64,000 nt of DNA from positions 1,736,001 through 1,800,000 of the forward strand of contig NZ_WRXM01000001.1 in assembly GCF_010119205.1 (NCBI RefSeq), given 5' to 3'. Shown piece after piece: positions 1 to 64,000 of this stretch. Both the position numbers and the translations under genes were made by a program. The DNA is from Haloarcula limicola. Lineage in GTDB: Archaea > Halobacteriota > Halobacteria > Halobacteriales > Haloarculaceae. The notes below the pieces were generated by a model. It saw nothing but the letters and a program-made list of their open reading frames with translations. It ran no database searches and was not told the DNA's origin. Numbering within the stretch: position 1 is the first letter of the stretch; the number at the start of each line of letters is the position of its first letter.

Positions 1-134
1 GCGACGGGTGGTTCCTGCTGCGAGCCAGCGGCACGCAACCGCTGATCCGCATCACCGCAGAGGCTCGCGAGGAAGAACGGGCGGACGAGGTGCTGGCCGC
101 GGCCCGCGAGATTCTGACCGACGCCCGCGAGTAG
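1..134 (+). CDS. Phosphohexomutase (phosphoglucomutase/phosphomannomutase/GlmM family), C-terminal end
   Basis: The gene is cut by the window start, and only the last 43 codons are present, in the frame beginning at base 3. They carry the C-terminal phosphate-binding loop of alpha-D-phosphohexomutases, seen as RASGTQPLIRI (family consensus R-x-SGTEP-x-R), followed by the usual short acidic helix. These enzymes move a phosphate between C1 and C6 of hexose or hexosamine phosphates in the cytoplasm. The loop has Gln where most members have Glu. Which sugar is used cannot be told from this domain alone. Confidence 0.85.
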   Translation, partial: DGWFLLRASGTQPLIRITAEAREEERADEVLAAAREILTDARE

Positions 135-241
135 CGGGCGCGAGTGTATCGCCGCGACTGTCGGCACTCACAGGCTGGCGAACGCCCCGCGCGAGCCACG
201 GTCGCGGGACGAGAGAATCGACGCTTCGACCCTGTTGATAG

Positions 242-400
242 CTATCCGCGTCGTGTCGACCGGGCCTCTCGGACGTCGGCCCCGTCCCGGATCTTGTCCT
301 CGCACTGCGGGCAGACCCGCGGTTTCTCGACCCCGTTCGGCGTAAAGACACGCGCGTAGTCAGCCGTTACAAAATTGCCGCAGTTCTGGCATTCCGGCAT
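242..400 (-). CDS. Small zinc-ribbon protein, DUF7563 type
   Basis: This 52-residue protein starts MPECQNCGNF and has two CxxC knuckles, C4/C7 and C30/C33 (PQCED), so a single structural zinc site is expected. It matches the haloarchaeal DUF7563 small proteins in length and in the run between the knuckles. The function of this family is unknown; short zinc proteins in haloarchaea often act as regulators or adaptors. It stands alone, convergent with the preceding phosphohexomutase. Its ATG is the only start that keeps the first Cys pair near the N-terminus. Confidence 0.8.
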   Translation of the reverse strand: MPECQNCGNFVTADYARVFTPNGVEKPRVCPQCEDKIRDGADVREARSTRRG

Positions 401-633
401 ACACCTGCACAGGACGCACTATATCGCCTTAATTGTTGGTGGTTTGGTAAGTGGTGGCACACCGGACACGTCGCGGCGCTTGGCCGCCCGGAACTCGCTC
501 GTGGCGGTGCCGTCCGCCGCGAATGTACCGGCGACGCTTAGAGGGAAGCGGTACCCGAGTGCCAGTGGGGAGCGAGGGCGTCTCCCCCGCCCTCTGCGAG
601 ACGCGAATTTCGTCGGTTACCCCGAACGGGACC

Positions 634-1689
634 TCACCGCTGTGAGTCCCGCAGGATCAGCGGTTCGATCGCCAGCGTTCGCTTCGCCACGGTGACGATT
701 CGCAACACGTAGGACGTGAACAGCAAGAACGGGACCAGCGTTATCGTGAACGCGGCACCGACGAGCACCGTTATGTGTGCGACCCCGAACGTGTTTCCGG
801 GAAGCGTCGCCCCGGTAACGGTGGTGAGCATGACGCCAGCGACGAGCAACGCCGGAATCGCCGCGTACAAGATCAACTGCGAGAGAGTGACCAGCGCCCA
901 CTCGAAGTACAGCGTCTTCACGTGCTCCCTGGCCGGGCCGAACAAGGAGAGCGCCGTCTTCAGCTCGGTGAGCAGCGTGTTTTCAGGCTCACCGAGGTCT
1001 TCGGCGTGGTCGTTCGCGATGCGTTCTACTTGGTAAATTTTCCAGCCGTAGTTGTAGTTGAGCGCCGCGAAGAGCACGTCGAAGGTCCCGAACTCGGCGC
1101 CGTCGAGTTGCTCGCGAACCGTCTCGGAGTTCCCGGTGAGGCTCTCGGTGAACTGCTCGACTTCCCACTGGAGCTGGTCGCTATCGATGTCGCTCAACCC
1201 GTCGTGAACCGCGTTCGCGCGCTGCTCCGCCACGTCGACGAGATTGCGGAGGAACGCCGACGGATCGGCCGGACTCGGGGAGCCGATGAGTTCCTCGGTG
1301 TAGTCCCGGAAGTCCATCGAGTTCTCCATGCGGCTGCGCTGCTCTCCCAGCGGGCCGTTTTCCTGAGAGAGCACTAACTGGCCGATCGTCACGACGAGGG
1401 TCGTCCCCGTGATTATCGCGCCGATCATCGTAGAGAACATCGTCTCGATAGTGTCTCCCGACCTGAGCTGTGGGAGGAGCGGTGGCGGCAGAAGCGTCAC
1501 GAGCGCCACGAAGAGGACGAAGACCGCGAGCGCTAGCACGGCGGTGACGTGCCACCGATTCGCGGCGAGCAACAGCCAGATCTTGACGCGGCTCTCCCCG
1601 GCGCGGTCGCGCATCGTGTTGGCCGTGCTGACGTCGACATCGGTATCGACGTTCGGGTTCGCCTCGCCGTCGATGGAATCGGGGCTCAC
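634..1689 (-). CDS. Uncharacterised four-helix membrane protein
   Basis: The protein has 351 residues. Two hydrophobic segments lie near residues 40-60 and 80-105, an acidic soluble part lies between about 110 and 245, and two more hydrophobic segments occur near 255-275 and 290-315. I do not recognise a named family. A GTG start at 1689 is chosen because it overlaps the stop of the preceding DUF4177-type gene (GTGA overlap), which indicates translational coupling in a two-gene operon. Upstream in-frame ATGs would run deep into that gene. The topology suggests an integral membrane protein with a cytoplasmic or external helical domain. No catalytic motif is evident. Confidence 0.65.
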   Translation of the reverse strand: MSPDSIDGEANPNVDTDVDVSTANTMRDRAGESRVKIWLLLAANRWHVTAVLALAVFVLFVALVTLLPPPLLPQLRSGDTIETMFSTMIGAIITGTTLVVTIGQLVLSQENGPLGEQRSRMENSMDFRDYTEELIGSPSPADPSAFLRNLVDVAEQRANAVHDGLSDIDSDQLQWEVEQFTESLTGNSETVREQLDGAEFGTFDVLFAALNYNYGWKIYQVERIANDHAEDLGEPENTLLTELKTALSLFGPAREHVKTLYFEWALVTLSQLILYAAIPALLVAGVMLTTVTGATLPGNTFGVAHITVLVGAAFTITLVPFLLFTSYVLRIVTVAKRTLAIEPLILRDSQR

Positions 1690-1907
1690 GACGACTCGCT
1701 CTCGCTGTCGGCGGTCGACCGCGCGGGTCGCTCGAACACGATGAACTTGGTACCGCCGCCGGTGTAATCGATCGTCTCGACGAGTCGCCATCCCTCCGCG
1801 GCGAGCTCGTTCAGCTCCGACTTCGGGTCCTCGGACTCTTTCTTCGTCTCTCCGCGGGGAACTCTGAGCGTCTCGTACTCCCAGCGCTCGCTTTTCGGCT
1901 GACTCAT
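1686..1907 (-). CDS. DUF4177-like small protein
   Basis: This 73-residue protein contains the pattern WEYETLRVP...LNELAAEGWRLVETIDY...KFIVFERP, which is typical of DUF4177 (a small beta-alpha-beta fold around a conserved GW). The biochemical role of DUF4177 is not known. It is the first gene of a pair, and its stop overlaps the start of the downstream membrane-protein gene, so the two products probably act together. The Ser/Glu-rich tail after residue 60 is low complexity. Confidence 0.7.
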   Translation of the reverse strand: MSQPKSERWEYETLRVPRGETKKESEDPKSELNELAAEGWRLVETIDYTGGGTKFIVFERPARSTADSESESS

Positions 1908-2010
1908 CAGTGAAACGTTGCCGTCGGAGTCGGATAACGGTGGTCGATTTAGACGAGAACGTACCGCTCGGTCATCCGAGACGCAGGTCAGACGACGGTC
2001 GCTCGTTCGG

Positions 2011-2589
2011 TCAGAACTCGCTCGTGACGGTGCCGTCCTCGGCGAGTTCGATGACGCCGTCGAAGCGCTCGCGGAACGCCGCCACCGTCTCGTCGTCGTG
2101 CACCTCGTCGGCGAGGTGGAACAGGCCGACGGCGTCGTACTCCTCCAGCAGTTCGAGGATGTCGGCGACGGCCTCCAAGGCGCGTTCCTCGTCGGCGTAG
2201 TAGATGAGCTCCGTGACCGAGTCGAAGCTCACGCGCAGCTTGCCGTCGTGCTCTTTCAGAAACGCCTCCGTCTCCTCGACGATTCCCTCCAGGTCGTCCG
2301 GCGCGGAGGCGTAGCGGACGTTCTCGGACTGGCGGCGGGTGTATCCCCGCTCGACCGAGAGCGTATCGAGGATGCTCGCGCTCTCCTCGTCGACCTCGTA
2401 GTACTCTAGCTTCTGCTTGACTTCGCGGGCGGTGGTTCGAGTCGAGATGACCAGCATCGCGTCGGTGTCCGTCGCGAGGAACTCCGTGTCGATCCGGTCC
2501 GTCTCGCCCGTACTCGGGTGCAAGAGGAGGATGCCGGTCCCGCCCTCGACGCTGTCTGGCGTGTTGTCGATAGCCAGCGTATACTCCAT
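2011..2589 (-). CDS. RecA/KaiC-fold-like signalling protein (HTR-like, DUF7504-type)
   Basis: The 192-residue protein starts MEYTLAIDNTPDSVEGGTG. Its order of strands and helices resembles the degenerate RecA-superfamily (KaiC/DUF835-like) proteins often annotated in haloarchaea as HTR-like. No intact Walker A loop is visible: the GGTGILLLH region lacks the GK(S/T). ATP binding is therefore doubtful, and a regulatory or protein-interaction role is more likely. It is monocistronic, with about 170 bp separating it from the inverted-repeat element on its upstream side. Confidence 0.55.
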   Translation of the reverse strand: MEYTLAIDNTPDSVEGGTGILLLHPSTGETDRIDTEFLATDTDAMLVISTRTTAREVKQKLEYYEVDEESASILDTLSVERGYTRRQSENVRYASAPDDLEGIVEETEAFLKEHDGKLRVSFDSVTELIYYADEERALEAVADILELLEEYDAVGLFHLADEVHDDETVAAFRERFDGVIELAEDGTVTSEF

Positions 2590-3126
2590 ATGACCGGGAA
2601 AGCGGGGGGACGCGCATTAAGTCTGCGGGTCTCGCTAGCTATCGGTGGTGCTGGGAGTGGTCTCTGAGTCGGAACTGGCAGTTAGAACGGGCGAGACTGA
2701 CAGAAATCCCCGCTAGCAATGGTCGATGATCGTGAGGTGATCGAGAGCAAAGAAACTGACAACAGCCAGAAAGCCCCCGGTCGCTCGATTGCCGGGACTC
2801 GCTGTGGTCCTCGGCCTTCGGCCTGCGGTCCTTGCTTCGTCCGGGCTAATCGAGCGACCGGCCCCTTTCGGTCCCGCCTGATTGAATGTTCCACGAGGCG
2901 GGACCGAAAGGGGCGGCAGGCTACGCGAACCCCGACGTTCGCAAGATCGAAGCTCTTGCGCAGCCCATCAGAAATCTTCGATTTCTGAGGACGACGCAAG
3001 CACTGGACCGAGCGACTGGAAGGAGCGAGGGAAGCGCACAGCGAGTCGCGGGAGTGCAACTGGCCGGGGCTTTCTGGCTGTTCGCAACGCGACCGACGGT
3101 AGCGATTCACCGACCAAACACGATTC
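2590..3126. other. Intergenic region without a gene, occupied by an inverted-repeat element
   Basis: These 537 bases between two leftward genes hold no convincing coding sequence. The short open frames in either direction lack family features and run through palindromes. Positions 2761-3082 form the repeat element described separately. The flanks, 2590-2760 and 3083-3126, show nothing recognisable beyond a possible promoter for the gene ending at 2011. Confidence 0.7.
2761..3082. repeat. 322-bp composite palindromic element with terminal inverted repeats
   Basis: The outer ends are inverted copies: AACAGCCAGAAAGCCCC at 2761-2777 and its complement at about 3065-3082. Inside, 2769-2869 is a large hairpin whose arms read GAAAGCCCCCGGTCGCTCGATT and, on the other side, the complement of GAAAGGGGCCGGTCGCTCGATT split over 2848-2869. 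A perfect 19-bp stem follows (2861-2879 with 2896-2914), and a further perfect hairpin lies at 2968-2988. No transposase frame is present. The first hairpin shares its arm design with a second copy at 29184-29293, so this is a dispersed, non-coding repeat family. Confidence 0.75.
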
Positions 3127-3570
3127 CTAGAACACGCTGTCGGCGGTGGCGGCTCCGACGACGCTGAAGATGGCACCGACCGCGACGGCCTTCAGGGTCG
3201 TCACGGCGACGGCCATTCGCGTGGGGTTTTTCAGAATCTCGTTGTCGACGAGGAAGGCATCGGGGGCGGTGAAGACGAACGCCAGAACCACCACGGAGCC
3301 GAAGGAGACGAGCATCAGCGAGACGAAGCGGACGGGGATGCCGGCGACCTCCGCCTCGCGTTCGATCTCGCGGTCGGCGTCGGCCTTGTACAGCGCCCCG
3401 TAACCGATCGCGAAGACGATGGCGGCCACGAGCACGGCGTGGAACACCGTCATGTTCGCCGCCAGCACCCACACCTCCTCGGTGACGACGAACGGCCCGG
3501 CGAGCAGGAATCCCCCCACCACCTGCTGGGCGGTGTCGGCGAGTCGATAGCGGCGACGTCGACGGCGCAT
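3127..3570 (-). CDS. DUF2391-family membrane protein
   Basis: The 147-residue protein starts with MRRRRRRYRLADTAQQ, and its arginine-rich head should stay in the cytoplasm. Four hydrophobic segments follow, near residues 18-38, 40-60, 82-103 and 117-140. This layout and the VGGFLLAGPFVVTEEVW stretch match DUF2391 membrane proteins of haloarchaea. Their function is not established. The ATG at 3570 places the basic cluster next to the first helix, as expected. It is divergent from the methyltransferase at 3665, with 94 bp between them. Confidence 0.75.
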   Translation of the reverse strand: MRRRRRRYRLADTAQQVVGGFLLAGPFVVTEEVWVLAANMTVFHAVLVAAIVFAIGYGALYKADADREIEREAEVAGIPVRFVSLMLVSFGSVVVLAFVFTAPDAFLVDNEILKNPTRMAVAVTTLKAVAVGAIFSVVGAATADSVF

Positions 3571-3664
3571 ATCAGTTCGTGGCCATCCGGCGGTAAAACG
3601 TTCTCGGACTGTCGGGAAAGCGCGAGTCGAAGGGCGTTTTGCCCCGGCCACCCCATCCGAAACC

Positions 3665-4348
3665 ATGAGCGTCAGCGACGAGTTCGACGACTGGGCGGCG
3701 CGGGGGAAAGACCGGGGGATGGAGGACCGACACTGGCACACCGCGAAGCACGTCCTCGCGCGGATGCCCGTCGAGGCCGGCGACACCGTCCTCGATCTGG
3801 GCTGTGGCAGCGGCTACGCTGGCCGCGCGCTGAAGGAGACGAAAGACGCCGGCCGAGCCTACGGCATCGACGCCTCGCCGTCGATGGCCGCGAACGCCCG
3901 GTCGTACACCGACGACCCGGACGTGGGCTACCTCGTCGGCGACTTCGAGCGCCTCCCCTTCGAGTCCGACAGCGTGGACCACTGCTTCTCGATGGAGGCG
4001 TTCTACTACGCGAGCGACCCCGACGAGGTCTTAGCGGAGGTGGCGCGAGTCCTTCGGCCCGGTGGCACCTTCCACTGCGCGGTGAACTACTACGAGGGGA
4101 ACGTCCACTCGCACGGCTGGGACGACCTCGTGGACGTACCGATGACCCGCTGGAGCGCCGCCGAGTACCGAGAGGCCTTCCGCGAGGCGGGGCTCTCGGT
4201 TGCGGTACAAGACAACGTCCCCGACCGCGAGATCGAGATCCCGCCCGAGAGCGATTTCCCGACCGACGAGTGGGAGACCCGCGAGGCGATGGTCGAGCGC
4301 TACCGGGAGTTCGGGACGCTCGTCACCGTCGGCGTCGCTCCCGAATAG
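3665..4348 (+). CDS. Class I SAM-dependent methyltransferase
   Basis: This 227-residue cytoplasmic enzyme has a Rossmann-type methyltransferase core. Motif I is VLDLGCGSGYAG (residues 42-53), the acidic end of strand 2 is GIDASPSM near residue 72, and the motif after strand 4 is DHCFSMEAFYYASDPD, with the LRPGG turn near residue 131. These features place it with the UbiE/Methyltransf_11 group. The acceptor cannot be deduced. It is followed after 81 bp by the AI-2E family gene on the same strand. Confidence 0.88.
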   Translation: MSVSDEFDDWAARGKDRGMEDRHWHTAKHVLARMPVEAGDTVLDLGCGSGYAGRALKETKDAGRAYGIDASPSMAANARSYTDDPDVGYLVGDFERLPFESDSVDHCFSMEAFYYASDPDEVLAEVARVLRPGGTFHCAVNYYEGNVHSHGWDDLVDVPMTRWSAAEYREAFREAGLSVAVQDNVPDREIEIPPESDFPTDEWETREAMVERYREFGTLVTVGVAPE

Positions 4349-4429
4349 CCGGTCCCGACCGCCCACCGCCTCGGACACGGGAGGCGTGCTCGCAGGAACG
4401 CTTTAGTCACCCGCTCGGAAAGGTAGGGC

Positions 4430-5434
4430 GTGGTTACGCAGCAGCGACGGTACGTGCTCGCGGGCTTGCTCGTCGGACTGGGACTGCTGACGACGGTCCT
4501 CCTGTCGACCGTGTTGGCGACCGTCTTCTTCGCGATAACCGTCGCTTACGTCCTCTTTCCGCTCTCGGAGTGGTTCGCCGGTCACGGGCTCTCCGAGCGG
4601 CTCGCGGCGGCGGTGACGACCGTCGTCGCCTTCGTCGGCGGGTCGCTCGTCCTCCTCCCGCCGGTCGCCGTGCTGTACTTCCGCCGCCGCGATCTCCTCG
4701 GATTTCTCCGACAGATCCCCGACTCGGTGACGCTCGCCTTCGGCGAGATGCGTTACACCGTCGACATCGGGGTGGTGCTGACGGACGCCGTCGGTTTCCT
4801 CGGGAGTTTCGCGGTCAGTCTGGCCAGCGCGGCCCCGATCCTCGCGCTGAAGGTCGTGCTGTTCACGATCCTCGTCTACGCGATGCTGTGGCAGCCGAGC
4901 GCCCCCGGTCACGTCGTGTACCGGACGGTTCCGAAACCGTATCACGACGTCGTCACTCGGTTCCACGAACGCCTGCGCGGAACGCTGTACGCCCTCTACG
5001 TCCTGCAGGCGGCGACGGCCTTCGGGACGTTCGTGATGGCGTGGGTCGTCTTCGCGCTGCTGGGCTATCGGAGCGCGTTCTCGCTCGCTGTCGTCGCCGG
5101 CATCCTCCAGTTCGTCCCCGTCGTCGGGCCGAGCGTGGTGGTCGTCGCCATCGCCGCCGCCGACGCGGTCATGGGCGACTTCGTCGGCGCGGTGCTGGTG
5201 ACCGTGCTGGGACTCGTTCTCGTCGGCTTCCTCCCCGACGCGGTCATCCGGCCGCGACTCGCCCGCTACACGACCGGAATGCCGGCCAGTCTCTACTTCG
5301 TCGGTTTCACCGGCGGCGTGCTGTCGCTCGGGCTGGTCGGGTTCATCGCGGGGCCGGTCGTCGTCGCGCTCCTGGTCGAGGCGGCGAACCTACTGGCCGA
5401 GGAGCGCGGGCCGGAACAGCAGCAGTTGTCGTAA
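4430..5434 (+). CDS. AI-2E family transporter
   Basis: This 334-residue polytopic membrane protein has about eight hydrophobic helices with a more polar stretch near residues 140-190. The carboxy-terminal half contains FVPVVGPSVVVV and the downstream GFLPDAVIRPRL...GMPASLYFVGF pattern typical of the AI-2E/PerM/TerC-like exporter family. Members export quorum-type signals or Na+/H+ in bacteria; the substrate in archaea is unknown. A GTG start at 4430 is used, because no ATG lies between the preceding stop and the first helix. It ends 30 bp from the convergent rhodanese gene. Confidence 0.85.
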   Translation: MVTQQRRYVLAGLLVGLGLLTTVLLSTVLATVFFAITVAYVLFPLSEWFAGHGLSERLAAAVTTVVAFVGGSLVLLPPVAVLYFRRRDLLGFLRQIPDSVTLAFGEMRYTVDIGVVLTDAVGFLGSFAVSLASAAPILALKVVLFTILVYAMLWQPSAPGHVVYRTVPKPYHDVVTRFHERLRGTLYALYVLQAATAFGTFVMAWVVFALLGYRSAFSLAVVAGILQFVPVVGPSVVVVAIAAADAVMGDFVGAVLVTVLGLVLVGFLPDAVIRPRLARYTTGMPASLYFVGFTGGVLSLGLVGFIAGPVVVALLVEAANLLAEERGPEQQQLS

Positions 5435-5464
5435 ACGGGGGACCGAAAGTCGGACGACCTCGTT

Positions 5465-6250
5465 TCACTCACTCTCGTCGGTTTCCAGCGGCCGGTTCTC
5501 CTCCTCCCACTCGGTGAGGCTGCCCTCGTAGAAATCGACGTCCTCGAAGCCCAGATGCCGGAGGACGACGTAGGTGTGGCTGATGCGCCGGGCCGTGTTG
5601 CAGTAGAGGACGATCCGCTTCTCGGGGACGATGCCCGCCGATTCGAGGACGGCCAGCGCGTCCTCGCGCGGGAGGATGCCGCGGGTCTCGTCGTCGACGA
5701 GGTCGCGCCAGTCCAGCAGCACCGCGCCGGGGATGTGACCCGCGGCGTACTCCTCGTCCTCGCGGGTGTCGACGAGGACGGCGTCGGGGTCGTCCGCGGC
5801 GTCGGCCACCGTCTCGGCGTCCACGAGCGGCGTCGTCTCCGGCGGCGAGACGCCGTACTCCGTCGGCTCGACGTCGGGGGCCTCGCTCTCCGTCTCGCGT
5901 TCGAGCTGCCAGCTGGAGAAGTCGCCGTCGAGTAAGTGGAGTCGTTCGGGGTCGTGACCGAGCAGCTCGGCGGTGACGAGAAACCGCGCCGCGAAGACGC
6001 CGTGGTGGTCGTCGTAGGCCAGTATCTCGCTGTCGGCGTCGATGCCCGCCTCCGAGAGCAGGGCGGCCCACTCGTCGTCGCTCGGCAGCATCCCCTCGCC
6101 GCCGGAGCCGGTCCGGAACTCGTCGAAGGGGACGTTCACGGCCCCCGGCAGGTGACCGAGGCCGTCGTATTCCCAGCCGTCCCGAACGTCGACGATGCGC
6201 AGGTCCGCGCCCTGGTCGGCGACCCACGACGCGGAGACGATGTCTGTCAT
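5465..6250 (-). CDS. Tandem-rhodanese sulfurtransferase
   Basis: The 261-residue protein has two rhodanese domains (about 1-115 and 140-255). The active loop of the second domain is YCNTARR with catalytic Cys217. The first domain has Asp80 in the equivalent place and should be inactive, as is usual in thiosulfate sulfurtransferases. The reaction passes a sulfane sulfur from thiosulfate or a persulfide to a thiol acceptor. It is divergent from a second two-domain rhodanese at 6517, which resembles the paired TssA/TssB arrangement known in haloarchaea. Confidence 0.88.
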   Translation of the reverse strand: MTDIVSASWVADQGADLRIVDVRDGWEYDGLGHLPGAVNVPFDEFRTGSGGEGMLPSDDEWAALLSEAGIDADSEILAYDDHHGVFAARFLVTAELLGHDPERLHLLDGDFSSWQLERETESEAPDVEPTEYGVSPPETTPLVDAETVADAADDPDAVLVDTREDEEYAAGHIPGAVLLDWRDLVDDETRGILPREDALAVLESAGIVPEKRIVLYCNTARRISHTYVVLRHLGFEDVDFYEGSLTEWEEENRPLETDESE

Positions 6251-6516
6251 CGCCCGTCCGTTCCCGCTCCGCCCGCTTGAAGACTCTCATCGGGACCGGT
6301 CGAAGGTGCTGGCAACTGTTGCCGCCTGTGTCGAGACTCGGTTGCCGAAATCGGCGAAACGGCTACTTCGTCCCTCGTTCCGTGCCGCTCGGCGGCGCTG
6401 GTCCCTGGCGTGCGTTCGCGCGATAGAGGCAACATATGCCGTCAGGGGGGAGGAGTGGTCGTACATGCCGACACTCGTGGTAATATATGGGTGGTGGACC
6501 AACGGTTCAACGCACT

Positions 6517-7371
6517 ATGAGTGAATACGCCAACGACGTGCTCGTCACGGCCGACTGGGTCAGCGAGCGCTTAGACGAGTTCCAGAGCGACGACTCTGAC
6601 CTCCGTCTCGCGGAGGTCGACGTCGACACGGAGCTCTACGACGAGAGTCATATCCCCGGAGCAATCGGCTTCAACTGGGAGACAGACCTCCAGGACCAGA
6701 CCACGCGGGACATCCTCTCGAAGGAGGACTTCGAGGACCTGCTCGGCTCCAACGGCATCAGCGAGGACTCCACCGTCGTACTGTACGGCGACAACTCCAA
6801 CTGGTTCGCCGCCTACACCTACTGGCAGTTCAAGTACTACGGCCACGACGACGTCAAGCTCCTCGACGGCGGCCGCGAATACTGGGTCGAGAACGACTAC
6901 GAACTCACCGACGAGGTCCCCGAGTTCTCGGAAGTCGACTACGACGCCTCCGGCCCGCGCGAGTCCATCCGCGCGTACCGCGACGACGTCGAGCACGCCA
7001 TCGAGCGCGACGTCCCGCTCGTCGACGTCCGCTCGCCCGAGGAATACTCCGGCGAGATCCTCGCGCCCCCCGGACTGCAGGAGACCGCCCAGCGCGGCGG
7101 CCACATCCCCGGTGCCGAGAACATCTCGTGGGCGGCCGTGACCAACGACGACGGCACGTTCAAGAGCTACGACGAACTCGAAGAGCTCTACGCCGAACAC
7201 GGCATCGACGGCGACTCGACGACGGTGGCTTACTGCCGCATCGGCGAGCGCTCCTCCGTCGCGTGGTTCGCGCTCCACGAACTGCTCGGCTACGACGACA
7301 CCATCAACTACGATGGCTCGTGGACCGAGTGGGGCAACCTCGTCGGCGCGCCGATCGAGAAAGGCAACTAA
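6517..7371 (+). CDS. tssA: Thiosulfate sulfurtransferase, TssA type
   Basis: The 284-residue protein has two rhodanese domains. The second domain carries the catalytic loop YCRIGERSS with Cys240. In the first, the corresponding loop is LYGDNSNW, with Asp in place of Cys. The length and the RIGERSS loop are those of archaeal/actinobacterial thiosulfate sulfurtransferases (TssA). The ATG at 6517 is preferred to an upstream frame extension because the family starts at this point and a TATA-like TAATATAT lies about 30 bp upstream (6481-6488), fitting a leaderless transcript. Confidence 0.88.
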   Translation: MSEYANDVLVTADWVSERLDEFQSDDSDLRLAEVDVDTELYDESHIPGAIGFNWETDLQDQTTRDILSKEDFEDLLGSNGISEDSTVVLYGDNSNWFAAYTYWQFKYYGHDDVKLLDGGREYWVENDYELTDEVPEFSEVDYDASGPRESIRAYRDDVEHAIERDVPLVDVRSPEEYSGEILAPPGLQETAQRGGHIPGAENISWAAVTNDDGTFKSYDELEELYAEHGIDGDSTTVAYCRIGERSSVAWFALHELLGYDDTINYDGSWTEWGNLVGAPIEKGN

Positions 7372-7516
7372 GCCACGACTTCGACCATTTTTCTGCGAGT
7401 CGATAATCGATCAACCGCCGTACGGCCGGTGTCGGGCCGTCCGCTATCTGCTACCCTCGGTATCGGAGAGTGACGCCACCGGCCGAAAAAATATCGATCG
7501 TGAAGGTCCCGACCGC

Positions 7517-7786
7517 TCAGAGCGACACGGAAGTTCGGTTCCAACCGGGGTCGTTCCCGGTGCGGTCGAGGAGATCGGCCCGACACGCCGGACAGTAGTC
7601 CGGAGTGGTCGATTCGCTCCGAGGGACGTACACCGCGCCGCCGCACTCCACGCACGCGTCTGCAACGATAGTCGTGCAGTCCGCACAGACGTTGAAGTCG
7701 TCGACTGTGAGGTCGCGCAGGGGTTCGAGTTGTTTCTGCAGGTGGTACTCGTCGATGACCGACTGGCAGTTGTGGCACGGTTTCAT
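7517..7786 (-). CDS. Zinc-ribbon protein, DUF7571-like
   Basis: This 89-residue protein has four CxxC pairs: CHNC near the start, CADC at about residue 34, CVEC at about 45 and CPAC at about 65. Two zinc ribbons are therefore likely. It resembles the haloarchaeal DUF7571 proteins, whose role is unknown. A TATA-like CTATAAATAG at 7815-7824 sits about 30 bp upstream of the ATG on the other side of a short leader. Standing alone, it is one of eight small zinc proteins in this window. Confidence 0.75.
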   Translation of the reverse strand: MKPCHNCQSVIDEYHLQKQLEPLRDLTVDDFNVCADCTTIVADACVECGGAVYVPRSESTTPDYCPACRADLLDRTGNDPGWNRTSVSL

Positions 7787-7950
7787 GGCGGTGCACGTTG
7801 CACCATGTTAGCACACTATAAATAGCTACGTCCCGGAGTGGACGGATTTCAGACGGTACTGGAAGTAGCCGCCGGTCGAAGCCGGTGTCGGCTTACCGGG
7901 CAGGAACACGGCGGCCATACGTTCAAGACTACAGCGCCCTTTCGAGTACT

Positions 7951-8235
7951 GTGGACCGACAGGAACTCGAAGCGGCGCTCCGCGAGCAGTTCGGCGACGA
8001 GGACGACCTCGCCGCCGTCGTCGCGCGGCAGGCACGGGACCTCGCGGACGCTCGGCAGTTCGAGGCCGACTTCGACGACGAGCTGACCGTCGAGACGGTC
8101 GTCCGGAACTTGCGGGACGCTCCCGAGGACTACTCGCTCGTCGAGCGGTGGAACTGGTGGCTGGGCGCGCTCGACCTCTCTCACGGCGGCTACGCTCGCT
8201 TCAGCGTCCGCCCGGACGTCGATACGCGCTCGTAA
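7951..8235 (+). CDS. Small acidic protein of unknown function
   Basis: The 94-residue protein starts with VDRQELEAALREQFG from a GTG. It is mostly helical and acidic, and contains a tryptophan-rich stretch WNWWLGALDL near residue 68. I do not recognise a family. The GTG is chosen over upstream starts because the preceding residues look non-coding and the acidic composition typical of haloarchaeal proteins begins here. It ends 63 bp from the convergent C2H2 finger gene. Confidence 0.6.
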   Translation: MDRQELEAALREQFGDEDDLAAVVARQARDLADARQFEADFDDELTVETVVRNLRDAPEDYSLVERWNWWLGALDLSHGGYARFSVRPDVDTRS

Positions 8236-8298
8236 CTCTCCGAACCGAGAAACGTTTCGAACCGGTCGACGGTTCGAGCGGGGACCGCACTGCCAGCG

Positions 8299-8418
8299 TT
8301 AGAATACGTCGAAGCCGTGTGCCTCTCGTGCGTGGTCGAGGAGGTCGTCCGTGGTGTCGAACTCCTCGCCGCAACTGCACGTGTGGTACGTTGTCGGGGG
8401 TTGCTGGCTTGTCGCCAT
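8299..8418 (-). CDS. Very small C2H2-type zinc finger protein
   Basis: A 39-residue protein can be read from the ATG at 8418. Its centre has the ligand pattern YHTCSCGEEFD...LLDHAREAH, meaning two cysteines one residue apart, then two histidines four residues apart, with the usual aromatic and leucine core positions. This is a single C2H2-like finger with a CxC knuckle. Such one-finger proteins are common in haloarchaea, where some regulate biofilm, swarming or lipid synthesis. The AT-rich stretch on its upstream side (8430-8470) may hold its promoter. Confidence 0.75.
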   Translation of the reverse strand: MATSQQPPTTYHTCSCGEEFDTTDDLLDHAREAHGFDVF

Positions 8419-8596
8419 GACGTCCTTACGTTATCGACCAATCATAATAATTGTTTGTGTGGTTGTGGTACGCAAACTCACACGAGTGGTCTTCTCACGG
8501 CGGAGCGGCCCCAGCCCCCCGAATTTCTGATTTCGCCGCGCTGCCGTCCTGTTGTCGCGTCTATAGATTTTTGCCGCTCGGCGGCGTAGTCCGGCT

Positions 8597-9286
8597 ATGA
8601 CTTCGCGAACCAGGGCCGCACTCGGGACGCTCGCCGCCGCACTCGCGCTGTGGGTGGGATGGGGACTGTACGTCACTCGTTCGGCCGAACGAGTCCCCTA
8701 CGAGACGGTGGAGCGACTCGACGGCGTCGAGATACGCCACTATCCGCAGACGGTGCTCGTCGAGACGACTGCACCCAGCGCGAACGCCGCGTTCCGACGG
8801 CTCTTCCGGTACATCTCGGGCGCGAACGAGGGGAACGAGGGCGTCGAGATGACCGCGCCGGTCGAGACCGACGAGGCGACTGTCGGGATGACCGCGCCGG
8901 TTCGGATCGGTACCGACATCTCGATGACGACGCCGGTCCGCACGGACGGGGACGACGGCGAGGCGGGGGGCGTGCGCATGGCGTTCTACCTCCCGGCGTC
9001 CTACACCCCGGCGACCGCACCGGTGCCGACCGACCCGTCCGTCCGACTGGTCGTCGACCCGCCGCGGACGGCCGCCGTCCGCGAGTTCGGCTGGTACGCC
9101 ACCGACGGCCGCGTCGCCCGCGAACGCGAGGCGCTCTTCGAGACGCTCGCCGAGCGGGGGATCGAGACGCGCGGCGACCCGACGCTGCTCCAGTACAACG
9201 ACCCGTGGACGCCGCCCTTCATGCGCCGCAACGAGGTCGAGGTGACCGTCGACGAGCGGTCGTTCCCGAGCGGGGGCGAGACGTAG
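8597..9286 (+). CDS. SOUL-family heme-binding protein
   Basis: The 229-residue protein has an N-terminal hydrophobic anchor (residues 8-27), followed by the SOUL/HBP domain. The opening YETVERLDGVEIRHYP matches the family, which binds heme or other tetrapyrroles. The loop that contains IxMTAPV in SOUL proteins appears here three times, at about 85-89, 98-102 and 110-114 (MTTPV), which is longer than in typical members. The C-terminal LLQYNDPWTPPFMRRNEV is also a family signature. The anchor suggests a membrane-attached, probably extracytoplasmic, domain. Confidence 0.88.
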   Translation: MTSRTRAALGTLAAALALWVGWGLYVTRSAERVPYETVERLDGVEIRHYPQTVLVETTAPSANAAFRRLFRYISGANEGNEGVEMTAPVETDEATVGMTAPVRIGTDISMTTPVRTDGDDGEAGGVRMAFYLPASYTPATAPVPTDPSVRLVVDPPRTAAVREFGWYATDGRVAREREALFETLAERGIETRGDPTLLQYNDPWTPPFMRRNEVEVTVDERSFPSGGET

Positions 9287-9379
9287 TCAGCGCCGGCGAC
9301 CGCTATCAGCCTTTGATATGCCGCCCATAGAGTCATAGTGGTCGACGCGGTACTCTCGCGCGACGCGTCGCCACCGACC

Positions 9380-11335
9380 ATGACGGACCCCGATTTCGAG
9401 TCCCGCGAACGCTACCGAGAGCGGGTGTACGAGGCCTTCGCCGACAGACGTCGCCCCTTCGAGGACGCCATCGAGGCGGCGCTCTCGGCCGGTCGAGAGC
9501 GTCTGGACGTCGAACTGGGATTTCTCACGCAGATCGTCGACGACGTCCAGCGGATCGAGCAGACGGTCGGCGACCACGACCGCATCCGCCCGGGCGAGCG
9601 GTGCCCGCTCGGCGTTGCCTACTGCCGCCGGACGGTCGAACTGGAGGGGAACCTGAGCGTGCAGGACGCGCGGGCGTCCTCGTCCATCGCCGAGGCGGCC
9701 TACGAGACGTTCGAACTCGGGTCGTACATCGGGAGCCGAGTCGTCGCGAACGGCGACGTCTACGGCACCGTCTGCTTCGCCGACGGCGACGAACGGGACG
9801 CCCCCTTCTCCGAGGCGGAGGAACTGTTCGTCGAACTCGTCACCCGACTCGTCGGCCGCGGCATCGAACGCCGCGAGTACGACCGCGAACGCGCCGAGCG
9901 GACGGCCGACCTCCGCGCGGAGAAGCGCCGTTTCGAGGGAATCGCCCAAAACAGCTTCGACGTTCTCTTTCGAGTCGATACCGACGGTCGGTTCACCTAC
10001 GTCTCCGAGGCGGTCGAGCGGGTGCTCGGCTACGAACCCGACCGGCTCGTCGGTGAGCTGTTCACACAGCACATGACCTCGTCCGGTGTCACCGACGCCC
10101 TCAACGCGTTCTCCCGCCTGCTGGAGGGGACCGCTGTCGAACAGCTCGAACTGACCTTCGACCATCGGGACGGCTCCGAAGTCGTCGTCGAACTCAACGC
10201 GACGCCGGTGATCGAGGAAGGGGCCGTCACGGCGATACAGGGCGTCGGCCGGGACGTCACCGAACGCAAGGAGCGAGAGGCGGAACTCCGCGTGCGGACG
10301 CGAGCGATGGACGAGGCGGAGGTTCCCATCACGCTCGCCGACGCGACCGAGCCGGACGACCCGATAATCTACGTGAACGAAGCCTTCGAGGCGGTTACCG
10401 GGTACAGCGAGACGGACGTGCTCGGCGAGAACCTCCGACTACTGCAAGGGCCGAAGACCGACCCCGAGACGGTCGCGATGCTCCGCGAGGGGGTCGAAGC
10501 GCAGCGCCCGGTCACGACGGAGCTACTCAACTACCGCCGCGACGGCTCTCCGTTCTGGAACCGCATGACGATCACGCCCATCGAAGACGAGACCGGGACG
10601 GTCACGCACTTCCTCGGCTTCCAGCAGGAAGTGACCGAGCGAAAGCGAAGCGAACAGCTCGTCGGCCTCCTGAACCGGGTGCTCCGACACAACCTCCGCA
10701 ACGAGCTGACAGTCATCCAGGGGTACGCCGAGTTCGTCGGGGACCCGCCGTCGGATATCGACGTCGGGGAGCGAATCCGACGACCGGTGGATCGGCTGGT
10801 GGAGTTGAGCGAGCGGGCGCACGAACTGGAGACCTACGCCGCGCGGGACGCCCGCCCGACTCGCATCGACACCGCTGCGCTCCTCGAATCGGTCGCCGTC
10901 GACCACCGGGAGCGGGTTCCAGCGGCGACGGTCATCGTCGAAGACGGGACGGCCTCCGACGTCTGTGCCGGCGCGGAACTGGAACGGGCCGTCGACGAAC
11001 TGGTGACGAACGCGCTGGTCCACGACCCCGCTCCGGACACCACCGTCCGCCTCACCGCCCGCTCGTCCGACGAGTGGGTCGAGGTAGTCGTCGCCGACGA
11101 CGGTCCCGGTATCCCCTCGATGGAAGCCGCGGTCGTCGAGGCCGGCGAGGAGACGGCGCTGCAACACGGTAAGGGGCTGGGCCTATGGCTCGTCAACTGG
11201 ATCGTCACCCGCTACGGCGGCTCGTTCCAGATCGCGGGCGAGGACGGTACCGTCGCCACCCTCCGCCTGCCCGCGATCGGCGAGGACCAGTCGGTCGAAG
11301 ACGCCGCGCGCCGCCCGACCGTCCTCTTTCGGTGA
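9380..11335 (+). CDS. Sensor histidine kinase with GAF, PAS and LOV-like domains
   Basis: This 651-residue soluble kinase contains, in order, a GAF domain (about 20-165), a PAS domain (about 185-295), a LOV-type PAS domain (about 305-420), a DHp helix with the haloarchaeal H-box LRHNLRNEL (about 440) and a HATPase domain with DDGPGIP and GKGLGLWLV. The LOV domain keeps the flavin-contact signatures (RLLQG, NYRRDGSPFWN, GFQQEVT), but residue 352 in GENLRLLQG is Leu where LOV photoreceptors have the adduct-forming Cys. The ATG at 9380 is preferred to an upstream GTG at 9338. No response regulator is adjacent. Confidence 0.85.
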   Translation: MTDPDFESRERYRERVYEAFADRRRPFEDAIEAALSAGRERLDVELGFLTQIVDDVQRIEQTVGDHDRIRPGERCPLGVAYCRRTVELEGNLSVQDARASSSIAEAAYETFELGSYIGSRVVANGDVYGTVCFADGDERDAPFSEAEELFVELVTRLVGRGIERREYDRERAERTADLRAEKRRFEGIAQNSFDVLFRVDTDGRFTYVSEAVERVLGYEPDRLVGELFTQHMTSSGVTDALNAFSRLLEGTAVEQLELTFDHRDGSEVVVELNATPVIEEGAVTAIQGVGRDVTERKEREAELRVRTRAMDEAEVPITLADATEPDDPIIYVNEAFEAVTGYSETDVLGENLRLLQGPKTDPETVAMLREGVEAQRPVTTELLNYRRDGSPFWNRMTITPIEDETGTVTHFLGFQQEVTERKRSEQLVGLLNRVLRHNLRNELTVIQGYAEFVGDPPSDIDVGERIRRPVDRLVELSERAHELETYAARDARPTRIDTAALLESVAVDHRERVPAATVIVEDGTASDVCAGAELERAVDELVTNALVHDPAPDTTVRLTARSSDEWVEVVVADDGPGIPSMEAAVVEAGEETALQHGKGLGLWLVNWIVTRYGGSFQIAGEDGTVATLRLPAIGEDQSVEDAARRPTVLFR

Positions 11336-11431
11336 GGAGACGGCGTGCGGTCGGCGCTTCACAGAGCGGGAGCCGTCAGGGAACCGAGACAGATGCCGGT
11401 TCAGGCCCGTTCTGCGCACCGCCATACCCCC

Positions 11432-12676
11432 TCAGCCTAACGGCTCGCGAAGCGCCCACACGTCGGTCTCGGGAGTCAGGTTCGACGGTTCGGCCCCTCG
11501 TGAGGTCAGAATTCCGGCATGGTAGAGCATCGCCTTCAACTGGAAGACGGTCGGTGAGTGGTACACTGCCCCATCTGTCAGCTCGTCTCGCCGGAGTTCG
11601 CCGTCGGCGTCGAGGAGTCGACTCCGAACCGCCTCGTCGCCGCGGGCGAACAGCTCGACCGCGAAGGACGGATGGAGTTGGTGAAGGTACTCTACGACCT
11701 GTGGGAGCGTCGGTTCAGAGACGCCGTCTTCGTGCAGTTGCTGGAGTTCCTCGACGAGCAGTTGCGTCGCCGGATACGCGTAGACTACCCGGCGAGTCAA
11801 CATTCCCCACTTCGGCGACAAATCGGCGAATCGCTTTCGAGAGCGCTTCCACTCGTCGAACGTCTGCAAGGCGGTGTCGACAGACCCGTACTCTCTGTGG
11901 GCGAATCTGACGACTTCCTTTCCCAGCGGCGTCAACCGAACGCGGTCGGGCCGCTCGTCGACGAGGTCCAGAAACGCGGCACCCGTTCGAGCGCCGTCGA
12001 CGGCCCTGACGACCCGTTCGGAGAGGATACGCTCCGTTTCGTCGGGATGGTACACCGCCAGCGGATACGCGAGGTAGTTCTTCGGGTGGTTGAGACTGAA
12101 CGACTTGTCCGCGACGCCCTGTGCGCTCGCCTGAAACCGAATCGCGTCGGTCTCGGTCGTCGTCCGGTTACCGACGAGACGCGGGACCTCGACCGGTTCG
12201 ACTCCGCCGCTGGCGTCGACGCCGAGGACGCCGACGTTGAGTTCGCGAGCGAGCGTCCGGGCGGACTGAGAGATGGCACCGGCGGGTGCCGCGGCGTAGA
12301 CGGCGTTCGCCTCGCCGAGTCGGTCGTGTGCCTGAACGATACCACGCTCGACGTCGACGCCACCGCCGTCGGTGTACCCCTTCGCTTCGACGGCGACGAG
12401 CGGCGGTTCGTCCCCGAGCCGGTCGACGGCGAGGAGGTCGTCGTCGAGGACGCGGACTCCGACGAGGTCCGGGTATCCCGACCCGACGCGGACGTGATTG
12501 AACGGGGCAAGCGTCTCCGTGACGTCTGGGTCGATAGACTCGTTCGCGAGCCACCGTTCGGCGGCGAACTGCGTGTCGGCGACGACGTAGCCGTCGTCGG
12601 CGTTCGCCGGGAAGAGGCGGCGCTTCGTGTGTGCGAGAACTTGGGGCTCGGTCAACGAGCCCGCCGCACTTACCAT
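11432..12676 (-). CDS. PD-(D/E)XK nuclease-like protein with C-terminal helical region
   Basis: The 414-residue protein carries a restriction-endonuclease-like core at residues 55-165: GSGYPDLVGV gives D70, VAVEAKGY gives E97 and K99, and a helix with QAHDRL follows. This is the D-ExK arrangement of Mrr-like and related nucleases. The remaining 250 residues look alpha-helical with possible winged-helix elements (VRLTPLGKEVVRFA near 245). I do not recognise a named family. A DNA-repair or defence role is an inference from the fold. It shares strand and direction with the beta-CASP gene, whose stop is 48 bp upstream. Confidence 0.65.
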   Translation of the reverse strand: MVSAAGSLTEPQVLAHTKRRLFPANADDGYVVADTQFAAERWLANESIDPDVTETLAPFNHVRVGSGYPDLVGVRVLDDDLLAVDRLGDEPPLVAVEAKGYTDGGGVDVERGIVQAHDRLGEANAVYAAAPAGAISQSARTLARELNVGVLGVDASGGVEPVEVPRLVGNRTTTETDAIRFQASAQGVADKSFSLNHPKNYLAYPLAVYHPDETERILSERVVRAVDGARTGAAFLDLVDERPDRVRLTPLGKEVVRFAHREYGSVDTALQTFDEWKRSRKRFADLSPKWGMLTRRVVYAYPATQLLVEELQQLHEDGVSEPTLPQVVEYLHQLHPSFAVELFARGDEAVRSRLLDADGELRRDELTDGAVYHSPTVFQLKAMLYHAGILTSRGAEPSNLTPETDVWALREPLG

Positions 12677-12723
12677 GTCACGCAGTTTCAGGCAGCTGGC
12701 TCATGAAGATTCGGCTTCGGGTG

Positions 12724-14007
12724 CTACACCGTGAGCGAGTCGCCGACCGACGGTGCCGACGCGTCGTATCCCCGCTCGTCGAGTTCCGCGGCGAACGCTT
12801 CACAGCGGTCGCCGTGGTTCACCAGAATACGAGCATCGCGGTACTCGTCTAGCAGTTCGAAGAGCCCGTCGCGGTCGGCGTGCGCGGAGAAGTCGTACCA
12901 CTCGACCTGCGCGCTGACGGGCATCATACGCCCATCAATCTCGGCGCTGCCCGTCTCCAGTAGGTCTCGGCCCGGCGTCCCCTCGACCTGATACCCCGTG
13001 AGCGCGACCTTGTTCGTCGGGTTCGAGCGAATCGCAGGAATGTACGTCATCGCCGGGCCGCCGGAGAGCATCCCGCTCGTCGTGACGATGACCGTGTTCT
13101 GGTCCGCAATGCGTCTGCGCTGTCCGTCCCGACCGGTGACGAAGCGAGCGTTGGACTTCGCTCGTCGAAGCGACTCCTCGTCGCGGACGAACTCGGGGTG
13201 ACGGCGGAGCATCTTCGTCACCTCCTTGCCCATCCCGTCGACGTAGCAGTCGACGTCGTTCGCCTCACAGACCAGCAGCATCTCCTGTGTCCGGCCGATA
13301 GCGAACGCGGGGACCACGACGGTGCCGCCCTGCCAGACCGTCGTCCGGACGCTCTCGGCGAACTGCGCTTCTATGCGCCGGCGCTCCTCGTGGTGAACGT
13401 CGGAGTACGTGCTCTCACAGACGACGACGTCGGCGTCGGGGCGGGCCGTCGAGGCGGCCACCAGCCGCTGGTCCTCGGTGTGGAAATCTGCCGTGTAGAA
13501 CAGCCGTGTGTCGCCGTCGTCGACGAGGACGTGGGCGCTCCCGGGGATGTGGCCCGCGTTGTAGAACGTCACCTCGTGACCGGCCGCCTCGAACCGCTCT
13601 CGATAGCCGTGGGTTTCCGACACCTGCGTGACGCGTCGTACCTCTTCCTCGGTGAACGGGCAGTCGTAAGTGCCGCCGCGGGACCGGTAGTCCCGCGAGC
13701 CTCGTCTCGCTCCGCTCGACGAGACGCCGTGTAGCTTGAGCGTATCGCGAGCGAGCGTCAGCGCGAGTTCGCGCGTCGGCGGCGTCCAGTGAATCGGCGG
13801 GCGGCGGTCGCCGGACAGCAGGGACGGCACCGATCCGACGTGGTCGAGGTGGCCGTGGCTGACCACGACCGCGTCCGGGTCGGGCGTCTCGACCGGAAAC
13901 TGCGGTGGGTTCCCGGTCAGCGTCCCGAAGTCGAGGAGGAGGCGGTCGTTGACGAGGAGAGCGCTCCGGCCGACCTCGCGAGCGCCGCCGAGAAAGCGAA
14001 CGTCCAT
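12724..14007 (-). CDS. Beta-CASP metallo-beta-lactamase-fold ribonuclease
   Basis: The 427-residue protein has the metallo-beta-lactamase zinc motif HGHLDH (residues 51-56), HIPGSAH, FYTADFHTED, and the beta-CASP signatures PAFAIGRTQE, SAHADRDG and VNHGD. These are the ligands of CPSF73/RNase J-type nucleases that process RNA ends. An Arg/Gly/Ser-rich insertion lies near residues 95-120 (SSSGARRGSRDYRSRGG), between the lactamase strands. The ATG at 14007 gives the usual MDVRFLGGAREVGRS start. It lies just upstream of the PD-(D/E)XK gene, possibly co-transcribed. Confidence 0.87.
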   Translation of the reverse strand: MDVRFLGGAREVGRSALLVNDRLLLDFGTLTGNPPQFPVETPDPDAVVVSHGHLDHVGSVPSLLSGDRRPPIHWTPPTRELALTLARDTLKLHGVSSSGARRGSRDYRSRGGTYDCPFTEEEVRRVTQVSETHGYRERFEAAGHEVTFYNAGHIPGSAHVLVDDGDTRLFYTADFHTEDQRLVAASTARPDADVVVCESTYSDVHHEERRRIEAQFAESVRTTVWQGGTVVVPAFAIGRTQEMLLVCEANDVDCYVDGMGKEVTKMLRRHPEFVRDEESLRRAKSNARFVTGRDGQRRRIADQNTVIVTTSGMLSGGPAMTYIPAIRSNPTNKVALTGYQVEGTPGRDLLETGSAEIDGRMMPVSAQVEWYDFSAHADRDGLFELLDEYRDARILVNHGDRCEAFAAELDERGYDASAPSVGDSLTV

Positions 14008-14141
14008 GTGGCTCTCGGTACCGCCGCGCTCCGTTTGTGTTCGTCGCTTTCCGTTGGACCGGAGTTCCACACGTAGCCCCGCCTTCCCCACCGAGAGTAG
14101 AACCCGACGGAACAGCCACCGGTCAGCGGCCGCGGCTCACT

Positions 14142-14309
14142 TCACTCTCCGTCGCTGTCGCGTGCCTTCAGCCACTCGTCGAGCAGATCCCGGATCGCGG
14201 CGTCGCGGTTGTCGCGGTGCTCCTTGAACGCCTTCTCGTCGAGCGCCTCCAGCGCCGCCTCCTCCAGTTCGATTTCGACCTCGTCGAGGTCGAGGAACGA
14301 CTCGTTCAT
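14142..14309 (-). CDS. Small ribbon-helix-helix-like protein
   Basis: The 55-residue protein begins MNESFLDLDEVEIELEE. A short beta segment (VEIEL), a first helix (EEAALEALDEKAFKEH) and a second helix (RDAAIRDLLDEWLKAR) follow in the order and spacing of a ribbon-helix-helix DNA-binding domain, but the sequence is very acidic. No family name can be given. It could be a transcription factor or the antidote-like half of a pair, though no partner gene is next to it. Its neighbours on the same strand are the MFS gene and the beta-CASP gene. Confidence 0.65.
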   Translation of the reverse strand: MNESFLDLDEVEIELEEAALEALDEKAFKEHRDNRDAAIRDLLDEWLKARDSDGE

Positions 14310-14403
14310 CGGGTTCGTCTCAGGGAGTGGCCGGATAAATACTCTCGTCAGACGGCCGTCGGGCGCTCGTGTGACGCGGATCGCCGGCGGCGGCCGCGTC
14401 CGC

Positions 14404-15792
14404 TCAGTCAGCGGTTTCGGTGGTGCCGATGTTCTCGCGCAGTTCCGACTCGATTGCCTCCAGGGACCGCCCCTTCGTCTCGGGAACGTACCGGTAGGAG
14501 AACAGCAGCGCGGCGAGGCTGAAGACGCCGAACAGCCAGAACGTCTGGGGCTTGCCGGCGTTCGCGGTCAGCATCGGGAACGTCAGCGAGACGAGCAGGT
14601 TCGCGCCCCAGTTGGCGACGGTGACCAGCCCCATCGCGCCGCCGCGGACCGCGAGCGGATAGATCTCGGAGATGAGGAGCCAGAACACGGGACCCAGTCC
14701 GATGGCGAAGAAGGCGACGAACAGCATCAGGCTGCCCGTGGCGAGGACCCCCTGCATGTCGCCGAACCCGGGGAGGTAAAACACCGCGCCGAGGGCGACC
14801 AGCGTCGCGATCATCCCGCCGATACCCGTCAGCAGGAGGCGGCGGCGGCCGACGCGGTCGATGAGCGCGATGGCGACGACGGTGGCGGCGACGTTGATCG
14901 CGCCGATGCCGACCGTGGCGAGGATGGAGGTCACGTCGCCGAAGCCGGTCGATTCGAGCACGGTCGGCGCGTAGTACATCACCGCGTTGATGCCCGTGAT
15001 CTGCTGGAAGACGGCCAGCCCGAGACCGACGACGAGCGCCGGGCGGAGCCACGGTTTCAGGAGCTCTCGGATGCCGGTGTCAGACTGCTTCTCGACGGTC
15101 TCCTCGATCTCGGCGAGTTCCTCGTCGATGTCGCCCTGTCGGGTCCGCTGGAGGACGGCCGCGGCCTCATCTTCGCGGCCGTGTTCGAACAGCCAGCGGG
15201 GGCTCTCGGGCATCTTCAGCATCCCGATTGCGAGGACGACGGCGGGGATCATCCCAGTGCCGAGCATCCAGCGCCACGCGCCGGCGTCGGCGAACGCGAA
15301 GTTGACGAAGTAGGAGACGAGGATGCCGACGGTGACCATCAACTGGTTCAGCGAGGTGAGCGACCCGCGGATGCGCGGGGGCGCGATCTCGGAGATGTAA
15401 AGCGGCCCGACGATGGAGGCGAAACCGATGGCGACGCCGTCGATCAGCCGCCCGGCGACGAGCACCGGGACGGTGGGAGCGACGGCCATCGTGAGCGAGC
15501 CGACGAAGAAGACGGCCGCGCCGAGTAAGATGAGTCGTTTCCGTCCCAGCGTGTCGGCCAGCCTCCCGCCGAGGGCCGCGCCCGCCGCCGCGCCGGCCAT
15601 CGCGCCGCTCATCACGATGCCCTCGACCAGCGGCGACATGGCGAACGTGTCGTTGATGTAGAGGAACGCCCCCGAGATGATGCCCGTGTCGAACCCGAAC
15701 AGCAGGCCGTTCAGCGCGGCCAGCGCGGACGAGAGGTAGATGAACCGATCTCCGCCGCCGCGCAGAACGCTCCGGATGTCGGCTGTAGACAT
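14404..15792 (-). CDS. Sugar-porter MFS transporter
   Basis: The 462-residue protein has 12 hydrophobic helices and the sugar-porter fingerprints: GFDTGIISGA in helix 1, GRLADTLGRKRLIL after helix 2, PESPRWL in the central loop (near 200), QITGINAVMYY in helix 7, DRVGRRRLLL in loop 8-9 and PETKGRSLEAIE at the C-terminus. It should carry a monosaccharide or polyol by proton symport across the cell membrane. TATA-like TTCATAAG on the minus strand, about 34 bp upstream of the ATG, fits a short leader. Confidence 0.93.
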   Translation of the reverse strand: MSTADIRSVLRGGGDRFIYLSSALAALNGLLFGFDTGIISGAFLYINDTFAMSPLVEGIVMSGAMAGAAAGAALGGRLADTLGRKRLILLGAAVFFVGSLTMAVAPTVPVLVAGRLIDGVAIGFASIVGPLYISEIAPPRIRGSLTSLNQLMVTVGILVSYFVNFAFADAGAWRWMLGTGMIPAVVLAIGMLKMPESPRWLFEHGREDEAAAVLQRTRQGDIDEELAEIEETVEKQSDTGIRELLKPWLRPALVVGLGLAVFQQITGINAVMYYAPTVLESTGFGDVTSILATVGIGAINVAATVVAIALIDRVGRRRLLLTGIGGMIATLVALGAVFYLPGFGDMQGVLATGSLMLFVAFFAIGLGPVFWLLISEIYPLAVRGGAMGLVTVANWGANLLVSLTFPMLTANAGKPQTFWLFGVFSLAALLFSYRYVPETKGRSLEAIESELRENIGTTETAD

Positions 15793-15850
15793 GGTGTACG
15801 ATCTCTACGTTGTTCGATACGGCTTATGAATCGTTCGAAGCTATCAGTAA

Positions 15851-15893
15851 TGGATAATATATTAGAACCGCTCACGTCCCTCGATATTGTCCA
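15851..15893. promoter_or_regulatory. Candidate operator: inverted repeat in an AT-rich divergent promoter region
   Basis: TGGATAATAT (15851-15860) and ATATTGTCCA (15884-15893) form an inverted repeat matching at 9 of 10 positions, with 23 bp between the arms. It lies in the AT-rich gap between the leftward sugar-porter gene and the rightward cupin gene. Its symmetry suggests a dimeric regulator. This is inferred from sequence only, and it does not match the TrmB site consensus. Confidence 0.4.
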
Positions 15894-16031
15894 TAATCTA
15901 TGTCTTTTATAATATGTTATGCCTTATCTATCTTCACGGATTTTTGATGTATCGAGCGCTGACGGCGGACAGCAGGACCCGGCCGTTCGCAGTTCCGAAA
16001 CCGACACGTCGCCGCCGTGCGACCGTCCGGC

Positions 16032-16334
16032 ATGGAGCGAACGCGTCTCGACTTCGACCGCTACTTCGAGGTCGTCATGGAGACGGAGGAGGCGCAGGTC
16101 GCGGAGATGACGGTCGGCCCCGGCGAGCACGTCGGCGGCCCCGACAACTACCACGCCGACAGCGACCAGTGGCTGTTCGTCGTCTCGGGAACGGGCGTGG
16201 TAACCGTCGACGGCGAGGAAGAGCGCGTCGAGACGGGCGACTTGCTCCGCATCGACTCGGGCGAGCGCCACGGCATCGAGAACGGCGGCGAGGCACCGCT
16301 ACAGACGCTCAACCTCTACACGCCGCCGCGTTAG
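16032..16334 (+). CDS. Cupin-domain protein
   Basis: The 100-residue single-domain protein has the two cupin motifs: GPDNYHADSDQWLFVVSGTG (about 40-58) with metal-binding His45 and a trailing Glu or Asp, and GDLLRIDSGERHGIEN (about 73-88) with the second His. It is probably a small metal-binding cupin with an enzymatic or sensor role on sugars or related acids. Divergence from the sugar-porter gene hints at related carbohydrate metabolism, but that link is only inference. The ATG at 16032 is used. An in-frame GTG at 16017 is possible but has no better support. Confidence 0.85.
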   Translation: MERTRLDFDRYFEVVMETEEAQVAEMTVGPGEHVGGPDNYHADSDQWLFVVSGTGVVTVDGEEERVETGDLLRIDSGERHGIENGGEAPLQTLNLYTPPR

Positions 16335-16365
16335 TCGGTCGGAGCGACTCGCGAACTCGACCGCG

Positions 16366-17451
16366 TCACTCCACGCCGGCTTTCGCGTCCATCGGGTCCT
16401 GGATGTCGCCGACCACTTCCTCCAGCAGGTCGGTGACGGTGATCATCCCGACGACCTCGCCGTCCTCGACGACGAAAGCCAGCTCCTGGTTCTCGGCCTG
16501 AAATCGGTCGATCGCGTCGCTGACCGACGTGTCGGCAGTCACCGTCATCGGCGGTGCGGCGACCTCCTCGAGGTCGACGTCGGAGAGAGGGGTCCCCTCT
16601 CTGGCGTCCTCGTCCTGCTTTCTGAACAGTTCCGGGACGTAGACGATGCCGAGGAACTCGTCCAATCCGCCGTCGACGAGCGGATACCGCGTGTGTGGCG
16701 TCTCGGCGACGCGGTGGGCGTTCGCCTCGCCGTCGTCGGTGAGCGACAGCGAGACGATGTCCGCCGCCGGGACCATCACGTCCCGGACCTCGCGGTCGCC
16801 CACCTGGAACGCGGCCAGCACCTCCTCTCGGCGTTCCTCGGGGATGTCGCCCTGCGAGAGGATGCTGTCGAGTTCGTTGCGCAGTTCCGCGCGGGACTCG
16901 ATGGAGTCCATCTCGGTTTCGAGCCACGCGCCGGTCATCTCGACGCCGAACAGCTTCAGCGTCCACTTCGCGACGGCGTCGCCGAGCGTGATGATCGGCG
17001 AGATGATCCAGTTGAACCAGTACAGCGGCTTCGCGCCGTACCGACAGACGAACCGCGCTCGCTCGACGCCGAGATACGTCGGCGTCTGCTCGCCGTGGGT
17101 CAGGTGGACGAGGTTGATGATGAGGAAGGCGATACCGGCACCGAGCCCGATACCGGCCAGTCGGGACCCGGCGAATATCGGCTCGAATATCGCCGCGAGG
17201 GCGGGTTCGGCGACGATACCGACCGCGATAGAGGACGCCGTGATGCCGACCTGGCAGGTGGTGAGATAGATCTCCAGATTGTTCGTCATCTCCCACGCGC
17301 GTTCCAGCGCCGGGTGACCGTCGCCGATGAACTCCTCTTCGCTGAACTGCCTGGCCCGGGTCAACGCGAACTCGATGGCGACGAAGAATCCGTTGGCGAG
17401 GATGAGCGCCAACCCGGCCAACAGTCTGGCGACGATTACAGGGGTTTCCAT
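16366..17451 (-). CDS. CNNM/CorC-type transmembrane protein with CBS pair
   Basis: The 361-residue protein has an N-terminal CNNM (DUF21) transmembrane domain (about 1-180) with four hydrophobic helices, including NGFFVAIEFALTRAR and the LTTCQVGITASSIAVG segment, and two CBS domains (about 200-350). The CBS ends are marked by VRDVMVPAADIV and DLLEEVVGDI. Members export or regulate magnesium or cobalt and sense adenosyl ligands through CBS. The C-terminal CorC/HlyC transporter domain found in longer members is missing. The start at METPV agrees with the family's N-terminus. Confidence 0.87.
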   Translation of the reverse strand: METPVIVARLLAGLALILANGFFVAIEFALTRARQFSEEEFIGDGHPALERAWEMTNNLEIYLTTCQVGITASSIAVGIVAEPALAAIFEPIFAGSRLAGIGLGAGIAFLIINLVHLTHGEQTPTYLGVERARFVCRYGAKPLYWFNWIISPIITLGDAVAKWTLKLFGVEMTGAWLETEMDSIESRAELRNELDSILSQGDIPEERREEVLAAFQVGDREVRDVMVPAADIVSLSLTDDGEANAHRVAETPHTRYPLVDGGLDEFLGIVYVPELFRKQDEDAREGTPLSDVDLEEVAAPPMTVTADTSVSDAIDRFQAENQELAFVVEDGEVVGMITVTDLLEEVVGDIQDPMDAKAGVE

Positions 17452-17498
17452 CGACTTCGGCTTGTCCTTCGCGGGCCGAAAAAGGTGTGGTTGCGCGC

Positions 17499-18440
17499 TC
17501 AGAGCGCCTCGAAGTCGTACGCGACGCCGGTCAGTTCCTCGGAGACGTCCCAGAGACGTTCGGCGTCGGCCTCGTCTCGGGAGGCCTCGCTGGACTGCTG
17601 GAACTCCGGCGAACCGCGCATGTCCATGAGGCCGCCGGGACCGACGTACTCGCCGCCGATGACGGTGTCGGCCGTCGCCGCGTACAGCATCGGCAACGCG
17701 CCCTGCTCGGCGGACTGGGCGAGGACGGCGTTGGCCACTTGCATTCCGAGCATCCGCAGCGACGACCCGCTCTCCCGGGGGCCGCGGAACTGGAGTTCTG
17801 TGTCGGCGTAGCCCGGGTGACAGGCGACGCTGAGCAGGTCGCTCACGCCGTGCTCGTCCAGTCGCCGTTCGAGTTCGTAGGCGAAGAGGAGGTTCGCCAG
17901 CTTGCTCTGGCCGTAGGCGTCCCACTTGTCGTACTCTCGCTCCGATTGGAGGTCCGCGAAGTCCATCTCGCCCTGTTCGTGCAGCCCCGAGGACTGCGTG
18001 ACGATGCGGGACTCGCCCTCGCTCGCTCGGAGTGCCGGCAGGAGGTGGCCGGTGAGTGCGAAGTGACCCAGATGGTTGACGCCCAGTTGCATCTCGAAGC
18101 CGTCGGCCGTCTCCTGTCGCGGGATCGCCATCACGCCGGCGTTGTTACAGAGGACGTCGACGCCGTCGTAGGCCTCCCCGAGACCGTCGGCGAACGCGGC
18201 GACGCTCTCCAGATCGGCGAGGTCGCACTCGCGGACGTCCAGGTCCGCGTCGTCGACCGACTGCCGAATCTCCGCGGCGGCTTCTCGACCCCGTTCGAGG
18301 CTCCGACACGCCATCACGACGCTCGCGCCCCGCCGGGCGAACGCCTCGGTCCCCTCGAAGCCGAGGCCGCTGTTGGCCCCGGTGACGACGACGGTCTCTC
18401 CCTCTAGCGACGGCATCTCGGCGGCGGTCCAACCGGACAT
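17499..18440 (-). CDS. Short-chain dehydrogenase/reductase (retinol dehydrogenase-like)
   Basis: The 313-residue protein has the SDR signatures TGANSGLG (residues 20-27), CNNAGVM (about 95) and the active-site YGQSK (about 172), preceded by the catalytic Ser in TQSSG. The PxGxxDTxL-type region reads HPGYADTEL. This places it among classical SDRs that use NAD(P)H to reduce carbonyl groups, close to retinol-dehydrogenase-like proteins. The substrate is unknown. It is divergent from the glutaredoxin gene at 18524 with 83 bp between them. Confidence 0.9.
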   Translation of the reverse strand: MSGWTAAEMPSLEGETVVVTGANSGLGFEGTEAFARRGASVVMACRSLERGREAAAEIRQSVDDADLDVRECDLADLESVAAFADGLGEAYDGVDVLCNNAGVMAIPRQETADGFEMQLGVNHLGHFALTGHLLPALRASEGESRIVTQSSGLHEQGEMDFADLQSEREYDKWDAYGQSKLANLLFAYELERRLDEHGVSDLLSVACHPGYADTELQFRGPRESGSSLRMLGMQVANAVLAQSAEQGALPMLYAATADTVIGGEYVGPGGLMDMRGSPEFQQSSEASRDEADAERLWDVSEELTGVAYDFEAL

Positions 18441-18523
18441 GGGAGACGGTTCGGGTCGGACACACAGAAACCCGTCGGCCCGCCCAGCAGGACATTTAGC
18501 GCTCGGGACCCAACGGGCGAGCG

Positions 18524-18772
18524 ATGAGTGACGCGTCGGTCACGGTGTACACGCGCGAGGACTGCCACCTCTGTGAGGAGGCGATCGACACGATCGAGCG
18601 AGTCGCCGACGAGGAGGGCGTCGCCCTCTCGCTGTCGCTGGTGGACGTCGACGGCGACCCGGAGCTACGCGAGGAGTACGGCGAGCGAGTCCCCTACGTC
18701 CTGTTGGACGGGACGCCGGCCTTCAAGTACCGCGTCGACGAGCGGCGGTTGCGGCGGAAGTTGACCGAGTGA
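18524..18772 (+). CDS. Glutaredoxin-like protein (DUF836 type)
   Basis: The 82-residue thioredoxin-fold protein has the redox motif TREDCHLCEEA with Cys14 and Cys17 near the start of helix 1. A cis-Pro is seen in GERVPYVLLDG (about 57). The order and length match glutaredoxin/DUF836 family proteins, which reduce disulfides or carry thiols. The substrate is not known. The adjacent convergent ThiE gene ends 13 bp away, so a shared terminator region is expected. Confidence 0.87.
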   Translation: MSDASVTVYTREDCHLCEEAIDTIERVADEEGVALSLSLVDVDGDPELREEYGERVPYVLLDGTPAFKYRVDERRLRRKLTE

Positions 18773-18784
18773 GGCTCGCGGCGC

Positions 18785-19459
18785 TCACTCGCCGTCGCCG
18801 CCACTCGCCCCTGCCTCGCGCTCGCGTTTCCCCCGCTCGACGGCTTCCCGGAGCGCCGCCGTCGCCGCTTTCGGGTCCTCGGCTCGCGTGATGGCGGTGA
18901 TGACCGCGACGCCGTCGGCTCCCGCGGCGGCCACGTCGGCGGCGTTCTCGGCCGTGACGCCGCCGATGCCGACGACGGGAATGTCGACTGCGGCGGCGAT
19001 CTCGGCCACTCGCTGCGGGCCGACGCCGTGTTCCTCGTCGGGGATGTCGGTCTTCGACCCGGTTCGGAACACCGTCCCGACCCCGAGGTAGTCGGCCCCG
19101 GCGGCTTCGGCCGCCTCGGCGTCCGCGACGAACGACACGGAGCGGCCGATGAGCGCGTCCTCGCCCAGCAGCTCGCGGGCGACGGACACCGGCAGGTCGT
19201 CGTCGCCCAAGTGGACGCCGTCGGCGTCCAGCGCCTGCGCGAGGTCGACCCGGTCGTTGACGACGAAGGCGACGCCGGCCTCGCGGGTCAGTTCCCGTAG
19301 CTCTCTGCCCATCTCGTAGCGTTCGCGGACCGGCAGGTCCTTCTCGCGCAGCTGTACGACGCCGACGCCGCCCTCGATGGCTCGCTCGACTATCTCGTGG
19401 GTGGACCGGCCGTCCGACAGCGACTCGCCGGTCACGAGGTACACGTCCCAATCGACCAT
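18785..19459 (-). CDS. thiE: Thiamine-phosphate synthase
   Basis: This enzyme condenses hydroxymethylpyrimidine diphosphate with the thiazole phosphate to give thiamine monophosphate in the cytoplasm. The 224-residue TIM-barrel protein shows the family signatures DWDVYLVTGE, VGVVQLREKDLP near 44, VNDRVDLA near 78, GADYLGVGTVFRTGSK near 120, and the phosphate loop GIGGVTAENAA near 175. The ATG at 19459 gives the normal start; an ATG 21 bp further upstream would add seven unlikely residues. A thiamine riboswitch was looked for upstream and none was seen. Confidence 0.93.
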   Translation of the reverse strand: MVDWDVYLVTGESLSDGRSTHEIVERAIEGGVGVVQLREKDLPVRERYEMGRELRELTREAGVAFVVNDRVDLAQALDADGVHLGDDDLPVSVARELLGEDALIGRSVSFVADAEAAEAAGADYLGVGTVFRTGSKTDIPDEEHGVGPQRVAEIAAAVDIPVVGIGGVTAENAADVAAAGADGVAVITAITRAEDPKAATAALREAVERGKREREAGASGGDGE

Positions 19460-19603
19460 ACGGGCGGTCGGCGCGGCCACCGCCTGATTCTTGCGTTCCG
19501 ACGCGACGATAAGCCCGGCTTAGTCGCCGGGCGCGCTCCATAACTAATGGCCGAGCAGCCCTGACAGTGCCTATCCGAGCGACGGAGACGACCGCTTCCA
19601 GCC

Positions 19604-21928
19604 ATGACTCTCACTTCCCAGACACGCGTCCGAACGGTGACGATCGCCCTCGCCGTCTGTCTCGCCGCGGTGACCGCGACGATGGCCGTCGGTACCGCGG
19701 CGGCACAGACCGAGACCGACGAGGCGGCGTTCGAACCGAACGACAGCTTCGAGAACGCGACGCAACTCGAGCCCGGAAACTACACGGGGCTGAACGTCAC
19801 CGAGAACGACCTCGACGTCTACGCCGTCGAACTGAACGCCGGTGAGTCGCTCTCGGCCGAGATCGAGTTCTCGCACGCCCGCGGCGACCTCGACCTCTTC
19901 TTGCTCGGGCCGAACGGGTCGACGCTCCAGGCGGGCGTCTCCGAGACCGACGGCGAGAGCGTCTCCGCGGTCGCCCCGGAGGCGGGGACCTACTACTTGG
20001 TCGTCGCCGGCTTCCAGGGGGCGAGCGGCCCCTACGACCTGCGCGTGAATACGGCCGGGGCCGGACCGTCGCCGGCGGCGGGCGAGTTCGAGCCGAACGA
20101 CGACTTCGAGACGGCGACGCCGGTCGAGGCGGGGAACTACACCGGCCTGAACGTCACCGAGAACGACCTCGATGTCTACGCCGTCGAACTGAGCGAGGGC
20201 GACACGCTCTCGGCCGAGATCGAGTTCTCGCACGCCCGCGGCGACCTCGAACTCCTGCTGATCGGGCCGGAGCGGACCGTCCTTCAGGCGAGCACGTCGT
20301 CGACCGACGGCGAGAGCATCTCGCACCTGGCGGGGACGAACGGCACCTACTATCTGGTCGTCTACGGCTATCTGGACGGGACCGGCCCGTACGACCTCTC
20401 GGTCGGCGTTTCGAGCGGTGAGGATGGCACGCCGCCCGCGGGACCGTCACCGACCGAGACGCCCGGTAACGAGACGGCGACTCCGGAGCCCCCGACGGGC
20501 GAGACGGCGACCGACGAGACTGCCTCGCTCGCCGACCCCGAGAGCGACCGGCTCGGCTGGGAACGGGGCTACTGGGCGAACGAGTCGCTCGACGTGGAGA
20601 CCGGCGACGGCCTCTCAGAGGCCGAGCGGCGGGCGCTGGTCGCTCGCTCGATGGCCCGCGTCGAGGCGATCCGCGAACGGGAGTTCGAGCGGCCGGTCGA
20701 GTTCGACGTGGTCTCCCGGGCGGCCTACGCCGCCAATCAGTCCCAAGACACCTTCCAGCGCCTCGTCGGCACGCGGTACTACAATCAGGTGTACGAGGCG
20801 ACGTTCATCGTCGACGAGGAGACCGACGCCTACGACGTGGTCACGGGCGGGCAGAGCGCCGCCGTCGGCGGGTTCTACGCCGTCGGCAGCGACCGGTTCG
20901 TCCTCGTCGTCGAGGACCCCGACGACCCGAGCGTCGACGAAGGCATCCTCGTCCACGAGCTCACCCACGCCCTGCAGCACCAGACCGGCCTGCTCGACTC
21001 GGCCTTTCGGTCGCCGACGCTGAGCAGCGACGCCCGAACCGGCCTCCTCGGTCTCGTCGAGGGCGACGCGAACTACGTGATGGCCCGCTACGACGCCCGC
21101 TGTGCGAACGGGACGTGGGAGTGTCTGCCCCGCGACGCGTCCGCCTCGGTCAGCGGCGATGGCGACGAGAGTGCCGGAGACGCAGACGGCCCCGACGGCG
21201 TCAACCTCGGCGTCTACCTCACCGGCTATCAGCCGTACTCGGACGGCCCGGCGCTGGTCGCCGACATCCGGGAGCGCGGCGGGTGGGACGCCGTCGACGC
21301 CGCCTACGACTCGCCGCCCGTCTCGACCGAGCAGACGATCCACCCCGAACGGTACCCGGACGAGCGGCCGGCGTCGCTCGATCGGCGCGAGCCCATCGAC
21401 GGCGACTGGGAGCGGTTCACCACCGACACGCTCGGCGAAGCGTGGCTCTACTCGATGTTCTGGTATCAGGACCGCGAGTACGATATCCCCGTCATCGACA
21501 GCGGACAGGTGCTCTCGCCGGACTCGGGGGACTACGACACGTACAACTACACGAGCGCCCCCTCCGAGGGGTGGGCCAACGACCGCATCTCGCTGTACGC
21601 GAACGGCGACGCGTCCGGCTACGTCTGGGTGACGGCCTGGGACAGCGAGGACGACGCCCGGCAGTTCGCCGACGCCTACCGGCGGGTCCTCGACGGCCAC
21701 GGCGGCGAGTCCGTCGGCGAAGAGACGTGGCGCATCCCCGACGAAGCGCCCTACGGCGACGCCTTCCGGGTCGTCCGCGACGGCCGGACCGTGACCGTCG
21801 TCAACGGTCCCGACGCGGACGCGCTGTCGGCCATCGCGCCGGACGTCGGCAGCGACGACGACGGTGACGAGGGCGGCGGCGATGCGGACGACGGTGACGG
21901 CGAAGCCGAGTCGGTCGCGATTCCGTGA
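19604..21928 (+). CDS. Secreted Hvo_1808-family protein with two PPC domains
   Basis: The 774-residue protein begins with a signal peptide (hydrophobic residues 10-30, AAAQ cleavage region). Two pre-peptidase C-terminal-like (PPC) repeats follow (about 40-145 and 155-265), each starting FEPND and ending GPYDL, then a Thr/Pro-rich linker. The C-terminal half (about 300-760) is an Hvo_1808-type domain with HELTHALQ at residues 451-458 and EGDANY (Glu486), a gluzincin-like HExxH...E set. Peptidase activity is a reasonable inference, but it is not proved for this family. Two lipoprotein paralogues lie at 31772 and 33102. Confidence 0.85.
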   Translation: MTLTSQTRVRTVTIALAVCLAAVTATMAVGTAAAQTETDEAAFEPNDSFENATQLEPGNYTGLNVTENDLDVYAVELNAGESLSAEIEFSHARGDLDLFLLGPNGSTLQAGVSETDGESVSAVAPEAGTYYLVVAGFQGASGPYDLRVNTAGAGPSPAAGEFEPNDDFETATPVEAGNYTGLNVTENDLDVYAVELSEGDTLSAEIEFSHARGDLELLLIGPERTVLQASTSSTDGESISHLAGTNGTYYLVVYGYLDGTGPYDLSVGVSSGEDGTPPAGPSPTETPGNETATPEPPTGETATDETASLADPESDRLGWERGYWANESLDVETGDGLSEAERRALVARSMARVEAIREREFERPVEFDVVSRAAYAANQSQDTFQRLVGTRYYNQVYEATFIVDEETDAYDVVTGGQSAAVGGFYAVGSDRFVLVVEDPDDPSVDEGILVHELTHALQHQTGLLDSAFRSPTLSSDARTGLLGLVEGDANYVMARYDARCANGTWECLPRDASASVSGDGDESAGDADGPDGVNLGVYLTGYQPYSDGPALVADIRERGGWDAVDAAYDSPPVSTEQTIHPERYPDERPASLDRREPIDGDWERFTTDTLGEAWLYSMFWYQDREYDIPVIDSGQVLSPDSGDYDTYNYTSAPSEGWANDRISLYANGDASGYVWVTAWDSEDDARQFADAYRRVLDGHGGESVGEETWRIPDEAPYGDAFRVVRDGRTVTVVNGPDADALSAIAPDVGSDDDGDEGGGDADDGDGEAESVAIP

Positions 21929-22020
21929 GTACCGGCGGCCGACCGGTCGCCGCCGCCGGACCCGCTCTCGTCGCCCGGTTCGGCCGAAGCTATTACTGCT
22001 AGCCACCCCTTTCCTCGCTC

Positions 22021-23157
22021 GTGCGAAACTATCGTATCACGACGGTGTGGGGTATTCCCATCCGCGTCAATATCTCGCTACTGGTGTTTCTGCCGGTGCT
22101 GGCGTGGCTCATCGGCAGCGGCGCACAGATAGAGCTCTACGCCGGTATCGTGGGCGGACTCGTCGGAACGGAACTGGACCTCGCCCGGTTACAGGCCGGG
22201 ACGACGCCGTGGCTCGTCGGCACGCTCGCGGCGGTGGGCCTGTTCGTCAGCGTCACGCTGCACGAACTCGGCCACGCCTGGGCGGCGATGCGCTACGACC
22301 TCGAAGTGGAGTCCATCACGCTGTGGATCCTCGGCGGGCTGGCGAGCTTCAAGCAGATGCCCAGAGAGTGGAACCGGGAGTTCTGGATCGCCGTCGCCGG
22401 CCCGATAACCAGTATTCTGGTCGGCGTCGTCTGCTACGCCGGGCTGTTCGCGCTGCCGACCAGCGCGACGGTCTCGCTGTTCGTCGTCGGCTGGCTGAGC
22501 GTGACGAACCTCGTCCTCGCGGGGTTCAACATGCTGCCCGCGTTCCCGATGGACGGCGGGCGCGTCCTGCGGGCGCTCTTGGCCCGGAACCGCCCGTACG
22601 CCTCGGCGACGCGCATCGCCGCCCGCATCGGCACGTTCTTCGCCGTCCTCTTCGCCGTCTTCGGCGTCCTCTCCTTCAGCCCCATCCTGCTACTGCTCGC
22701 GCTGTTCATCTACGCCGCCGCCACGGGCGAATCCAGAACGGTCGCCCTGTCGGACCTCCTGGAGGGGCTCACGGTCGGCGACGTGGCCCGGCCGTCGGCG
22801 CTGACCATCGACGCCGCCGCCAGCGTCGAGGACCTCGTCGACCGGATGTTCGCCGACCGCTCGACGGAGTTCACGGTCACGCGGGGCGGCGAGGTCGTCG
22901 GCGTCGTCACCGTCGCGGACTTCCGGGCGCTCTCGCAGGCCGAGCGCGCGGCCGACACCGTCGGCGACCTGATGGAGACGGACCTCCCCCGACTCGACGC
23001 CGACATGTCGGCGTTCGACGCGCTGGTCGAACTCGACACCGCCCGGGCCAGCGCCGCCCTCGTCGAGGGGCCGGACGGCGTCCACGTCGTCTCCCGGGAG
23101 GACTTCTCCTCGGCGATGGAGATGCGGCGGCTGGTCGGGACCGGCGACCCGTTCTGA
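22021..23157 (+). CDS. Site-2 protease family (M50) membrane metallopeptidase with CBS domains
   Basis: The 378-residue polytopic membrane protein has HELGH at residues 81-85 (zinc ligands and catalytic Glu82) and PMDGGR with Asp178, the third zinc ligand, as in S2P/SpoIVFB. The early GIPIRVNISLL segment is also typical of this group. A pair of CBS domains occupies about 245-365. These proteases cut transmembrane helices, and the CBS part may sense adenosine nucleotides. A GTG start at 22021 gives the normal N-terminus. It ends 2 bp before the convergent methyltransferase-like gene. Confidence 0.93.
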   Translation: MRNYRITTVWGIPIRVNISLLVFLPVLAWLIGSGAQIELYAGIVGGLVGTELDLARLQAGTTPWLVGTLAAVGLFVSVTLHELGHAWAAMRYDLEVESITLWILGGLASFKQMPREWNREFWIAVAGPITSILVGVVCYAGLFALPTSATVSLFVVGWLSVTNLVLAGFNMLPAFPMDGGRVLRALLARNRPYASATRIAARIGTFFAVLFAVFGVLSFSPILLLLALFIYAAATGESRTVALSDLLEGLTVGDVARPSALTIDAAASVEDLVDRMFADRSTEFTVTRGGEVVGVVTVADFRALSQAERAADTVGDLMETDLPRLDADMSAFDALVELDTARASAALVEGPDGVHVVSREDFSSAMEMRRLVGTGDPF

Positions 23158-23159
23158 CG

Positions 23160-23765
23160 CTACTCGGCGTCCGCGGCCGACCGTCGGTCCGCGAGCGCTC
23201 GCACGGACGCGGGACCGACGAAGCGCGGCACCCGCTGTGCGTATCGCTCGTAGGCCTCGCCGTACTGCTCGCGCAGCCACGGCTCCTCCGCGAACGGGAG
23301 CGTCACCCACGACAGGAGGTAGACGGCGCACAGCGCGAACACCGGCGGCGTCGCCGCGAAGACGGCGAACCCGACCGTCGCGACGACGTAGCAGACGTAC
23401 TGCGGGTTGCGGGAGTAGCGGTACCAGCCGCCGGTCCGTAGCTCGCCTTCGAGCCCCATCGTCTCCTCGCTCCCGAGGCCCCGTCCGGCGAGCAGCGCGC
23501 CGGCGAACGGGACGGCGAAGCAGACGGCACCGGCGACGAGCGCCGGCGTCGGGAAGCCGAGGCTGTTCCAGCCGAAGTACGTGACGACGAGGAGGGAGAC
23601 GTTGAACGTCTGTTCGAGCGTCCAGTGCGTGTAGTACCGCCATCCGCGCTCGCCCGGCGGCCAGTACTTCGTCCACCCGAGCGCGCTCGACGCGATCCCG
23701 ACCAGATTCACGGATTCGGCGGCGAATCCCACCGCGAACGCGACGAGCGGTAGCGACAGGTCCAT
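23160..23765 (-). CDS. Isoprenylcysteine/phospholipid methyltransferase-like membrane protein
   Basis: The 201-residue protein has four to five hydrophobic helices and the family motif RTGGWYRYSRNPQYVCY (near residue 110), with the conserved RNP and a C-terminal EEPWLREQYGEAYERYAQRVPR. This pattern is found in ICMT/PEMT-like methyltransferases, which use S-adenosylmethionine on membrane lipids or cysteines. The acceptor is unknown. Its stop lies next to that of the M50 gene on the other strand, and its start region is 83 bp from the HTH regulator at 23849. Confidence 0.87.
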   Translation of the reverse strand: MDLSLPLVAFAVGFAAESVNLVGIASSALGWTKYWPPGERGWRYYTHWTLEQTFNVSLLVVTYFGWNSLGFPTPALVAGAVCFAVPFAGALLAGRGLGSEETMGLEGELRTGGWYRYSRNPQYVCYVVATVGFAVFAATPPVFALCAVYLLSWVTLPFAEEPWLREQYGEAYERYAQRVPRFVGPASVRALADRRSAADAE

Positions 23766-23848
23766 AGCGTCGCTTGTCGGTGTGAGCGCGTGGACGTTGT
23801 CCCGGCTCTACTAGGCGATTTAAATATTCATCGGGCAAAGCACCCACC

Positions 23849-24532
23849 GTGAAGTACCTCGACGTCTATCTCCGCCAGCCGCGGTGGATGCTCCACCCGA
23901 TGCAGGCGTTCATCCGCGACGAGGACGTCGTCGAGTACGAGGAGCTACAGGCCTGGACCGGCATCGGCGGCGACCGGTCGGTCGAGTACGTGCTGTTCTA
24001 CGTCGAGGCCGAGCTGGAGCCGTACGCGGCGGCGCTCGATTCCGTCGAGTCGATCCGCTGGTACGACCTGACGCCGGTCGACGACGGGGCGTTCTACGCC
24101 TACGTCTGCCAGGAGACCCTCCCGGCGGACCGCTCGTGGCGCGAGGCGTTCGCCGACCTGAGCGTCGTCCCCGTCCCGCCCGTCGTCTACGACAGCGACG
24201 CCGCCTTCCACATGACGCTCGTGGGCACCGGCGAGGACCTGCAGACGACGCTCTCGTCCTTACCCGAAGACATCGACGTGACCGTCGAGGCCATCGGCGA
24301 GTACGACCGGCGACACGCCCCGGTGGTCGGCGACCTGACCGATCGCCAGCTCGAAGCCGTCGAGGTCGCCGCCGAATTGGGATTCTACTCGGTGCCCCGC
24401 GAAGCCGGCGTCGCGGCGGTCGCCGACGAGCTCGGCTGCGCGGCGAGCACCGCCTCGGATCTCCTGCAGAAAGCCGAATCACGGGTCATGCGCCGTCTCG
24501 CCCGCCGATACGGCCGGCGGACGAGCGGGTGA
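23849..24532 (+). CDS. Bat-type helix-turn-helix transcriptional regulator
   Basis: The 227-residue protein has an N-terminal sensor-like half (residues 1-150) and a C-terminal HTH_10 domain (about 165-220). The HTH begins LTDRQLEAVEVAAELGFY and contains VADELGCAASTASDLLQKAE, the recognition pattern of haloarchaeal Bat regulators. A GTG start at 23849 is used since no ATG is available nearby. The ligand and targets are unknown. It abuts, without a gap, the convergent arylsulfotransferase-like gene. Confidence 0.9.
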   Translation: MKYLDVYLRQPRWMLHPMQAFIRDEDVVEYEELQAWTGIGGDRSVEYVLFYVEAELEPYAAALDSVESIRWYDLTPVDDGAFYAYVCQETLPADRSWREAFADLSVVPVPPVVYDSDAAFHMTLVGTGEDLQTTLSSLPEDIDVTVEAIGEYDRRHAPVVGDLTDRQLEAVEVAAELGFYSVPREAGVAAVADELGCAASTASDLLQKAESRVMRRLARRYGRRTSG

Positions 24533-25885
24533 TTATCGCCGCTGCCGGAACCAGTCCGCGCTTCCGACGACGACGCCGACGAGCGACACCAGCGAGACCG
24601 CCAGGTGGATCTCGACGAACCAGAACGGCGTCTGTGGGGCGACGGCCCGGAGACCGATCAGCGCGAGCGAGAGCCCCGGAATGCCGTTATCTACCGTCTG
24701 GACCCCCTCACCCGAGGGCTCGTAGGCGGTCGCGCCGGCGCGCTCGCCCTCGGGGAGCCGCTCGGCCTCGTAGGGTATCGGGGAGTTGCTCGGCGTTCCG
24801 GTGCTCCAGACGACGGTGCCGTCTTCCGTCACCTCGAAGACGCGCTTGTTCAGCGTGTCCGTCACGAGCGTGTTACCGTTGTCGAGCCGGTCGGCGTCCC
24901 GCGGCCAGTTGAGGTCCATGCCGCCGGCGCTCTCGAGCGACCAGACCGGCACCCAGCGGTCGCCTCGCTTGTGGAGCTCGACCACGCGGTCGTTGCCCGA
25001 GTCGGCGACCAGTATCGCGCCGGGACCGAGCCACTGGGGGTTGTGTTGGTGGTCCATCACGCTCGGGTCGCCACAGCGGACCTCGCCGTCGTCGTCGAAG
25101 TCCAGGAGCTGTTTGCCGCCGCCCCTGCAGGCCTCGTCGTCGGTACCGCGGTCCGCGTTGACGACCTCGACGACGCCCTCGCCGCGCTCGACGACGAGCA
25201 GTTGGTTGGAGTTGCGCACCGAGACGAGATAGCGCGTGTCGCTGATGGCGTCCACGTCGTTGATGTGGAGCCAGTCGTGTCTCGTCGCGTCCGGCGGCGC
25301 GTCGTAGAACCGCGAGGCGTTCCACTGCCACGTTATCTCGCCGTCCTCCAGGATGAAGATGCGCTCGTGTTCCATGTCGGAGAGGAGGAACACGCCCGGT
25401 TCCAGCCGCTCGACGTCGTGCGTCTCACTATTCTTGCCGGTTCGGACCGGGAAGGCGTACTCGCTGAGGACCGTCGGCCCGCCAGCGGCGTGAGGGTCGA
25501 TGATGCGGAAGCCGGTCTTGGTGCACGGCGCGTCGTAGGGCGCACAGCCGGTCTCGTAGCCCGAGTGCATGAACCCCGCCATGACCGTTCCGTTGGGGAG
25601 CCGCGTCACGTCGAAGTAGCTGTCGGCGCTCCCCTCCTGCCACGCGATCGCGCCGTCTCTGATGAGGTAGACGCTGCCCTTGCCGTGCCAGCCGGGACCG
25701 CCGCCGTGAGAGCCGACGAGCGTTCCGGTGACGTTCGCGCTAGTGTTCGTGCTGGCGTTTGCGGTATCGTAGCTCTCGCCGCCGATGCCCCGGTCGGGAG
25801 CCGTCACCGCACCGGCGACGAGCGTGCTGGAGAACAGCAGGAGGCTGACCGCGACGAGGGCGACACCGCGCCTGGCACGTTCCAT
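24533..25885 (-). CDS. Arylsulfotransferase-like beta-propeller protein, membrane anchored
   Basis: The 450-residue protein starts with a signal peptide or anchor (residues 8-28) and ends with a transmembrane helix plus basic tail (about 420-450, WFRQRR). The middle (about 55-400) has repeated blades with HDVERL, HDWLHINDVD, HQHNPQWLG and the WPRDADRLDNGNTLVTD pattern of ASST-like and NHL-type propellers. Members transfer sulfate or act as binding proteins. The sulfotransferase catalytic His is not certain here, so binding rather than catalysis is possible. It is extracytoplasmic by its topology. Confidence 0.75.
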   Translation of the reverse strand: MERARRGVALVAVSLLLFSSTLVAGAVTAPDRGIGGESYDTANASTNTSANVTGTLVGSHGGGPGWHGKGSVYLIRDGAIAWQEGSADSYFDVTRLPNGTVMAGFMHSGYETGCAPYDAPCTKTGFRIIDPHAAGGPTVLSEYAFPVRTGKNSETHDVERLEPGVFLLSDMEHERIFILEDGEITWQWNASRFYDAPPDATRHDWLHINDVDAISDTRYLVSVRNSNQLLVVERGEGVVEVVNADRGTDDEACRGGGKQLLDFDDDGEVRCGDPSVMDHQHNPQWLGPGAILVADSGNDRVVELHKRGDRWVPVWSLESAGGMDLNWPRDADRLDNGNTLVTDTLNKRVFEVTEDGTVVWSTGTPSNSPIPYEAERLPEGERAGATAYEPSGEGVQTVDNGIPGLSLALIGLRAVAPQTPFWFVEIHLAVSLVSLVGVVVGSADWFRQRR

Positions 25886-26029
25886 CGTCGTCACCTGGGT
25901 GAGAGCGGAAAAAAGCCTTCCGGGGTGGGGCGGAACCTCCGGTCCCGCGTCTCGGTGAGCGGGCTTCGCCCACGAACCGAAGCCCGCGCGGCGGTAGCTA
26001 CAAATCACCTCCCCGCACACGTCCCGACG

Positions 26030-26884
26030 ATGCAGTCGGGATTCGTCGAGGCGTTCGCGTCGCTGGTGGGAACCGACCCGCTCGTGATGGGACTGGTCGG
26101 TGGGATCGTCATCGCGGGACTGAACCTCCTCGGGGCGTCGCTCGTCTTGGTGTGGCGCGACCCCTCCGAGCGCGCACTCGATATCGCACTAGGGTTCGCC
26201 GCGGGCGTGATGCTGGCGGCGGCGTTCACGAGCCTCATCCTCCCCGGTATCGAGGAGTACTCCGGGGGCAACCCGATACCGACGCTACTCGGCGTCGCGC
26301 TCGGCGCGCTCTTCCTCGACCAGGCGGACCGCTTCACGCCCCACGCCCACTACCTGCTGACCGGTCGCAAGCGCACGGACGCCGCCGCCCCAGCGGAGTC
26401 CCTCCCCGGGTCGGACGAACGGCTGACCGGCGTCGTCCTGTTCATCCTCGCGATCACCCTCCACAACATGCCCGAGGGCTTGGCCGTCGGCGTCGGGTTC
26501 GGCGCGGCGGCGACCGATCCCTCGCAGCTCGGCGGCGCGCTCTCGCTGATGCTCGCCATCGGCATCCAGAACGTCCCCGAGGGACTGGCGGTGTCGGTGG
26601 CCGCCGTCAACGCCGGCCTCGACAAGCGCTTCTACGCCGTCGTCGCGGGCGTCCGAGCGGGCGTCGTCGAGATCCCGCTGGCGATCCTCGGGGCCGTCGC
26701 CGTCACCGTCGTCGAACCGCTCCTCCCCTACGCGATGGGCTTCGCCGCGGGCGCGATGCTGTTCGTCATCTCCGACGAGATAATCCCCGAGACCCACCGC
26801 AGCGGCCACGAGCGCGTGGCGACGCTGGGGCTGATGGCCGGCGCGATCGTCATGCTGTACCTCGACATCTCGCTGGCCGGGTGA
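26030..26884 (+). CDS. ZIP-family metal transporter
   Basis: The 284-residue protein has about eight hydrophobic helices. Helix 4 carries LHNMPEGLAVGVG and helix 5 IQNVPEGLAVSV, the two conserved HNxPEG/xNxPEG metal-site motifs of the ZIP family. A short charged loop (about 110-135) follows helix 3 and contains two His (HAHY). It should import zinc, iron or manganese into the cytoplasm. The ATG at 26030 is chosen, placing the first helix at about residue 18. Confidence 0.9.
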   Translation: MQSGFVEAFASLVGTDPLVMGLVGGIVIAGLNLLGASLVLVWRDPSERALDIALGFAAGVMLAAAFTSLILPGIEEYSGGNPIPTLLGVALGALFLDQADRFTPHAHYLLTGRKRTDAAAPAESLPGSDERLTGVVLFILAITLHNMPEGLAVGVGFGAAATDPSQLGGALSLMLAIGIQNVPEGLAVSVAAVNAGLDKRFYAVVAGVRAGVVEIPLAILGAVAVTVVEPLLPYAMGFAAGAMLFVISDEIIPETHRSGHERVATLGLMAGAIVMLYLDISLAG

Positions 26885-26960
26885 ACGCAGTTTCGGTAAC
26901 GCCGCCGACAGAAATGTAGCTCTGCAAACATTAACGGGCCAGTCGGCCCTCGGTACGCGT

Positions 26961-27539
26961 ATGTCCGAAACCGAGTCCCGGCCGCTGGTCGTCGGCGTCG
27001 TCGGGAGCCTGAACGACGATAGCGTCACTCGACTGGCCACGGAACGCGCGCTCGCGGCCGCCGCGGACCGCGGCGCCGAAACCGAGCTACTGGACCTCAG
27101 AGACTACGAATTACCGGTATTCGATCCGAACGCCGACCCCCCGGCGGGCGTCGCCGAGCTGACCGACCGTATCGAGGCCGCCGACTCGGTCCTGCTGGGG
27201 ACGCCGATGTACCACGGCTCCTACGCCTCCCCGCTGAAGACCGCCCTGGACTACGCCGGCTTCGACGAGTTCGAGGCGACGACCGTGGGTCTGCTGGTCG
27301 TCGCCGGCGGGAGCTACCCGCTTCCGGCGCTGGACCACCTCCGGTCTGTCTGTCGCGCTCTCGACGCGTGGGTACTCCCCCATCAGGCGGCCGTCACCGG
27401 CTCTCACGGCATCGACGGCGAACTGCCGGAGGGCGACCGCGGTCGGGTCGAGGAACTCGGCGAACAGGCGGTCGCCTACGCCGACATCGAGCCGGCCGAC
27501 CCCGAGGCGCAGTCGCCGCCCGCCCCGGCCGACGATTAA
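26961..27539 (+). CDS. NADPH-dependent FMN reductase-like flavoprotein
   Basis: The 192-residue protein has a flavodoxin-like fold: the phosphate loop VGSLNDDSVT (about 14-23) and the second motif GTPMYHGSYASPLKTALDY (about 83-101), as in NADPH-dependent FMN reductases of the SsuE/azoreductase type. It should bind FMN and reduce flavin or quinone with NAD(P)H in the cytoplasm. The C-terminal acidic tail is typical of halophiles. Its stop overlaps the stop of the convergent wHTH gene. Confidence 0.88.
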   Translation: MSETESRPLVVGVVGSLNDDSVTRLATERALAAAADRGAETELLDLRDYELPVFDPNADPPAGVAELTDRIEAADSVLLGTPMYHGSYASPLKTALDYAGFDEFEATTVGLLVVAGGSYPLPALDHLRSVCRALDAWVLPHQAAVTGSHGIDGELPEGDRGRVEELGEQAVAYADIEPADPEAQSPPAPADD

Positions 27540-28411
27540 TCGAACGCCGTGACCGCGCCCGTCCCGTCGAGCACGGCGACCCGCTCCGCGTCACCGGGAG
27601 CGACCCGAACGGCGACCGCCCACGGGTCGGTCGCGCGGACCGTCACGGCCTCCGGGTCGACCACGAACGGGAGTTCCCAGACCGGGCGCTCGCGCAGGTC
27701 GACCCCGTTCTCGTAACAGAAGCCCTGGACGCCGGGGTGGGTCAACAGTACTGCTCCCGGCGGGACGTAGCTGTGGTAACTGCACCGCTGGCAGTCGTAG
27801 CCGACGACGACGGAGTGGCCCCGGACCGCGACGGCCTTCGCCGGCGGGCCGTCGCTGAACTGCCGCGTGACCTGGCCGGAACACACCGGACAGCACTCCG
27901 CGTGCGCCCTGGCCCACGCCGACCGCGCGACTCTGTCGAAGGCGCGGCCGATCTCGTCGCCGCTCCGGTCGACGAGACCGCCGGGGTCGAAGGGATGGCG
28001 GAGGTGACGGAGCCCGCACTCCCGACAGGCGACGCGTCCGCCTTCGATCGTCCTGTACGTGAAGGCCAGTCCGCCGCCGCAGTCGATGCACGACCCCGAT
28101 AGCGGCTCGCTGTCGCGGCCGTCCCGTCGATGGAACGCGCCGCCCTGAATCGCGTCGACGACGCGATGACCCGGATAGGTCAGCGCGTACAGACCGTCGT
28201 CGGTCTTCGCGACGAACCGGCTCTCGAGCTTCGAGAGGTGGTAATTGAACTTGCCGCTGTCCCGCTCTCCGACCCGCTCGCGTAACACCGAGAAGGAGAG
28301 CCGCTGTCGCTCGGCCTCGCCCAGCGCTCGGAGAATGGAGATGCGGAGTTCGTGGCCCACCAGCCCGAACGCCTCCTCCGGCGAGAGGGTCGCCCGTGGG
28401 TCCTCGGTCAT
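27536..28411 (-). CDS. ArsR-like winged-helix regulator with zinc-ribbon C-terminal domain
   Basis: The 291-residue protein has an N-terminal winged-helix domain (about 10-90) with HELRISILRALGEA and FNYHLSKLESRFV, close to the haloarchaeal DUF7351/ArsR-type families. The rest contains three Cys pairs in CIDCGGG, CRECGLRH and CCPVC, plus YDCQRCSYHSYV, so metal-binding ribbons are expected. The ligand is not known. The start at 28411 puts the helix-turn-helix at the normal distance from the N-terminus. Confidence 0.85.
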   Translation of the reverse strand: MTEDPRATLSPEEAFGLVGHELRISILRALGEAERQRLSFSVLRERVGERDSGKFNYHLSKLESRFVAKTDDGLYALTYPGHRVVDAIQGGAFHRRDGRDSEPLSGSCIDCGGGLAFTYRTIEGGRVACRECGLRHLRHPFDPGGLVDRSGDEIGRAFDRVARSAWARAHAECCPVCSGQVTRQFSDGPPAKAVAVRGHSVVVGYDCQRCSYHSYVPPGAVLLTHPGVQGFCYENGVDLRERPVWELPFVVDPEAVTVRATDPWAVAVRVAPGDAERVAVLDGTGAVTAFD

Positions 28412-28451
28412 ATCGTCAGTGTGTACCGACCCGGTAATAGTAGCTCCGCCG

Positions 28452-28751
28452 TCACCTGTCGTAGGGCCAGTTCGGGTCCCGGTCGAACTCGTCGGCGGCG
28501 ACGGAGCCGTCGGCCTCCTCCGGCGCGCAGGCCCCGTGCTCGCGGAAGTTCTCGCGCGCGGTCGAGAGCGAGACGTGGTTCGTGTCGCTGACGTAGTCGG
28601 CGTCACCGAACTGATGGGGGTCGTCCATCCAGTGACAGACCGGACACATCTCGTAGGAGCCCGGTGCCCCCTGCGGGAGTGTGCGATAGCCACAGCACGG
28701 GCAGTAGCCCAGTTCCCGCGCCGCGGGGTTCCCGGGTGCGTCGGTGGACAT
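28452..28751 (-). CDS. CPCC-type cysteine-rich protein
   Basis: The 99-residue protein begins MSTDAPGNPAARELGYCPCCGYRT and has a second Cys pair MCPVCHW near 36, which together form the CPCC-family zinc ribbon. The rest (DPHQFGDADYVSDTNHVSLSTARENF) is also a family pattern. The function is unknown; related proteins occur with toxin or phage-related loci in bacteria. The ATG at 28751 is preferred because the residues upstream are unlike the family. Its neighbours are the ArsR-like regulator (same strand, 40 bp downstream) and the DUF6360 gene. Confidence 0.82.
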   Translation of the reverse strand: MSTDAPGNPAARELGYCPCCGYRTLPQGAPGSYEMCPVCHWMDDPHQFGDADYVSDTNHVSLSTARENFREHGACAPEEADGSVAADEFDRDPNWPYDR

Positions 28752-28826
28752 GAACGGTGGTATGCGTTGTCGTGCCAAATAGGTGGCGGGTCGTTCACGG
28801 GACCGGGAAACCGCCAGAGAAGGCCG

Positions 28827-29111
28827 TTACTCGGACTGCGCGGCCTCGACTTTCTCGGCGTACTCTTCGAGTTCGGCGGCGAGTTCGCGGGCCTGGTCCG
28901 CCGAGAGCGTCACCGAATCGGCGTGGGGTTTCACGGCGTCGAGTTGCGTGTTGTCCATCTCCAACTGCAGGGAGACGTGGTCGGGGTTCTCCCGCGGCGC
29001 GGTGACGTTCAACACCGCGAGCGCCTCCTCGTCGAAGCCGTGGCCCTCTACCGTGCCGTCTAACAGGTCGAACGTCGTGTACGCGTTGACCTTCATGATG
29101 CGGTCTGCCAT
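28827..29111 (-). CDS. DUF6360-family protein
   Basis: The 94-residue protein starts MADRIMKVNAYTTFDLLDG. It has a mixed beta fold followed by an acidic helix with SADQARELAAELEEYAEKVE at the C-terminus. The sequence agrees with the haloarchaeal DUF6360 group. No function is known. It lies just downstream (on the minus strand) of the 110-bp inverted-repeat element at 29184-29293. Confidence 0.75.
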   Translation of the reverse strand: MADRIMKVNAYTTFDLLDGTVEGHGFDEEALAVLNVTAPRENPDHVSLQLEMDNTQLDAVKPHADSVTLSADQARELAAELEEYAEKVEAAQSE

Positions 29112-29183
29112 GCTCCTCCGTTGGGGGTTGGTCGTCTAAACCTCTGTGCTCTGTCCAAATGGGAGTGCGTACCAACGGAATCA

Positions 29184-29293
29184 GAAAGCCCCCGGCCGGT
29201 CGCGGTCGCTGCTCGACATATCCTCGCTCGTGCCTCGCTCGGATAGGGGTCGAGCAGGCGACTCCTCTCCGCCGCGACCGGCCGGCCCCTTTC
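29184..29293. repeat. 110-bp hairpin element, second copy of the inverted-repeat family
   Basis: The left arm begins GAAAGCCCCCGGCCGG at 29184, and the right arm ends with the complement of GAAAGGGGCCGGCCGG at 29293. Only the CCCCC/GGGGC box next to the outer GAAAG is not complementary between the arms. The inner parts TCGCTGCTCGAC and GTCGAGCAGGCGA also pair. The same outer box and arm layout is seen at 2769-2869, but the inner arm sequence differs, as in a family of related palindromes. There is no gene inside. Confidence 0.75.
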
Positions 29294-29359
29294 ATTCCTC
29301 CCAATCGGTTGCGTCACCGGCAGAAACGCTCGGCCGCGTCGCCGGCGACGAGTGGTGAT

Positions 29360-30526
29360 TTACTCCGCCTCGGCGTTCTCGCTCGTGAACCCGACCGCCT
29401 CGGCGTCGGCGGCGGCGCGGTCGATGGCGGCGTCGAGGTCGAACTCGCGGACGATCTCGCCGTCCCGAATCAGCGGTTCCATGAGCGACTCGGCGTCCTC
29501 GGGGGCCTCGCGGTCGGCGAGGCCGATGTGGTGGCCGCCGTCGGCGGTGCGGTACACCGCCTTCTTACCAGTCAACTTCCCGCGCTTGGCGGCGAGTTCG
29601 CCCTCGACTTCGACGATGTCCAGCGCGAAGTCCAGCGGGTCGGCGTTCGAGACGTAACTGCCGACGCCGAAGCCGTCGACCACGTCCCGTAGGTCGCGTA
29701 ACTGCTCGGGACCCAACCCGCCGGAGGCGAAGACGTCCACGTCCCCGTGGCCGTGGGCGTCCAGCGACCAGCGGACTTCCCGGAGGATGTGCCGGAAGTC
29801 GCCGCGGCGAGAGCCGGTGGTGTCGATACGTACGCCGTCTAAGTCCTCGATTGTCTCGGCGGCCCGCACCGCCTCGTCCACCTCGTCGCTGTAGGTGTCG
29901 GTCAGCGCGATTCGTGGAGTCTCCGCGGGGACGCCCTCGTCGAAGGCCCGCCACGCCTCCTCCTGGTTGCCGCGGCCGAAGCAGATGACCAGCGCGTGGG
30001 GCATCGTCCCGCCGGCCGTCCGGCCGGTCGCGTCCTCGGCGGCGACGTTCGAGAAGCCGTCGAGGCCGCCCAGCAGGGCCGAGCGCTCTATCATCGCGCC
30101 CAGCGACGGATGGACGTGCCGCGACCCGAAGGAGAGCACCGTCGAGTCGGGCGCGGCGTGGCGAGTTTCCAGGGCGCGCGTCGCCACGCCGGTCGGGTGG
30201 GAGAGAAAGCCGAGTAGTGCGGTCTCCAGCCGGCAGAACTCCCGGTACGGCCCCTCGATGCGCATCACGGGACCGCCGTCGAACAGTCGCCCTTCGGGGA
30301 TCGCGTCGGCGTCGACGGCTCGCCCGTCCAGCAGCGCCGCGGCGTCTTTCAGGCCGGCCAGGAGGTTCCACTCGCCGGTGGCGAACTGGCTGGCCGTCAC
30401 CTCGGCGACCACGTCGGGGTTTTTCCCCGCGTGCTCTAGAGCCTCCATCGTCCGGTCGAAGTAGGCGTCGGTCGCCCGACCCTCGCGGATGGTCTCGGGC
30501 GAGATAACGTCGAACTCGTCGGTCAT
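29360..30526 (-). CDS. pncB: Nicotinate phosphoribosyltransferase
   Basis: This enzyme makes nicotinate mononucleotide from nicotinate and PRPP, the entry step of the Preiss-Handler NAD salvage route. The 388-residue protein shows the family signatures YFDRTMEALEHAG near the start, FGSRHVHPS (about 155), GFSNVAAEDATG (about 178), PHALVICFG (about 200), and the nucleotide-binding VRIDTTGSRRGD and VFASGGLGPEQL regions. The length agrees with the archaeal form. A nicotinamidase gene (34697), which feeds it, lies 4 kb away on the other strand. Confidence 0.92.
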   Translation of the reverse strand: MTDEFDVISPETIREGRATDAYFDRTMEALEHAGKNPDVVAEVTASQFATGEWNLLAGLKDAAALLDGRAVDADAIPEGRLFDGGPVMRIEGPYREFCRLETALLGFLSHPTGVATRALETRHAAPDSTVLSFGSRHVHPSLGAMIERSALLGGLDGFSNVAAEDATGRTAGGTMPHALVICFGRGNQEEAWRAFDEGVPAETPRIALTDTYSDEVDEAVRAAETIEDLDGVRIDTTGSRRGDFRHILREVRWSLDAHGHGDVDVFASGGLGPEQLRDLRDVVDGFGVGSYVSNADPLDFALDIVEVEGELAAKRGKLTGKKAVYRTADGGHHIGLADREAPEDAESLMEPLIRDGEIVREFDLDAAIDRAAADAEAVGFTSENAEAE

Positions 30527-30625
30527 ACCCCGCCTTCGGACGGGGATTCAAAAAGGACGCGGGTCCGAGCGGCGACAGCGGCGACAGCGGCGACGAGTCG
30601 CCGTCTCGCGTCCGCCGCGCCGTGA

Positions 30626-30820
30626 CTATCGTTCGACGACGGCGGGGTGATCGACTCCGTCCGCGGTCGCTCGCAGCAGCGCATCGCTTATGGCGCTCTT
30701 GCGGTGGCTGACCTGCAGATGGACGTACACGTCGTTCGCCGCCAGTTCGTGTCCGCAGAGCGGACAGGCGCGTGTCTCCTCGGTTCGATCCGTCGCGGTC
30801 ACGGGCGTCGTCGATTGCAT
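30626..30820 (-). CDS. Small C2H2-like zinc finger protein
   Basis: The 64-residue protein has the finger pattern ACPLCGHELAANDVYVHLQVSH: Cys pair CPLC at about 19-22 and two His, the last in HLQVSH near 39. The remaining half is helical and acidic. This size and finger match haloarchaeal single-finger proteins of unknown role. A TATA-like TTCATATAG on the minus strand centred near 30849 is 28 bp from the ATG, which fits a leaderless transcript. Confidence 0.78.
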   Translation of the reverse strand: MQSTTPVTATDRTEETRACPLCGHELAANDVYVHLQVSHRKSAISDALLRATADGVDHPAVVER

Positions 30821-30955
30821 ATACTCGGATAGTGTTACTGAATCTATATGAATGTGTGTAGTTGAGATACTGTCAGGAACGTCGACATCTATACCACTAT
30901 CGAGACGACGCCCGGCGTCGAAACCTTTTCTTCCGGCCGCTCTGTCACGAACGCT

Positions 30956-31756
30956 ATGCTCGGTCCCCGCCGGTCGGTCGCCCTCCTCCTCGCCGTCGCG
31001 TTGCTCCTCCTCGGCGGCTGGTTCGCCGGTCAGCAGTACGTGGCGGCGACGACCTACGAGCGGACGGCTGGAACGGTACAGTCCGCCGAGATGGAGACGT
31101 CCCAGCGCGTCGGCGGCGGTATCCGCCTCGGCGGCGACCAGTACTACCGCCCAAACGTGACCTACTCGTATCGGGTCGAGGGCCGGAGCTACACCGGACG
31201 GAACGTCGCGCTCGGCGGCGAGGTCGACACGAACGCGCGCGGTCGGGCCGCGGAAGTGCTGAATCGATATAGCACCGGAGAGGAGATAACGGTCCACTAC
31301 GACCCGGACGCGCCCGAGAGGGCGTATCTCAGCCGTCGGTTCGCCTTCTTCCCCGGCGGCGTCCTGTTCGCGGCCGGACTACTGTTGCTCGGCGACGCGC
31401 TCACGCCGCGGACGCGAGTGATCGGGTTCGTCCTCGCGCGGATTCCGCTCGGTCCGGAGGGGAGACGAAGCGACGGCGAGGAGCGGCGACACGCCGTCCC
31501 CGACGACCCGACGGCGATACTCGACGGCCGCGGTTCGCCCACTTCTCTGTCGGTGTCGCCGGAACCGGTCGACGCGGCCCCACTGACCGGACGGGCGGCA
31601 CAGGCGGCGTGGCTCGCGGTCGGGTTGGGAATCCTCGCGACCGTCGTCGGCTTCGTCGCCGTCTCTCGACCGCCCTACGACGAGACGGCGATCTTCACCG
31701 GCGTCGGCGCGGTGCTGGCGTTCGGCCGCGGAGCGTACCAATCGCTGCTGGGCTGA
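30956..31756 (+). CDS. DUF3592-like membrane protein
   Basis: The 266-residue protein starts MLGPRRSVALLLAVALLLLGG. It has hydrophobic helices near 8-25 and 122-142 and two more near 215-260, with a beta-rich external part (residues 30-115) that includes NVTYSYRVEGRSYTGRNVALGG and YDPDAPERAYLS, as in DUF3592. The function is not known. The start is the ATG directly before the basic pair and the first helix. It runs convergently toward the Hvo_1808 lipoproteins, 15 bp from the stop of the first. Confidence 0.8.
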   Translation: MLGPRRSVALLLAVALLLLGGWFAGQQYVAATTYERTAGTVQSAEMETSQRVGGGIRLGGDQYYRPNVTYSYRVEGRSYTGRNVALGGEVDTNARGRAAEVLNRYSTGEEITVHYDPDAPERAYLSRRFAFFPGGVLFAAGLLLLGDALTPRTRVIGFVLARIPLGPEGRRSDGEERRHAVPDDPTAILDGRGSPTSLSVSPEPVDAAPLTGRAAQAAWLAVGLGILATVVGFVAVSRPPYDETAIFTGVGAVLAFGRGAYQSLLG

Positions 31757-31771
31757 CCGACTCGCCTCCCC

Positions 31772-33109
31772 TCACTGGGGTCGGTGGATAGCGCTCAAGT
31801 CATCGACCGTCGGTCCGTTGACGATACGAACGGTGTCGCCCGTCCGGGTGATCCGGAAGGCGTCCTCGAAGGAACTGGACTCGGGGACGACGTAGACGTT
31901 CTCCCGCGGTTGGCTCGCGCCGTGTTCCTCGACCAGCGCGGCCCGATAGGCCTGTGAGAACTCACGGGCGTCCGCCTCGCTGTCCCACGTGCTGACCCAC
32001 ACGTAGCCGCCGCCGCCGGATCCGTCTTTGTACGGGACGACCTTGTCGCCGGCCCAGCCCTCGGAGGGGTCGCTCACGTAGGAGTAGCGGTCGGCGTCGG
32101 TCTGGTTGTTGTGGTACATCGTGGCGAAGATGGAGGCCTCGCCGACGGTGTCGCCGACCGGGTCGTGGTCGAATCGCGACCACTCGTCGTTCGAGCGGTC
32201 GGGGACGGTGAGTTCGACGGGTTCCTCGTCGGGGTAGCGGTCGGGGTGGATGACCTGTTCGGTGCTGTTGGGGTACTGGCGGTGAAGCGCGTCGACGGCC
32301 TCCCAGCCGCCCTCCTCGCGGATGCTGTCGACGAATCGCGGCCCCGAGACGTACGGCTGGATGATGACGGTGAACAGTCCGGGGTTCATGCTACTGCTAC
32401 CGCCGCCACCGCCGCCGCTCGCCTCGGGGTTCTCGATACAGGACCACTGCTGGTCACAGCGGTTCCGGTAGAGCGCCTGCACGTAGTTGGCCTCGCCCTC
32501 GATGGCCCCGTCCGTCGACAGTTGGGTGTCCTGGGTCTCAGCGGAGGTGTTCAGCCCGAACTGCTGGTCCTGCAGGGCGTGGGTGAGCTCGTGCGAGAGC
32601 GTCCCTCTGTCGACCTGCGGCGTCTCCGTCGGGCTGACGATGACGATGCGGTCCCGGCTCGGCGAGTAGAAGCCCTGAACGGAGGTCGAGAGCGCGCTGT
32701 CGATGGCCTCGCTGCTCCCCTCGTCCTCGCCGATGAGCAGCAGGGACTCCCACACCTGATCGTTCCACGGGTCCGCCGGCGGCCCGGCGGCCCCGCTCTG
32801 ATTGCCCCGCGAGCGGTTGCGGTACTCCGCCCGCGAGATGACCTCGACGGGGACGTCCTGCGTGAACTCCCGCTCGCGTATCCGTTCGAGACGGGCCATC
32901 GTCCGGGCGACGACGGCCTCGCGCTCGCTCGCGTTGAGGCCGTCCTCGGTCGTCACGTCCACGGGGTCGTCGTACCAGTAGCCGTTCTCCCAGCCGAGCG
33001 TGTCACCCCCCTCCGGGGTCGCAGGGTGGTCGCTCCCGCTCCCGCCGAAGGAGGGGACGGTACAGCCGGCCAGCACGATAGTCAGTGCGAGTAGTAGCTC
33101 TCTACGCAT
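31772..33109 (-). CDS. Hvo_1808-family lipoprotein, gluzincin-like (second paralogue)
   Basis: The 445-residue protein starts MRRELLLALTIVLAGCTV, a lipoprotein signal with lipobox LAGC (Cys16). The Hvo_1808 domain follows: LGWENGYW near 38, HELTHALQDQQ with H173, E174 and H177, and EGEANY with Glu206 about 29 residues later. The C-terminal half has GWAGDKVVPY and YVWVSTWDSEADA, also shared with the paralogues. It is the downstream gene of a two-gene unit and overlaps the upstream paralogue by 8 bp. Its peptidase activity is inferred from the HExxH...E arrangement. Confidence 0.85.
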   Translation of the reverse strand: MRRELLLALTIVLAGCTVPSFGGSGSDHPATPEGGDTLGWENGYWYDDPVDVTTEDGLNASEREAVVARTMARLERIREREFTQDVPVEVISRAEYRNRSRGNQSGAAGPPADPWNDQVWESLLLIGEDEGSSEAIDSALSTSVQGFYSPSRDRIVIVSPTETPQVDRGTLSHELTHALQDQQFGLNTSAETQDTQLSTDGAIEGEANYVQALYRNRCDQQWSCIENPEASGGGGGGSSSMNPGLFTVIIQPYVSGPRFVDSIREEGGWEAVDALHRQYPNSTEQVIHPDRYPDEEPVELTVPDRSNDEWSRFDHDPVGDTVGEASIFATMYHNNQTDADRYSYVSDPSEGWAGDKVVPYKDGSGGGGYVWVSTWDSEADAREFSQAYRAALVEEHGASQPRENVYVVPESSSFEDAFRITRTGDTVRIVNGPTVDDLSAIHRPQ

Positions 33110-34616
33110 CGTAGACCTCTCTGAGTTCCGCTTCGCTCGGCGCGTTCACGACGGTGACCGTCTCGCCCTCGACGTGAACGGCGACGGCGTCGGTGAAGGG
33201 GCTGTCCTCGGCGACGACCCAGTTCCCGTCGGCGGTGCGGGCCCCGCCCCAGTGTCGGATGACGGTCCGCCACGACTCCGCGAACGTCCGGGCCGCGGCC
33301 TCGTCTTCCCAGGCGGTCCGCCAGACGTAGGCCGATTCCGATCCGTCGGTGTAGACGTACATGCGGCCCCCGTCCCACTGCTCGGCCGACCGCAGCGCGT
33401 AGTTGTACGGGTCGCTGCCGTCGACCGAGCCGTTCTCCTCGTAGTTGAACACCGTTCGGGGATCGACGACGGCCGACTCGTTGTAGTCGTCGGTCAGCGT
33501 GTACGCCAGCGACGCGGCGATAGCCGACGGACCGACGACGGCGTAGTCCGGGCGGTCGCGGTCGGCCGAGGGCCTGACTCGCGTCCACTCCTCGCTCGAC
33601 CGGTCTTCGAGGGACACCTCGCGCGGCTCCCACTCGGGGTACTCCCGCGGGTCGATGACCTCGCGTGCACCCTGCGGCTTCTCGTCGTAGGCGTCGTTCA
33701 CCGCCGCCCAGCCGCCGCGTTCGTACAGGTTCTCGATCAGACCGGGGCCGTCGCTGTATGGGAAGTAAAGCAGGAAGGAGAGCCCGAAGTGGCGGTCGTC
33801 ACCGCCGCTGCCGCCGCCGGGTTCGCCCTCCAGACACTCCCACTGCTGGCCGCAGCGAGCGGTGTAGCGGGCCTCCGTCGCGCCCGCGTCGCCCTCGACG
33901 AGGCCGTTGCGGCCCTGCAAGGCGTCTCGGGTCGCGGCGTCGCCGCCGCCGAGGCCGAACTGCTGGTCCTGGACGGCGTGGACGAGTTCGTGGGCCAACG
34001 TCGCCTCGTCTATCGTCGGCGTCGGCGAGTCGCTGACGACGACGATCCGGTCCTCGGCCGGGCTGTAGTACCCGAGGACGCTCGACCCGAGCGTGCTCTC
34101 CTGGACGGCGATGGAGTCGCGATCCTCGCCGACGAGGAACAGCGCCTCGAACTTCGCGTTGTCGAACCGCGTGAGCGCCTCGCCCGGGCCGTCGCGCTGG
34201 CTTCGGTTCGCGCGGAACGCCTCGCGGGAGACGACCTCGACCGGCACCCGCTCCTCGAACTCCAGTCCGCGGACGAACTCGACGCGGGCCATCGATCGGG
34301 CGACGACGGCTCGTCGCTCGCTCTCGTTGAGGCCGTCGCCGGTTGTGACGGCGAGGGTCTCGTTGTGCCAGTAGCCGCCCTCCCAGCCGAGTCGGTCGCG
34401 CTCCGGGTCCGGCGGCGCGATCTCGCTCTCAGCCGAACTGCCGCTCGCGCCGTTGCCCTCCGCCCCGCTCGTCCCGTCTTCGAGTTCGAGCGTGAACACC
34501 GCGTCCGGCGTCTGTGTCCGCTCGGTCTCCGTTCCCGTTTCGGACGCTCCGAACCCCTGACAGCCGGCCAGCAGGAGCGTCACGGCGCAGACGAGGACGG
34601 CGGACTGACGGCGCAT
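33102..34616 (-). CDS. Hvo_1808-family lipoprotein, gluzincin-like (third paralogue)
   Basis: The 504-residue protein has a lipoprotein signal with the lipobox LAGC (Cys19) and a Thr/Glu/Ser-rich linker. The domain begins LGWEGGYWHNE (about 76) and contains HELVHAVQDQQ (H209, E210, H213) and LVEGDAG (Glu241). It shares the same blocks as the two other Hvo_1808 proteins (19604 and 31772), including the acidic EEWxRxR segment and EDEAAARTFAESWR. It is translated just before the downstream paralogue, whose start overlaps its end. These look like tandem duplicates that diverged. Confidence 0.85.
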   Translation of the reverse strand: MRRQSAVLVCAVTLLLAGCQGFGASETGTETERTQTPDAVFTLELEDGTSGAEGNGASGSSAESEIAPPDPERDRLGWEGGYWHNETLAVTTGDGLNESERRAVVARSMARVEFVRGLEFEERVPVEVVSREAFRANRSQRDGPGEALTRFDNAKFEALFLVGEDRDSIAVQESTLGSSVLGYYSPAEDRIVVVSDSPTPTIDEATLAHELVHAVQDQQFGLGGGDAATRDALQGRNGLVEGDAGATEARYTARCGQQWECLEGEPGGGSGGDDRHFGLSFLLYFPYSDGPGLIENLYERGGWAAVNDAYDEKPQGAREVIDPREYPEWEPREVSLEDRSSEEWTRVRPSADRDRPDYAVVGPSAIAASLAYTLTDDYNESAVVDPRTVFNYEENGSVDGSDPYNYALRSAEQWDGGRMYVYTDGSESAYVWRTAWEDEAAARTFAESWRTVIRHWGGARTADGNWVVAEDSPFTDAVAVHVEGETVTVVNAPSEAELREVYDA

Positions 34617-34696
34617 CTACTGGCTCAACGGGAGGCGCGGTGAAAAGTGACACGCCCGGGGGAAGGTTCGTAGGGGCGGCGACCGAACCGTCGACT

Positions 34697-35278
34697 ATGC
34701 AACTGGATCCGACCGACACCGCCGTCATCGTGGTCGACATGCAGAACGGCTTCTGTCACCCCGACGGCGCGCTCTACGCCCCGGACAGCGAGGCGGCCGT
34801 CGACCCCGTCGCGGAGCTGGTCGCGGACGCCCGCGAGGCGGGCGCGAGCGTCGTCTTCACGCGGGACGTCCACCCGCCCGAACAGTTCGAGGACGCCCAC
34901 TACTACGACGAGTTCGACCGCTGGGGCGAACACGTCCTCGAAGGCTCGTGGGAGGCGGAACTGGTCGAGGACCTCGACCCCCGCGAAGGCGACGACGAAC
35001 TGGTCGTCGTCAAACACACCTACGACGCCTTCTATCAGACGCAACTGGAGGGGTGGCTCGACGCTCACGGCGTCGACGACCTCGTGATTTGCGGGACGCT
35101 GGCGAACGTCTGTGTCCTGCATACGGCCTCCAGCGCGGGCCTGCGCGACTACCGCCCGATCCTCGCCGAGGACGCCGTCGGGTTCATCGAGGCGGACCAC
35201 CGCGAGTACGCCCTGGAGCACGCCGACTGGCTCTTCGGCGAAGTGACCGACCGCGACGCCATTGAGTTCGCCGAATGA
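34697..35278 (+). CDS. pncA: Nicotinamidase/cysteine hydrolase
   Basis: The 193-residue protein belongs to the isochorismatase-like cysteine hydrolases. The catalytic triad can be assigned as Asp14 (VVDMQNGF), Lys106 (VVVKHTYDAFYQT) and Cys139 (GTLANVCVLHTA). Metal-binding residues occur in FTRDVHPPEQF. Nicotinamidase converts nicotinamide to nicotinate for the PncB enzyme encoded at 29360. The ATG at 34697 is used because upstream residues are not family-like. Its stop overlaps the next gene by four bases (ATGA), so the two are translated together. Confidence 0.88.
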   Translation: MQLDPTDTAVIVVDMQNGFCHPDGALYAPDSEAAVDPVAELVADAREAGASVVFTRDVHPPEQFEDAHYYDEFDRWGEHVLEGSWEAELVEDLDPREGDDELVVVKHTYDAFYQTQLEGWLDAHGVDDLVICGTLANVCVLHTASSAGLRDYRPILAEDAVGFIEADHREYALEHADWLFGEVTDRDAIEFAE

Positions 35279-35754
35279 GCGAGCCGGTCCGCGGCGACGT
35301 CTCGGAGGTCGAGGGCGGTCCCGAGTACGACCTGAACTTCCGCGAGCATCCCGAGCGCTACCGCCACACGAGCGACGAGCGGGGCGCGTTCAAGATAGAA
35401 CCGTACAAGGGCGAACTGCTCCCCGACTGGACGATCTCGGACCTCGGCCCGGCCGCCGAGGCGGCTCAGGCTATCCACGACCGCTACCGGGAGTACCGCG
35501 ACGCGGACGATTTCGTCGGGATGGACATGGCTCGGAAGTACCTCCAGATGGGGTGGACGCGGTCGATGCGCTACGCGAAGTATCCGGGCGGGCAGAAGTA
35601 CGAGGACGGACGAGAACGGGAGCCGCGGACATGGTACGACCCGGAGAAACGCCGCATTGCCCGGATATATCGGTTCCACCTCGACCGAGTTCGGAACGAC
35701 GACGCCTACGCGCGGGCGAAGGCGCGTCACCGAGAGCAGTACGGCGAGAACTAG
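35275..35754 (+). CDS. DUF4385-family protein
   Basis: The 159-residue protein shows the DUF4385 sequence YDLNFREHPERYRHTSDERGAFKI and PYKGELLPDWT, then FVGMDMARKYLQMGWTRSMRYAKYPGG. Most of the conserved residues are aromatic and basic, and no known fold is apparent. Function is unknown. Its start overlaps the stop of the nicotinamidase gene, pointing to an operon, and its own stop overlaps that of the M23-like gene on the other strand. Confidence 0.88.
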   Translation: MSEPVRGDVSEVEGGPEYDLNFREHPERYRHTSDERGAFKIEPYKGELLPDWTISDLGPAAEAAQAIHDRYREYRDADDFVGMDMARKYLQMGWTRSMRYAKYPGGQKYEDGREREPRTWYDPEKRRIARIYRFHLDRVRNDDAYARAKARHREQYGEN

Positions 35755-36596
35755 CGTTCGATCGTCACAGTCACGTCCTCTCCGACCGCCAACTCGACCC
35801 CCTCACCGACGAGTTTCGCGCCCGCGTCGTCGCGCGAGCAGAACAGCGCGAGGCCGGTGACCGGGTCGCCGTTCGCGTAGACGGTCACGTCGTCCCACGC
35901 GACCGTTCGCCCGTCGGCCGTGCCGACCCGAGTGCCGGCGAACGCGACTCGTTCGCTGCCTACACCACCCAGTAACCCGCCGCCGTCGTAGTGCGGGAGG
36001 CCGCCGTCGAGGACCCCCTCGTCGCCACCAGTACCGCTCTCGTCGCCTCCCTCGTTCGCTATCCCGACGAACCGCTCGCCGGGTTCGGGATGCTCGGGGC
36101 TGTCAAGGCGCGCCCACGTCTCGCCCGCCTCGGCGACGGTGCCGGTGCCGTTCCACGAGAGCGGTTCGACGTCGACGCCGACCGAAATCGGAAGCGATCC
36201 CGACGCCCGATAGGGGTTCGCGTCGGGCGAGCGAAAGCCCAGGTGGACGTGGTTCGGGACCCACGGCGCGAAGAAACCGGCGCGGACGAGTTCACCGAGA
36301 TCGTCGCCGACGGTCACCGTCTCGCCCCGTTCGACGCTCGGTTTCACGTGGAGCAACCGGGCGACGTGCTCGCCGGTGTCGACCAGAATCAGGTGGTCGT
36401 CGGCGGCGGCGTAGGGTTTCGGCGGCGCGCGCACCCGCTTCGTCTCCAGCACCTCGCCGGCGACGGGCGAGGGCGCTCGGTCGCCGTCGGGATAGAGGTC
36501 TATCGCACGCCCCTTGTCGTGGGCGTCGAACGGCGAGTTGTACAGCGAGAAGCGGTAGTACCGGTGGAGTACGTCCCGCGGGACGGTGACGGCCAT
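35751..36596 (-). CDS. M23-like (LytM-fold) domain protein
   Basis: The 281-residue protein has no obvious signal peptide. Its first half resembles the M23 metallopeptidase fold: a leading His and Asp in AHDKGRAIDLYPD (about 26-38) and the HVHLGF end (about 116-121), with the GEVLETKRV and LVDTGEHVARLLHVKPS strands between. The canonical HxxxD spacing is altered, so catalysis is doubtful. Peptidoglycan is absent in haloarchaea, so a different substrate or a non-enzymatic role is likely. The remaining part (about 200-281) may hold a second small beta domain. Confidence 0.65.
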   Translation of the reverse strand: MAVTVPRDVLHRYYRFSLYNSPFDAHDKGRAIDLYPDGDRAPSPVAGEVLETKRVRAPPKPYAAADDHLILVDTGEHVARLLHVKPSVERGETVTVGDDLGELVRAGFFAPWVPNHVHLGFRSPDANPYRASGSLPISVGVDVEPLSWNGTGTVAEAGETWARLDSPEHPEPGERFVGIANEGGDESGTGGDEGVLDGGLPHYDGGGLLGGVGSERVAFAGTRVGTADGRTVAWDDVTVYANGDPVTGLALFCSRDDAGAKLVGEGVELAVGEDVTVTIER

Positions 36597-36812
36597 CGAC
36601 GGGGATTAGCGAGCACGGAGTATGTGCCTGTCGTCCGAGCGTTCAAGTCAGATGAGGAGACCACACCGGCCCGTGAGCTAACCACCGCCGCGACGGGTTC
36701 GCGGGAGTGCGACACACCCCGTCGCGGTCGCCGCGTGTCGCCTGTTCGCCACTCGCTCACCAGCCACGGCGTTCGGCGGGGACATTTAGTCTTCGCCGTC
36801 CCTACGGCGGCT

Positions 36813-37493
36813 ATGCGCCTCCTCCGCGGGCGGGCGAGCGACCACGAGCGCGACTACGCGTGTACTCGGGAGCTGGCCGATCAAGTGGCCGACGACGGGA
36901 CGCCGGCCCTTCGCGTCTGGACCCCGCACCGACAGGTCGCCTTCGGCCGCCGGGACCGCCGCGCCGAGGGGTACGACCGCGCCCGAGCGGCCGCAACGGA
37001 CCGGGGCTACGCGATCCTCGAACGGAGCGTCGGCGGTCGCGCCGTCGCCTACACCGGTAGGACAGTCGCGTTCACGCTAGCTGAACCCACTGCTGACGGC
37101 CGGAGCGGTATCGGCGCTCGCTACGACCGCGCGGCAGCGGCGATTCGGCGTGCGCTCGCCGAGGTCGGCATCGAAGCGCGCGACGGCGAACCGCCCGACT
37201 CCTTCTGTCCCGGTACCAACTCACTGCAGGCCGACGGGAAACTCGTGGGGCTGGCACAACGAGTCCGACAGGACGTGGCACTCACCGCTGGCATCGTCGT
37301 CGTTCGGGACCACGCGGCGATTGCCGCCGTCCTCGACCCGGTGTACGACGCGCTCGGCGTTCCCTTCGCCCCCGATTCGGTGGGAAGCATCGCGCGTGCG
37401 GGCGGCGTCGGCGATTCGGAGGCCGTCGTCGACGCCGTCGAACGCGAACTCGTCGGTGACCGGACGGTCACGGTCCGCGAAACGGTGGAGTGA
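36813..37493 (+). CDS. Lipoate-protein ligase family protein (LplA/BPL fold)
   Basis: The 226-residue cytoplasmic protein has the fold of lipoate/biotin ligases: the region RSVGGRAVAYTGRTVAFTL (about 70) corresponds to the RRxSGGxAVxH lid, and GKLVGLAQRVRQDVALTAGIV contains the Lys that contacts the acyl-adenylate. These enzymes activate lipoate or octanoate with ATP and attach it to E2 or GcvH proteins. The protein is about 100 residues shorter than E. coli LplA, so it may work with a separate accessory protein, as in some archaea. Confidence 0.82.
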   Translation: MRLLRGRASDHERDYACTRELADQVADDGTPALRVWTPHRQVAFGRRDRRAEGYDRARAAATDRGYAILERSVGGRAVAYTGRTVAFTLAEPTADGRSGIGARYDRAAAAIRRALAEVGIEARDGEPPDSFCPGTNSLQADGKLVGLAQRVRQDVALTAGIVVVRDHAAIAAVLDPVYDALGVPFAPDSVGSIARAGGVGDSEAVVDAVERELVGDRTVTVRETVE

Positions 37494-37562
37494 CCGCCTG
37501 CTGTCGCGATCGTCGGCGGCGCCTTTCGAGACACTTAGGGAGGCCCCCGGCGGACAGGGCAT

Positions 37563-38867
37563 ATGCTCATCCGCAACGCGACGCTCGCGGACGGCCGGCA
37601 ACGGGACGTCCGGGTGCGCGGTGAGACCATCGCCGAGGTCGGTCGGGACCTCTCGCCCGACGACGAACGCACCGTCGAGGCCACGGGCAAGCGCTTGTTA
37701 CCCGGAATGATGGACGTCCACGTTCACTTCCGCCAGCCCGGCTACCCCCACAAGGAGACGTGGGAGTCCGGCTCTCGCGCCGCGGCGGCGGGCGGCGTGA
37801 CGACGGTGGTCGACCAGCCCAACACCGACCCGCCGACGGTCGACGGCGAGGCGTTCGACCGGAAGGCCGAGTTCGCCGCCGACTCCGTCGTCGACTGGGG
37901 CATCAACGGCGGCGTCACGGCCGACTGGATCCCAAACGTCCTCCTGCGCCGACGCCTGTTCGCACTCGGCGAGGTGTTCCTCGCCGACTCGACGGGCGAC
38001 ATGGGCATCGAGACGGATCTCTTCGAGGACGCGCTCGAAGCGGCGACGGAGAACGGTGTCACCGTCACGGTCCACGCCGAGGACGCCGACTCGTTCAACG
38101 AGGACGCCCGCGCCCGCGAGGACGCCGACGCCTGGAGCGCCTACCGTACCGCCGAGGCGGAGGCGATCGCCGTCGAACGGGCCTGCGAGGCCGCGAAGCG
38201 GATGGACGCTCGCATCCACATCGCCCACACGTCCACGCCGGAGGGCATCGACATCGCCGCCGACGCGGGGATGACCACCGAAGTGACGCCGCATCACCTC
38301 CTGCTCTCGCGGCGGGACCTCGGCGAGTTGGGGACGTTCGGGCGGATGAACCCGCCCCTGCGTCGGGAGAAGCGACGCCGCGGCGTCTACGAGCGGGTCG
38401 TCGACGGCACCGTGGACATGATCGCGACCGACCACGCGCCCCACACCCGCGAGGAGAAGGACGCAGGTATCTGGGACGCCCCGTCGGGCGTGCCCGGCGT
38501 CGAGACGGTGCTGCCGCTCTTGCTGGCGGAAGCCCGTGATCCCGATACCGACCTGACCTACGAGCGCGTTCGAGACCTCACCGCCGCCAACCCCGCCGAG
38601 GTCTTCGACGTGCCACAGAAGGGCGCGATCGAGCCCGGTAAAGACGCCGACCTCGTGCTGGTCGACACCACCGAGACCACCGAGATTCGCGGCGAGGCCC
38701 TCCACACCGACTGCGGGTGGACGCCCTTCGAGGGCTTCGAGGGCATCTTCCCCGAGTGGACGATGGTCCGCGGGACGACCGTCTACGAGCGCGATTCGGA
38801 CGAAGACGTCTTCTACGGCCACCAGGGCGAGAACGTCCGCGACGCCGACGGCGAAGTCCTCCAGTAG
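37563..38867 (+). CDS. pyrC: Dihydroorotase
   Basis: The enzyme closes carbamoyl-aspartate to dihydroorotate in pyrimidine synthesis. The 434-residue protein has the metal site HVHFRQPG (His53, His55), a candidate carboxylated Lys in the YPHKETWESGSRAAAAGG region, HAEDADSF and HIAHTSTPEG histidines, and the ATDHAPHTREEK loop with the catalytic Asp. It is a single TIM-barrel protein of the usual length. It is followed after 70 bp by a small zinc protein, with an inverted repeat at 38877-38897 between. Confidence 0.93.
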   Translation: MLIRNATLADGRQRDVRVRGETIAEVGRDLSPDDERTVEATGKRLLPGMMDVHVHFRQPGYPHKETWESGSRAAAAGGVTTVVDQPNTDPPTVDGEAFDRKAEFAADSVVDWGINGGVTADWIPNVLLRRRLFALGEVFLADSTGDMGIETDLFEDALEAATENGVTVTVHAEDADSFNEDARAREDADAWSAYRTAEAEAIAVERACEAAKRMDARIHIAHTSTPEGIDIAADAGMTTEVTPHHLLLSRRDLGELGTFGRMNPPLRREKRRRGVYERVVDGTVDMIATDHAPHTREEKDAGIWDAPSGVPGVETVLPLLLAEARDPDTDLTYERVRDLTAANPAEVFDVPQKGAIEPGKDADLVLVDTTETTEIRGEALHTDCGWTPFEGFEGIFPEWTMVRGTTVYERDSDEDVFYGHQGENVRDADGEVLQ

Positions 38868-38876
38868 TCGGATTGT

Positions 38877-38897
38877 GTGTGCGAGATCTACGCACAC
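38877..38897. terminator. Perfect inverted repeat after pyrC
   Basis: GTGTGCG (38877-38883) and CGCACAC (38891-38897) flank AGATCTA, giving a 7-bp stem and a 7-base loop 10 bp after the pyrC stop. It could be a terminator of pyrC or an operator for the zinc-protein gene at 38938. No T-run follows the stem, so termination is uncertain. Confidence 0.4.
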
Positions 38898-38937
38898 TCG
38901 CGCCGCGGTGATATCTGATATCGACGAATCGACAGAT

Positions 38938-39117
38938 ATGGTTCGCTGTGAGAACTGCGGCGCGGAGGCCGAGACCACCGACGAACTGGACCACGACGAC
39001 GTGAAGCAGATCGAGCTCGACGAGGGCGGGAACGGGCCGCCCCGCGTCCGCTACGGGGCGAACATCCGCGACCTCTGGCTGTGTAAACAGTGCGGAAAAG
39101 TGCTCGGCGTCAGCTGA
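38938..39117 (+). CDS. Small zinc-ribbon protein
   Basis: The 59-residue protein has two CxxC pairs, MVRCENCGAEAE (C4/C7) and LWLCKQCGKVLG (about C49/C52), separated by an acidic stretch with YGANIRDL. A single zinc ribbon is therefore expected. I do not recognise the family; such proteins are common and uncharacterised in haloarchaea. The start at 38938 is the ATG just before the first Cys pair. Its preceding GATATCTGATATCGAC stretch (38909-38924) is AT-rich and may contain the promoter. Confidence 0.75.
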   Translation: MVRCENCGAEAETTDELDHDDVKQIELDEGGNGPPRVRYGANIRDLWLCKQCGKVLGVS

Positions 39118-39131
39118 TCACGCCCGTCCTC

Positions 39132-39506
39132 TCACACCCGCTCTAAGCGCGTCGGCGGAACGGGCCGGACGAGACCGAAGTACGCGCGATAGCAGAGCAT
39201 TCCGACCCCGAGACCGGCCAGTCCCGCCAGTAGTATCGACGTGATCAGGTCTGGGCCGAGGAGGTAGCCACCAGTCAGGATCGCTGCGCCCAGCACCACG
39301 ATAAGCGCGACAGTTCGGGTAATCTTGGACCCCGGAAGTCGGTCGGTTGCGCCGTGTTCACCGGCATAAATGGCGAGGACAGTCGTGACCGTAAACAGCG
39401 CCGCGAGCGGCCACGACACACCATCGTCGATGTTAAGCCACACCTGTACGAGACAGAGAACCGCGAGAAATCCGTCGGTGAGGAGGACTTTCGTTCGGGG
39501 TTCCAT
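39132..39506 (-). CDS. Small four-helix membrane protein of unknown function
   Basis: The 124-residue protein starts MEPRTKVLLTDGFLAVLCLVQ and is mostly hydrophobic, with helices near 9-24, 33-50, 65-85 and 88-108. A basic C-terminus follows (RPVPPTRLERV). I do not recognise a family. It is convergent with the zinc-ribbon gene (38938) and lies on the same strand as DUF5806, 54 bp downstream of it. Confidence 0.6.
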   Translation of the reverse strand: MEPRTKVLLTDGFLAVLCLVQVWLNIDDGVSWPLAALFTVTTVLAIYAGEHGATDRLPGSKITRTVALIVVLGAAILTGGYLLGPDLITSILLAGLAGLGVGMLCYRAYFGLVRPVPPTRLERV

Positions 39507-39560
39507 CGCTCGTAATTCAGCCGGTCTGCGGATAACGGTGGCGACGGTCCCCCGGTCGGC

Positions 39561-40307
39561 TCACTTCTCGTCGACGCCGAACTCGTGACCGCACTCGGGA
39601 CAGCAGACTTCGTCGTGACGCAGCGCCGCGGAGTGCTCGCGGACTTCGCGCATGACCGTCGAGATGCGGTCCTCGGCCTCCATCTCGTCTTCGACGGCGA
39701 GATCCACGCCCTCGACCTCCAGGAGGAACTTCGCCACCTCCGTCGCCTCGTACATCACGTCGTCGAGCTCTTCGGCGGTGAAGAAGTCCGACATCGCGCC
39801 GTAGAGGAACGTCGCGCCGGCCTTGCGGACCTTCTCCTCGAAGGACGCGCGGGCCTGATTGACCGCCTGCGGCGTGTACGTGTCCGTCATAAAGGGAACG
39901 AGTTCCGGGAGGTTCTCGCCGATCTTCGTCATCTCGACGCCGGTCTCGGTGCGGAAGTCGGCACAGAGACGGGCGATGGCCCACTCGCGGGCGGTGACGT
40001 ACGTCCGCTCGCGAAGGAACTCGTTGGCGCGGTCGTAGGTACCCCCCTCGATCTTCTTGAACCGCTCGTACTTCCGGACGTCTTCGGGGACGTCGCCGGC
40101 CGGCGCGACCCCCTCGCCGAGCGCTTCGTCCGCCGCCGCGTCGGTATTCTCGGCGTCGGCGGTCTCGACACCGCCGGCTCCGGCGTCGCTCCCCGCAGCG
40201 TCGCCGTCCTCGCTGTCGGCGTCCGCGTTCTCGTCGTCCGGTTCGTGGGGCGTGACGACCCGCGTCGGCGTCTCGTCGCTCTCCTCCGGCGGCGCACCCT
40301 CTGTCAT
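39561..40307 (-). CDS. DUF5806-family protein
   Basis: The 248-residue protein has a very acidic, low-complexity N-terminal 85 residues followed by a conserved C-terminal part. That part includes DVRKYERFKKIEGGTYDRANEFLRE and AREWAIARLCADFRTETGVEMTKIGENLPELVPF, which match the haloarchaeal DUF5806. A Cys pair occurs near the end in VCCPECGHEF, so a small zinc site is likely. The function is unknown. Confidence 0.85.
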   Translation of the reverse strand: MTEGAPPEESDETPTRVVTPHEPDDENADADSEDGDAAGSDAGAGGVETADAENTDAAADEALGEGVAPAGDVPEDVRKYERFKKIEGGTYDRANEFLRERTYVTAREWAIARLCADFRTETGVEMTKIGENLPELVPFMTDTYTPQAVNQARASFEEKVRKAGATFLYGAMSDFFTAEELDDVMYEATEVAKFLLEVEGVDLAVEDEMEAEDRISTVMREVREHSAALRHDEVCCPECGHEFGVDEK

Positions 40308-40423
40308 TGGCGTCTCTGTGTCCCCGCGCGGAAAAAGCGTATCGCCCGCAGCGTGCGCGTCGTCGTCTCACACGCCGCAGTCGTGGGGGTGGCTTTTTGA
40401 GCGACGCCGCCGAGTGGCCGCGT

Positions 40424-40795
40424 ATGAACGTCCTGCTCGGGATCGGAGGGAGCGAACTCTCCTACCACGCACTCGACGAGACGATCGCCCGCGCGAAGGA
40501 GACGGGTGACGAGGTGACCATCGCCATCTTCGACAACGAAGAGGTGGATACGGACGCCGACGAGGTCCGGGAACGGGTCGAGTCGACGCTGTCCGAGGCC
40601 GACTTCGAGGCGTCGATACGACGCATCGAGGGCGACTCGCCGGGGAGCCGACTCATCGACATCGCCGAGAGCGAGGAGTTCGACCGCATCGTGCTGGGCG
40701 GCGGCGAGCGCTCGACGCTGGGGAAGATCCAACTCGGCTCCATCGTCGAGTTCGTCCTGTTGAACGCACAGACGCCCGTCACGCTCATCCGATGA
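40424..40795 (+). CDS. Universal stress protein family protein
   Basis: The 123-residue single UspA-like domain starts MNVLLGIGGSELSYHALDETI. It ends IVLGGGERSTLGKIQLGSIVEFVLLNAQTPVTLIR, corresponding to the ATP-binding Gly-rich loop region of Usp folds; the usual GxxGxxxxxxGS pattern is partly changed. It overlaps the next GNAT gene by four bases (ATGA), so both are probably translated from one mRNA. The partner in the response is not known. Confidence 0.85.
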   Translation: MNVLLGIGGSELSYHALDETIARAKETGDEVTIAIFDNEEVDTDADEVRERVESTLSEADFEASIRRIEGDSPGSRLIDIAESEEFDRIVLGGGERSTLGKIQLGSIVEFVLLNAQTPVTLIR

Positions 40796-41313
40796 CCAGA
40801 GAGTACCCCGACGATCCGGCCGGTGAGTTCCCCGCGCCGCCGCGGACCGTCACCGACGCCGAGGGCCGCGAGATCGAGATCGTTCCCGCCGACGACGCCG
40901 AACGCGGACGCCTCGTCGAGATGTATCTCGACTTCGACCCGGCCGACCGCGCGCAGGGCATCCCGCCGGTCAAGGAAGAGGCGATCGAGAAGTGGCTCGA
41001 CACGATCCTCGAAGACGACTGCGTCAACGTCGTCGCCCGCCACGACGGCCACGCCGTCGGGCACGCGACGCTCGTCCCGGACCGCCACGACGAGCACGAA
41101 CTCGCCATCTTCGTCCTGCAGGCCTTTCAGGGAGCGGGCATCGGGACCATGTTGCTGGAGACGCTGTTGGGGCAGGGACAGGTCGAGGGCATCGATCGGG
41201 TCTGGCTCACCGTCGAGCGGTGGAACGACCCCGCGATCGCGCTCTATCGGAAGATGGGCTTCGAGACGAGCAACGCCGAGAGCTTCGAGATCGAGATGGC
41301 GATCCAGCTCTAG
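40792..41313 (+). CDS. GNAT-family N-acetyltransferase
   Basis: The 173-residue protein has the GNAT core with an acetyl-CoA loop seen as FVLQAFQGAGIGTMLLETLLG (near 105-125), where the consensus is Q/RxxGxG/A. The preceding HDGHAVGHATLVPDRHDEHELAIFV strand also fits, and the last strand has ALYRKMGFE. The substrate is not known. It is the second gene of the Usp-GNAT pair and converges with another Usp gene at 41310. Confidence 0.9.
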   Translation: MTREYPDDPAGEFPAPPRTVTDAEGREIEIVPADDAERGRLVEMYLDFDPADRAQGIPPVKEEAIEKWLDTILEDDCVNVVARHDGHAVGHATLVPDRHDEHELAIFVLQAFQGAGIGTMLLETLLGQGQVEGIDRVWLTVERWNDPAIALYRKMGFETSNAESFEIEMAIQL

Positions 41314-41747
41314 ACGGAGAGCACCGGCTGGCTCGCGTACTCCAGAACGTACAGCGCGGCGCGGCCGATGGCCTCCTCGCCGCCGCCCTCGCGCGGGACG
41401 ACGATGAACTCCGCGCCGACGTCCTCCGCCGCGTCCAAGATGACGCCCCCCGGCGTCTGCATCAGTCGCTGTTCCGAGAACGCCGTCGCGGTCGAGGTGT
41501 CGAGGCCGCCGTCGTGACCGGCCGCCCGGAACTGCTCGCGTATCTTCCGGGTGAACGTGCGGTGTTCGTCGGCGACCGACTCGGCGTCGACGAGCCCGTC
41601 GTCGATGTCCCGCCTGAGTCGCTCGTCGACGACGAACAGCAGGTGGAGGTCGGCGTCGTATCGCTCGGCGATGGCGATAGCGTACTCGGCCGCTCGCTCG
41701 GCCCGGTCGCTCCCGTCGACCGGCACGAGCACGAGGTCGATGTCCAT
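41310..41747 (-). CDS. Universal stress protein family protein
   Basis: The 145-residue UspA domain starts MDIDLVLVPVDGSDRAERAAEYAI, a typical first strand and helix. The C-terminal half has the motif VVPREGGGEEAIGRAALYVLEYASQPVLSV, a diverged ATP loop (the consensus GxxGxxxxxxGS is incomplete), so nucleotide binding is doubtful. It is divergent from the third Usp gene at 41862, with 114 bp between their starts. Its stop overlaps the end of the GNAT gene. Confidence 0.87.
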   Translation of the reverse strand: MDIDLVLVPVDGSDRAERAAEYAIAIAERYDADLHLLFVVDERLRRDIDDGLVDAESVADEHRTFTRKIREQFRAAGHDGGLDTSTATAFSEQRLMQTPGGVILDAAEDVGAEFIVVPREGGGEEAIGRAALYVLEYASQPVLSV

Positions 41748-41861
41748 CACTCGTCTCTGTGACCGGCCCGGGCAAAAAGCCATCCCATCAGCGCGTCGCT
41801 CTCCGCGCTCGCCCGGGGCCGAGGGAGCGGCTTTTTGGTCGTGCCCGCGGTACTCCGGCGT

Positions 41862-42326
41862 ATGTTCGAAACGGTGGTCATCGCGACCGACGGCTCGGGG
41901 AGCGCCCAGCGGGCCGTCGAGGCCGCGCTCGACCTGGCCGCGCACTTCGATGCGACCGTCCACGCGCTGTACGTCGTCGACTCCGGCGAAGTCGAATCCA
42001 CGCCCGAGGAGGTCCGCGAGGAACTGGAACGGGCCCTCGCGACCACCGGCGGCCGCGCGCTCTCGTTCGTCCGGGAGACCGCCGCCGCCGAGGCCGACGA
42101 CGACGTCGTCACGGCCGTTCGGGAGGGTGACCCGGCCGACGAGATCTGCCGGTACGCCGACGAACACGACGCCGACGTGGTCGCGACGGGGACGCGGGGC
42201 CGACACGGCGACCATGGCTTCCTGCTCGGGAGCGTCGCCGAGGAGATCGTCCGGCACGCGGAGATGCCGGTCCTGACGGTTCGCCAGTTGGAGGGCGAAG
42301 CGAACCCGGAACGGGAGCAGGTGTAG
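41862..42326 (+). CDS. Universal stress protein family protein
   Basis: The 154-residue UspA protein begins MFETVVIATDGSGSAQRAVE. Its C-terminal loop GTRGRHGDHGFLLGSVAEEIVRH has the full ATP-binding pattern GxxGxxxxxxxxxGS, unlike the two neighbouring Usp proteins. It likely binds ATP and acts in stress adaptation. It is transcribed divergently from the Usp gene at 41310. The next gene on the same strand, the lipoprotein at 42386, begins 59 bp downstream. Confidence 0.92.
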   Translation: MFETVVIATDGSGSAQRAVEAALDLAAHFDATVHALYVVDSGEVESTPEEVREELERALATTGGRALSFVRETAAAEADDDVVTAVREGDPADEICRYADEHDADVVATGTRGRHGDHGFLLGSVAEEIVRHAEMPVLTVRQLEGEANPEREQV

Positions 42327-42385
42327 CTCTAACCGAGTTTTCAGTCATCGAAACGAACAGGGGTAGTGCCGTCGAACGCCGAGAC

Positions 42386-43414
42386 ATGCCCTCCCGCTCC
42401 CGTCGCGCCTTCCTCGCGGCTACCGGCGTCGGCCTCGGATCGCTCGCGGGGTGTAACGCCCTCTCGACCGAGCCGCCGGCTACGTCGCCGCCGCCGGCCG
42501 CGGACCTCGCGGACTGGACCGTCTTCGTCGACTCGCAGGTCCCGCTCCCCGAGAGCGTCGCGTTCGACCGGACCAACGACACCACGGCGGCGGACGTCGC
42601 CGTCTTCGCGCCCACCGAGGCCAACGTCGAGCAGATCGCGGTGACGCTGGCCGACGGCACGCCGGTCGCCGTCGCCGGGACCGACGCGCAGTGGACGCTC
42701 GTGCAGGCCTGTCGCGGACTCGATGCGAGCTACGGGCTCGCCAGCAGCGGATGGAGCGCGCAGACCACGTTCGTCGCGGCGGTGCCCCGGGGCGACCGAT
42801 TGGACACGCATATCTTCGTCGGCGCGGAACTCCCGCGGGACCTGCCGTGGGCGCTGAACGAGACGCTGTCGCCCCGGGCGCAGGCCTGTACGGTCCCGTT
42901 CGAACACGTCGAACTCCCCGGAGACGTGACCCCTCTCGGGACCACCCGCATCCGCGGGCGCAACGACGTCGCCGGGTTCGATCGACGCGACAGCGTGCTC
43001 GTAGCGGACGACGACGACGTGACGCCGGTGTACGTCGACACGTCGGCGACCATCTGGAGCGGAGAAGCGGCGGACGGCGACGACCGCTACCGCGCGGACG
43101 GCGTCGTCCTCGCGGCGGAGTTCGACGGCCGACTGGACCGCATCGGACCGGGGTCGCAAACGACAGAGCCCCTGACGGTCGCAGACGAGAGCGACACGAC
43201 GGACGACGAGGCCCGACAGGTCTTCACGCCGGAAACTGACGCCGCGCGAGACGGGTTCACCGCCTGCTCGCGGTGCCGCGTGGTCCCGGACGAACTCGGG
43301 GACCGCTTTTCGTACCTCGCCAACGCTCGCTTCCGGTGGCGAGACCCGCGACTGCTGCGTTCGGACGACGTCTGGAGCCACCACACGCCCGGCGAGGCGG
43401 TGTGGTATCTCTGA
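42386..43414 (+). CDS. Uncharacterised lipoprotein with Tat-type signal
   Basis: The 342-residue protein starts MPSRSRRAFLAATGVGLGSLAGCNA, a twin-arginine signal combined with a lipobox LAGC (Cys23). The mature part is acidic and beta-rich. It has a two-Cys motif near the end (ACSRCRVVPDELGDRF). I do not recognise a family. Secretion through Tat suits a folded protein that is lipid-anchored on the outside of the cell. The gene is followed after 39 bp by the DHH phosphoesterase gene. Confidence 0.75.
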   Translation: MPSRSRRAFLAATGVGLGSLAGCNALSTEPPATSPPPAADLADWTVFVDSQVPLPESVAFDRTNDTTAADVAVFAPTEANVEQIAVTLADGTPVAVAGTDAQWTLVQACRGLDASYGLASSGWSAQTTFVAAVPRGDRLDTHIFVGAELPRDLPWALNETLSPRAQACTVPFEHVELPGDVTPLGTTRIRGRNDVAGFDRRDSVLVADDDDVTPVYVDTSATIWSGEAADGDDRYRADGVVLAAEFDGRLDRIGPGSQTTEPLTVADESDTTDDEARQVFTPETDAARDGFTACSRCRVVPDELGDRFSYLANARFRWRDPRLLRSDDVWSHHTPGEAVWYL

Positions 43415-43453
43415 GACCGCGGGGTTCATTGCCGGCGACTGGCATGAACGGGC

Positions 43454-44545
43454 ATGGACGACTGGCTCATCGACGACGACCGCCTCTCCGTCGGCCGCAA
43501 ATCCGTACTCCCCGGGGAGGGATTTTTCTTCCCCGACTCCTTCGAGGAGGAACAGGCCGAGGCCGAGGCCGCCGAGACGCTCGCCGGCGCGGGCGTCGTA
43601 GTCATCGCGGACCCGGACGCCGACGGACTGGCCTGTACGGCCCTGATCCGAGAGGCCCACGGCGAGGGAGCGCTCCTGCCCGCCGGCCCGCACGAACTGC
43701 AGGAGGCGCTCGCCTGGACCGCCGAGTACGCCGAACCCGACGCGACCGTCTTCGTCTGTGACCTCTGTCCCGACAGCGAATCCGACGTCGACGCCCTGCC
43801 GGACCTCACCGCTCGCGTCGAGCGCGTGGTCTGGTTCGACCACCACCAATGGGACGACGAGCTCGGCGCGACGGTCGACGAGACGGGCGTCGAGCGAACC
43901 GTCGGCGAGAGCGACGAGGTCTGTACCGCGGACGTGGCACTCGTGGAACTGGACCACGAGTTCGAGGAGCGCTGGGCGGACCTCGCCGCCGTCACCCGCG
44001 ACCACGACCTCTGGATACGCGACGACGAGCGCAGCGACGACCTCGCGGACTTCTCGTACTGGTCCGAGCCGGAGGAGTACATCGACGCCGTCGCCGAACA
44101 CGGGGCCGACCTCTCGCCGGAGGTGCGGGAGTTCCTCGCCGAGCAGCGCGTCGAGAAGGAGGCGCTCATCGAGAAGGCCGTCGAGCGCGCCGAGATGCGC
44201 GAGATCGGCGAGTGGACCGTCGGCGTCACCTACGGCCGCTGTTCGCAGAACGAGGTCGCCGAGGCGCTGCGAGAGCGCGGCTCCGACGCCGCCGTCATCG
44301 TCAAGCCAGCCGGCTCCGCGTCGATCCGTGGCACCGAGAACTTCGAACGCGCCCACGAGGTCGCCCAGCAGGTCAACGGCGGCGGCCACCCGAAGGCCGC
44401 CGGCTGTAAGCCCGACATCTACGACGACATGATGGACTACGCCCACCACTGGACGACGCGGGGAGCGGTGGCCAAACAGGCTATCATCGACGCGTTCCGG
44501 CGGCTGCCCGAGGAAGACGACGAGGGCGTCGAGACAGAACGATAG
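43454..44545 (+). CDS. DHH-family phosphoesterase (RecJ/NrnA-like)
   Basis: The 363-residue protein has the DHH signature: VIADPDADGLACT (about 50-62) with metal-binding Asp, WFDHHQWDDE (D129, H130, H131) and the C-terminal DHHA1 motif NGGGHPKAAGCKP (about 312). It should hydrolyse phosphodiesters using Mn2+, acting on short oligonucleotides, cyclic dinucleotides or single strands. Its role in haloarchaea is not fixed. The C-terminal part is acidic. Confidence 0.9.
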   Translation: MDDWLIDDDRLSVGRKSVLPGEGFFFPDSFEEEQAEAEAAETLAGAGVVVIADPDADGLACTALIREAHGEGALLPAGPHELQEALAWTAEYAEPDATVFVCDLCPDSESDVDALPDLTARVERVVWFDHHQWDDELGATVDETGVERTVGESDEVCTADVALVELDHEFEERWADLAAVTRDHDLWIRDDERSDDLADFSYWSEPEEYIDAVAEHGADLSPEVREFLAEQRVEKEALIEKAVERAEMREIGEWTVGVTYGRCSQNEVAEALRERGSDAAVIVKPAGSASIRGTENFERAHEVAQQVNGGGHPKAAGCKPDIYDDMMDYAHHWTTRGAVAKQAIIDAFRRLPEEDDEGVETER

Positions 44546-44611
44546 CTACCCGGGCGCGCATTCTCGTCCGCATAACGCTGATACGCCCGCCGTCCGAACG
44601 CCGAGCTGTCG

Positions 44612-45049
44612 ATGTCCACCGCCCTCCCCGCGTGGCTCCCCGACCGAGCGGCGTTGCTCGGCGAACTCTCCACTGCCGCCGCCGTCGGAGCCACCCTGTA
44701 CGTCTTCGACGGGTCGCTCCCCTACGCCGCCGGTGTGGCCGTCGCGTTCTTCGCGCTTCGACTGCTTACCGACCTCGCTGAGGCCGCAGTCGGCGACTAC
44801 GCCGACCACGCGCTGTTCGGCGTCCTCGTCCTCGCCGCGACGGGTTACCTCGCGGTTCTGACCCCGCCGTCGTGGCTACTCGCCGTCGGCGGCGTTGTCG
44901 GTGGCTGGTTCCTCCTCGACGGTGTCCAGCACCTCCGCCACGGCGTGGCCCGCGACGAAGTGGGAATAAAATACTCGCACGAAGGAAGCATACTCACGGG
45001 ACTCCCGAAGGCGCTGCTCGTCCGTCTCGCCGAACCGTTCCTCCTGTAG
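44612..45049 (+). CDS. Small membrane protein of unknown function
   Basis: The 145-residue protein starts MSTALPAWLPDRAALLGE, with hydrophobic helices at about 18-34, 37-53, 68-84 and 86-104. The last 40 residues (VARDEVGIKYSHEG...) are more polar. I do not recognise a family. It lies on the strand of the DHH gene, 66 bp downstream of it, and is convergent with the DUF5807 gene. Confidence 0.6.
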   Translation: MSTALPAWLPDRAALLGELSTAAAVGATLYVFDGSLPYAAGVAVAFFALRLLTDLAEAAVGDYADHALFGVLVLAATGYLAVLTPPSWLLAVGGVVGGWFLLDGVQHLRHGVARDEVGIKYSHEGSILTGLPKALLVRLAEPFLL

Positions 45050-45058
45050 CGTCGTCGA

Positions 45059-45490
45059 CTACTGCTCGGCGACCCACTTGTCGCTGTACCGTTCGCCACA
45101 GGCACAGACCGCGTAGGCGTGGATCACGTCGCCTTCGGCGTAGAGGCCGCCGACGTCCTCGTTCTGTTCCTCGGCGAACGCGAAGACGAATCGCGTCGTG
45201 TGGTTCTCTTCGGGTTCCTCCTCGGCGACGGGACAGTCCGCGCCGGTCAGGTCGTCGTGGACCGTCCCGTCGGTGTCCATCGCCTCGCGGGCCAGCGCCA
45301 TCGGATCGATGCCGGTCGCCGACTGGAACGCGCTCCGGCCGTCGTCGCCGGGCAACACGAGGACGTGCCCGTCCTCGACGGCGTCGGCGTAGTCGGCCAG
45401 CGCGCCGGGGTTCGAGACGGCGTCCTCGTGGAGGAAGAAGAGGACGTCCTCGGGCCGCTCGCCCGCCAGAAACTCGGTGTGCTTGCTCAT
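45059..45490 (-). CDS. DUF5807-family protein
   Basis: The 143-residue protein starts MSKHTEFLAGERPEDVLFFLHEDAV, with the rest (YADAVEDGHVLVLPGDDGRSAFQ and CACGERYSDKW near the end) matching the haloarchaeal DUF5807. Two Cys in CACGE and one in ADCPV may form a metal site. Its function is unknown. The ATG at 45490 is chosen over an extension that begins MRRGR. Confidence 0.8.
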   Translation of the reverse strand: MSKHTEFLAGERPEDVLFFLHEDAVSNPGALADYADAVEDGHVLVLPGDDGRSAFQSATGIDPMALAREAMDTDGTVHDDLTGADCPVAEEEPEENHTTRFVFAFAEEQNEDVGGLYAEGDVIHAYAVCACGERYSDKWVAEQ

Positions 45491-45595
45491 GCTCGCTCGG
45501 AGTCGCCCGCGACGCAAAAGTGACGCGCTTCGGGTGACCGAAAGTCCGCGCGAGCGCGCGAGTACGACGGCGACAGCGAATTGCGGTCGCCGCCG

Positions 45596-45901
45596 TCAGT
45601 CGTCGGCGACCGAGTAGTCGGCGACGGCCGATTCGGTCGCGACCGCTTTCGTCCCGGACAGCCGCTCTCGGACGCCGGAGCGGAAGTACGCGAGCAGTCC
45701 CCACATGAGACAGCCGAAGCCGGCACCGATCGCTGGAGAGAGCATCCCGAGCGAGCCGAACATGACGGCCTTCACCAGGAGGCCGAGCGTCGTGAGTCCG
45801 GACGTTTGCAGCGGAATACGGGCGTGCGGGTCGCGCAGAGCCGGGAGTATGGAGAGCGTCAGGACGAACGTTACTACCGTAATGATATACTCTTGCCACA
45901 T
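45596..45901 (-). CDS. Small membrane protein
   Basis: The 101-residue protein starts MWQEYIITVVTFVLTLSILPALRD, with hydrophobic helices at about 5-22 and 38-75 and a polar tail. I do not recognise a family. It stands alone between the DUF5807 gene and an AT-rich stretch (45902-46063) that has several TATA-like sequences and no gene; the promoter probably lies there. Confidence 0.6.
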   Translation of the reverse strand: MWQEYIITVVTFVLTLSILPALRDPHARIPLQTSGLTTLGLLVKAVMFGSLGMLSPAIGAGFGCLMWGLLAYFRSGVRERLSGTKAVATESAVADYSVADD

Positions 45902-46063
45902 ATTATCGAACTTCCCCCGCGACCGAGAGAGAATATACCCACACCGGTCGCAGTACTACTTCTACCCCAGTTCCCGATATATACTTTTACATGCAAAATC
46001 ATATGTGATATTCCGCTCCGTCTCCGTATCTTTCGAGCGAAAAGTGAACAGTTCACAATCCAG

Positions 46064-46608
46064 TTAACCGAGACGAATCAGAGCCAGACAGCGCGTCCAG
46101 TCCGAACCGTCGGGGTCGGGGACCCCGATTGCGGCGGTGTAGGTGCCCGCTTCGAGCGATGTCTCGGGGCTAACGAAATCGACGACCTCACCGAGCGTCC
46201 AACTGTGCGTCGCTCCGGGTGAGAGGGCGAGCCGTCCGTTCCCAGACGAGCGCTGCTCGACTGTCTCCCACTCGGGCGTCGTCTGCCGCCGAATCGTCCA
46301 CTGGAACGGGTTGAGGATCAGTTCGGTCGAAGAGTCGTTGTGAAGCGTCAGCTCGACCGACTCCGGTGGTGCACGGTCACAGATTCCGACGGGAGCACGT
46401 AGACGCTCGCAGCGTCCGTATCGACGGTGTGTGAGCAGACGTACCCGTCGCGGCCCGACCCGTCCGGCGGACACGGATACGCGGAGACGGGCTTCGACGT
46501 GGGCGACGCGGTACTGCCCCGCGATTCACCGTCCGCGGCGGGATCTCCACAACCACTGATGCCAGAAACGACCGCACAGGCGGTCTGTAACACTCGTCGC
46601 CGTCGCAT
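46064..46608 (-). pseudogene. Lipoprotein gene interrupted by a frameshift
   Basis: The N-terminal part (start 46608) reads MRRRRVLQTACAVVSGISGCGD, a lipoprotein signal with a GC lipobox, and continues in one frame to YVCSHTVDTDAASVYVLPSESVT before a stop near 46348. The C-terminal part continues in another frame as PPESVELTLHNDSSTELILNP and ends GVPDPDGSDWTRC...LIRLG at 46064. Both parts are acidic and fit one continuous protein joined near 46365-46385. A single-base error or a real mutation would explain it. The intact gene would give a lipoprotein of about 180 residues. Confidence 0.6.
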
Positions 46609-46898
46609 ACGAGAGAACGATTCCCGCCGCGAGCATAAACGCTCCCGAGGCGAAAACCGCGCTTTGAGCGACGGCCGGCGCTCGGGACCGTTCGAACCGC
46701 AAAGAGAGAAGTTCGTTCGAGAGCGGGACAGCGGAAGGCGTACGGGAAGCATCCGGCGCGCGAAGCGCGCCGGTTCAAACGCGGCGAGCGACCACCGCGC
46801 GCCTATGGCGCGCGACGGGAGCGAAGCCGCGTTTTTTCCCCACGTTTTTGCCCGAGCGAGCGCCGCGAAGCGGCGCGAGAGAGGTGCAAAAAGTGGTT
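46609..46898. other. Gap downstream of the thermosome gene with GC-rich hairpins
   Basis: The stretch between the lipoprotein gene and the thermosome stop holds no gene. It contains several perfect hairpins, including CCGGCGCGCGAAGCGCGCCGG (46753-46773), CGCGCGCC/GGCGCGCG (46796-46814) and GCGCCGCGAAGCGGCGC (46860-46876). The last is the most likely part of the thermosome terminator. Runs of T or A occur on both sides. Confidence 0.6.
46860..46897 (-). terminator. Thermosome terminator region
   Basis: Read on the minus strand, the thermosome stop at 46899 is followed at once by CACTTTTTGC, a run of five T, then by a perfect hairpin with arms GCGCCGC and GCGGCGC (46860-46876). A second T-run is found further on. 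Oligo-T downstream of a stop is the usual archaeal terminator. Confidence 0.55.
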
Positions 46899-48596
46899 TT
46901 ACATCATGCCGCCCATGCCGCCGCCCATGCCGCCCATGCCGCCGCCCATACCGCCGGGCGCGCCGCCGGGGCCGCCGGGTCCGCCTTCGTCCTCGTCGTC
47001 GTCGCCCTGGCCACCCTTGAGGTCGCCGGCGGCGATGACGTCGTCGATGCGGAGGATCATGACGGCCGCTTCGGTCGCAGACTCGATGGCCTGCGTCTTC
47101 ACGCGCAGCGGTTCGACGACGCCGTCTTCCTCCATGTCGACGATCTCGCCGGAGTAGGCGTCGAGCCCGGAGGTGACGGCACCGCCGTCGTGCTGGCTGC
47201 GGAGGTCGACGAGCGAGTCGATGGGGTCGTGACCCGCGTTCTCCGCGAGGGTGCGCGGGATGACGTCGATGGCGTCGGCGAAGGCCTCGACGGCGAGCTG
47301 CTCGCGCCCGCCGACGGAGTCGGCGTAGTCACGCAGGCCCAGCGCCAGCTGGGTCTCGGGGGCACCGCCGCCGGGGAGGACCTTGCCGTCCTCCAGCGTG
47401 GCGGCGACGACGCCGAGCGAGTCCTCGATGGCGCGCTCGACCTCGTCGACGACGTGTTCGGTGCCGCCGCGGAGGATCATCGTGACGGCCTTGGCGTCCT
47501 CGACGTCCTCGACGAAGATGCGCTCGTCGCCGGCGATGTCCTTCTGGGCGACGGAGCCGGCGAAGCCGAGGTCGTCGGCCTCGATGTCGTCGATGTTCGA
47601 GACGATGCGCGCGCCCGTCGAGCGCGAGAGCGCCTCGATGTCGGACTTCTTCGCGCGGCGCACCGCGAGGATGCCCTCCTGTGCGAGGTAGTGCTGTGCC
47701 ATGTCGTCGATGCCCTTCTGGCAGAAGACGACGTCGGCACCGGCCTCTTTGAGCTTGTCGACGTACTCCTTGAGCTGGGCCTCTTCCTGGTCGAGGAACT
47801 GCTGGAGCTGGTCGGGGTCGGTGACGTTGACCTCGGTGTCCAGTTCCGTCTCCGGGACCTCGATGGCCGTGTCCAGCAGGGCGATGTCGGCGTCCTCGAC
47901 GGCGAAGGGCATGTTGTCGTGGACGCGCTCCTTGTCCACGATGACGCCCTCGACGAGCTCGGACTCGTCGGTGGAACCGCCGACGACCGTCTCGACCTGG
48001 ACGTTGTCCGTATCGACGGTGCCGTCGTCGTCGGCGACGGACTGGGCCGCGCGGACGACGAGCTCGGCCAGCACGTCCTTCGAGGACTCCGCGCCTTTGC
48101 CGGTCATAGCGGTGCCGGCGACCTTCTCCAGCGTCTCGGTGTCGTCGGCGTCGACCTCGATGGCGTTCTCCTCGAGGATCTCCTTGGCCTTCTCGGCGGC
48201 CTGTCGGTACCCCTGTGCCAGGATGGTGGCGTGGATGTCCTGGTCGAGGAGTTCCTCGGCCTTCGAGAGGAGTTCGCCGGCGATGACGACGGCCGTCGTC
48301 GTGCCGTCGCCGACCTCGTCCTCCTGGGTCTGGGCGACTTCGACGATCATGTTGGCCGCCGGGTGCTCGATGTCCATCTCGTCGAGGATGGTGACGCCGT
48401 CGTTCGTGACGACGACGGACCCGGAGTTGTCGACGAGCATCTTGTCCATGCCCTTCGGACCGAGTGTGGTCCGAACGGCCTCCGCCACGGCCGTCCCGGC
48501 CGTGATGTTCATGGACTGTGCGTCCTTCCCAGAGGTGCGCTGGGACTCCTCGGAGAGTACGATCATGGGCTGGTTACCCATCTGCTGTTGAGCCAT
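46899..48596 (-). CDS. thsA: Thermosome (group II chaperonin) subunit
   Basis: The 565-residue protein is a CCT/thermosome subunit that forms the double-ring ATP-driven folding chamber in the cytoplasm. It shows [12 protein letters not shown] (about 42-53), [20 protein letters not shown] near 95, GGAPE in the C-terminal equatorial domain (about 395) and the [14 protein letters not shown] region. The C-terminus is a Gly-Gly-Met repeat. It is close to the haloarchaeal Cct1 type. The start [11 protein letters not shown] at 48596 lies about 30 bp from a TATA box with an upstream BRE-like heat-shock element. Confidence 0.95.
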
Positions 48597-48617
48597 AGTC
48601 AGACGATGATTGAATGT

Positions 48618-48642
48618 GATTCTATATAAAGCTTTCCGTGGC
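48618..48642 (-). promoter_or_regulatory. Thermosome promoter with TATA box and heat-shock-like BRE
   Basis: On the minus strand the sequence CGGAAAGCTTTATATAG (about 48622-48638) has a TTTATATA core about 30 bp upstream of the thermosome ATG. It is preceded by CGGAAA, which resembles the CGAA-N-TTTATA element of the haloarchaeal cct promoters that respond to heat. The short leader is consistent with the family. Confidence 0.6.
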
Positions 48643-48735
48643 GGTGAGGCCATCGCCGCACTGGAGGGGCGTCGGGCGGTGTGTGACGGTGTGACGTGGG
48701 TGGTTTAAGTACGGATTTCGGTCGTCAGTCGCCCG

Positions 48736-49803
48736 TCAGTAGCTCATCCCGAACCGGCGATGGCGCAGTTCCGGCGTAATCTGGATTCGCGAGACGTCTT
48801 GGCCGGTGCGGTACCAGACGAACGCCGCGCGCGTGAACAGTTCACGGCACTCGATGCGAACCTCGCGGGGGACGCCCTCGGCGCGTTCGTGAACGTCTTC
48901 GATTGCCGCTCGCGTGAACAGGTCGGGGGACTGCCCCTCGTACGGTTCGTCCCGGAAGTACGCCAGCGAGCGGGCGACGTACTCGGCGACGTCGTCGGGA
49001 CCGAAGGGCTCGATGCTCTCGTAGTAGCGCAGCCGAGAGTCGAGCGTCCCCCGAATCTCGGCGACCCGGCGCTTCCCCTCCGGCGTCCCGCTGAGGAAGA
49101 GGCGGACGCCGGCGTCACCGGCCACCTGCAACGGCGAGAGGAGGTCCGCCTGCAACACCTCGATCTCGTCGACGACCAACAGGAGCGTCTTCCCCCGCGC
49201 GCGAACGCGCTGGACGGCCTCGCGGACGGCGGCTTTCGCCTCCGCCGTCGCCCACGGGATGCCGTTTCGCACCTGCGAGTAGCGAGCGAAGTCGACGGAG
49301 TAGCCGGCCGCGTAGGCCGCTTCGAGTATCGTCTGATAGAGGGACCGGGGCGTCGTTTCGCGGGGGTTGTCCAGATGGGTGACGACGAAGTCGTCGTGTT
49401 TCGAGAGGTCGCGCAGGACGATCTCCCGAAACGCCGACTTGCCGGTGCCGTACGGACTCACGAGGCCGATGTGCTGGTCCTGCAACAGCCACGACGTGAC
49501 CTGGTTCAGCATCGCCGTGTCGTGGCGGACGTACAGCGGTTCGGGCATGTGGTCCAGTCCCGCTTCCTCGGTGAAGGGGAGGTCCGTCACGTCCTCGGGC
49601 CGTCCGCCCAGCGCCTCGCCGAAGGCCAGGAGCCGCTGTTCGACCTCGTCCAACTGGTCCAGTAAGACGCCCTCGGAGGCGCTCGCCGACCGCTCGTCGT
49701 TCTCGCTCCTGAGCCGCTCTAAGCGGTTCATCACGTCGCCGACCGACCGACCGCTCTCGGCGTCGGTGTCGGTCCCGCCCCCGCCGTCCAAGTCGTCTGG
49801 CAC
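48736..49803 (-). CDS. AAA+ ATPase (ORC/ExeA-like ATP-binding protein)
   Basis: The 355-residue protein has an N-terminal acidic coiled region (1-75) and an AAA+ core: Walker A VSPYGTGKSAF (about 115-125), Walker B LLLVVDEIE (D212, E213), a sensor-1-like LSGTPEGKRR and an arginine-finger region with RLRYYESIEPF. The C-terminal third (about 270-355) looks helical, as in Orc1/ExeA-type proteins. There is no transposase or origin nearby, so the partner is unknown. A GTG start at 49803 is used. It shares the strand with the upstream KH-domain gene, 100 bp away. Confidence 0.75.
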   Translation of the reverse strand: MPDDLDGGGGTDTDAESGRSVGDVMNRLERLRSENDERSASASEGVLLDQLDEVEQRLLAFGEALGGRPEDVTDLPFTEEAGLDHMPEPLYVRHDTAMLNQVTSWLLQDQHIGLVSPYGTGKSAFREIVLRDLSKHDDFVVTHLDNPRETTPRSLYQTILEAAYAAGYSVDFARYSQVRNGIPWATAEAKAAVREAVQRVRARGKTLLLVVDEIEVLQADLLSPLQVAGDAGVRLFLSGTPEGKRRVAEIRGTLDSRLRYYESIEPFGPDDVAEYVARSLAYFRDEPYEGQSPDLFTRAAIEDVHERAEGVPREVRIECRELFTRAAFVWYRTGQDVSRIQITPELRHRRFGMSY

Positions 49804-49903
49804 GGTCGTTCTTCACCCCTCTTGACTGTCGGCGGCGTTATATGTTACGCTCAGATCGGCGGAAAAACGACGGTTCCCGCGGCGCTGTGTCGGCGCTCGG
49901 CGG

Positions 49904-50452
49904 TCAGCCGGAGAACTGGTGGTACTCCAGTCCCTTGTGCTTCATCTCGTTGTGCTTGCGTTCGAGGAAGGAGTAGACGGAGCCGTGTGGCGCGCCGTCC
50001 AACAGCATCTCGGCGGCCTCTCGCACCGCGTCGACCTGCTCCGGGCCGCCGATGATGCCGAGCGTCGACCCGTAGATGACGACCGACGCGCCGGATAGCT
50101 CCTGCATGAGTTCGCGCGTGCGCCCGCCTTCGCCGATGAGTCGACCCTTCTGTCGCCGGAAGTCGTTCTTGTTCCGGGAGGCCGCCTCGATGTCGATGAG
50201 TTCGAACAGCATCATGTCGTCTTCGAGCAGGGCGAGCGCGTCCTCGGGCGCGAACCCGCGACCGATGGCCTTCACGATGTCCGGCCCCTTCAGCGCCGTC
50301 ACGGGGTCGCCGACGGTGTCGACCTTCACCGTGCCGTCCTCTGAGTCGATGTCGAGTCGCACCTCCGCTCGCTCCTCGATCTCGCGCATGGTCTCACCAC
50401 CCTCGCCGATCAGCACACCGATTCGGTCCTGCGGAATCTTCACGTGCTTCAT
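49904..50452 (-). CDS. KH-domain RNA-binding protein (Pno1/Dim2 homologue)
   Basis: The 182-residue protein has two KH domains. The first has MKHVKIPQDRIGVLIGEGGETMREIEERAEV, with the GxxG loop IGEGG, and the second KGRLIGEGGRTRELMQELSGASVV near 113. In archaea and eukaryotes this protein binds rRNA and helps 40S/30S maturation with Rio kinases. Here the Rio1 and eIF1A genes lie just upstream on the same strand, the known conserved order. Confidence 0.9.
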   Translation of the reverse strand: MKHVKIPQDRIGVLIGEGGETMREIEERAEVRLDIDSEDGTVKVDTVGDPVTALKGPDIVKAIGRGFAPEDALALLEDDMMLFELIDIEAASRNKNDFRRQKGRLIGEGGRTRELMQELSGASVVIYGSTLGIIGGPEQVDAVREAAEMLLDGAPHGSVYSFLERKHNEMKHKGLEYHQFSG

Positions 50453-50522
50453 AATATACTGGGTGTTAGGGGGTTCTGCCTGTTTAAGACTTCGGCGGTA
50501 ACGGCTACCAAAACACAGGGCG

Positions 50523-51461
50523 TCACTCTCCGTTTCGGTCGGCTGGCGTCCCCTGCGGCACGGCGTCGTCGTCGCTCCCCGGCGCGGTGTCCTCCTCGTC
50601 CTCGGGCGTCGCGTACTCGCGGACGTACGCAAGCAGCTCCTCCGGCGTGGCGTCGACGCCCTGTCTGGCGAAGAAGTTGGCGACGTTGCGACAGTCCCGC
50701 TCTAAGAACTCCTCGGCGTTGGGGTGGTGAACCGTAACCGCCTGCCCGAGGTCGATGATATAGAGCTGCCCCTCGTGGAAGACGACGTTGTACTCGGAGA
50801 GGTCGCCGTGGACGAGGCCGGCGTCGTAGAGGCGGCGGACGTACTCCTTGACGACCTCGTAGGCCGTCTCCGGGTTCTCGATGTGGACCTCGTTGAGCCG
50901 CTTCGCTCGCCCCTCCTCGGTCCCGAGATACTCCATGACGAGGACGTTTCGCTCGACGGCAATGGGCTTCGGCGTCCGGACGCCGGCCCGGCGAGCGCGT
51001 TTCAGATTCGACGACTCCTTGCGGACCCACGCGGTGACGACCTTCTTCTTATCCGAGCCGATGCCCTCGAAGCGCGGGTCGCCGTCGAGGTAGCCGCGCA
51101 TGTCGGTGAAGTCTGAGGCGTTGATGCGATACACCTTCACCGCGACCTCCTCGTCGTCGGACAGCGCCGTGTAGACGTTCGCCTCCTTCCCCGTGGAGAT
51201 GGGGCCCCCGAAGGCGTCGATGTGGCCGTCCTGGACGAGTTTGTACAGCGCGCCGTAGGTGGCGTCGTCGAAGACGCTGGCCTCGACCTTGAACTGGTCA
51301 GCGTCCTTGATCCGCTTGCGGAACTCGCTGAACTCGCGGTCCCGCTTCCGGGCGATGCGGTCGGCCTCGGTGTCGGAGACGTCGATCTCCTCCCACTCGT
51401 CGCCGACGCCCTCGGCCTCGTCGGTGTCGAGCAGGCCGAACTCCGCCTCGCCGTCGCTCAC
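50523..51461 (-). CDS. rio1: Rio1-type serine/threonine protein kinase
   Basis: The 312-residue protein is a RIO kinase. It shows the phosphate loop STGKEANVY (about 89-97), the Lys in VAVKVYR (about 109), the catalytic loop HGDLSEYNVV (about 218) and the metal-binding IDLGQA (about 235). It phosphorylates or acts as an ATP-driven factor in late small-subunit maturation. The ends are acidic tails. A GTG start at 51461 is used. It is between eIF1A and the KH gene. Confidence 0.93.
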   Translation of the reverse strand: MSDGEAEFGLLDTDEAEGVGDEWEEIDVSDTEADRIARKRDREFSEFRKRIKDADQFKVEASVFDDATYGALYKLVQDGHIDAFGGPISTGKEANVYTALSDDEEVAVKVYRINASDFTDMRGYLDGDPRFEGIGSDKKKVVTAWVRKESSNLKRARRAGVRTPKPIAVERNVLVMEYLGTEEGRAKRLNEVHIENPETAYEVVKEYVRRLYDAGLVHGDLSEYNVVFHEGQLYIIDLGQAVTVHHPNAEEFLERDCRNVANFFARQGVDATPEELLAYVREYATPEDEEDTAPGSDDDAVPQGTPADRNGE

Positions 51462-51503
51462 GTCCGGGCCTCCGTCGGTGCTGTGGGGCGGTGCATTACG
51501 GCG

Positions 51504-51791
51504 CTACTCCTGGATGTGTCCCTCCTCGCGCAGCTGGTCGGCGTCCTGCTTCTCGTAGCGCCACGTGATGTCGGCCTTCTCGTCCTGCCAGTCCCACGGC
51601 GAGACGAGCACCACGTCGTCTTCCCGGATCCAGATCCGTTTCTGCATCTTGCCCGGAATCCGGGCTGTGCGCTCTGTCCCGTCCATACAGCGTACCTTCA
51701 CGCGGTTGGCCCCGAGCATGTTCGTGACGACGGCGAACACCTCGTCGTCGTCGGGCATCCGCAGGTCCTTTCGGCCTTCGTTGTCGCTCAT
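51504..51791 (-). CDS. eif1A: Translation initiation factor eIF-1A
   Basis: The 95-residue OB-fold protein binds the small ribosomal subunit and promotes scanning and initiator-tRNA binding. It shows the family sequence [28 protein letters not shown] and [29 protein letters not shown], with the usual short acidic N-terminus. It is the first gene of the eIF1A-rio1-KH group. The ATG at 51791 is the normal start for this factor. Confidence 0.95.
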
Positions 51792-51897
51792 GTCTGCCCG
51801 TTCGGTCCGGGGAGGGTTAAGTTTTGTACGATTTTGCCGTGGCCGCCCTCGGCCGCGAGTGGTAAGGCCCAAGGTTCGGCCGCCGCAACCGCCGCCA

Positions 51898-52311
51898 ATG
51901 ACTTACACGCTGCCCGCCGACGCCGCCGACTGGGCGACGGCCTGGCGCGACCGCATCAACGACCGCGAGGGGTTCGAGACCGCCACGGCCGACTTCGACG
52001 CGACGTTCCGATTCGAGATGCGCGCCGACGACACCTACGACGGCGACCCGGTCAACTTCCGCGTGACCGTCGCCGACGGGGTCTGTACCGAGGCGACCGT
52101 CGCCGACGCGAGCGCCGACTACGACTTCGCCCTGCGCGGCCCCTACGAGGCGTGGGTGGCGATGCTCGAAGGCGAACTCGACGTCTCGGAGTCGGTGATG
52201 AACGGTACCTTCGACGTCGAGGGGAACACGATGACGCTGCTGCGCCGACAGGACGCCATCACCGAGATGATCGCGGCCGCCCAGAACGTCGACACCGAGT
52301 TCGCGTACTGA
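51898..52311 (+). CDS. SCP2 sterol-binding-domain-like protein
   Basis: The 137-residue protein starts [21 protein letters not shown] and has the SCP2 fold's strand pattern ([47 protein letters not shown]), followed by the C-terminal helix with [24 protein letters not shown]2 proteins bind lipids or fatty acyl compounds. The archaeal role is unknown. It is divergent from the eIF1A gene and followed by a short membrane protein. Confidence 0.82.
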
Positions 52312-52349
52312 CCGACGGGCTTTTGTCCGCCCGCCGGACCAACACGGGT

Positions 52350-52553
52350 ATGCTCGACAAACTCGGCGTCGCCGGAATCGCCGGCGTCGTCACCCTGTTC
52401 GGCGGTATCGCACTGGTCGCGTGGCAGAACCTGATCCTCGCGGCCGGCCTCGCACTCGTCGTCGGCGGCATGGGGCTCATCGTCTACGGACTCGTCACCA
52501 GCCTGCTGGCCTCCTTCGGCATGGGCGGTGGGATGGGCGGCGGGATGCCCTAG
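52350..52553 (+). CDS. Small membrane protein, DUF7470-like
   Basis: The 67-residue protein starts MLDKLGVAGIAGVVTLFGG, has hydrophobic helices at about 7-23 and 26-48 and ends with a [11 protein letters not shown] tail. This length and layout agree with the haloarchaeal DUF7470. Function is unknown. Its stop overlaps the stop of the convergent histidine kinase. Confidence 0.7.
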   Translation: MLDKLGVAGIAGVVTLFGGIALVAWQNLILAAGLALVVGGMGLIVYGLVTSLLASFGMGGGMGGGMP

Positions 52554-53554
52554 GCCGCCCCGCGGAGGTCGAACTCGAAGCGCGCGCCGCCGTCGGTCCC
52601 CTCGGTCACGGTCACCGACCAGCCGTGGGCCTCGGTGATGGTGCGTACGATGTAGAGGCCGAACCCGGTCCCCCCGTCGCTGTGGCTGATGCCGGGGCCG
52701 AAGACGTCCTCGCGGTCCGCGGGGTCGATACCCGGGCCGTCGTCCTCGACGGCGAACCCCCGCTCGGTGGCGAGGACGCGAACCGTCACCGGACTGCGCT
52801 CCGTCGAACCGTGGTCCACGCAGTTTCGAAACAGGTTCTCGAACAGCCGACGGAGCCGTTTCGCGTCGGCGTCGACCGTCAGCTCGCTCGGCAGTTCGAG
52901 CGTCTCGCCGTCGATCTCGACAGTCTCCCACGCCTCGCGTGCGACGACCACCACGTCGATAGGCATTACGTCGGCCGCCAGCGTCCCCTCGCGGGTCGCG
53001 GTCCGCACGTCCTCGATGATGTGTTCCATCCGCTCGTGCGCGGCCGCGATATCGGCGAGATGGTCCCGCTCGCCCGTCGTCTGCATCAGTTCGAGGTGGC
53101 CGTTGGCGACCGCCAGCGGGCTGCGCAGGTCGTGAGCGAGGATGTCGGCGAACTCCTCTAAGCGCTCGTTCTGCTTGGCGAGGTGCCAGGCCTGTTCGCG
53201 CCGGTCGGTCACGTCGCGGCCGACGCCGGCGAAACCCAGGATCGACCCGTCCTCCTCGGTGAGGAGCCGCCCGGTCAACTCGAAGCGGACTCGCCCCTGG
53301 GTCGTCTCCGCCCACGCCTCGACGAGCGTCTCGCCGCTCTCGAAGATGTCGGCCATCGCCGCTTCGACGGCCGGTCGATCGGCTTCCTCGAAGAACTCCG
53401 TCGGGAGCATCCCGTCGAGTTCCGCGTCGCTCAGGCCGAACAGTTCGTTCAATCGCCGGTTCCAGTGTATCAGTCGCCCGCCCGCGTCGTAGACGTAGAA
53501 CACGTCGTCTAACGTATCCAGAGCGCGTTCGAGCACGCGGCCGTCCCCCGCCAT
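52550..53554 (-). CDS. PAS-domain sensor histidine kinase
   Basis: The 334-residue soluble kinase has one PAS domain (about 5-120), starting LDTLDDVFYVYDAGGRLIHWN and closing with GFAGVGRDVTDRREQ, then a DHp helix with the H-box ILAHDLRSPLAVAN (about 138) and a HATPase domain with the N-box LFRNCVDHG, DDGPGIDP and the GGTGFGLYIV motif. The signal is unknown. It stands alone, with no adjacent response regulator. Confidence 0.88.
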   Translation of the reverse strand: MAGDGRVLERALDTLDDVFYVYDAGGRLIHWNRRLNELFGLSDAELDGMLPTEFFEEADRPAVEAAMADIFESGETLVEAWAETTQGRVRFELTGRLLTEEDGSILGFAGVGRDVTDRREQAWHLAKQNERLEEFADILAHDLRSPLAVANGHLELMQTTGERDHLADIAAAHERMEHIIEDVRTATREGTLAADVMPIDVVVVAREAWETVEIDGETLELPSELTVDADAKRLRRLFENLFRNCVDHGSTERSPVTVRVLATERGFAVEDDGPGIDPADREDVFGPGISHSDGGTGFGLYIVRTITEAHGWSVTVTEGTDGGARFEFDLRGAA

Positions 53555-53935
53555 ACGCGAGATAGGCGACTATGGGTATTCAATTATTCGCAGAATATCT
53601 CGGGTGAGAATGCCTGCAAAAGGCGTATAGCCTGTCGGCGAGTGAGCACGAAGGTTTACTTCGCTCGCGCCCCTCGCTACTGCTCGCGGTTATCGCCGCT
53701 CGTCATCGGAGACCCCTCCCTCCGGTCGGCGTCTCCCTACTGCTCACGGGTCGTCCCTCCCCGTTCGCTTTCCGAGGGCCGCTCCCTTCGGTCGCGCCCC
53801 TCGCTACTGCTCGCGGCTATCGCCGCTCGCCATCGGAGACCCCTCCCTCCGGTCGGCGTCTCCCTACTGCTCGCGGGTCGTTCCTCCCCGCTCGCACTAC
53901 GTGGTTCTCGCTCACTTCGTTCGCTCCGAACCACG
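53555..53935. other. Intergenic region with a 127-bp tandem repeat
   Basis: There is no convincing gene in these 381 bp. The middle carries the tandem duplication described at 53665-53895. The part 53555-53640 is ordinary and may hold the kinase promoter (ATTCAATTATTCG at 53579-53591 is AT-rich). The last 35 bp hold an 8-bp inverted repeat, arms CGTGGTTC (53900-53907) and GAACCACG (53928-53935), which ends next to the DUF460 stop and looks like its terminator. Confidence 0.65.
53665..53895. repeat. Tandem repeat with 127-bp period
   Basis: The sequence TCGCGCCCCTCGCTACTGCT occurs at 53665 and again at 53792. About 100 bp after each copy match with few changes, including GCTCGCGGYTATCGCCGCTC and TCGGAGACCCCTCCCTCC. 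Each copy contains GGAGAC...GTCTCC hairpins. The second copy is shorter at its 3' end. No reading frame is supported. Confidence 0.7.
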
Positions 53936-55909
53936 CTACTCCTCTCCCGCGGACCCCGCCCGATGCTCGCTGATTATCTGATCGACCATCGCCGTGTTCT
54001 GTTCTTTCTCGCGGTCTTCGGCCCGGTCCTCCCAGTCTTCGATGGCCGCCTCGACCTCCCGTTCGCGGGCGATGGCGAGTTCGTCCACTTCCTGTACCGC
54101 GACCATATCGGCGGGAGCGACCGGAATGTCGTGTTCGAACAGCACCTCGTCGGCGGCGTCCGAGAGGTTGCCGTTCCGTAGGACGACGCGGGGACCGATG
54201 TCGGCGAGTCGCTGTGCCGTCGACCGGCCCGCGCCCGAGGCGTCGCGGAACAGCAGCACGTCGCCTTCAGCGAGCCCGAACCGCTCGTCGGCGTCGTCGA
54301 TGGCGTCCCGCGTGAACTGGTCGACGACTTTCACCGGAACCAACCCCTCCTGTTTCTCGGAGACATCGGCGAAGTTCGAGTGGTCCAGTTTCCAGAGCGA
54401 TTTCAGGCGTTCGAGTTTGGCCGCCAGTTCCTCGCGTCGCTCCTGTTCCTCCTCGACCTTGCGTTCCAGCGCGTCGTTGCGCCGCTCTAATCTGGTGACC
54501 TCGCGGTCCTTCCGGACCTCGCGGCGACCCTCCTGTCTGGCCTTCTCCAGTTGCTTGTCCTTCTCGTCGAGCCGGTCGTCTTTCTGCCGGATGGTCTCCT
54601 TGAGGTCCTCGACGTGTCCTTCGAGGCGGTCGATGCGGGCCTCCAGTCGCTGTATCTCCTTTTCCTCCTCGGTGAGTTCGCGCGGTTGGTGATCGGTGGC
54701 CGCCTCCTCGCTCTCGTCCTCGCCTTCGAGGTCCCGGAGGACGGCCTCGACGGATTCCTCGCCGGCGACGACGCGGTCGACGACGTGCCCGACCTCGTGC
54801 TGGGGCGGCACCTTCTCGGCGACGCGGTCGAACTGGCTCTCGTGGTGGTCGAAGGCGTACAGCGCTGCGGCCATCGCGTCCCGCTCGTGGTCGTTCTCGT
54901 AGCGCTCCTCGCGGGTCCGGTGTTTCTTCTCGTCGACCGGCAGGTCGCGTTCGGGCTCCCAGCCGGCGGCGTCGAACGACCGGCGGAACTTCTCGACGGT
55001 CTCCGGCATCGGCGTCACATCGGCGGCGAGGACGACCGGCCGCCCGCGTTCGATGATCCACTCGATGACGTCCGCGCGGTCGTTCGTCCGCGAGGAGTAG
55101 ACGTCGAGCACCTCGCCGTCCAAGCCGACGATGGCGACCGCCGTCGTCGTCCCGGGGTCGACGCCGACGACGACGTGGTCCCGTCGCTTCGCCAGCGGCC
55201 GGAACTCGATGCCGTCCCGGCGGACCCGCTCCATCTCGACGCGCGTATCGCCCGAGCGATGGGTAGAGACGGGGATGTCGCTCGGTCGCCCCTCGACGCG
55301 GAAGACGGCGTTCGAGAAGCCGCCGTACTTCTCGGTGACCTCGCGTTCGTACTCCAGGCCCGCCGCGTCGAGTTCGGACTCGACCTCGCGAGCCTGCTTC
55401 TTCACCGCCCCGTGGATGCGCCGCGTGTATCGGTCCTCCGACCACCCACCCTTCCCCGTCGAGCGGCCGCGAGAGACCTTGACCTCGGTGGTGTCGGTGA
55501 AGGCCGACACCTCCTGCCCGACGTTGGCCGCGGCGAGTCGGGCGGCGGCTTCCGCTTCCTTCATGGGTTTCTTGCCGTAGGGGACGCCGTGTCGCTTGGC
55601 GACCCGCGAGAGCGGTTCCGGTCGCTCGTCGCCGGTCACCTGCACCAGCATCGTCTCGTCGGGTAGCGTCCCGAGGAAGTGGACCAACTGGTCCTTGTCG
55701 GCGGCCAGTTCGTACATGTTGTCCGTGGCGACGATGGCCGGTTCCTCGTCGTCGATTCGCCGACGGAGCTTTCGCCGCGACACCACGTCCCGCTGGATGC
55801 CTTCGCCGTCGTAGACCACCAGCGCGTAGGAGGGCGCGTCCCCGCGGACGTCCCCGCTCTGGATGTCGACCCCGAAGACGACGGCGTCGAGCGCTGCCGT
55901 GCGGTTCAC
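53936..55909 (-). CDS. DUF460 protein: RNase H-like domains with coiled coil
   Basis: The 657-residue protein has an N-terminal domain with GVDIQSGD (Asp15) and VATDNMYELA, and a second with VVVGVDPGTTTAVAIV (Asp251), VLAADVTP (Asp297) and HERDAMAAALYAF (Asp344). The second domain shows the D...D/E...D order of RuvC/YqgF RNase H-fold nucleases. A charged coiled coil (about 412-507) and a mixed C-terminal domain follow. DUF460 proteins are archaeal and uncharacterised. Nuclease activity on structured nucleic acid is an inference. It stands alone. Confidence 0.85.
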   Translation of the reverse strand: MNRTAALDAVVFGVDIQSGDVRGDAPSYALVVYDGEGIQRDVVSRRKLRRRIDDEEPAIVATDNMYELAADKDQLVHFLGTLPDETMLVQVTGDERPEPLSRVAKRHGVPYGKKPMKEAEAAARLAAANVGQEVSAFTDTTEVKVSRGRSTGKGGWSEDRYTRRIHGAVKKQAREVESELDAAGLEYEREVTEKYGGFSNAVFRVEGRPSDIPVSTHRSGDTRVEMERVRRDGIEFRPLAKRRDHVVVGVDPGTTTAVAIVGLDGEVLDVYSSRTNDRADVIEWIIERGRPVVLAADVTPMPETVEKFRRSFDAAGWEPERDLPVDEKKHRTREERYENDHERDAMAAALYAFDHHESQFDRVAEKVPPQHEVGHVVDRVVAGEESVEAVLRDLEGEDESEEAATDHQPRELTEEEKEIQRLEARIDRLEGHVEDLKETIRQKDDRLDEKDKQLEKARQEGRREVRKDREVTRLERRNDALERKVEEEQERREELAAKLERLKSLWKLDHSNFADVSEKQEGLVPVKVVDQFTRDAIDDADERFGLAEGDVLLFRDASGAGRSTAQRLADIGPRVVLRNGNLSDAADEVLFEHDIPVAPADMVAVQEVDELAIAREREVEAAIEDWEDRAEDREKEQNTAMVDQIISEHRAGSAGEE

Positions 55910-55951
55910 GCCACGCTATAGCGGGCGAGTGATGATAAATCCGTCCCGGGC

Positions 55952-57883
55952 CTACTTCCCGAGGAACTCGACGTCGCGGAGCTCGACCTGTGCCCCGCCG
56001 GCGTCGCTCTCAGTCAGTCGACAGTCCCAGCCGTAGACGTCGGCGACCTCGCGGACGAAGGCGAGTCCGAGCCCCGTCCCCCGCCCGTCGCCCGTCGTCG
56101 TGTACCCCTCCTCGAAGACCCGTTCTCGGTCGGATTCGGGGACGCCGACGCCGTCGTCCGCGACCGAGAACCCGTCCGACAGCCGCTCGACGCGAACGGT
56201 GACGTCGTCTCCACCGTGCGTGATAGCGTTCTCGAAGAGGTTCCGAAACAGGTGCCGAACGTACGTCTCGTCGGCCGCCACCTCGCCGTCGACGTCGACC
56301 GACAGCGCCGCGGCACACGTCTCGACGTCCGCCCACGCGTCCCGCGCCACGTCGGCGAGCGAAACGGGCTCCCGTTCGCCCGTCGCGCCGTCGCCTCGGG
56401 TCAGCAAGAGCATGATATCGACCATCTCCTCGATGCGGTCGAAGGCCTCTTCGACGTACTCTACCGCCTCCGGATTCTCGTCGGTCGACAGCTGCTGGCT
56501 GTATATCTGGCCGATGGTGACCGGGTTGCGGATCTCGTGGGCGAGCATGCTCGCGAAGCTCTCCAGTTGCTCGTTTGACTGCTCCAGTTCCTCGATGGTC
56601 TCTTCGAGTTTGCGCTCGCGCTTGATCCGGTCGGAGATATCGCGGAAGTACACCGAGATACCGGACTCGGAGGGGTAGAGATTCGCCTCGACCCAGAAGT
56701 CGAGCGTGTCGTAGTAGAGCTCGTAGCTCGTCGGTTTCTGTTCGTCGCGCGCGGTGTGAAAGGCGTCCCAGACCTCGTCGATCTCGGCGGCCGAGGGGAA
56801 GACGTCCCAGAGGTTCTCGCCGACGAGCTCCTCCTCGGAGTGCTGGAGCAGCTCCTCGGCGCGCGCGTTGACGTGGGTGAATCGGAACTCCTCATCGAGC
56901 GCGTAGAAGGCGTCGGTGATGCGGGTCAGGATCTCTTCGAACTCGCCTTCGAGGCGGAGTCGGTCGGTGATGTCGGTGAACGTGAAAACGGCCCGACCGC
57001 CGTCGTCGTCATCGTCGTCGGTCCCCAGCGGCGATCCGTTGACCGACACCCAGACGCGCCGGCCGTCGGGTTTGCGCAAGCCGAGTTCCGCGTCGAAGAT
57101 AGGTTCGCCGGACTCCACGACCCTGTTGAACGGCAGTTCCTCGGCCGGTAACGGGTCGCCCTGCGTGTCGACGAGGTCCCACCGCGAGTCGTCGTGAGAG
57201 AACAGTTCGAGTTCGTCTCGGCTCCGACCGTAGATCTCCTCCGCGCGCTCGTTCGCGAACTCGATGGTCCCGTCGGCTCCGACGATGACGATGCCGACCG
57301 GGCTGGTCTCGATAATCTGGGACTTGAGCAACTTCTCGGCTTCGAGACGGCGTCTCGTTCGCCGATTCTCGACTGTCGTGCTGAGGACGTTGCTGACGTT
57401 GTGGACGAAGCTAACGTCGGGGTCCGTGAAGTGCCCCGCCGTCGTCGAGTAAACGCCGAGTACTCCCCACGGCTCGTCGACCGACCCGATAATGGCCGTG
57501 ATCCCGCTCTCGACGCCGCGTTCGTCGAGTAACTCGGTCGTAGCGAACCGCTCGTCCCGCCGGCAGTCCTCGACGAGGACCGGGTCGCCGGTTCGGAGCG
57601 TATAGCCCGCCTGTAACTCCGACCGAGTCGGTGTCGTCGCCGTCCCGACGTGGTCAGCTTCCCAGCCGGCACCACCCCAGAGACGGAGCGCGTCGTCCGC
57701 CGATCGCAACTCGAAGACGCCGCTGTACTCGGCGTGCAGCGTCTCGGCGACGGCGTCCGCCGCGTCCCGCAGTAGCCGGTCGAGGTCGTCGGTTTCGAGC
57801 GCCAGCTGGCCGATCTCGGCGACGACTTCCTGTCGACGGATGTGTCCACCTGCCCCATCCTCCGTCTCGGACGGCGATCCCAT
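55952..57883 (-). CDS. Sensor histidine kinase with GAF and two PAS domains
   Basis: The 643-residue soluble kinase has a GAF domain (about 20-170), a PAS domain (about 185-300, with VGIVIVGADGTIEFANERAEEIYG), a second PAS domain (about 310-425), a DHp helix with H-box LAHEIRNPVTIG (about 443) and a HATPase domain with LFENAITHG, DDGVGVPES and GRGTGLGLAFV. The signal is unknown. There is no adjacent response regulator, as with the other kinases in the window. Confidence 0.88.
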   Translation of the reverse strand: MGSPSETEDGAGGHIRRQEVVAEIGQLALETDDLDRLLRDAADAVAETLHAEYSGVFELRSADDALRLWGGAGWEADHVGTATTPTRSELQAGYTLRTGDPVLVEDCRRDERFATTELLDERGVESGITAIIGSVDEPWGVLGVYSTTAGHFTDPDVSFVHNVSNVLSTTVENRRTRRRLEAEKLLKSQIIETSPVGIVIVGADGTIEFANERAEEIYGRSRDELELFSHDDSRWDLVDTQGDPLPAEELPFNRVVESGEPIFDAELGLRKPDGRRVWVSVNGSPLGTDDDDDDGGRAVFTFTDITDRLRLEGEFEEILTRITDAFYALDEEFRFTHVNARAEELLQHSEEELVGENLWDVFPSAAEIDEVWDAFHTARDEQKPTSYELYYDTLDFWVEANLYPSESGISVYFRDISDRIKRERKLEETIEELEQSNEQLESFASMLAHEIRNPVTIGQIYSQQLSTDENPEAVEYVEEAFDRIEEMVDIMLLLTRGDGATGEREPVSLADVARDAWADVETCAAALSVDVDGEVAADETYVRHLFRNLFENAITHGGDDVTVRVERLSDGFSVADDGVGVPESDRERVFEEGYTTTGDGRGTGLGLAFVREVADVYGWDCRLTESDAGGAQVELRDVEFLGK

Positions 57884-57984
57884 ACCTCGTATTCGTTACT
57901 GGGCCGGTGGTAAACCTTTCTCTGCGGTGGAACGCGGAGATCTGGGTCCCGGCACGCGGGCGACGGGAAGCTCGGCTGTTCGAC

Positions 57985-58662
57985 TCACCACTCCGCCCGG
58001 TCGACCAACCGCGCGAACGCCGACCGTTCGCGCTCCTCTTTGGTCCGCCGGTCGGCGTCGTCGCGAATCCGGTCTTTCAGCGTCCGCAGAGCCCGGGTAT
58101 CGACCGCGGCCAGTTCGTTGGCGACCGAACGGGGGTCCTCGACGACGCGAGAGACGAGTCCCATTCGCAGCGCGGTCTCGGCGTCGATCGTTCGCCCCGA
58201 CAGCGCGAGGTCCAGGGCCTCGCCCTCGCCGACGACGCGCGGGAGGCGAGCGGTGCCGCCCCACGCGCCGAACAGCCCCAGTTTCACGCCGGTTTCGGCG
58301 AACGTCGCCTCGGGCGTCGCGACGCGGAGGTCACAGGCCAGCGCCAGTTCGACGCCGCCGCCGCGGGCCGCCCCGTCGACGCCGGCGACGACCGCGCCGT
58401 CGTAGCGCTCGATGGCCGTCGTCACTCGCTGTCCCAGCGCGGCGAAGTCGGCTGCATCGTCGCCGTCGAGCCCGCGGACCACGTCGAGGTCAGCGCCGGC
58501 ACAGAACGCCGCGCCGGCACCGCGGAGGTAGACGACCGGTTCCGTCGCGTCCGCCACCGCCGTTTCCAGATCCTCGAGCGCCTCGCGGTCGAGGGCGTTG
58601 CGCCGCTCCGGCCGGTCGAAGGTCAGCACGCGAACGTCCCCGTCGGCCGTCGTCCGGACCAT
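57985..58662 (-). CDS. Enoyl-CoA hydratase/isomerase-family protein
   Basis: The 225-residue crotonase-fold protein has the oxyanion-hole sequences GAAFCAGADLDVV (about 50) and VDGAARGGGVELALACDLRVA (about 95), and the family's GVKLGLFGAWGGTARLPR region (about 125). The Glu of hydratases is not in a clear place, so a hydratase, isomerase or hydrolase reaction is possible. The ATG at 58662 is chosen. It may belong to fatty-acid or amino-acid breakdown. Confidence 0.88.
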   Translation of the reverse strand: MVRTTADGDVRVLTFDRPERRNALDREALEDLETAVADATEPVVYLRGAGAAFCAGADLDVVRGLDGDDAADFAALGQRVTTAIERYDGAVVAGVDGAARGGGVELALACDLRVATPEATFAETGVKLGLFGAWGGTARLPRVVGEGEALDLALSGRTIDAETALRMGLVSRVVEDPRSVANELAAVDTRALRTLKDRIRDDADRRTKEERERSAFARLVDRAEW

Positions 58663-58722
58663 GAACTGTCTGTTGCCGGTGTTTCCAAAGGTCTTTGCCC
58701 TTCCCTCCGCAACGTCACACCA

Positions 58723-59373
58723 ATGGAGGAAGTGGCGGCGGTCCGCCGAGCGTCGTTGGCGGCGGTCGAAGACGTCGAACCCGAACGTCTCCGCGAACGC
58801 ATCGCTGCGCGCCTCGACGACGCCTCGCTCTCCCCCGGAGTGTTGACGCTCGTCAGCGCCAGCGCCGCCCGCGAGCGCGCCGTCGACCCCGCCGACGGCC
58901 ACGCCGACCACGCCGCCGGCGTCCAGTTGATCTACGAGGGACTCCGGCTCACCCGCCAGCTCGCCCGCGACGACCCGTGGACCGCCGGCGACCGCGACGA
59001 CGCCGACCTCGACATCCTCATCGCCGACATCCTCGTCTCTCGGGGCTTCTACCTCCTCGCCCGAACCGAGGCCGCCGAGGCCGCCGTCGAGGTCGTCCGC
59101 GCGTTCGGCCACGACCAGACCGTCCAGCAGACCACCGGCGAGTCGCTGGACGCCAATCTGGAGGCCGACATCTGCGAACTCGCCGCCGTCACCGGCGTCG
59201 CCGCCGGCGGCGCCGCACCGACGGCCTCCCTCCGGGAGTACGCCGCCGCGCTGGCCGACGACGGCCTACCGACGAGCGCCCGTCTCGTCGGCGACGACGT
59301 GCTCGACGCGCTGACGACCCGGATCCACCCCGACCAGCCGCCGGGCGACGCCGAGGCCGCCGCCGACCACTGA
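58723..59373 (+). CDS. DUF7114-like helical protein
   Basis: The 216-residue protein starts MEEVAAVRRASLAAVEDVEPERL. It is helical and acidic, with LDILIADILVSRGFYLLARTE near 105, a stretch that resembles the aspartate-containing helix of polyprenyl-synthetase-like proteins. It matches haloarchaeal DUF7114. The DDxxD motif of active prenyl synthases is missing. The tRNA-Thr gene follows 67 bp downstream. Confidence 0.7.
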   Translation: MEEVAAVRRASLAAVEDVEPERLRERIAARLDDASLSPGVLTLVSASAARERAVDPADGHADHAAGVQLIYEGLRLTRQLARDDPWTAGDRDDADLDILIADILVSRGFYLLARTEAAEAAVEVVRAFGHDQTVQQTTGESLDANLEADICELAAVTGVAAGGAAPTASLREYAAALADDGLPTSARLVGDDVLDALTTRIHPDQPPGDAEAAADH

Positions 59374-59440
59374 CAACCATCGCCACGCCGCCCCCGAATC
59401 GAAACGAATAAAGACAACTGCCGGCAACAACTGAGTGCGT

Positions 59441-59512
59441 GCCTGGGTAGCTTAGCGGTAAAGCGCGTCCTTGGTAAGGACGAGACCCCGGATTCAAATT
59501 CCGGCCTAGGCT
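59441..59512 (+). tRNA. tRNA-Thr (anticodon GGT)
   Basis: The 72-base cloverleaf has the acceptor GCCTGGG/CCTAGGC (one G-T pair), a D-arm with AGCTTAGCGGTAAAGC, the anticodon stem CGTCC/GGACG with loop TTGGTAA (anticodon GGT, reading ACC), and a T-arm CCGGA/TCCGG with loop TTCAAAT. There is no intron and no encoded CCA. The 3' end is duplicated 143 bp downstream. Confidence 0.95.
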
Positions 59513-59656
59513 TTTTCCACGAACTACGTCGCGGAGTTCCATCTCCGCGACTCACTGTGAGCGGACAAGCCGGACACGGAATTTGAATCGAGAGAAGACG
59601 CAGCGCGAGCGAAGCGAGTGACCGTCTTCGCGTAGTTCAAATTCCGGCCTAAGCTT
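59493..59656. other. Direct repeat of the tRNA-Thr 3' end (attachment-site-like)
   Basis: TTCAAATTCCGGCCTA from the T-loop and acceptor of tRNA-Thr (59493-59508) occurs again at 59636-59651. The match goes on past one mismatch (G/A) to GCTT, giving 20 of 21 identical bases. A shorter inverted copy, GGAATTTGAA, is at 59578-59587. This is the arrangement left by integration of a mobile element at a tRNA gene, followed by loss of most of its content. No integrase gene is present. Confidence 0.6.
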
Positions 59657-59741
59657 CGTCCGACCACATTTCTGCGAGGCGCTCCGTCGCCGAGCGACCG
59701 CTGTAGCGGTAGTTCGAATAACAGAAAAGGAATGTGGCCGC

Positions 59742-59855
59742 TCAGGAGCAGTCGGGACAGGGGTTGCAACCTAAGCAGAAATAGTTACCGCAGTTCGGAC
59801 ACCAATCCATGTCCGTACGAGGCTTCTCTTTATGACATCGGGTACACATACCCAT
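59742..59855 (-). CDS. Tiny cysteine-rich (four CxxC) zinc protein
   Basis: A 37-residue protein can be read from the ATG at 59855. It has eight Cys in four CxxC pairs: CTRC (4/7), CPNC (19/22), CLGC (27/30) and CPDC (33/36). Two zinc sites are likely. A TATA box TTATATAATAA on the minus strand (about 59877-59888) lies 25-30 bp upstream of the ATG, fitting a leaderless transcript. The codon use is more AT-rich than neighbours. It is divergent from the zinc protein at 59996. Confidence 0.7.
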   Translation of the reverse strand: MGMCTRCHKEKPRTDMDWCPNCGNYFCLGCNPCPDCS

Positions 59856-59875
59856 GAAATCTATACATGATTATT

Positions 59876-59891
59876 ATTATTATATAATTGT
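59876..59891 (-). promoter_or_regulatory. TATA box of the tiny Cys-rich gene
   Basis: On the minus strand, AATTATATAATAATAATAAT occupies about 59870-59889. Its TTATATAA core is centred about 27 bp before the ATG at 59855. That spacing is typical of leaderless haloarchaeal transcripts. The divergent gene at 59996 lies 105 bp away and may use a separate promoter. Confidence 0.5.
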
Positions 59892-59995
59892 TCCTGATAC
59901 ACCATTCATATACCAGCTCGCCACTTCTATCACAACATGGACAGTTACGGTCCACTAACGGCGGATGGGGACGGAATCGAACAGCGTGACGGGGC

Positions 59996-60307
59996 ATGAC
60001 CTGTCCGATCTGCGGGGGCGAAGTCGAGGGCGACACGGAGACTTACGTCAACCTCGTCTGTGACGAGTGCGACGACAGAGCGGTGAACGAGAACGGAGAC
60101 GAACCGTGGCACGGCTGGCCGTCCGGTGAAGAACCGGAATCAAAAGAGGGGGCGGTTCAGTCGACTCCCGATCGAGGCGAGAATCCCGTGTTCATCGACG
60201 GCCAGAAGTGCTGGCGAAGATATCGCTTCGGGGGGTGGGTTACGATGAAAGACACGCACGACTGCGATAGCCTCGAAGAGTTCTACGAAGCACACGGGAT
60301 GCGGTGA
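59996..60307 (+). CDS. Zinc-ribbon protein of unknown function
   Basis: The 103-residue protein starts MTCPICGGEVEGDT and has a second Cys pair in LVCDECDDR (about 22-25), making a zinc ribbon. The remainder (FIDGQKCWRRYRFGGWVTMKDTHDCDSLEEFYEAH) has conserved aromatic residues. I do not recognise a family. It is located just past the duplicated tRNA-Thr end, divergent from the 37-residue Cys-rich gene, so both may be cargo of a lost or decayed element. Confidence 0.65.
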   Translation: MTCPICGGEVEGDTETYVNLVCDECDDRAVNENGDEPWHGWPSGEEPESKEGAVQSTPDRGENPVFIDGQKCWRRYRFGGWVTMKDTHDCDSLEEFYEAHGMR

Positions 60308-60383
60308 GTCAGAAGTCCTTCTCCGATCTACTGTACGATGACTTGATTGATACCACCGGTACTTTTCCGCGAGGTGTCGTCGC

Positions 60384-60827
60384 TCACTCCCGGTCGGGCT
60401 CCTCGGCGAGCGCTCGGTCGCGCAGCTCCTCGCACTTCTCGCCTCTCACCGTCAGTTCGGGGACCGGCACCGGCTTTCCGTCCTCGACGGCGACGAAGGT
60501 GGCGTAGGCGCTGGTGGTCTCCTCCGTCTCGCCGGTCCGGGGGTTCTCGGCGGCGACCTCGATTCGGACGCGGACGCTCGTCCGGCCGGTGGCGTAGGCG
60601 AACGACTCGACGCGGGCGGTGTCGCCGATGGGGATGGGCCGCTCGAAGTCGACGCGGGACATCTGAGCGGTGACGCAGGACTCCTCGGCGGCGCGCATCG
60701 CCGACATCGCGCCGATCTCGTCCATCCACTTCATCACGATGCCCCCGTGGGCGCTCTCGTAGTTGTTCGCGTGGGTCGGCTGGACGCGCTCGCGGTTGAC
60801 GATGTGCGTGTCGGCGACGGCTGGCAT
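60384..60827 (-). CDS. Acyl-CoA thioesterase (hotdog fold)
   Basis: The 147-residue hotdog-fold protein has the family sequence HANNYESAHGGIVMKWMDEIGAMSAMRAAEESCVTA, with the Asp of MDE and His of HGG in the active-site positions, then VDFERPIPIGDTARVESFA. These enzymes cut acyl-CoA thioesters. The ATG at 60827 is preferred to an upstream one that adds 13 residues. It is convergent with the zinc protein gene at 59996. Confidence 0.88.
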   Translation of the reverse strand: MPAVADTHIVNRERVQPTHANNYESAHGGIVMKWMDEIGAMSAMRAAEESCVTAQMSRVDFERPIPIGDTARVESFAYATGRTSVRVRIEVAAENPRTGETEETTSAYATFVAVEDGKPVPVPELTVRGEKCEELRDRALAEEPDRE

Positions 60828-60942
60828 GAACGGCGGTACACCGCCGCCGCGGATAACGGTTGACACTGCGACCGAATTCGCACTAGTATATTTCTCTTCA
60901 CGTTTAGAATTAACTTTCAGAGTATGCTATCGCACCAAACCG

Positions 60943-61003
60943 GGCGGAATTTGGGTGAGAGTTCCGCCGGAATGCCGTCGGAATTCGGAAAATTCCCTTT
61001 AGT
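60943..61003 (+). promoter_or_regulatory. Candidate operator and promoter of the ferritin-like lipoprotein gene
   Basis: Two inverted repeats lie here: GGCGGAA (60943-60949) with TTCCGCC (60962-60968), and GGAATT (60980-60985) with AATTCC (60991-60996). The latter directly precedes CTTTAGTA (60996-61003), which is TATA-like and about 28 bp from the ATG. A dimeric repressor or activator bound here could control transcription. This is inferred from the sequence only. Confidence 0.4.
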
Positions 61004-61030
61004 AGGGGTCGGGTTTGTTCGCCCGTCGAT

Positions 61031-62329
61031 ATGAGTCCGAACGACGACACCACTGACCGTACGCGGCGCGCATTCCTCGGAACCACTGCCACGCTCGGCT
61101 CGATCGCCATCGCCGGGTGTGCGAGCGAAGGCGACCCCTCGGTCGCTGCCCAGTCGGAGATGACGGAAACCGAGACGGGCACCGAGATGGGAACCGAGAC
61201 GGCTACCGACGAGGACAACGCCGCGCCGGACGTCCCGATACTCAACTACGCGCTCACCCTCGAACACCTGGAGAACGCCTTCTACCGCGAGGGCCTGGAG
61301 ACGTTCAGCGACGACGAGCTGAGCGGCGCGGACGTGCTCTCGGGCCTCAACGGACAGATCTGTAGCGAGGTGCCCGAGTACCTCCAGACCGTCGGCGACC
61401 ACGAGGCCGCCCACGTGAAGGCGATCAGCGCGACCGTCGAGAAGCTCGGCGGGACGCCGGTCGAAGAGGGCGAGTACGACTTCGGCTACGAGACGCCCAG
61501 CGAGTTCCTCGCCGTCGCCGAGGCCTTAGAGAACACCGGCGTCGCCGCCTACGCCGGCGCGGCACCGATGGTCGTGAACAACGAGGTCCTCGGTGCGGCC
61601 GCGGGCATCCACAGCGTCGAGGCCCGCCACGCGTCGTTCCTGAACCTCGTCAACGGCTCCTCGCCGTTCCCCGAGGCCGTCGACGAGGCCAAGTCGATGA
61701 GCGAGGTCCTCGAGATCGCCGGGCAGTTCGTCACGAGCGAAGTGGACGCGAGCGTCTACGAACTCGAAGACGACCGGCCCGCACCGCAGCGAAAAGAGGA
61801 GGACGACACGAGCGACGTGGACGTCCTGAACTACGCGCTCACTCTCGAGCACCTGGAGAACGCCTTCTACCGTGAGGGCCTCGAGGCGTTCAGCGACGAC
61901 GAACTGATGCACGCGGACGCGCTCTCGGAGTTCAGCGACGAGCTCAAGATGCTGGTGCCGGACCACATCGAGACCGTCGGCGCTCACGAAGCCGCACACG
62001 TCTCCGCGATCAGCGATACCATCCAGAAGCTCGGCGGGACGCCGGTCGAGGAGGCGACCTACGACTTCGGCTACGAGACGCCCAGCGAGTTCCTCGCCGT
62101 CGCCAAGGCCCTGGAGAACACCGGCGTCGCCGCCTACAAGGGCGCCGTCGACACGGTGTCGAACGACGACGTGTTCGCCGCGGCGCTCGGCATCCACAGC
62201 GTCGAGGCGCGACACGCCGCGTTCCTCAACGAACTCAACATGACGTCGCCGTTCCCCAAAGCCGTCGACGAGCCGAAGTCCATGTCGGAAGTCAAAGAGA
62301 TCGCCGGGCAGTTCATCGTCGAGTCCTGA
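61031..62329 (+). CDS. Tat lipoprotein with two ferritin-like domains
   Basis: The 432-residue protein has a twin-arginine lipoprotein signal (TRRAFLG, lipobox IAGC at 27-30) and a Thr/Glu-rich linker. Two homologous ferritin-like domains follow (about 68-236 and 262-430), each beginning ILNYALTLEHLENAFYREG or nearly the same. They share HEAAH, ETPSEFLAVA, ENTGVAAY and HSVEARH, which supply Glu/His metal ligands. It resembles DUF4439/dessication-type ferritin-like proteins. Metal storage or oxidation protection on the cell surface is an inference. Confidence 0.85.
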   Translation: MSPNDDTTDRTRRAFLGTTATLGSIAIAGCASEGDPSVAAQSEMTETETGTEMGTETATDEDNAAPDVPILNYALTLEHLENAFYREGLETFSDDELSGADVLSGLNGQICSEVPEYLQTVGDHEAAHVKAISATVEKLGGTPVEEGEYDFGYETPSEFLAVAEALENTGVAAYAGAAPMVVNNEVLGAAAGIHSVEARHASFLNLVNGSSPFPEAVDEAKSMSEVLEIAGQFVTSEVDASVYELEDDRPAPQRKEEDDTSDVDVLNYALTLEHLENAFYREGLEAFSDDELMHADALSEFSDELKMLVPDHIETVGAHEAAHVSAISDTIQKLGGTPVEEATYDFGYETPSEFLAVAKALENTGVAAYKGAVDTVSNDDVFAAALGIHSVEARHAAFLNELNMTSPFPKAVDEPKSMSEVKEIAGQFIVES

Positions 62330-62505
62330 GCGACCGCGACTGACCAGTTCGGACTCTCGGTTCCGACCGGCGTCGGCCGAGCGAACACCCTCCAAACGAA
62401 GATGACCGAGCACCAGCGTCACCGGGTCGCCGCCCGACCGATATCGGCGGCTGACACGCCGCTCCCCGCTGATCCGTTTTCGTTCGGCCGCCGGGGGAGA
62501 CCGCC

Positions 62506-62811
62506 ATGAGCGTCTGGCTCGACCTGGCCCGTCTCGCGGCCGTCGTCAACGTCGCGTTGCTCCTCGTCCTCGGCGGCGTCTGGATCCGAAACTACCGGCG
62601 ACTGCACTCGAAACACACGCTCGGCCTGTCGCTGTTCGCGGCGCTGCTGTGCGTCGAAAACGCGTTCGCGCTGTACGTCTACACGCTGGACCCGGTACTG
62701 TCGGTCTGGTTCGGAACGGCGGTCCCCGACCCGGCGTGGCAGGCGATGGTCGCGTTGCACGCGCTCGAGACGGTCGGTCTCGCCGTCCTGACGTGGGTTA
62801 CGCTCGACTGA
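62506..62811 (+). CDS. Small membrane protein of unknown function
   Basis: The 101-residue protein starts MSVWLDLARLAAVVNVALLLVLGG, with hydrophobic helices near 8-26, 38-58 and 72-98, and a short basic loop NYRRLHSKHT. I do not recognise a family. It is followed 41 bp later by a 29-residue membrane peptide gene on the same strand. The stretch between the ferritin-like gene and this gene (62330-62505) shows nothing recognisable. Confidence 0.6.
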   Translation: MSVWLDLARLAAVVNVALLLVLGGVWIRNYRRLHSKHTLGLSLFAALLCVENAFALYVYTLDPVLSVWFGTAVPDPAWQAMVALHALETVGLAVLTWVTLD

Positions 62812-62851
62812 GCGTCGTAACGCCTAATTGGCCGACCGAGAAAGAGGAGGC

Positions 62852-62941
62852 ATGGACAGACAGCAGATACTGGCGGTCATCCTCACCGTCCTGATGGTGG
62901 GGTCGTCGGTCGCCTACGCGCTCGCGTTCACCATCTTCTAA
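62852..62941 (+). CDS. Very short single-helix membrane peptide
   Basis: A 29-residue peptide starts MDRQQILAVILTVLMVG and continues to AYALAFTIF, so it is one hydrophobic helix with a polar N-terminal head. GAGGAGG precedes the ATG by one base, too close for a standard ribosome binding site. The gene sits between a three-helix membrane protein and the convergent helicase. The composition supports a real peptide, but the short length limits certainty. Confidence 0.5.
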   Translation: MDRQQILAVILTVLMVGSSVAYALAFTIF

Positions 62942-64000
62942 TCCCAGACGTCCGAGAGCGGGTGGTCGCTCGACGACCCGCCCCCGGACCGGGAGCGCGA
63001 GCGGTCGTGACGGCGCTTCGCCCCGGAGTCGATGCCCGCGAGCGCGCGGTCGGGCGCGAACGGCGGGAGGTCGGGGTCGCTCGTCCGGTCGACCTGCTGG
63101 CGGAACCAGTCGGGCATGTCGTGGCGGGCGCGCTCGAAGAGGTCAAGCAGCGAGGAGTCCGCCAGATACGTCGCGCCGTAGTCGTCGGGCGCACGCACGA
63201 CGCGACCGCAGCCCTGGATCACGGTTCTGAGCGCCGTCCGGTAGTACCAGCCCCACTGGTCGTCTTCGAGGCGACGGGCGACGCGCGAGTCCCGGGTGTT
63301 GGGATAGGGGGCCTTACAGAGCACCTGCCAGCGACAGAGGTCGCCCTCCAAGTCGAGGGCCTCCTCCATCTTCACCGAGAGGAACACGTCGGGGTTCTTG
63401 CTGCGCTTCCACGCGGCGAGCGCGCCGTCTCGGCCCTCTTTGTCGTGGGTACGAACGCGGACGCCGACGCCGAAGTCCTCCAGCAGTTCCTCCAACTGCT
63501 CCTGAATCGCATAGGAGTGGCAGTGAATCAGGCCCTTCTCGTCGGGGTGGCGGGCCATGATGCGGACGATGGAGCGGGCCACCTCGGGGAGCGTGTCGTC
63601 GCGGTGTTCGTAGGTCATCTTCCCCTGTGTCACGTCGTACAGCGGGCGGTTCTCGACCGGGAAGGTGTGGCCCACCTCGACGAGCGCGACGTTGTCGGGG
63701 TCGAGCCCGACGTTGGCACAGAAGGCGTCCTTGTTGAGAATCGTCGCCGACAGCAGGGCGAACTTCTCGCCCCGCTCCCAGACGGTGTGCTTGAGGTAGC
63801 GCTCGGGGTTCATCGGCTTGACCGTCACCGGCGCGCCCTCGCCGTCGGCCTGGTCGACCACCCACGTCGTCGCGCTGTCGGGGTCGCGGTAGTCCTCCTG
63901 GAACCACGAGAGGTCGCTTCGGAGTTTGTTCAGCGAGTCGCGTTCGGCCACCTCCTCGGGGCCGAGTTCGGCGTTGCCACGCAGTTCCTTCACGCGGCGC
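62938..64000 (-). CDS. Rad3/XPD-type ATP-dependent DNA helicase, C-terminal part
   Basis: The gene runs past the window end and lacks its start; 354 codons are present. It shows the helicase second half: FALLSATILNKDAFCANVGL, GLIHCHSYAIQEQL, VFLSVKMEEALDLEGDLCRWQVL and motif VI with VIQGCGRVVRAPDDYGATYLADSS. These belong to superfamily 2 Rad3/XPD/DinG helicases. The Fe-S cluster domain would be in the missing part. The gene overlaps the short membrane gene's stop on the other strand. Confidence 0.9.
   Translation of the reverse strand, partial: RRVKELRGNAELGPEEVAERDSLNKLRSDLSWFQEDYRDPDSATTWVVDQADGEGAPVTVKPMNPERYLKHTVWERGEKFALLSATILNKDAFCANVGLDPDNVALVEVGHTFPVENRPLYDVTQGKMTYEHRDDTLPEVARSIVRIMARHPDEKGLIHCHSYAIQEQLEELLEDFGVGVRVRTHDKEGRDGALAAWKRSKNPDVFLSVKMEEALDLEGDLCRWQVLCKAPYPNTRDSRVARRLEDDQWGWYYRTALRTVIQGCGRVVRAPDDYGATYLADSSLLDLFERARHDMPDWFRQQVDRTSDPDLPPFAPDRALAGIDSGAKRRHDRSRSRSGGGSSSDHPLSDVWD

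Follow-up and report, generated by a model that had tools for sequence, protein, structure and literature searches.

Downstream repeats of tRNA genes are known from Escherichia coli, in which tandem units (rtT) follow right behind tyrT and each carry a copy of the tRNA 3' end. Bacterial REP/BIME palindromes form conserved hairpins of polymorphic presence that are not known to be bounded by tRNA ends. In archaea, integrative elements targeting tRNA genes restore the tRNA gene, duplicate its 3' end, and place new DNA at the tRNA (PMC8371274). Short, transposase-free elements with palindromes or inverted repeats, i.e., PATE, SMR, and MITE, were described in Haloquadratum (PMC3119063); in the parts of that survey considered here, PATEs have IS605-type near-terminal palindromes and do not duplicate their target, and the palindromes of other elements serve as insertion sites for SMR-A elements.

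The window analysed here is the whole 64-kb stretch of DNA, which corresponds to G000:C1:1736001–1800000 of a haloarchaeon and contains a gene for tRNA-Thr(GGT) (59441–59512, + strand; called by ARAGORN and matched by Rfam RF00005 with 66.8 bits). The last 20 nt of this gene (TTCAAATTCCGGCCTAGGCT, 59493–59512), corresponding to T54–N73, recur downstream at 59636–59655 (TTCAAATTCCGGCCTAAGCT, + strand) in 19 of 20 bases, and the base after the copy is a T that also matches, yielding 20/21 bases in total. At up to three mismatches the 20-mer occurred twice in the window versus 0.00 times expected from 100 shuffles, so the duplication reported in an earlier note on this DNA is real. The 123 bp between the tRNA gene and its copy are structured and non-coding (fold of 59505–59735, z = −4.7). 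Directly after the discriminator base, they begin with a first hairpin delimited by sequence and fold (H1, 59513–59565, + strand), and an H1 resembling it was also found behind tRNA-Thr in two congeners (L009, L016). Next comes invT (CGGAATTTGAATC, 59577–59589, + strand), in which the T-loop and T-stem are copied in inverted orientation; this copy had been noticed before and forms a long hairpin with the direct one. It is followed by the conserved hairpin H2 (GAGAGAAGACGCAGCGC-GAGCGAAGCGAG-TGACCGTCTTCGCG, 59590–59632, + strand), identified by covariation and by a match of the covariance model R1 to G000:C1:1795575-1795642 (59575–59642 of the window) at an E-value of 2.5e-15. The direct copy of T54–N73, recognised by sequence comparison and carrying one mismatch, closes the unit. 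No integrase was found in the 123-bp interval, as the earlier note had stated, nor was an integrase remnant, and no Rfam covariance model matched within 59500–59740 up to E = 1. The adjoining region (59656–59707, + strand) was read by eye as the start of a second, decayed unit with an H1 of a different type and without invT-H2-T; a similar H1 directly follows tRNA-Thr in two further congeners (L004, L013).

A search of the genome itself retrieved DNA similar to the interval behind other tRNA genes. The repeat at tRNA-Thr is one unit of a hairpin-forming family that lies behind many tRNA genes in nearly all Halobacteria tested, and not the scar of one lost element. Such a tRNA-tail unit is a non-coding segment of about 80–150 bp that adjoins the tRNA 3' end without a gap, is built in the order H1 (directly after the discriminator base), inverted T-loop, H2, and an exact 20-nt copy of T54–N73 from the very tRNA it follows, and can be stacked in tandem. 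Within the own genome, 18/43 tRNA genes (tRNA identities are ARAGORN calls) are followed, no more than 450 bp downstream, by a copy of their own last 20 nt with up to three mismatches, several of them by tandem copies, versus 1/1508 tests with foreign tRNA ends, the single match being a neighbouring tRNA gene itself. The same comparison across the retrieved DNA comprised 230 distinct tRNA loci, a set enriched by a pattern scan for the H2 end and the T-loop, and returned the own last 20 nt (up to three mismatches) downstream of 131 loci versus 0/671 for foreign tRNA ends. An old inert repeat or a chance similarity, for which the short length is the sole point in favour, is ruled out by these controls together with the 0.00 occurrences expected in shuffles, and its probability is practically nil.

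The boundaries of the copy are sharp. Across 177 copies, identity per position was 94–100% from T54 to N73, and dropped to 59% or less just past N73 and to 49% or less upstream of T54, with the exception of a conserved GG that is a copy of positions 52–53. As a G precedes 15/16 copies that stand behind tRNAs having A53, the copy begins at T54; the tRNA-Thr of the window likewise has A53 versus a G at the copy. The distance between tRNA and copy is mostly 80–130 bp and exceeds 200 bp in only 5/135 first-copy distances. A strong match of the inverted copy to the local tRNA was ruled out (4.2 of 9 vs. 3.4), and the weakness of this match means that local matching rests on the direct copy. Two genes of the own genome, both with units, were called tRNA-Trp(CCA) by ARAGORN (G000:C1:242221, L292; G000:C1:358911, L086), and the intron-containing call at G000:C1:358911 may be wrong and represent another tRNA.

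The fold was analysed in an alignment, made without structure information, of 50 invT-H2-T segments drawn from many genera and tRNAs. The proposed fold paired 92.5% of the cells and was accompanied by 104 double changes, compared to 34 ± 6.5 in shuffles, and pairing fell to 29–47% when the partner strand was slid along. The tip of H2 harbours a conserved GA/GA pair of mismatches; a kink-turn reading of the internal loop was rejected, as the sequence does not fit. On the tRNA-sense strand, G-U exceeded A-C in two counts (29 vs. 9 and 97 vs. 28; the cells are related and not independent), which gives a weak hint that this strand does the folding, be it as RNA or as single-stranded DNA. The motif CGAGCGAAGCGAG at the H2 tip occurs 25 times in the own genome versus 8 times for the reversed control pattern, and 8 of the 25 occurrences are located just behind tRNAs, all 8 on the tRNA strand.

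Model R1 matched 141/145 Halobacteria genomes (55/58 genera) with up to 34 matches per genome, the only genomes without a match being G045, G051, G083, and G152. Among 295 genomes sampled across the phylum, 51 were R1-positive, all of them within the order, and no genome outside of it was positive. All 24 matches in the own genome lie behind a tRNA and on the tRNA strand, one of them behind an extra tRNA call near C1:242,000. In a distant genome (G073), this applied to 28/30 retrieved matches; the remaining two follow apparent attR ends of other elements, with a tRNA-Thr(CGT) about 11 kb upstream of one and no tRNA in the 13 kb retrieved for the other. Altogether, 29/31 inspected R1 matches were within 700 bp of a tRNA, and none of these 31 revealed a large autonomous element that combines an integrase with R1-type ends. 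The scan for the H2 end and T-loop pattern, among the matches listed, returned many haloarchaeal genera and some bacteria. Among these, the copy in the haloarchaeal matches nearly always agrees with a tRNA 76–416 bp upstream, and the bacterial matches inspected were inside a tRNA gene or had no tRNA nearby.

Units are gained, lost, and rearranged. At the tRNA-Thr locus, their number and type vary strongly across 29 congeners, one of which (L008) has a tRNA-Asp-type unit behind tRNA-Thr. Between the own genome and a sister species, exact presence or absence of tRNA-proximal units was observed at 8/42 shared tRNA loci by comparing the sequence that follows the copy in one genome with that following the tRNA in the other. 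Flank-match scores at these loci were at least 0.53, and mismatched pairs had a 99.9% point of 0.42 and a maximum of 0.60 among 3669; the Trp-called and Arg-TCG loci scored 0.53 and rest partly on reading, and Lys-CTT is ambiguous in that its flank also matches without offset. An insert between tRNA and copy that is absent from the sister species was observed at tRNA-Leu(CAA) (L079, G000:C1:157068), and this insert seems to contain a second copy of the tRNA 3' half, into whose variable arm a hairpin has been set. In arrays of at least two copies, the proximal copy was cleaner in 12 cases, the distal one in 1, and both were equal in 27, kinship being ignored in these counts. Blocks of units were found duplicated, with array types such as A-B-A-B-C and A-B-A, and some units share only H1 or only H2, i.e., they are chimeric half-units. 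These arrays and half-unit swaps show recombination at both the T copies and invT, and ordinary unequal recombination would also yield the A-B-A-B arrays. Every H2 pair of at least 93% identity involved two genomes; both members followed the same tRNA in 20 pairs and different tRNAs in 12 (kinship ignored), and 0 such pairs were found at two tRNAs of one genome. Hence, no recent hopping between tRNAs is indicated, and recent hopping of a single unit among the tRNAs of one genome was rejected. An insertion at a fixed short target, a feature of IS605/PATE-type elements, was likewise discarded, since units begin directly after the discriminator base, the neighbours of which vary. We have high confidence in the unit family and in this behaviour.

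The earlier note had interpreted the 21-bp repeat as the footprint of a past integration, i.e., as the attR that an integrative element, since decayed, or a micro-island left in tRNA-Thr. The duplicated tRNA 3' end and the interval without an integrase would fit this interpretation, and so would the integrase elements present at the same tRNA: a Phage_integrase-type ORF was found in an insert at tRNA-Thr(GGT) in seven congeners (L088, L090–L095), with the assignment in L092 resting on an N-terminal integrase domain, as its Phage_integrase match was below the cut-off. In one more congener (L096), two inserts with long repeats lie in tandem, and the one ORF tested there was not recognised as an integrase. 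The far repeat of the inserts, where found, begins in or just after or near the anticodon stem and is longer than the repeat of the window, which starts at T54; hence, integrase inserts at the syntenic locus do exist, but those with a far repeat found are not bounded by the 21-bp repeat. In most cases, the inserts are located between the tRNA and the unit arrays or H1 hairpins. Thus, tRNA-Thr(GGT) is an integration hot spot, as had been suspected, and the units form a separate layer. The boundaries of the repeat and its presence behind other tRNAs rule out a simple att scar. The attR interpretation in general is largely refuted by the class-wide recurrence and very unlikely; the interval is a covarying, conserved unit that many tRNA genes have behind them, which also speaks against it.

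Variable DNA beyond the unit also speaks for capture at this site. The two small genes that had been taken for zinc proteins exist as cysteine-rich ORFs, one of 37 aa (59742–59855, − strand) and one of 103 aa (59996–60307, + strand), both known from their translations and located outside the unit. The 103-aa CxxC ORF belongs to no Pfam family. Homologues occur on megaplasmids of haloarchaea, and in the sister species a 65% identical one lies close to tRNA-Phe and tRNA-Val. The ORF was not found at the tRNA-Thr locus in the other congeners retrieved. Because of this and the megaplasmid homologues, the ORF is best read as putative variable cargo. The protein was noted in the window, at L118 (1885–2190), and at L119 (2457–2762). 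The 37-aa ORF, which contains several CxxC motifs, had no tblastn match in the retrieved loci and is likely variable cargo as well. A duplication and zinc genes shared by all relatives, which would have indicated old non-mobile sequence, were not found, unit content varying strongly among 29 congeners. Taken together, the observation of the earlier note was confirmed and its interpretation partly supported.

How units come and go can be explained by recombination with a crossover in the T-loop. As the crossover would fall at the T-loop, the tRNA gene would be restored each time and newcomers would land beside the tRNA, and copies in both orientations would follow from the near-palindromic T-loop (TTCRAA). 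A putative recombinase that acts on the T-loop/H2 palindrome in trans would be the most likely agent, the main alternative being ordinary recombination between T copies, either homologous or mediated by microhomology. That the tRNA-Thr repeat closes a tRNA-tail unit and that units are gained and lost by T-loop crossover, likely through a recombinase in trans, is in our estimate about an even call as a whole, and the recombinase part taken separately is tentative and falls somewhat short of that. Homologous recombination among units that are kept for an RNA function would likewise fit the block duplications and the absence of hopping between tRNAs.

Such a function is the core of a different explanation, by which the units would act at the RNA level as structured 3' trailers: tRNA transcripts that read through would fold into H1 and the invT-H2-T stem, with a putative role in termination, 3' processing, or protein binding, and the tRNA-end copies would arise and stay alike by homologous or slippage recombination as in tandem repeats. 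The strong covariation, the fixed strand and spacing, the near-universal presence in the class, and the block duplications are consistent with this, and the G-U excess on the sense strand fits selection on an RNA as well. However, no tRNA seems to need a unit, because fewer than half of the own tRNAs have one and the sister species differ in which, and the fold leaves the close match of the copy to the local acceptor strand unexplained. RNA trailers are a possible explanation to which we give serious weight but towards which we do not lean.

The units could also resemble integrons, in that the T-loop would be a platform comparable to attI, and the folded invT-H2-T strand would be recognised by its structure as a counterpart of attC. 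The addition of units next to the platform, the fixed orientation, and a palindrome whose structure is conserved while its T arms vary with the tRNA would be in line with this. However, no gene cassettes were seen between copies, few first-copy distances being above 200 bp, and neither a recombinase in general nor an integron integrase was found linked to the arrays, so that an integron-like system appears very improbable. A more far-reaching view, in which tRNA genes across the class would serve as platforms for cargo-free hairpin units added by a recombinase that is guided by structure and crosses over in the T-loop, is unlikely but deserves consideration; if true, a recombination system without gene cargo would have shaped the tRNA 3' flanks of a whole class.

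If the unit family is as described, an unnamed repeat family with a conserved fold of its own sits in the 3' flanks of numerous tRNA genes in almost every haloarchaeon, and duplications of haloarchaeal tRNA 3' ends should not be called integration scars before they have been checked for units. This raises the questions of which enzyme adds or removes units, whether the fold acts as RNA or as single-stranded DNA, and whether units alter tRNA expression or influence the use of tRNA genes by integrating elements.

No description of the units was found in Rfam or in the literature searched, which included few subscription papers and is thus weak evidence of novelty. With the archaeal integrative elements (PMC8371274), the units share the restoration of the tRNA, the duplication of its 3' end, and the placement of DNA; they differ in being 80–150 bp long, non-coding, without integrase, and bounded by a repeat of exactly T54–N73, whereas the repeat of integrase elements at the same tRNA is longer. 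Like PATE, SMR, and MITE (PMC3119063), the units are short, transposase-free, palindromic, and haloarchaeal, but copies of tRNA ends are not described for these elements in the parts of the survey considered. REP/BIME palindromes and the units are both conserved hairpins of polymorphic presence, but REP/BIME palindromes are not known to be bounded by tRNA ends. Like rtT, the haloarchaeal units are stacked in tandem behind a tRNA gene and each carry the tRNA 3' end; however, rtT is known from one locus in E. coli, whereas the haloarchaeal units follow many tRNA genes per genome across the class and additionally contain an inverted T-loop and the covarying H2 palindrome.
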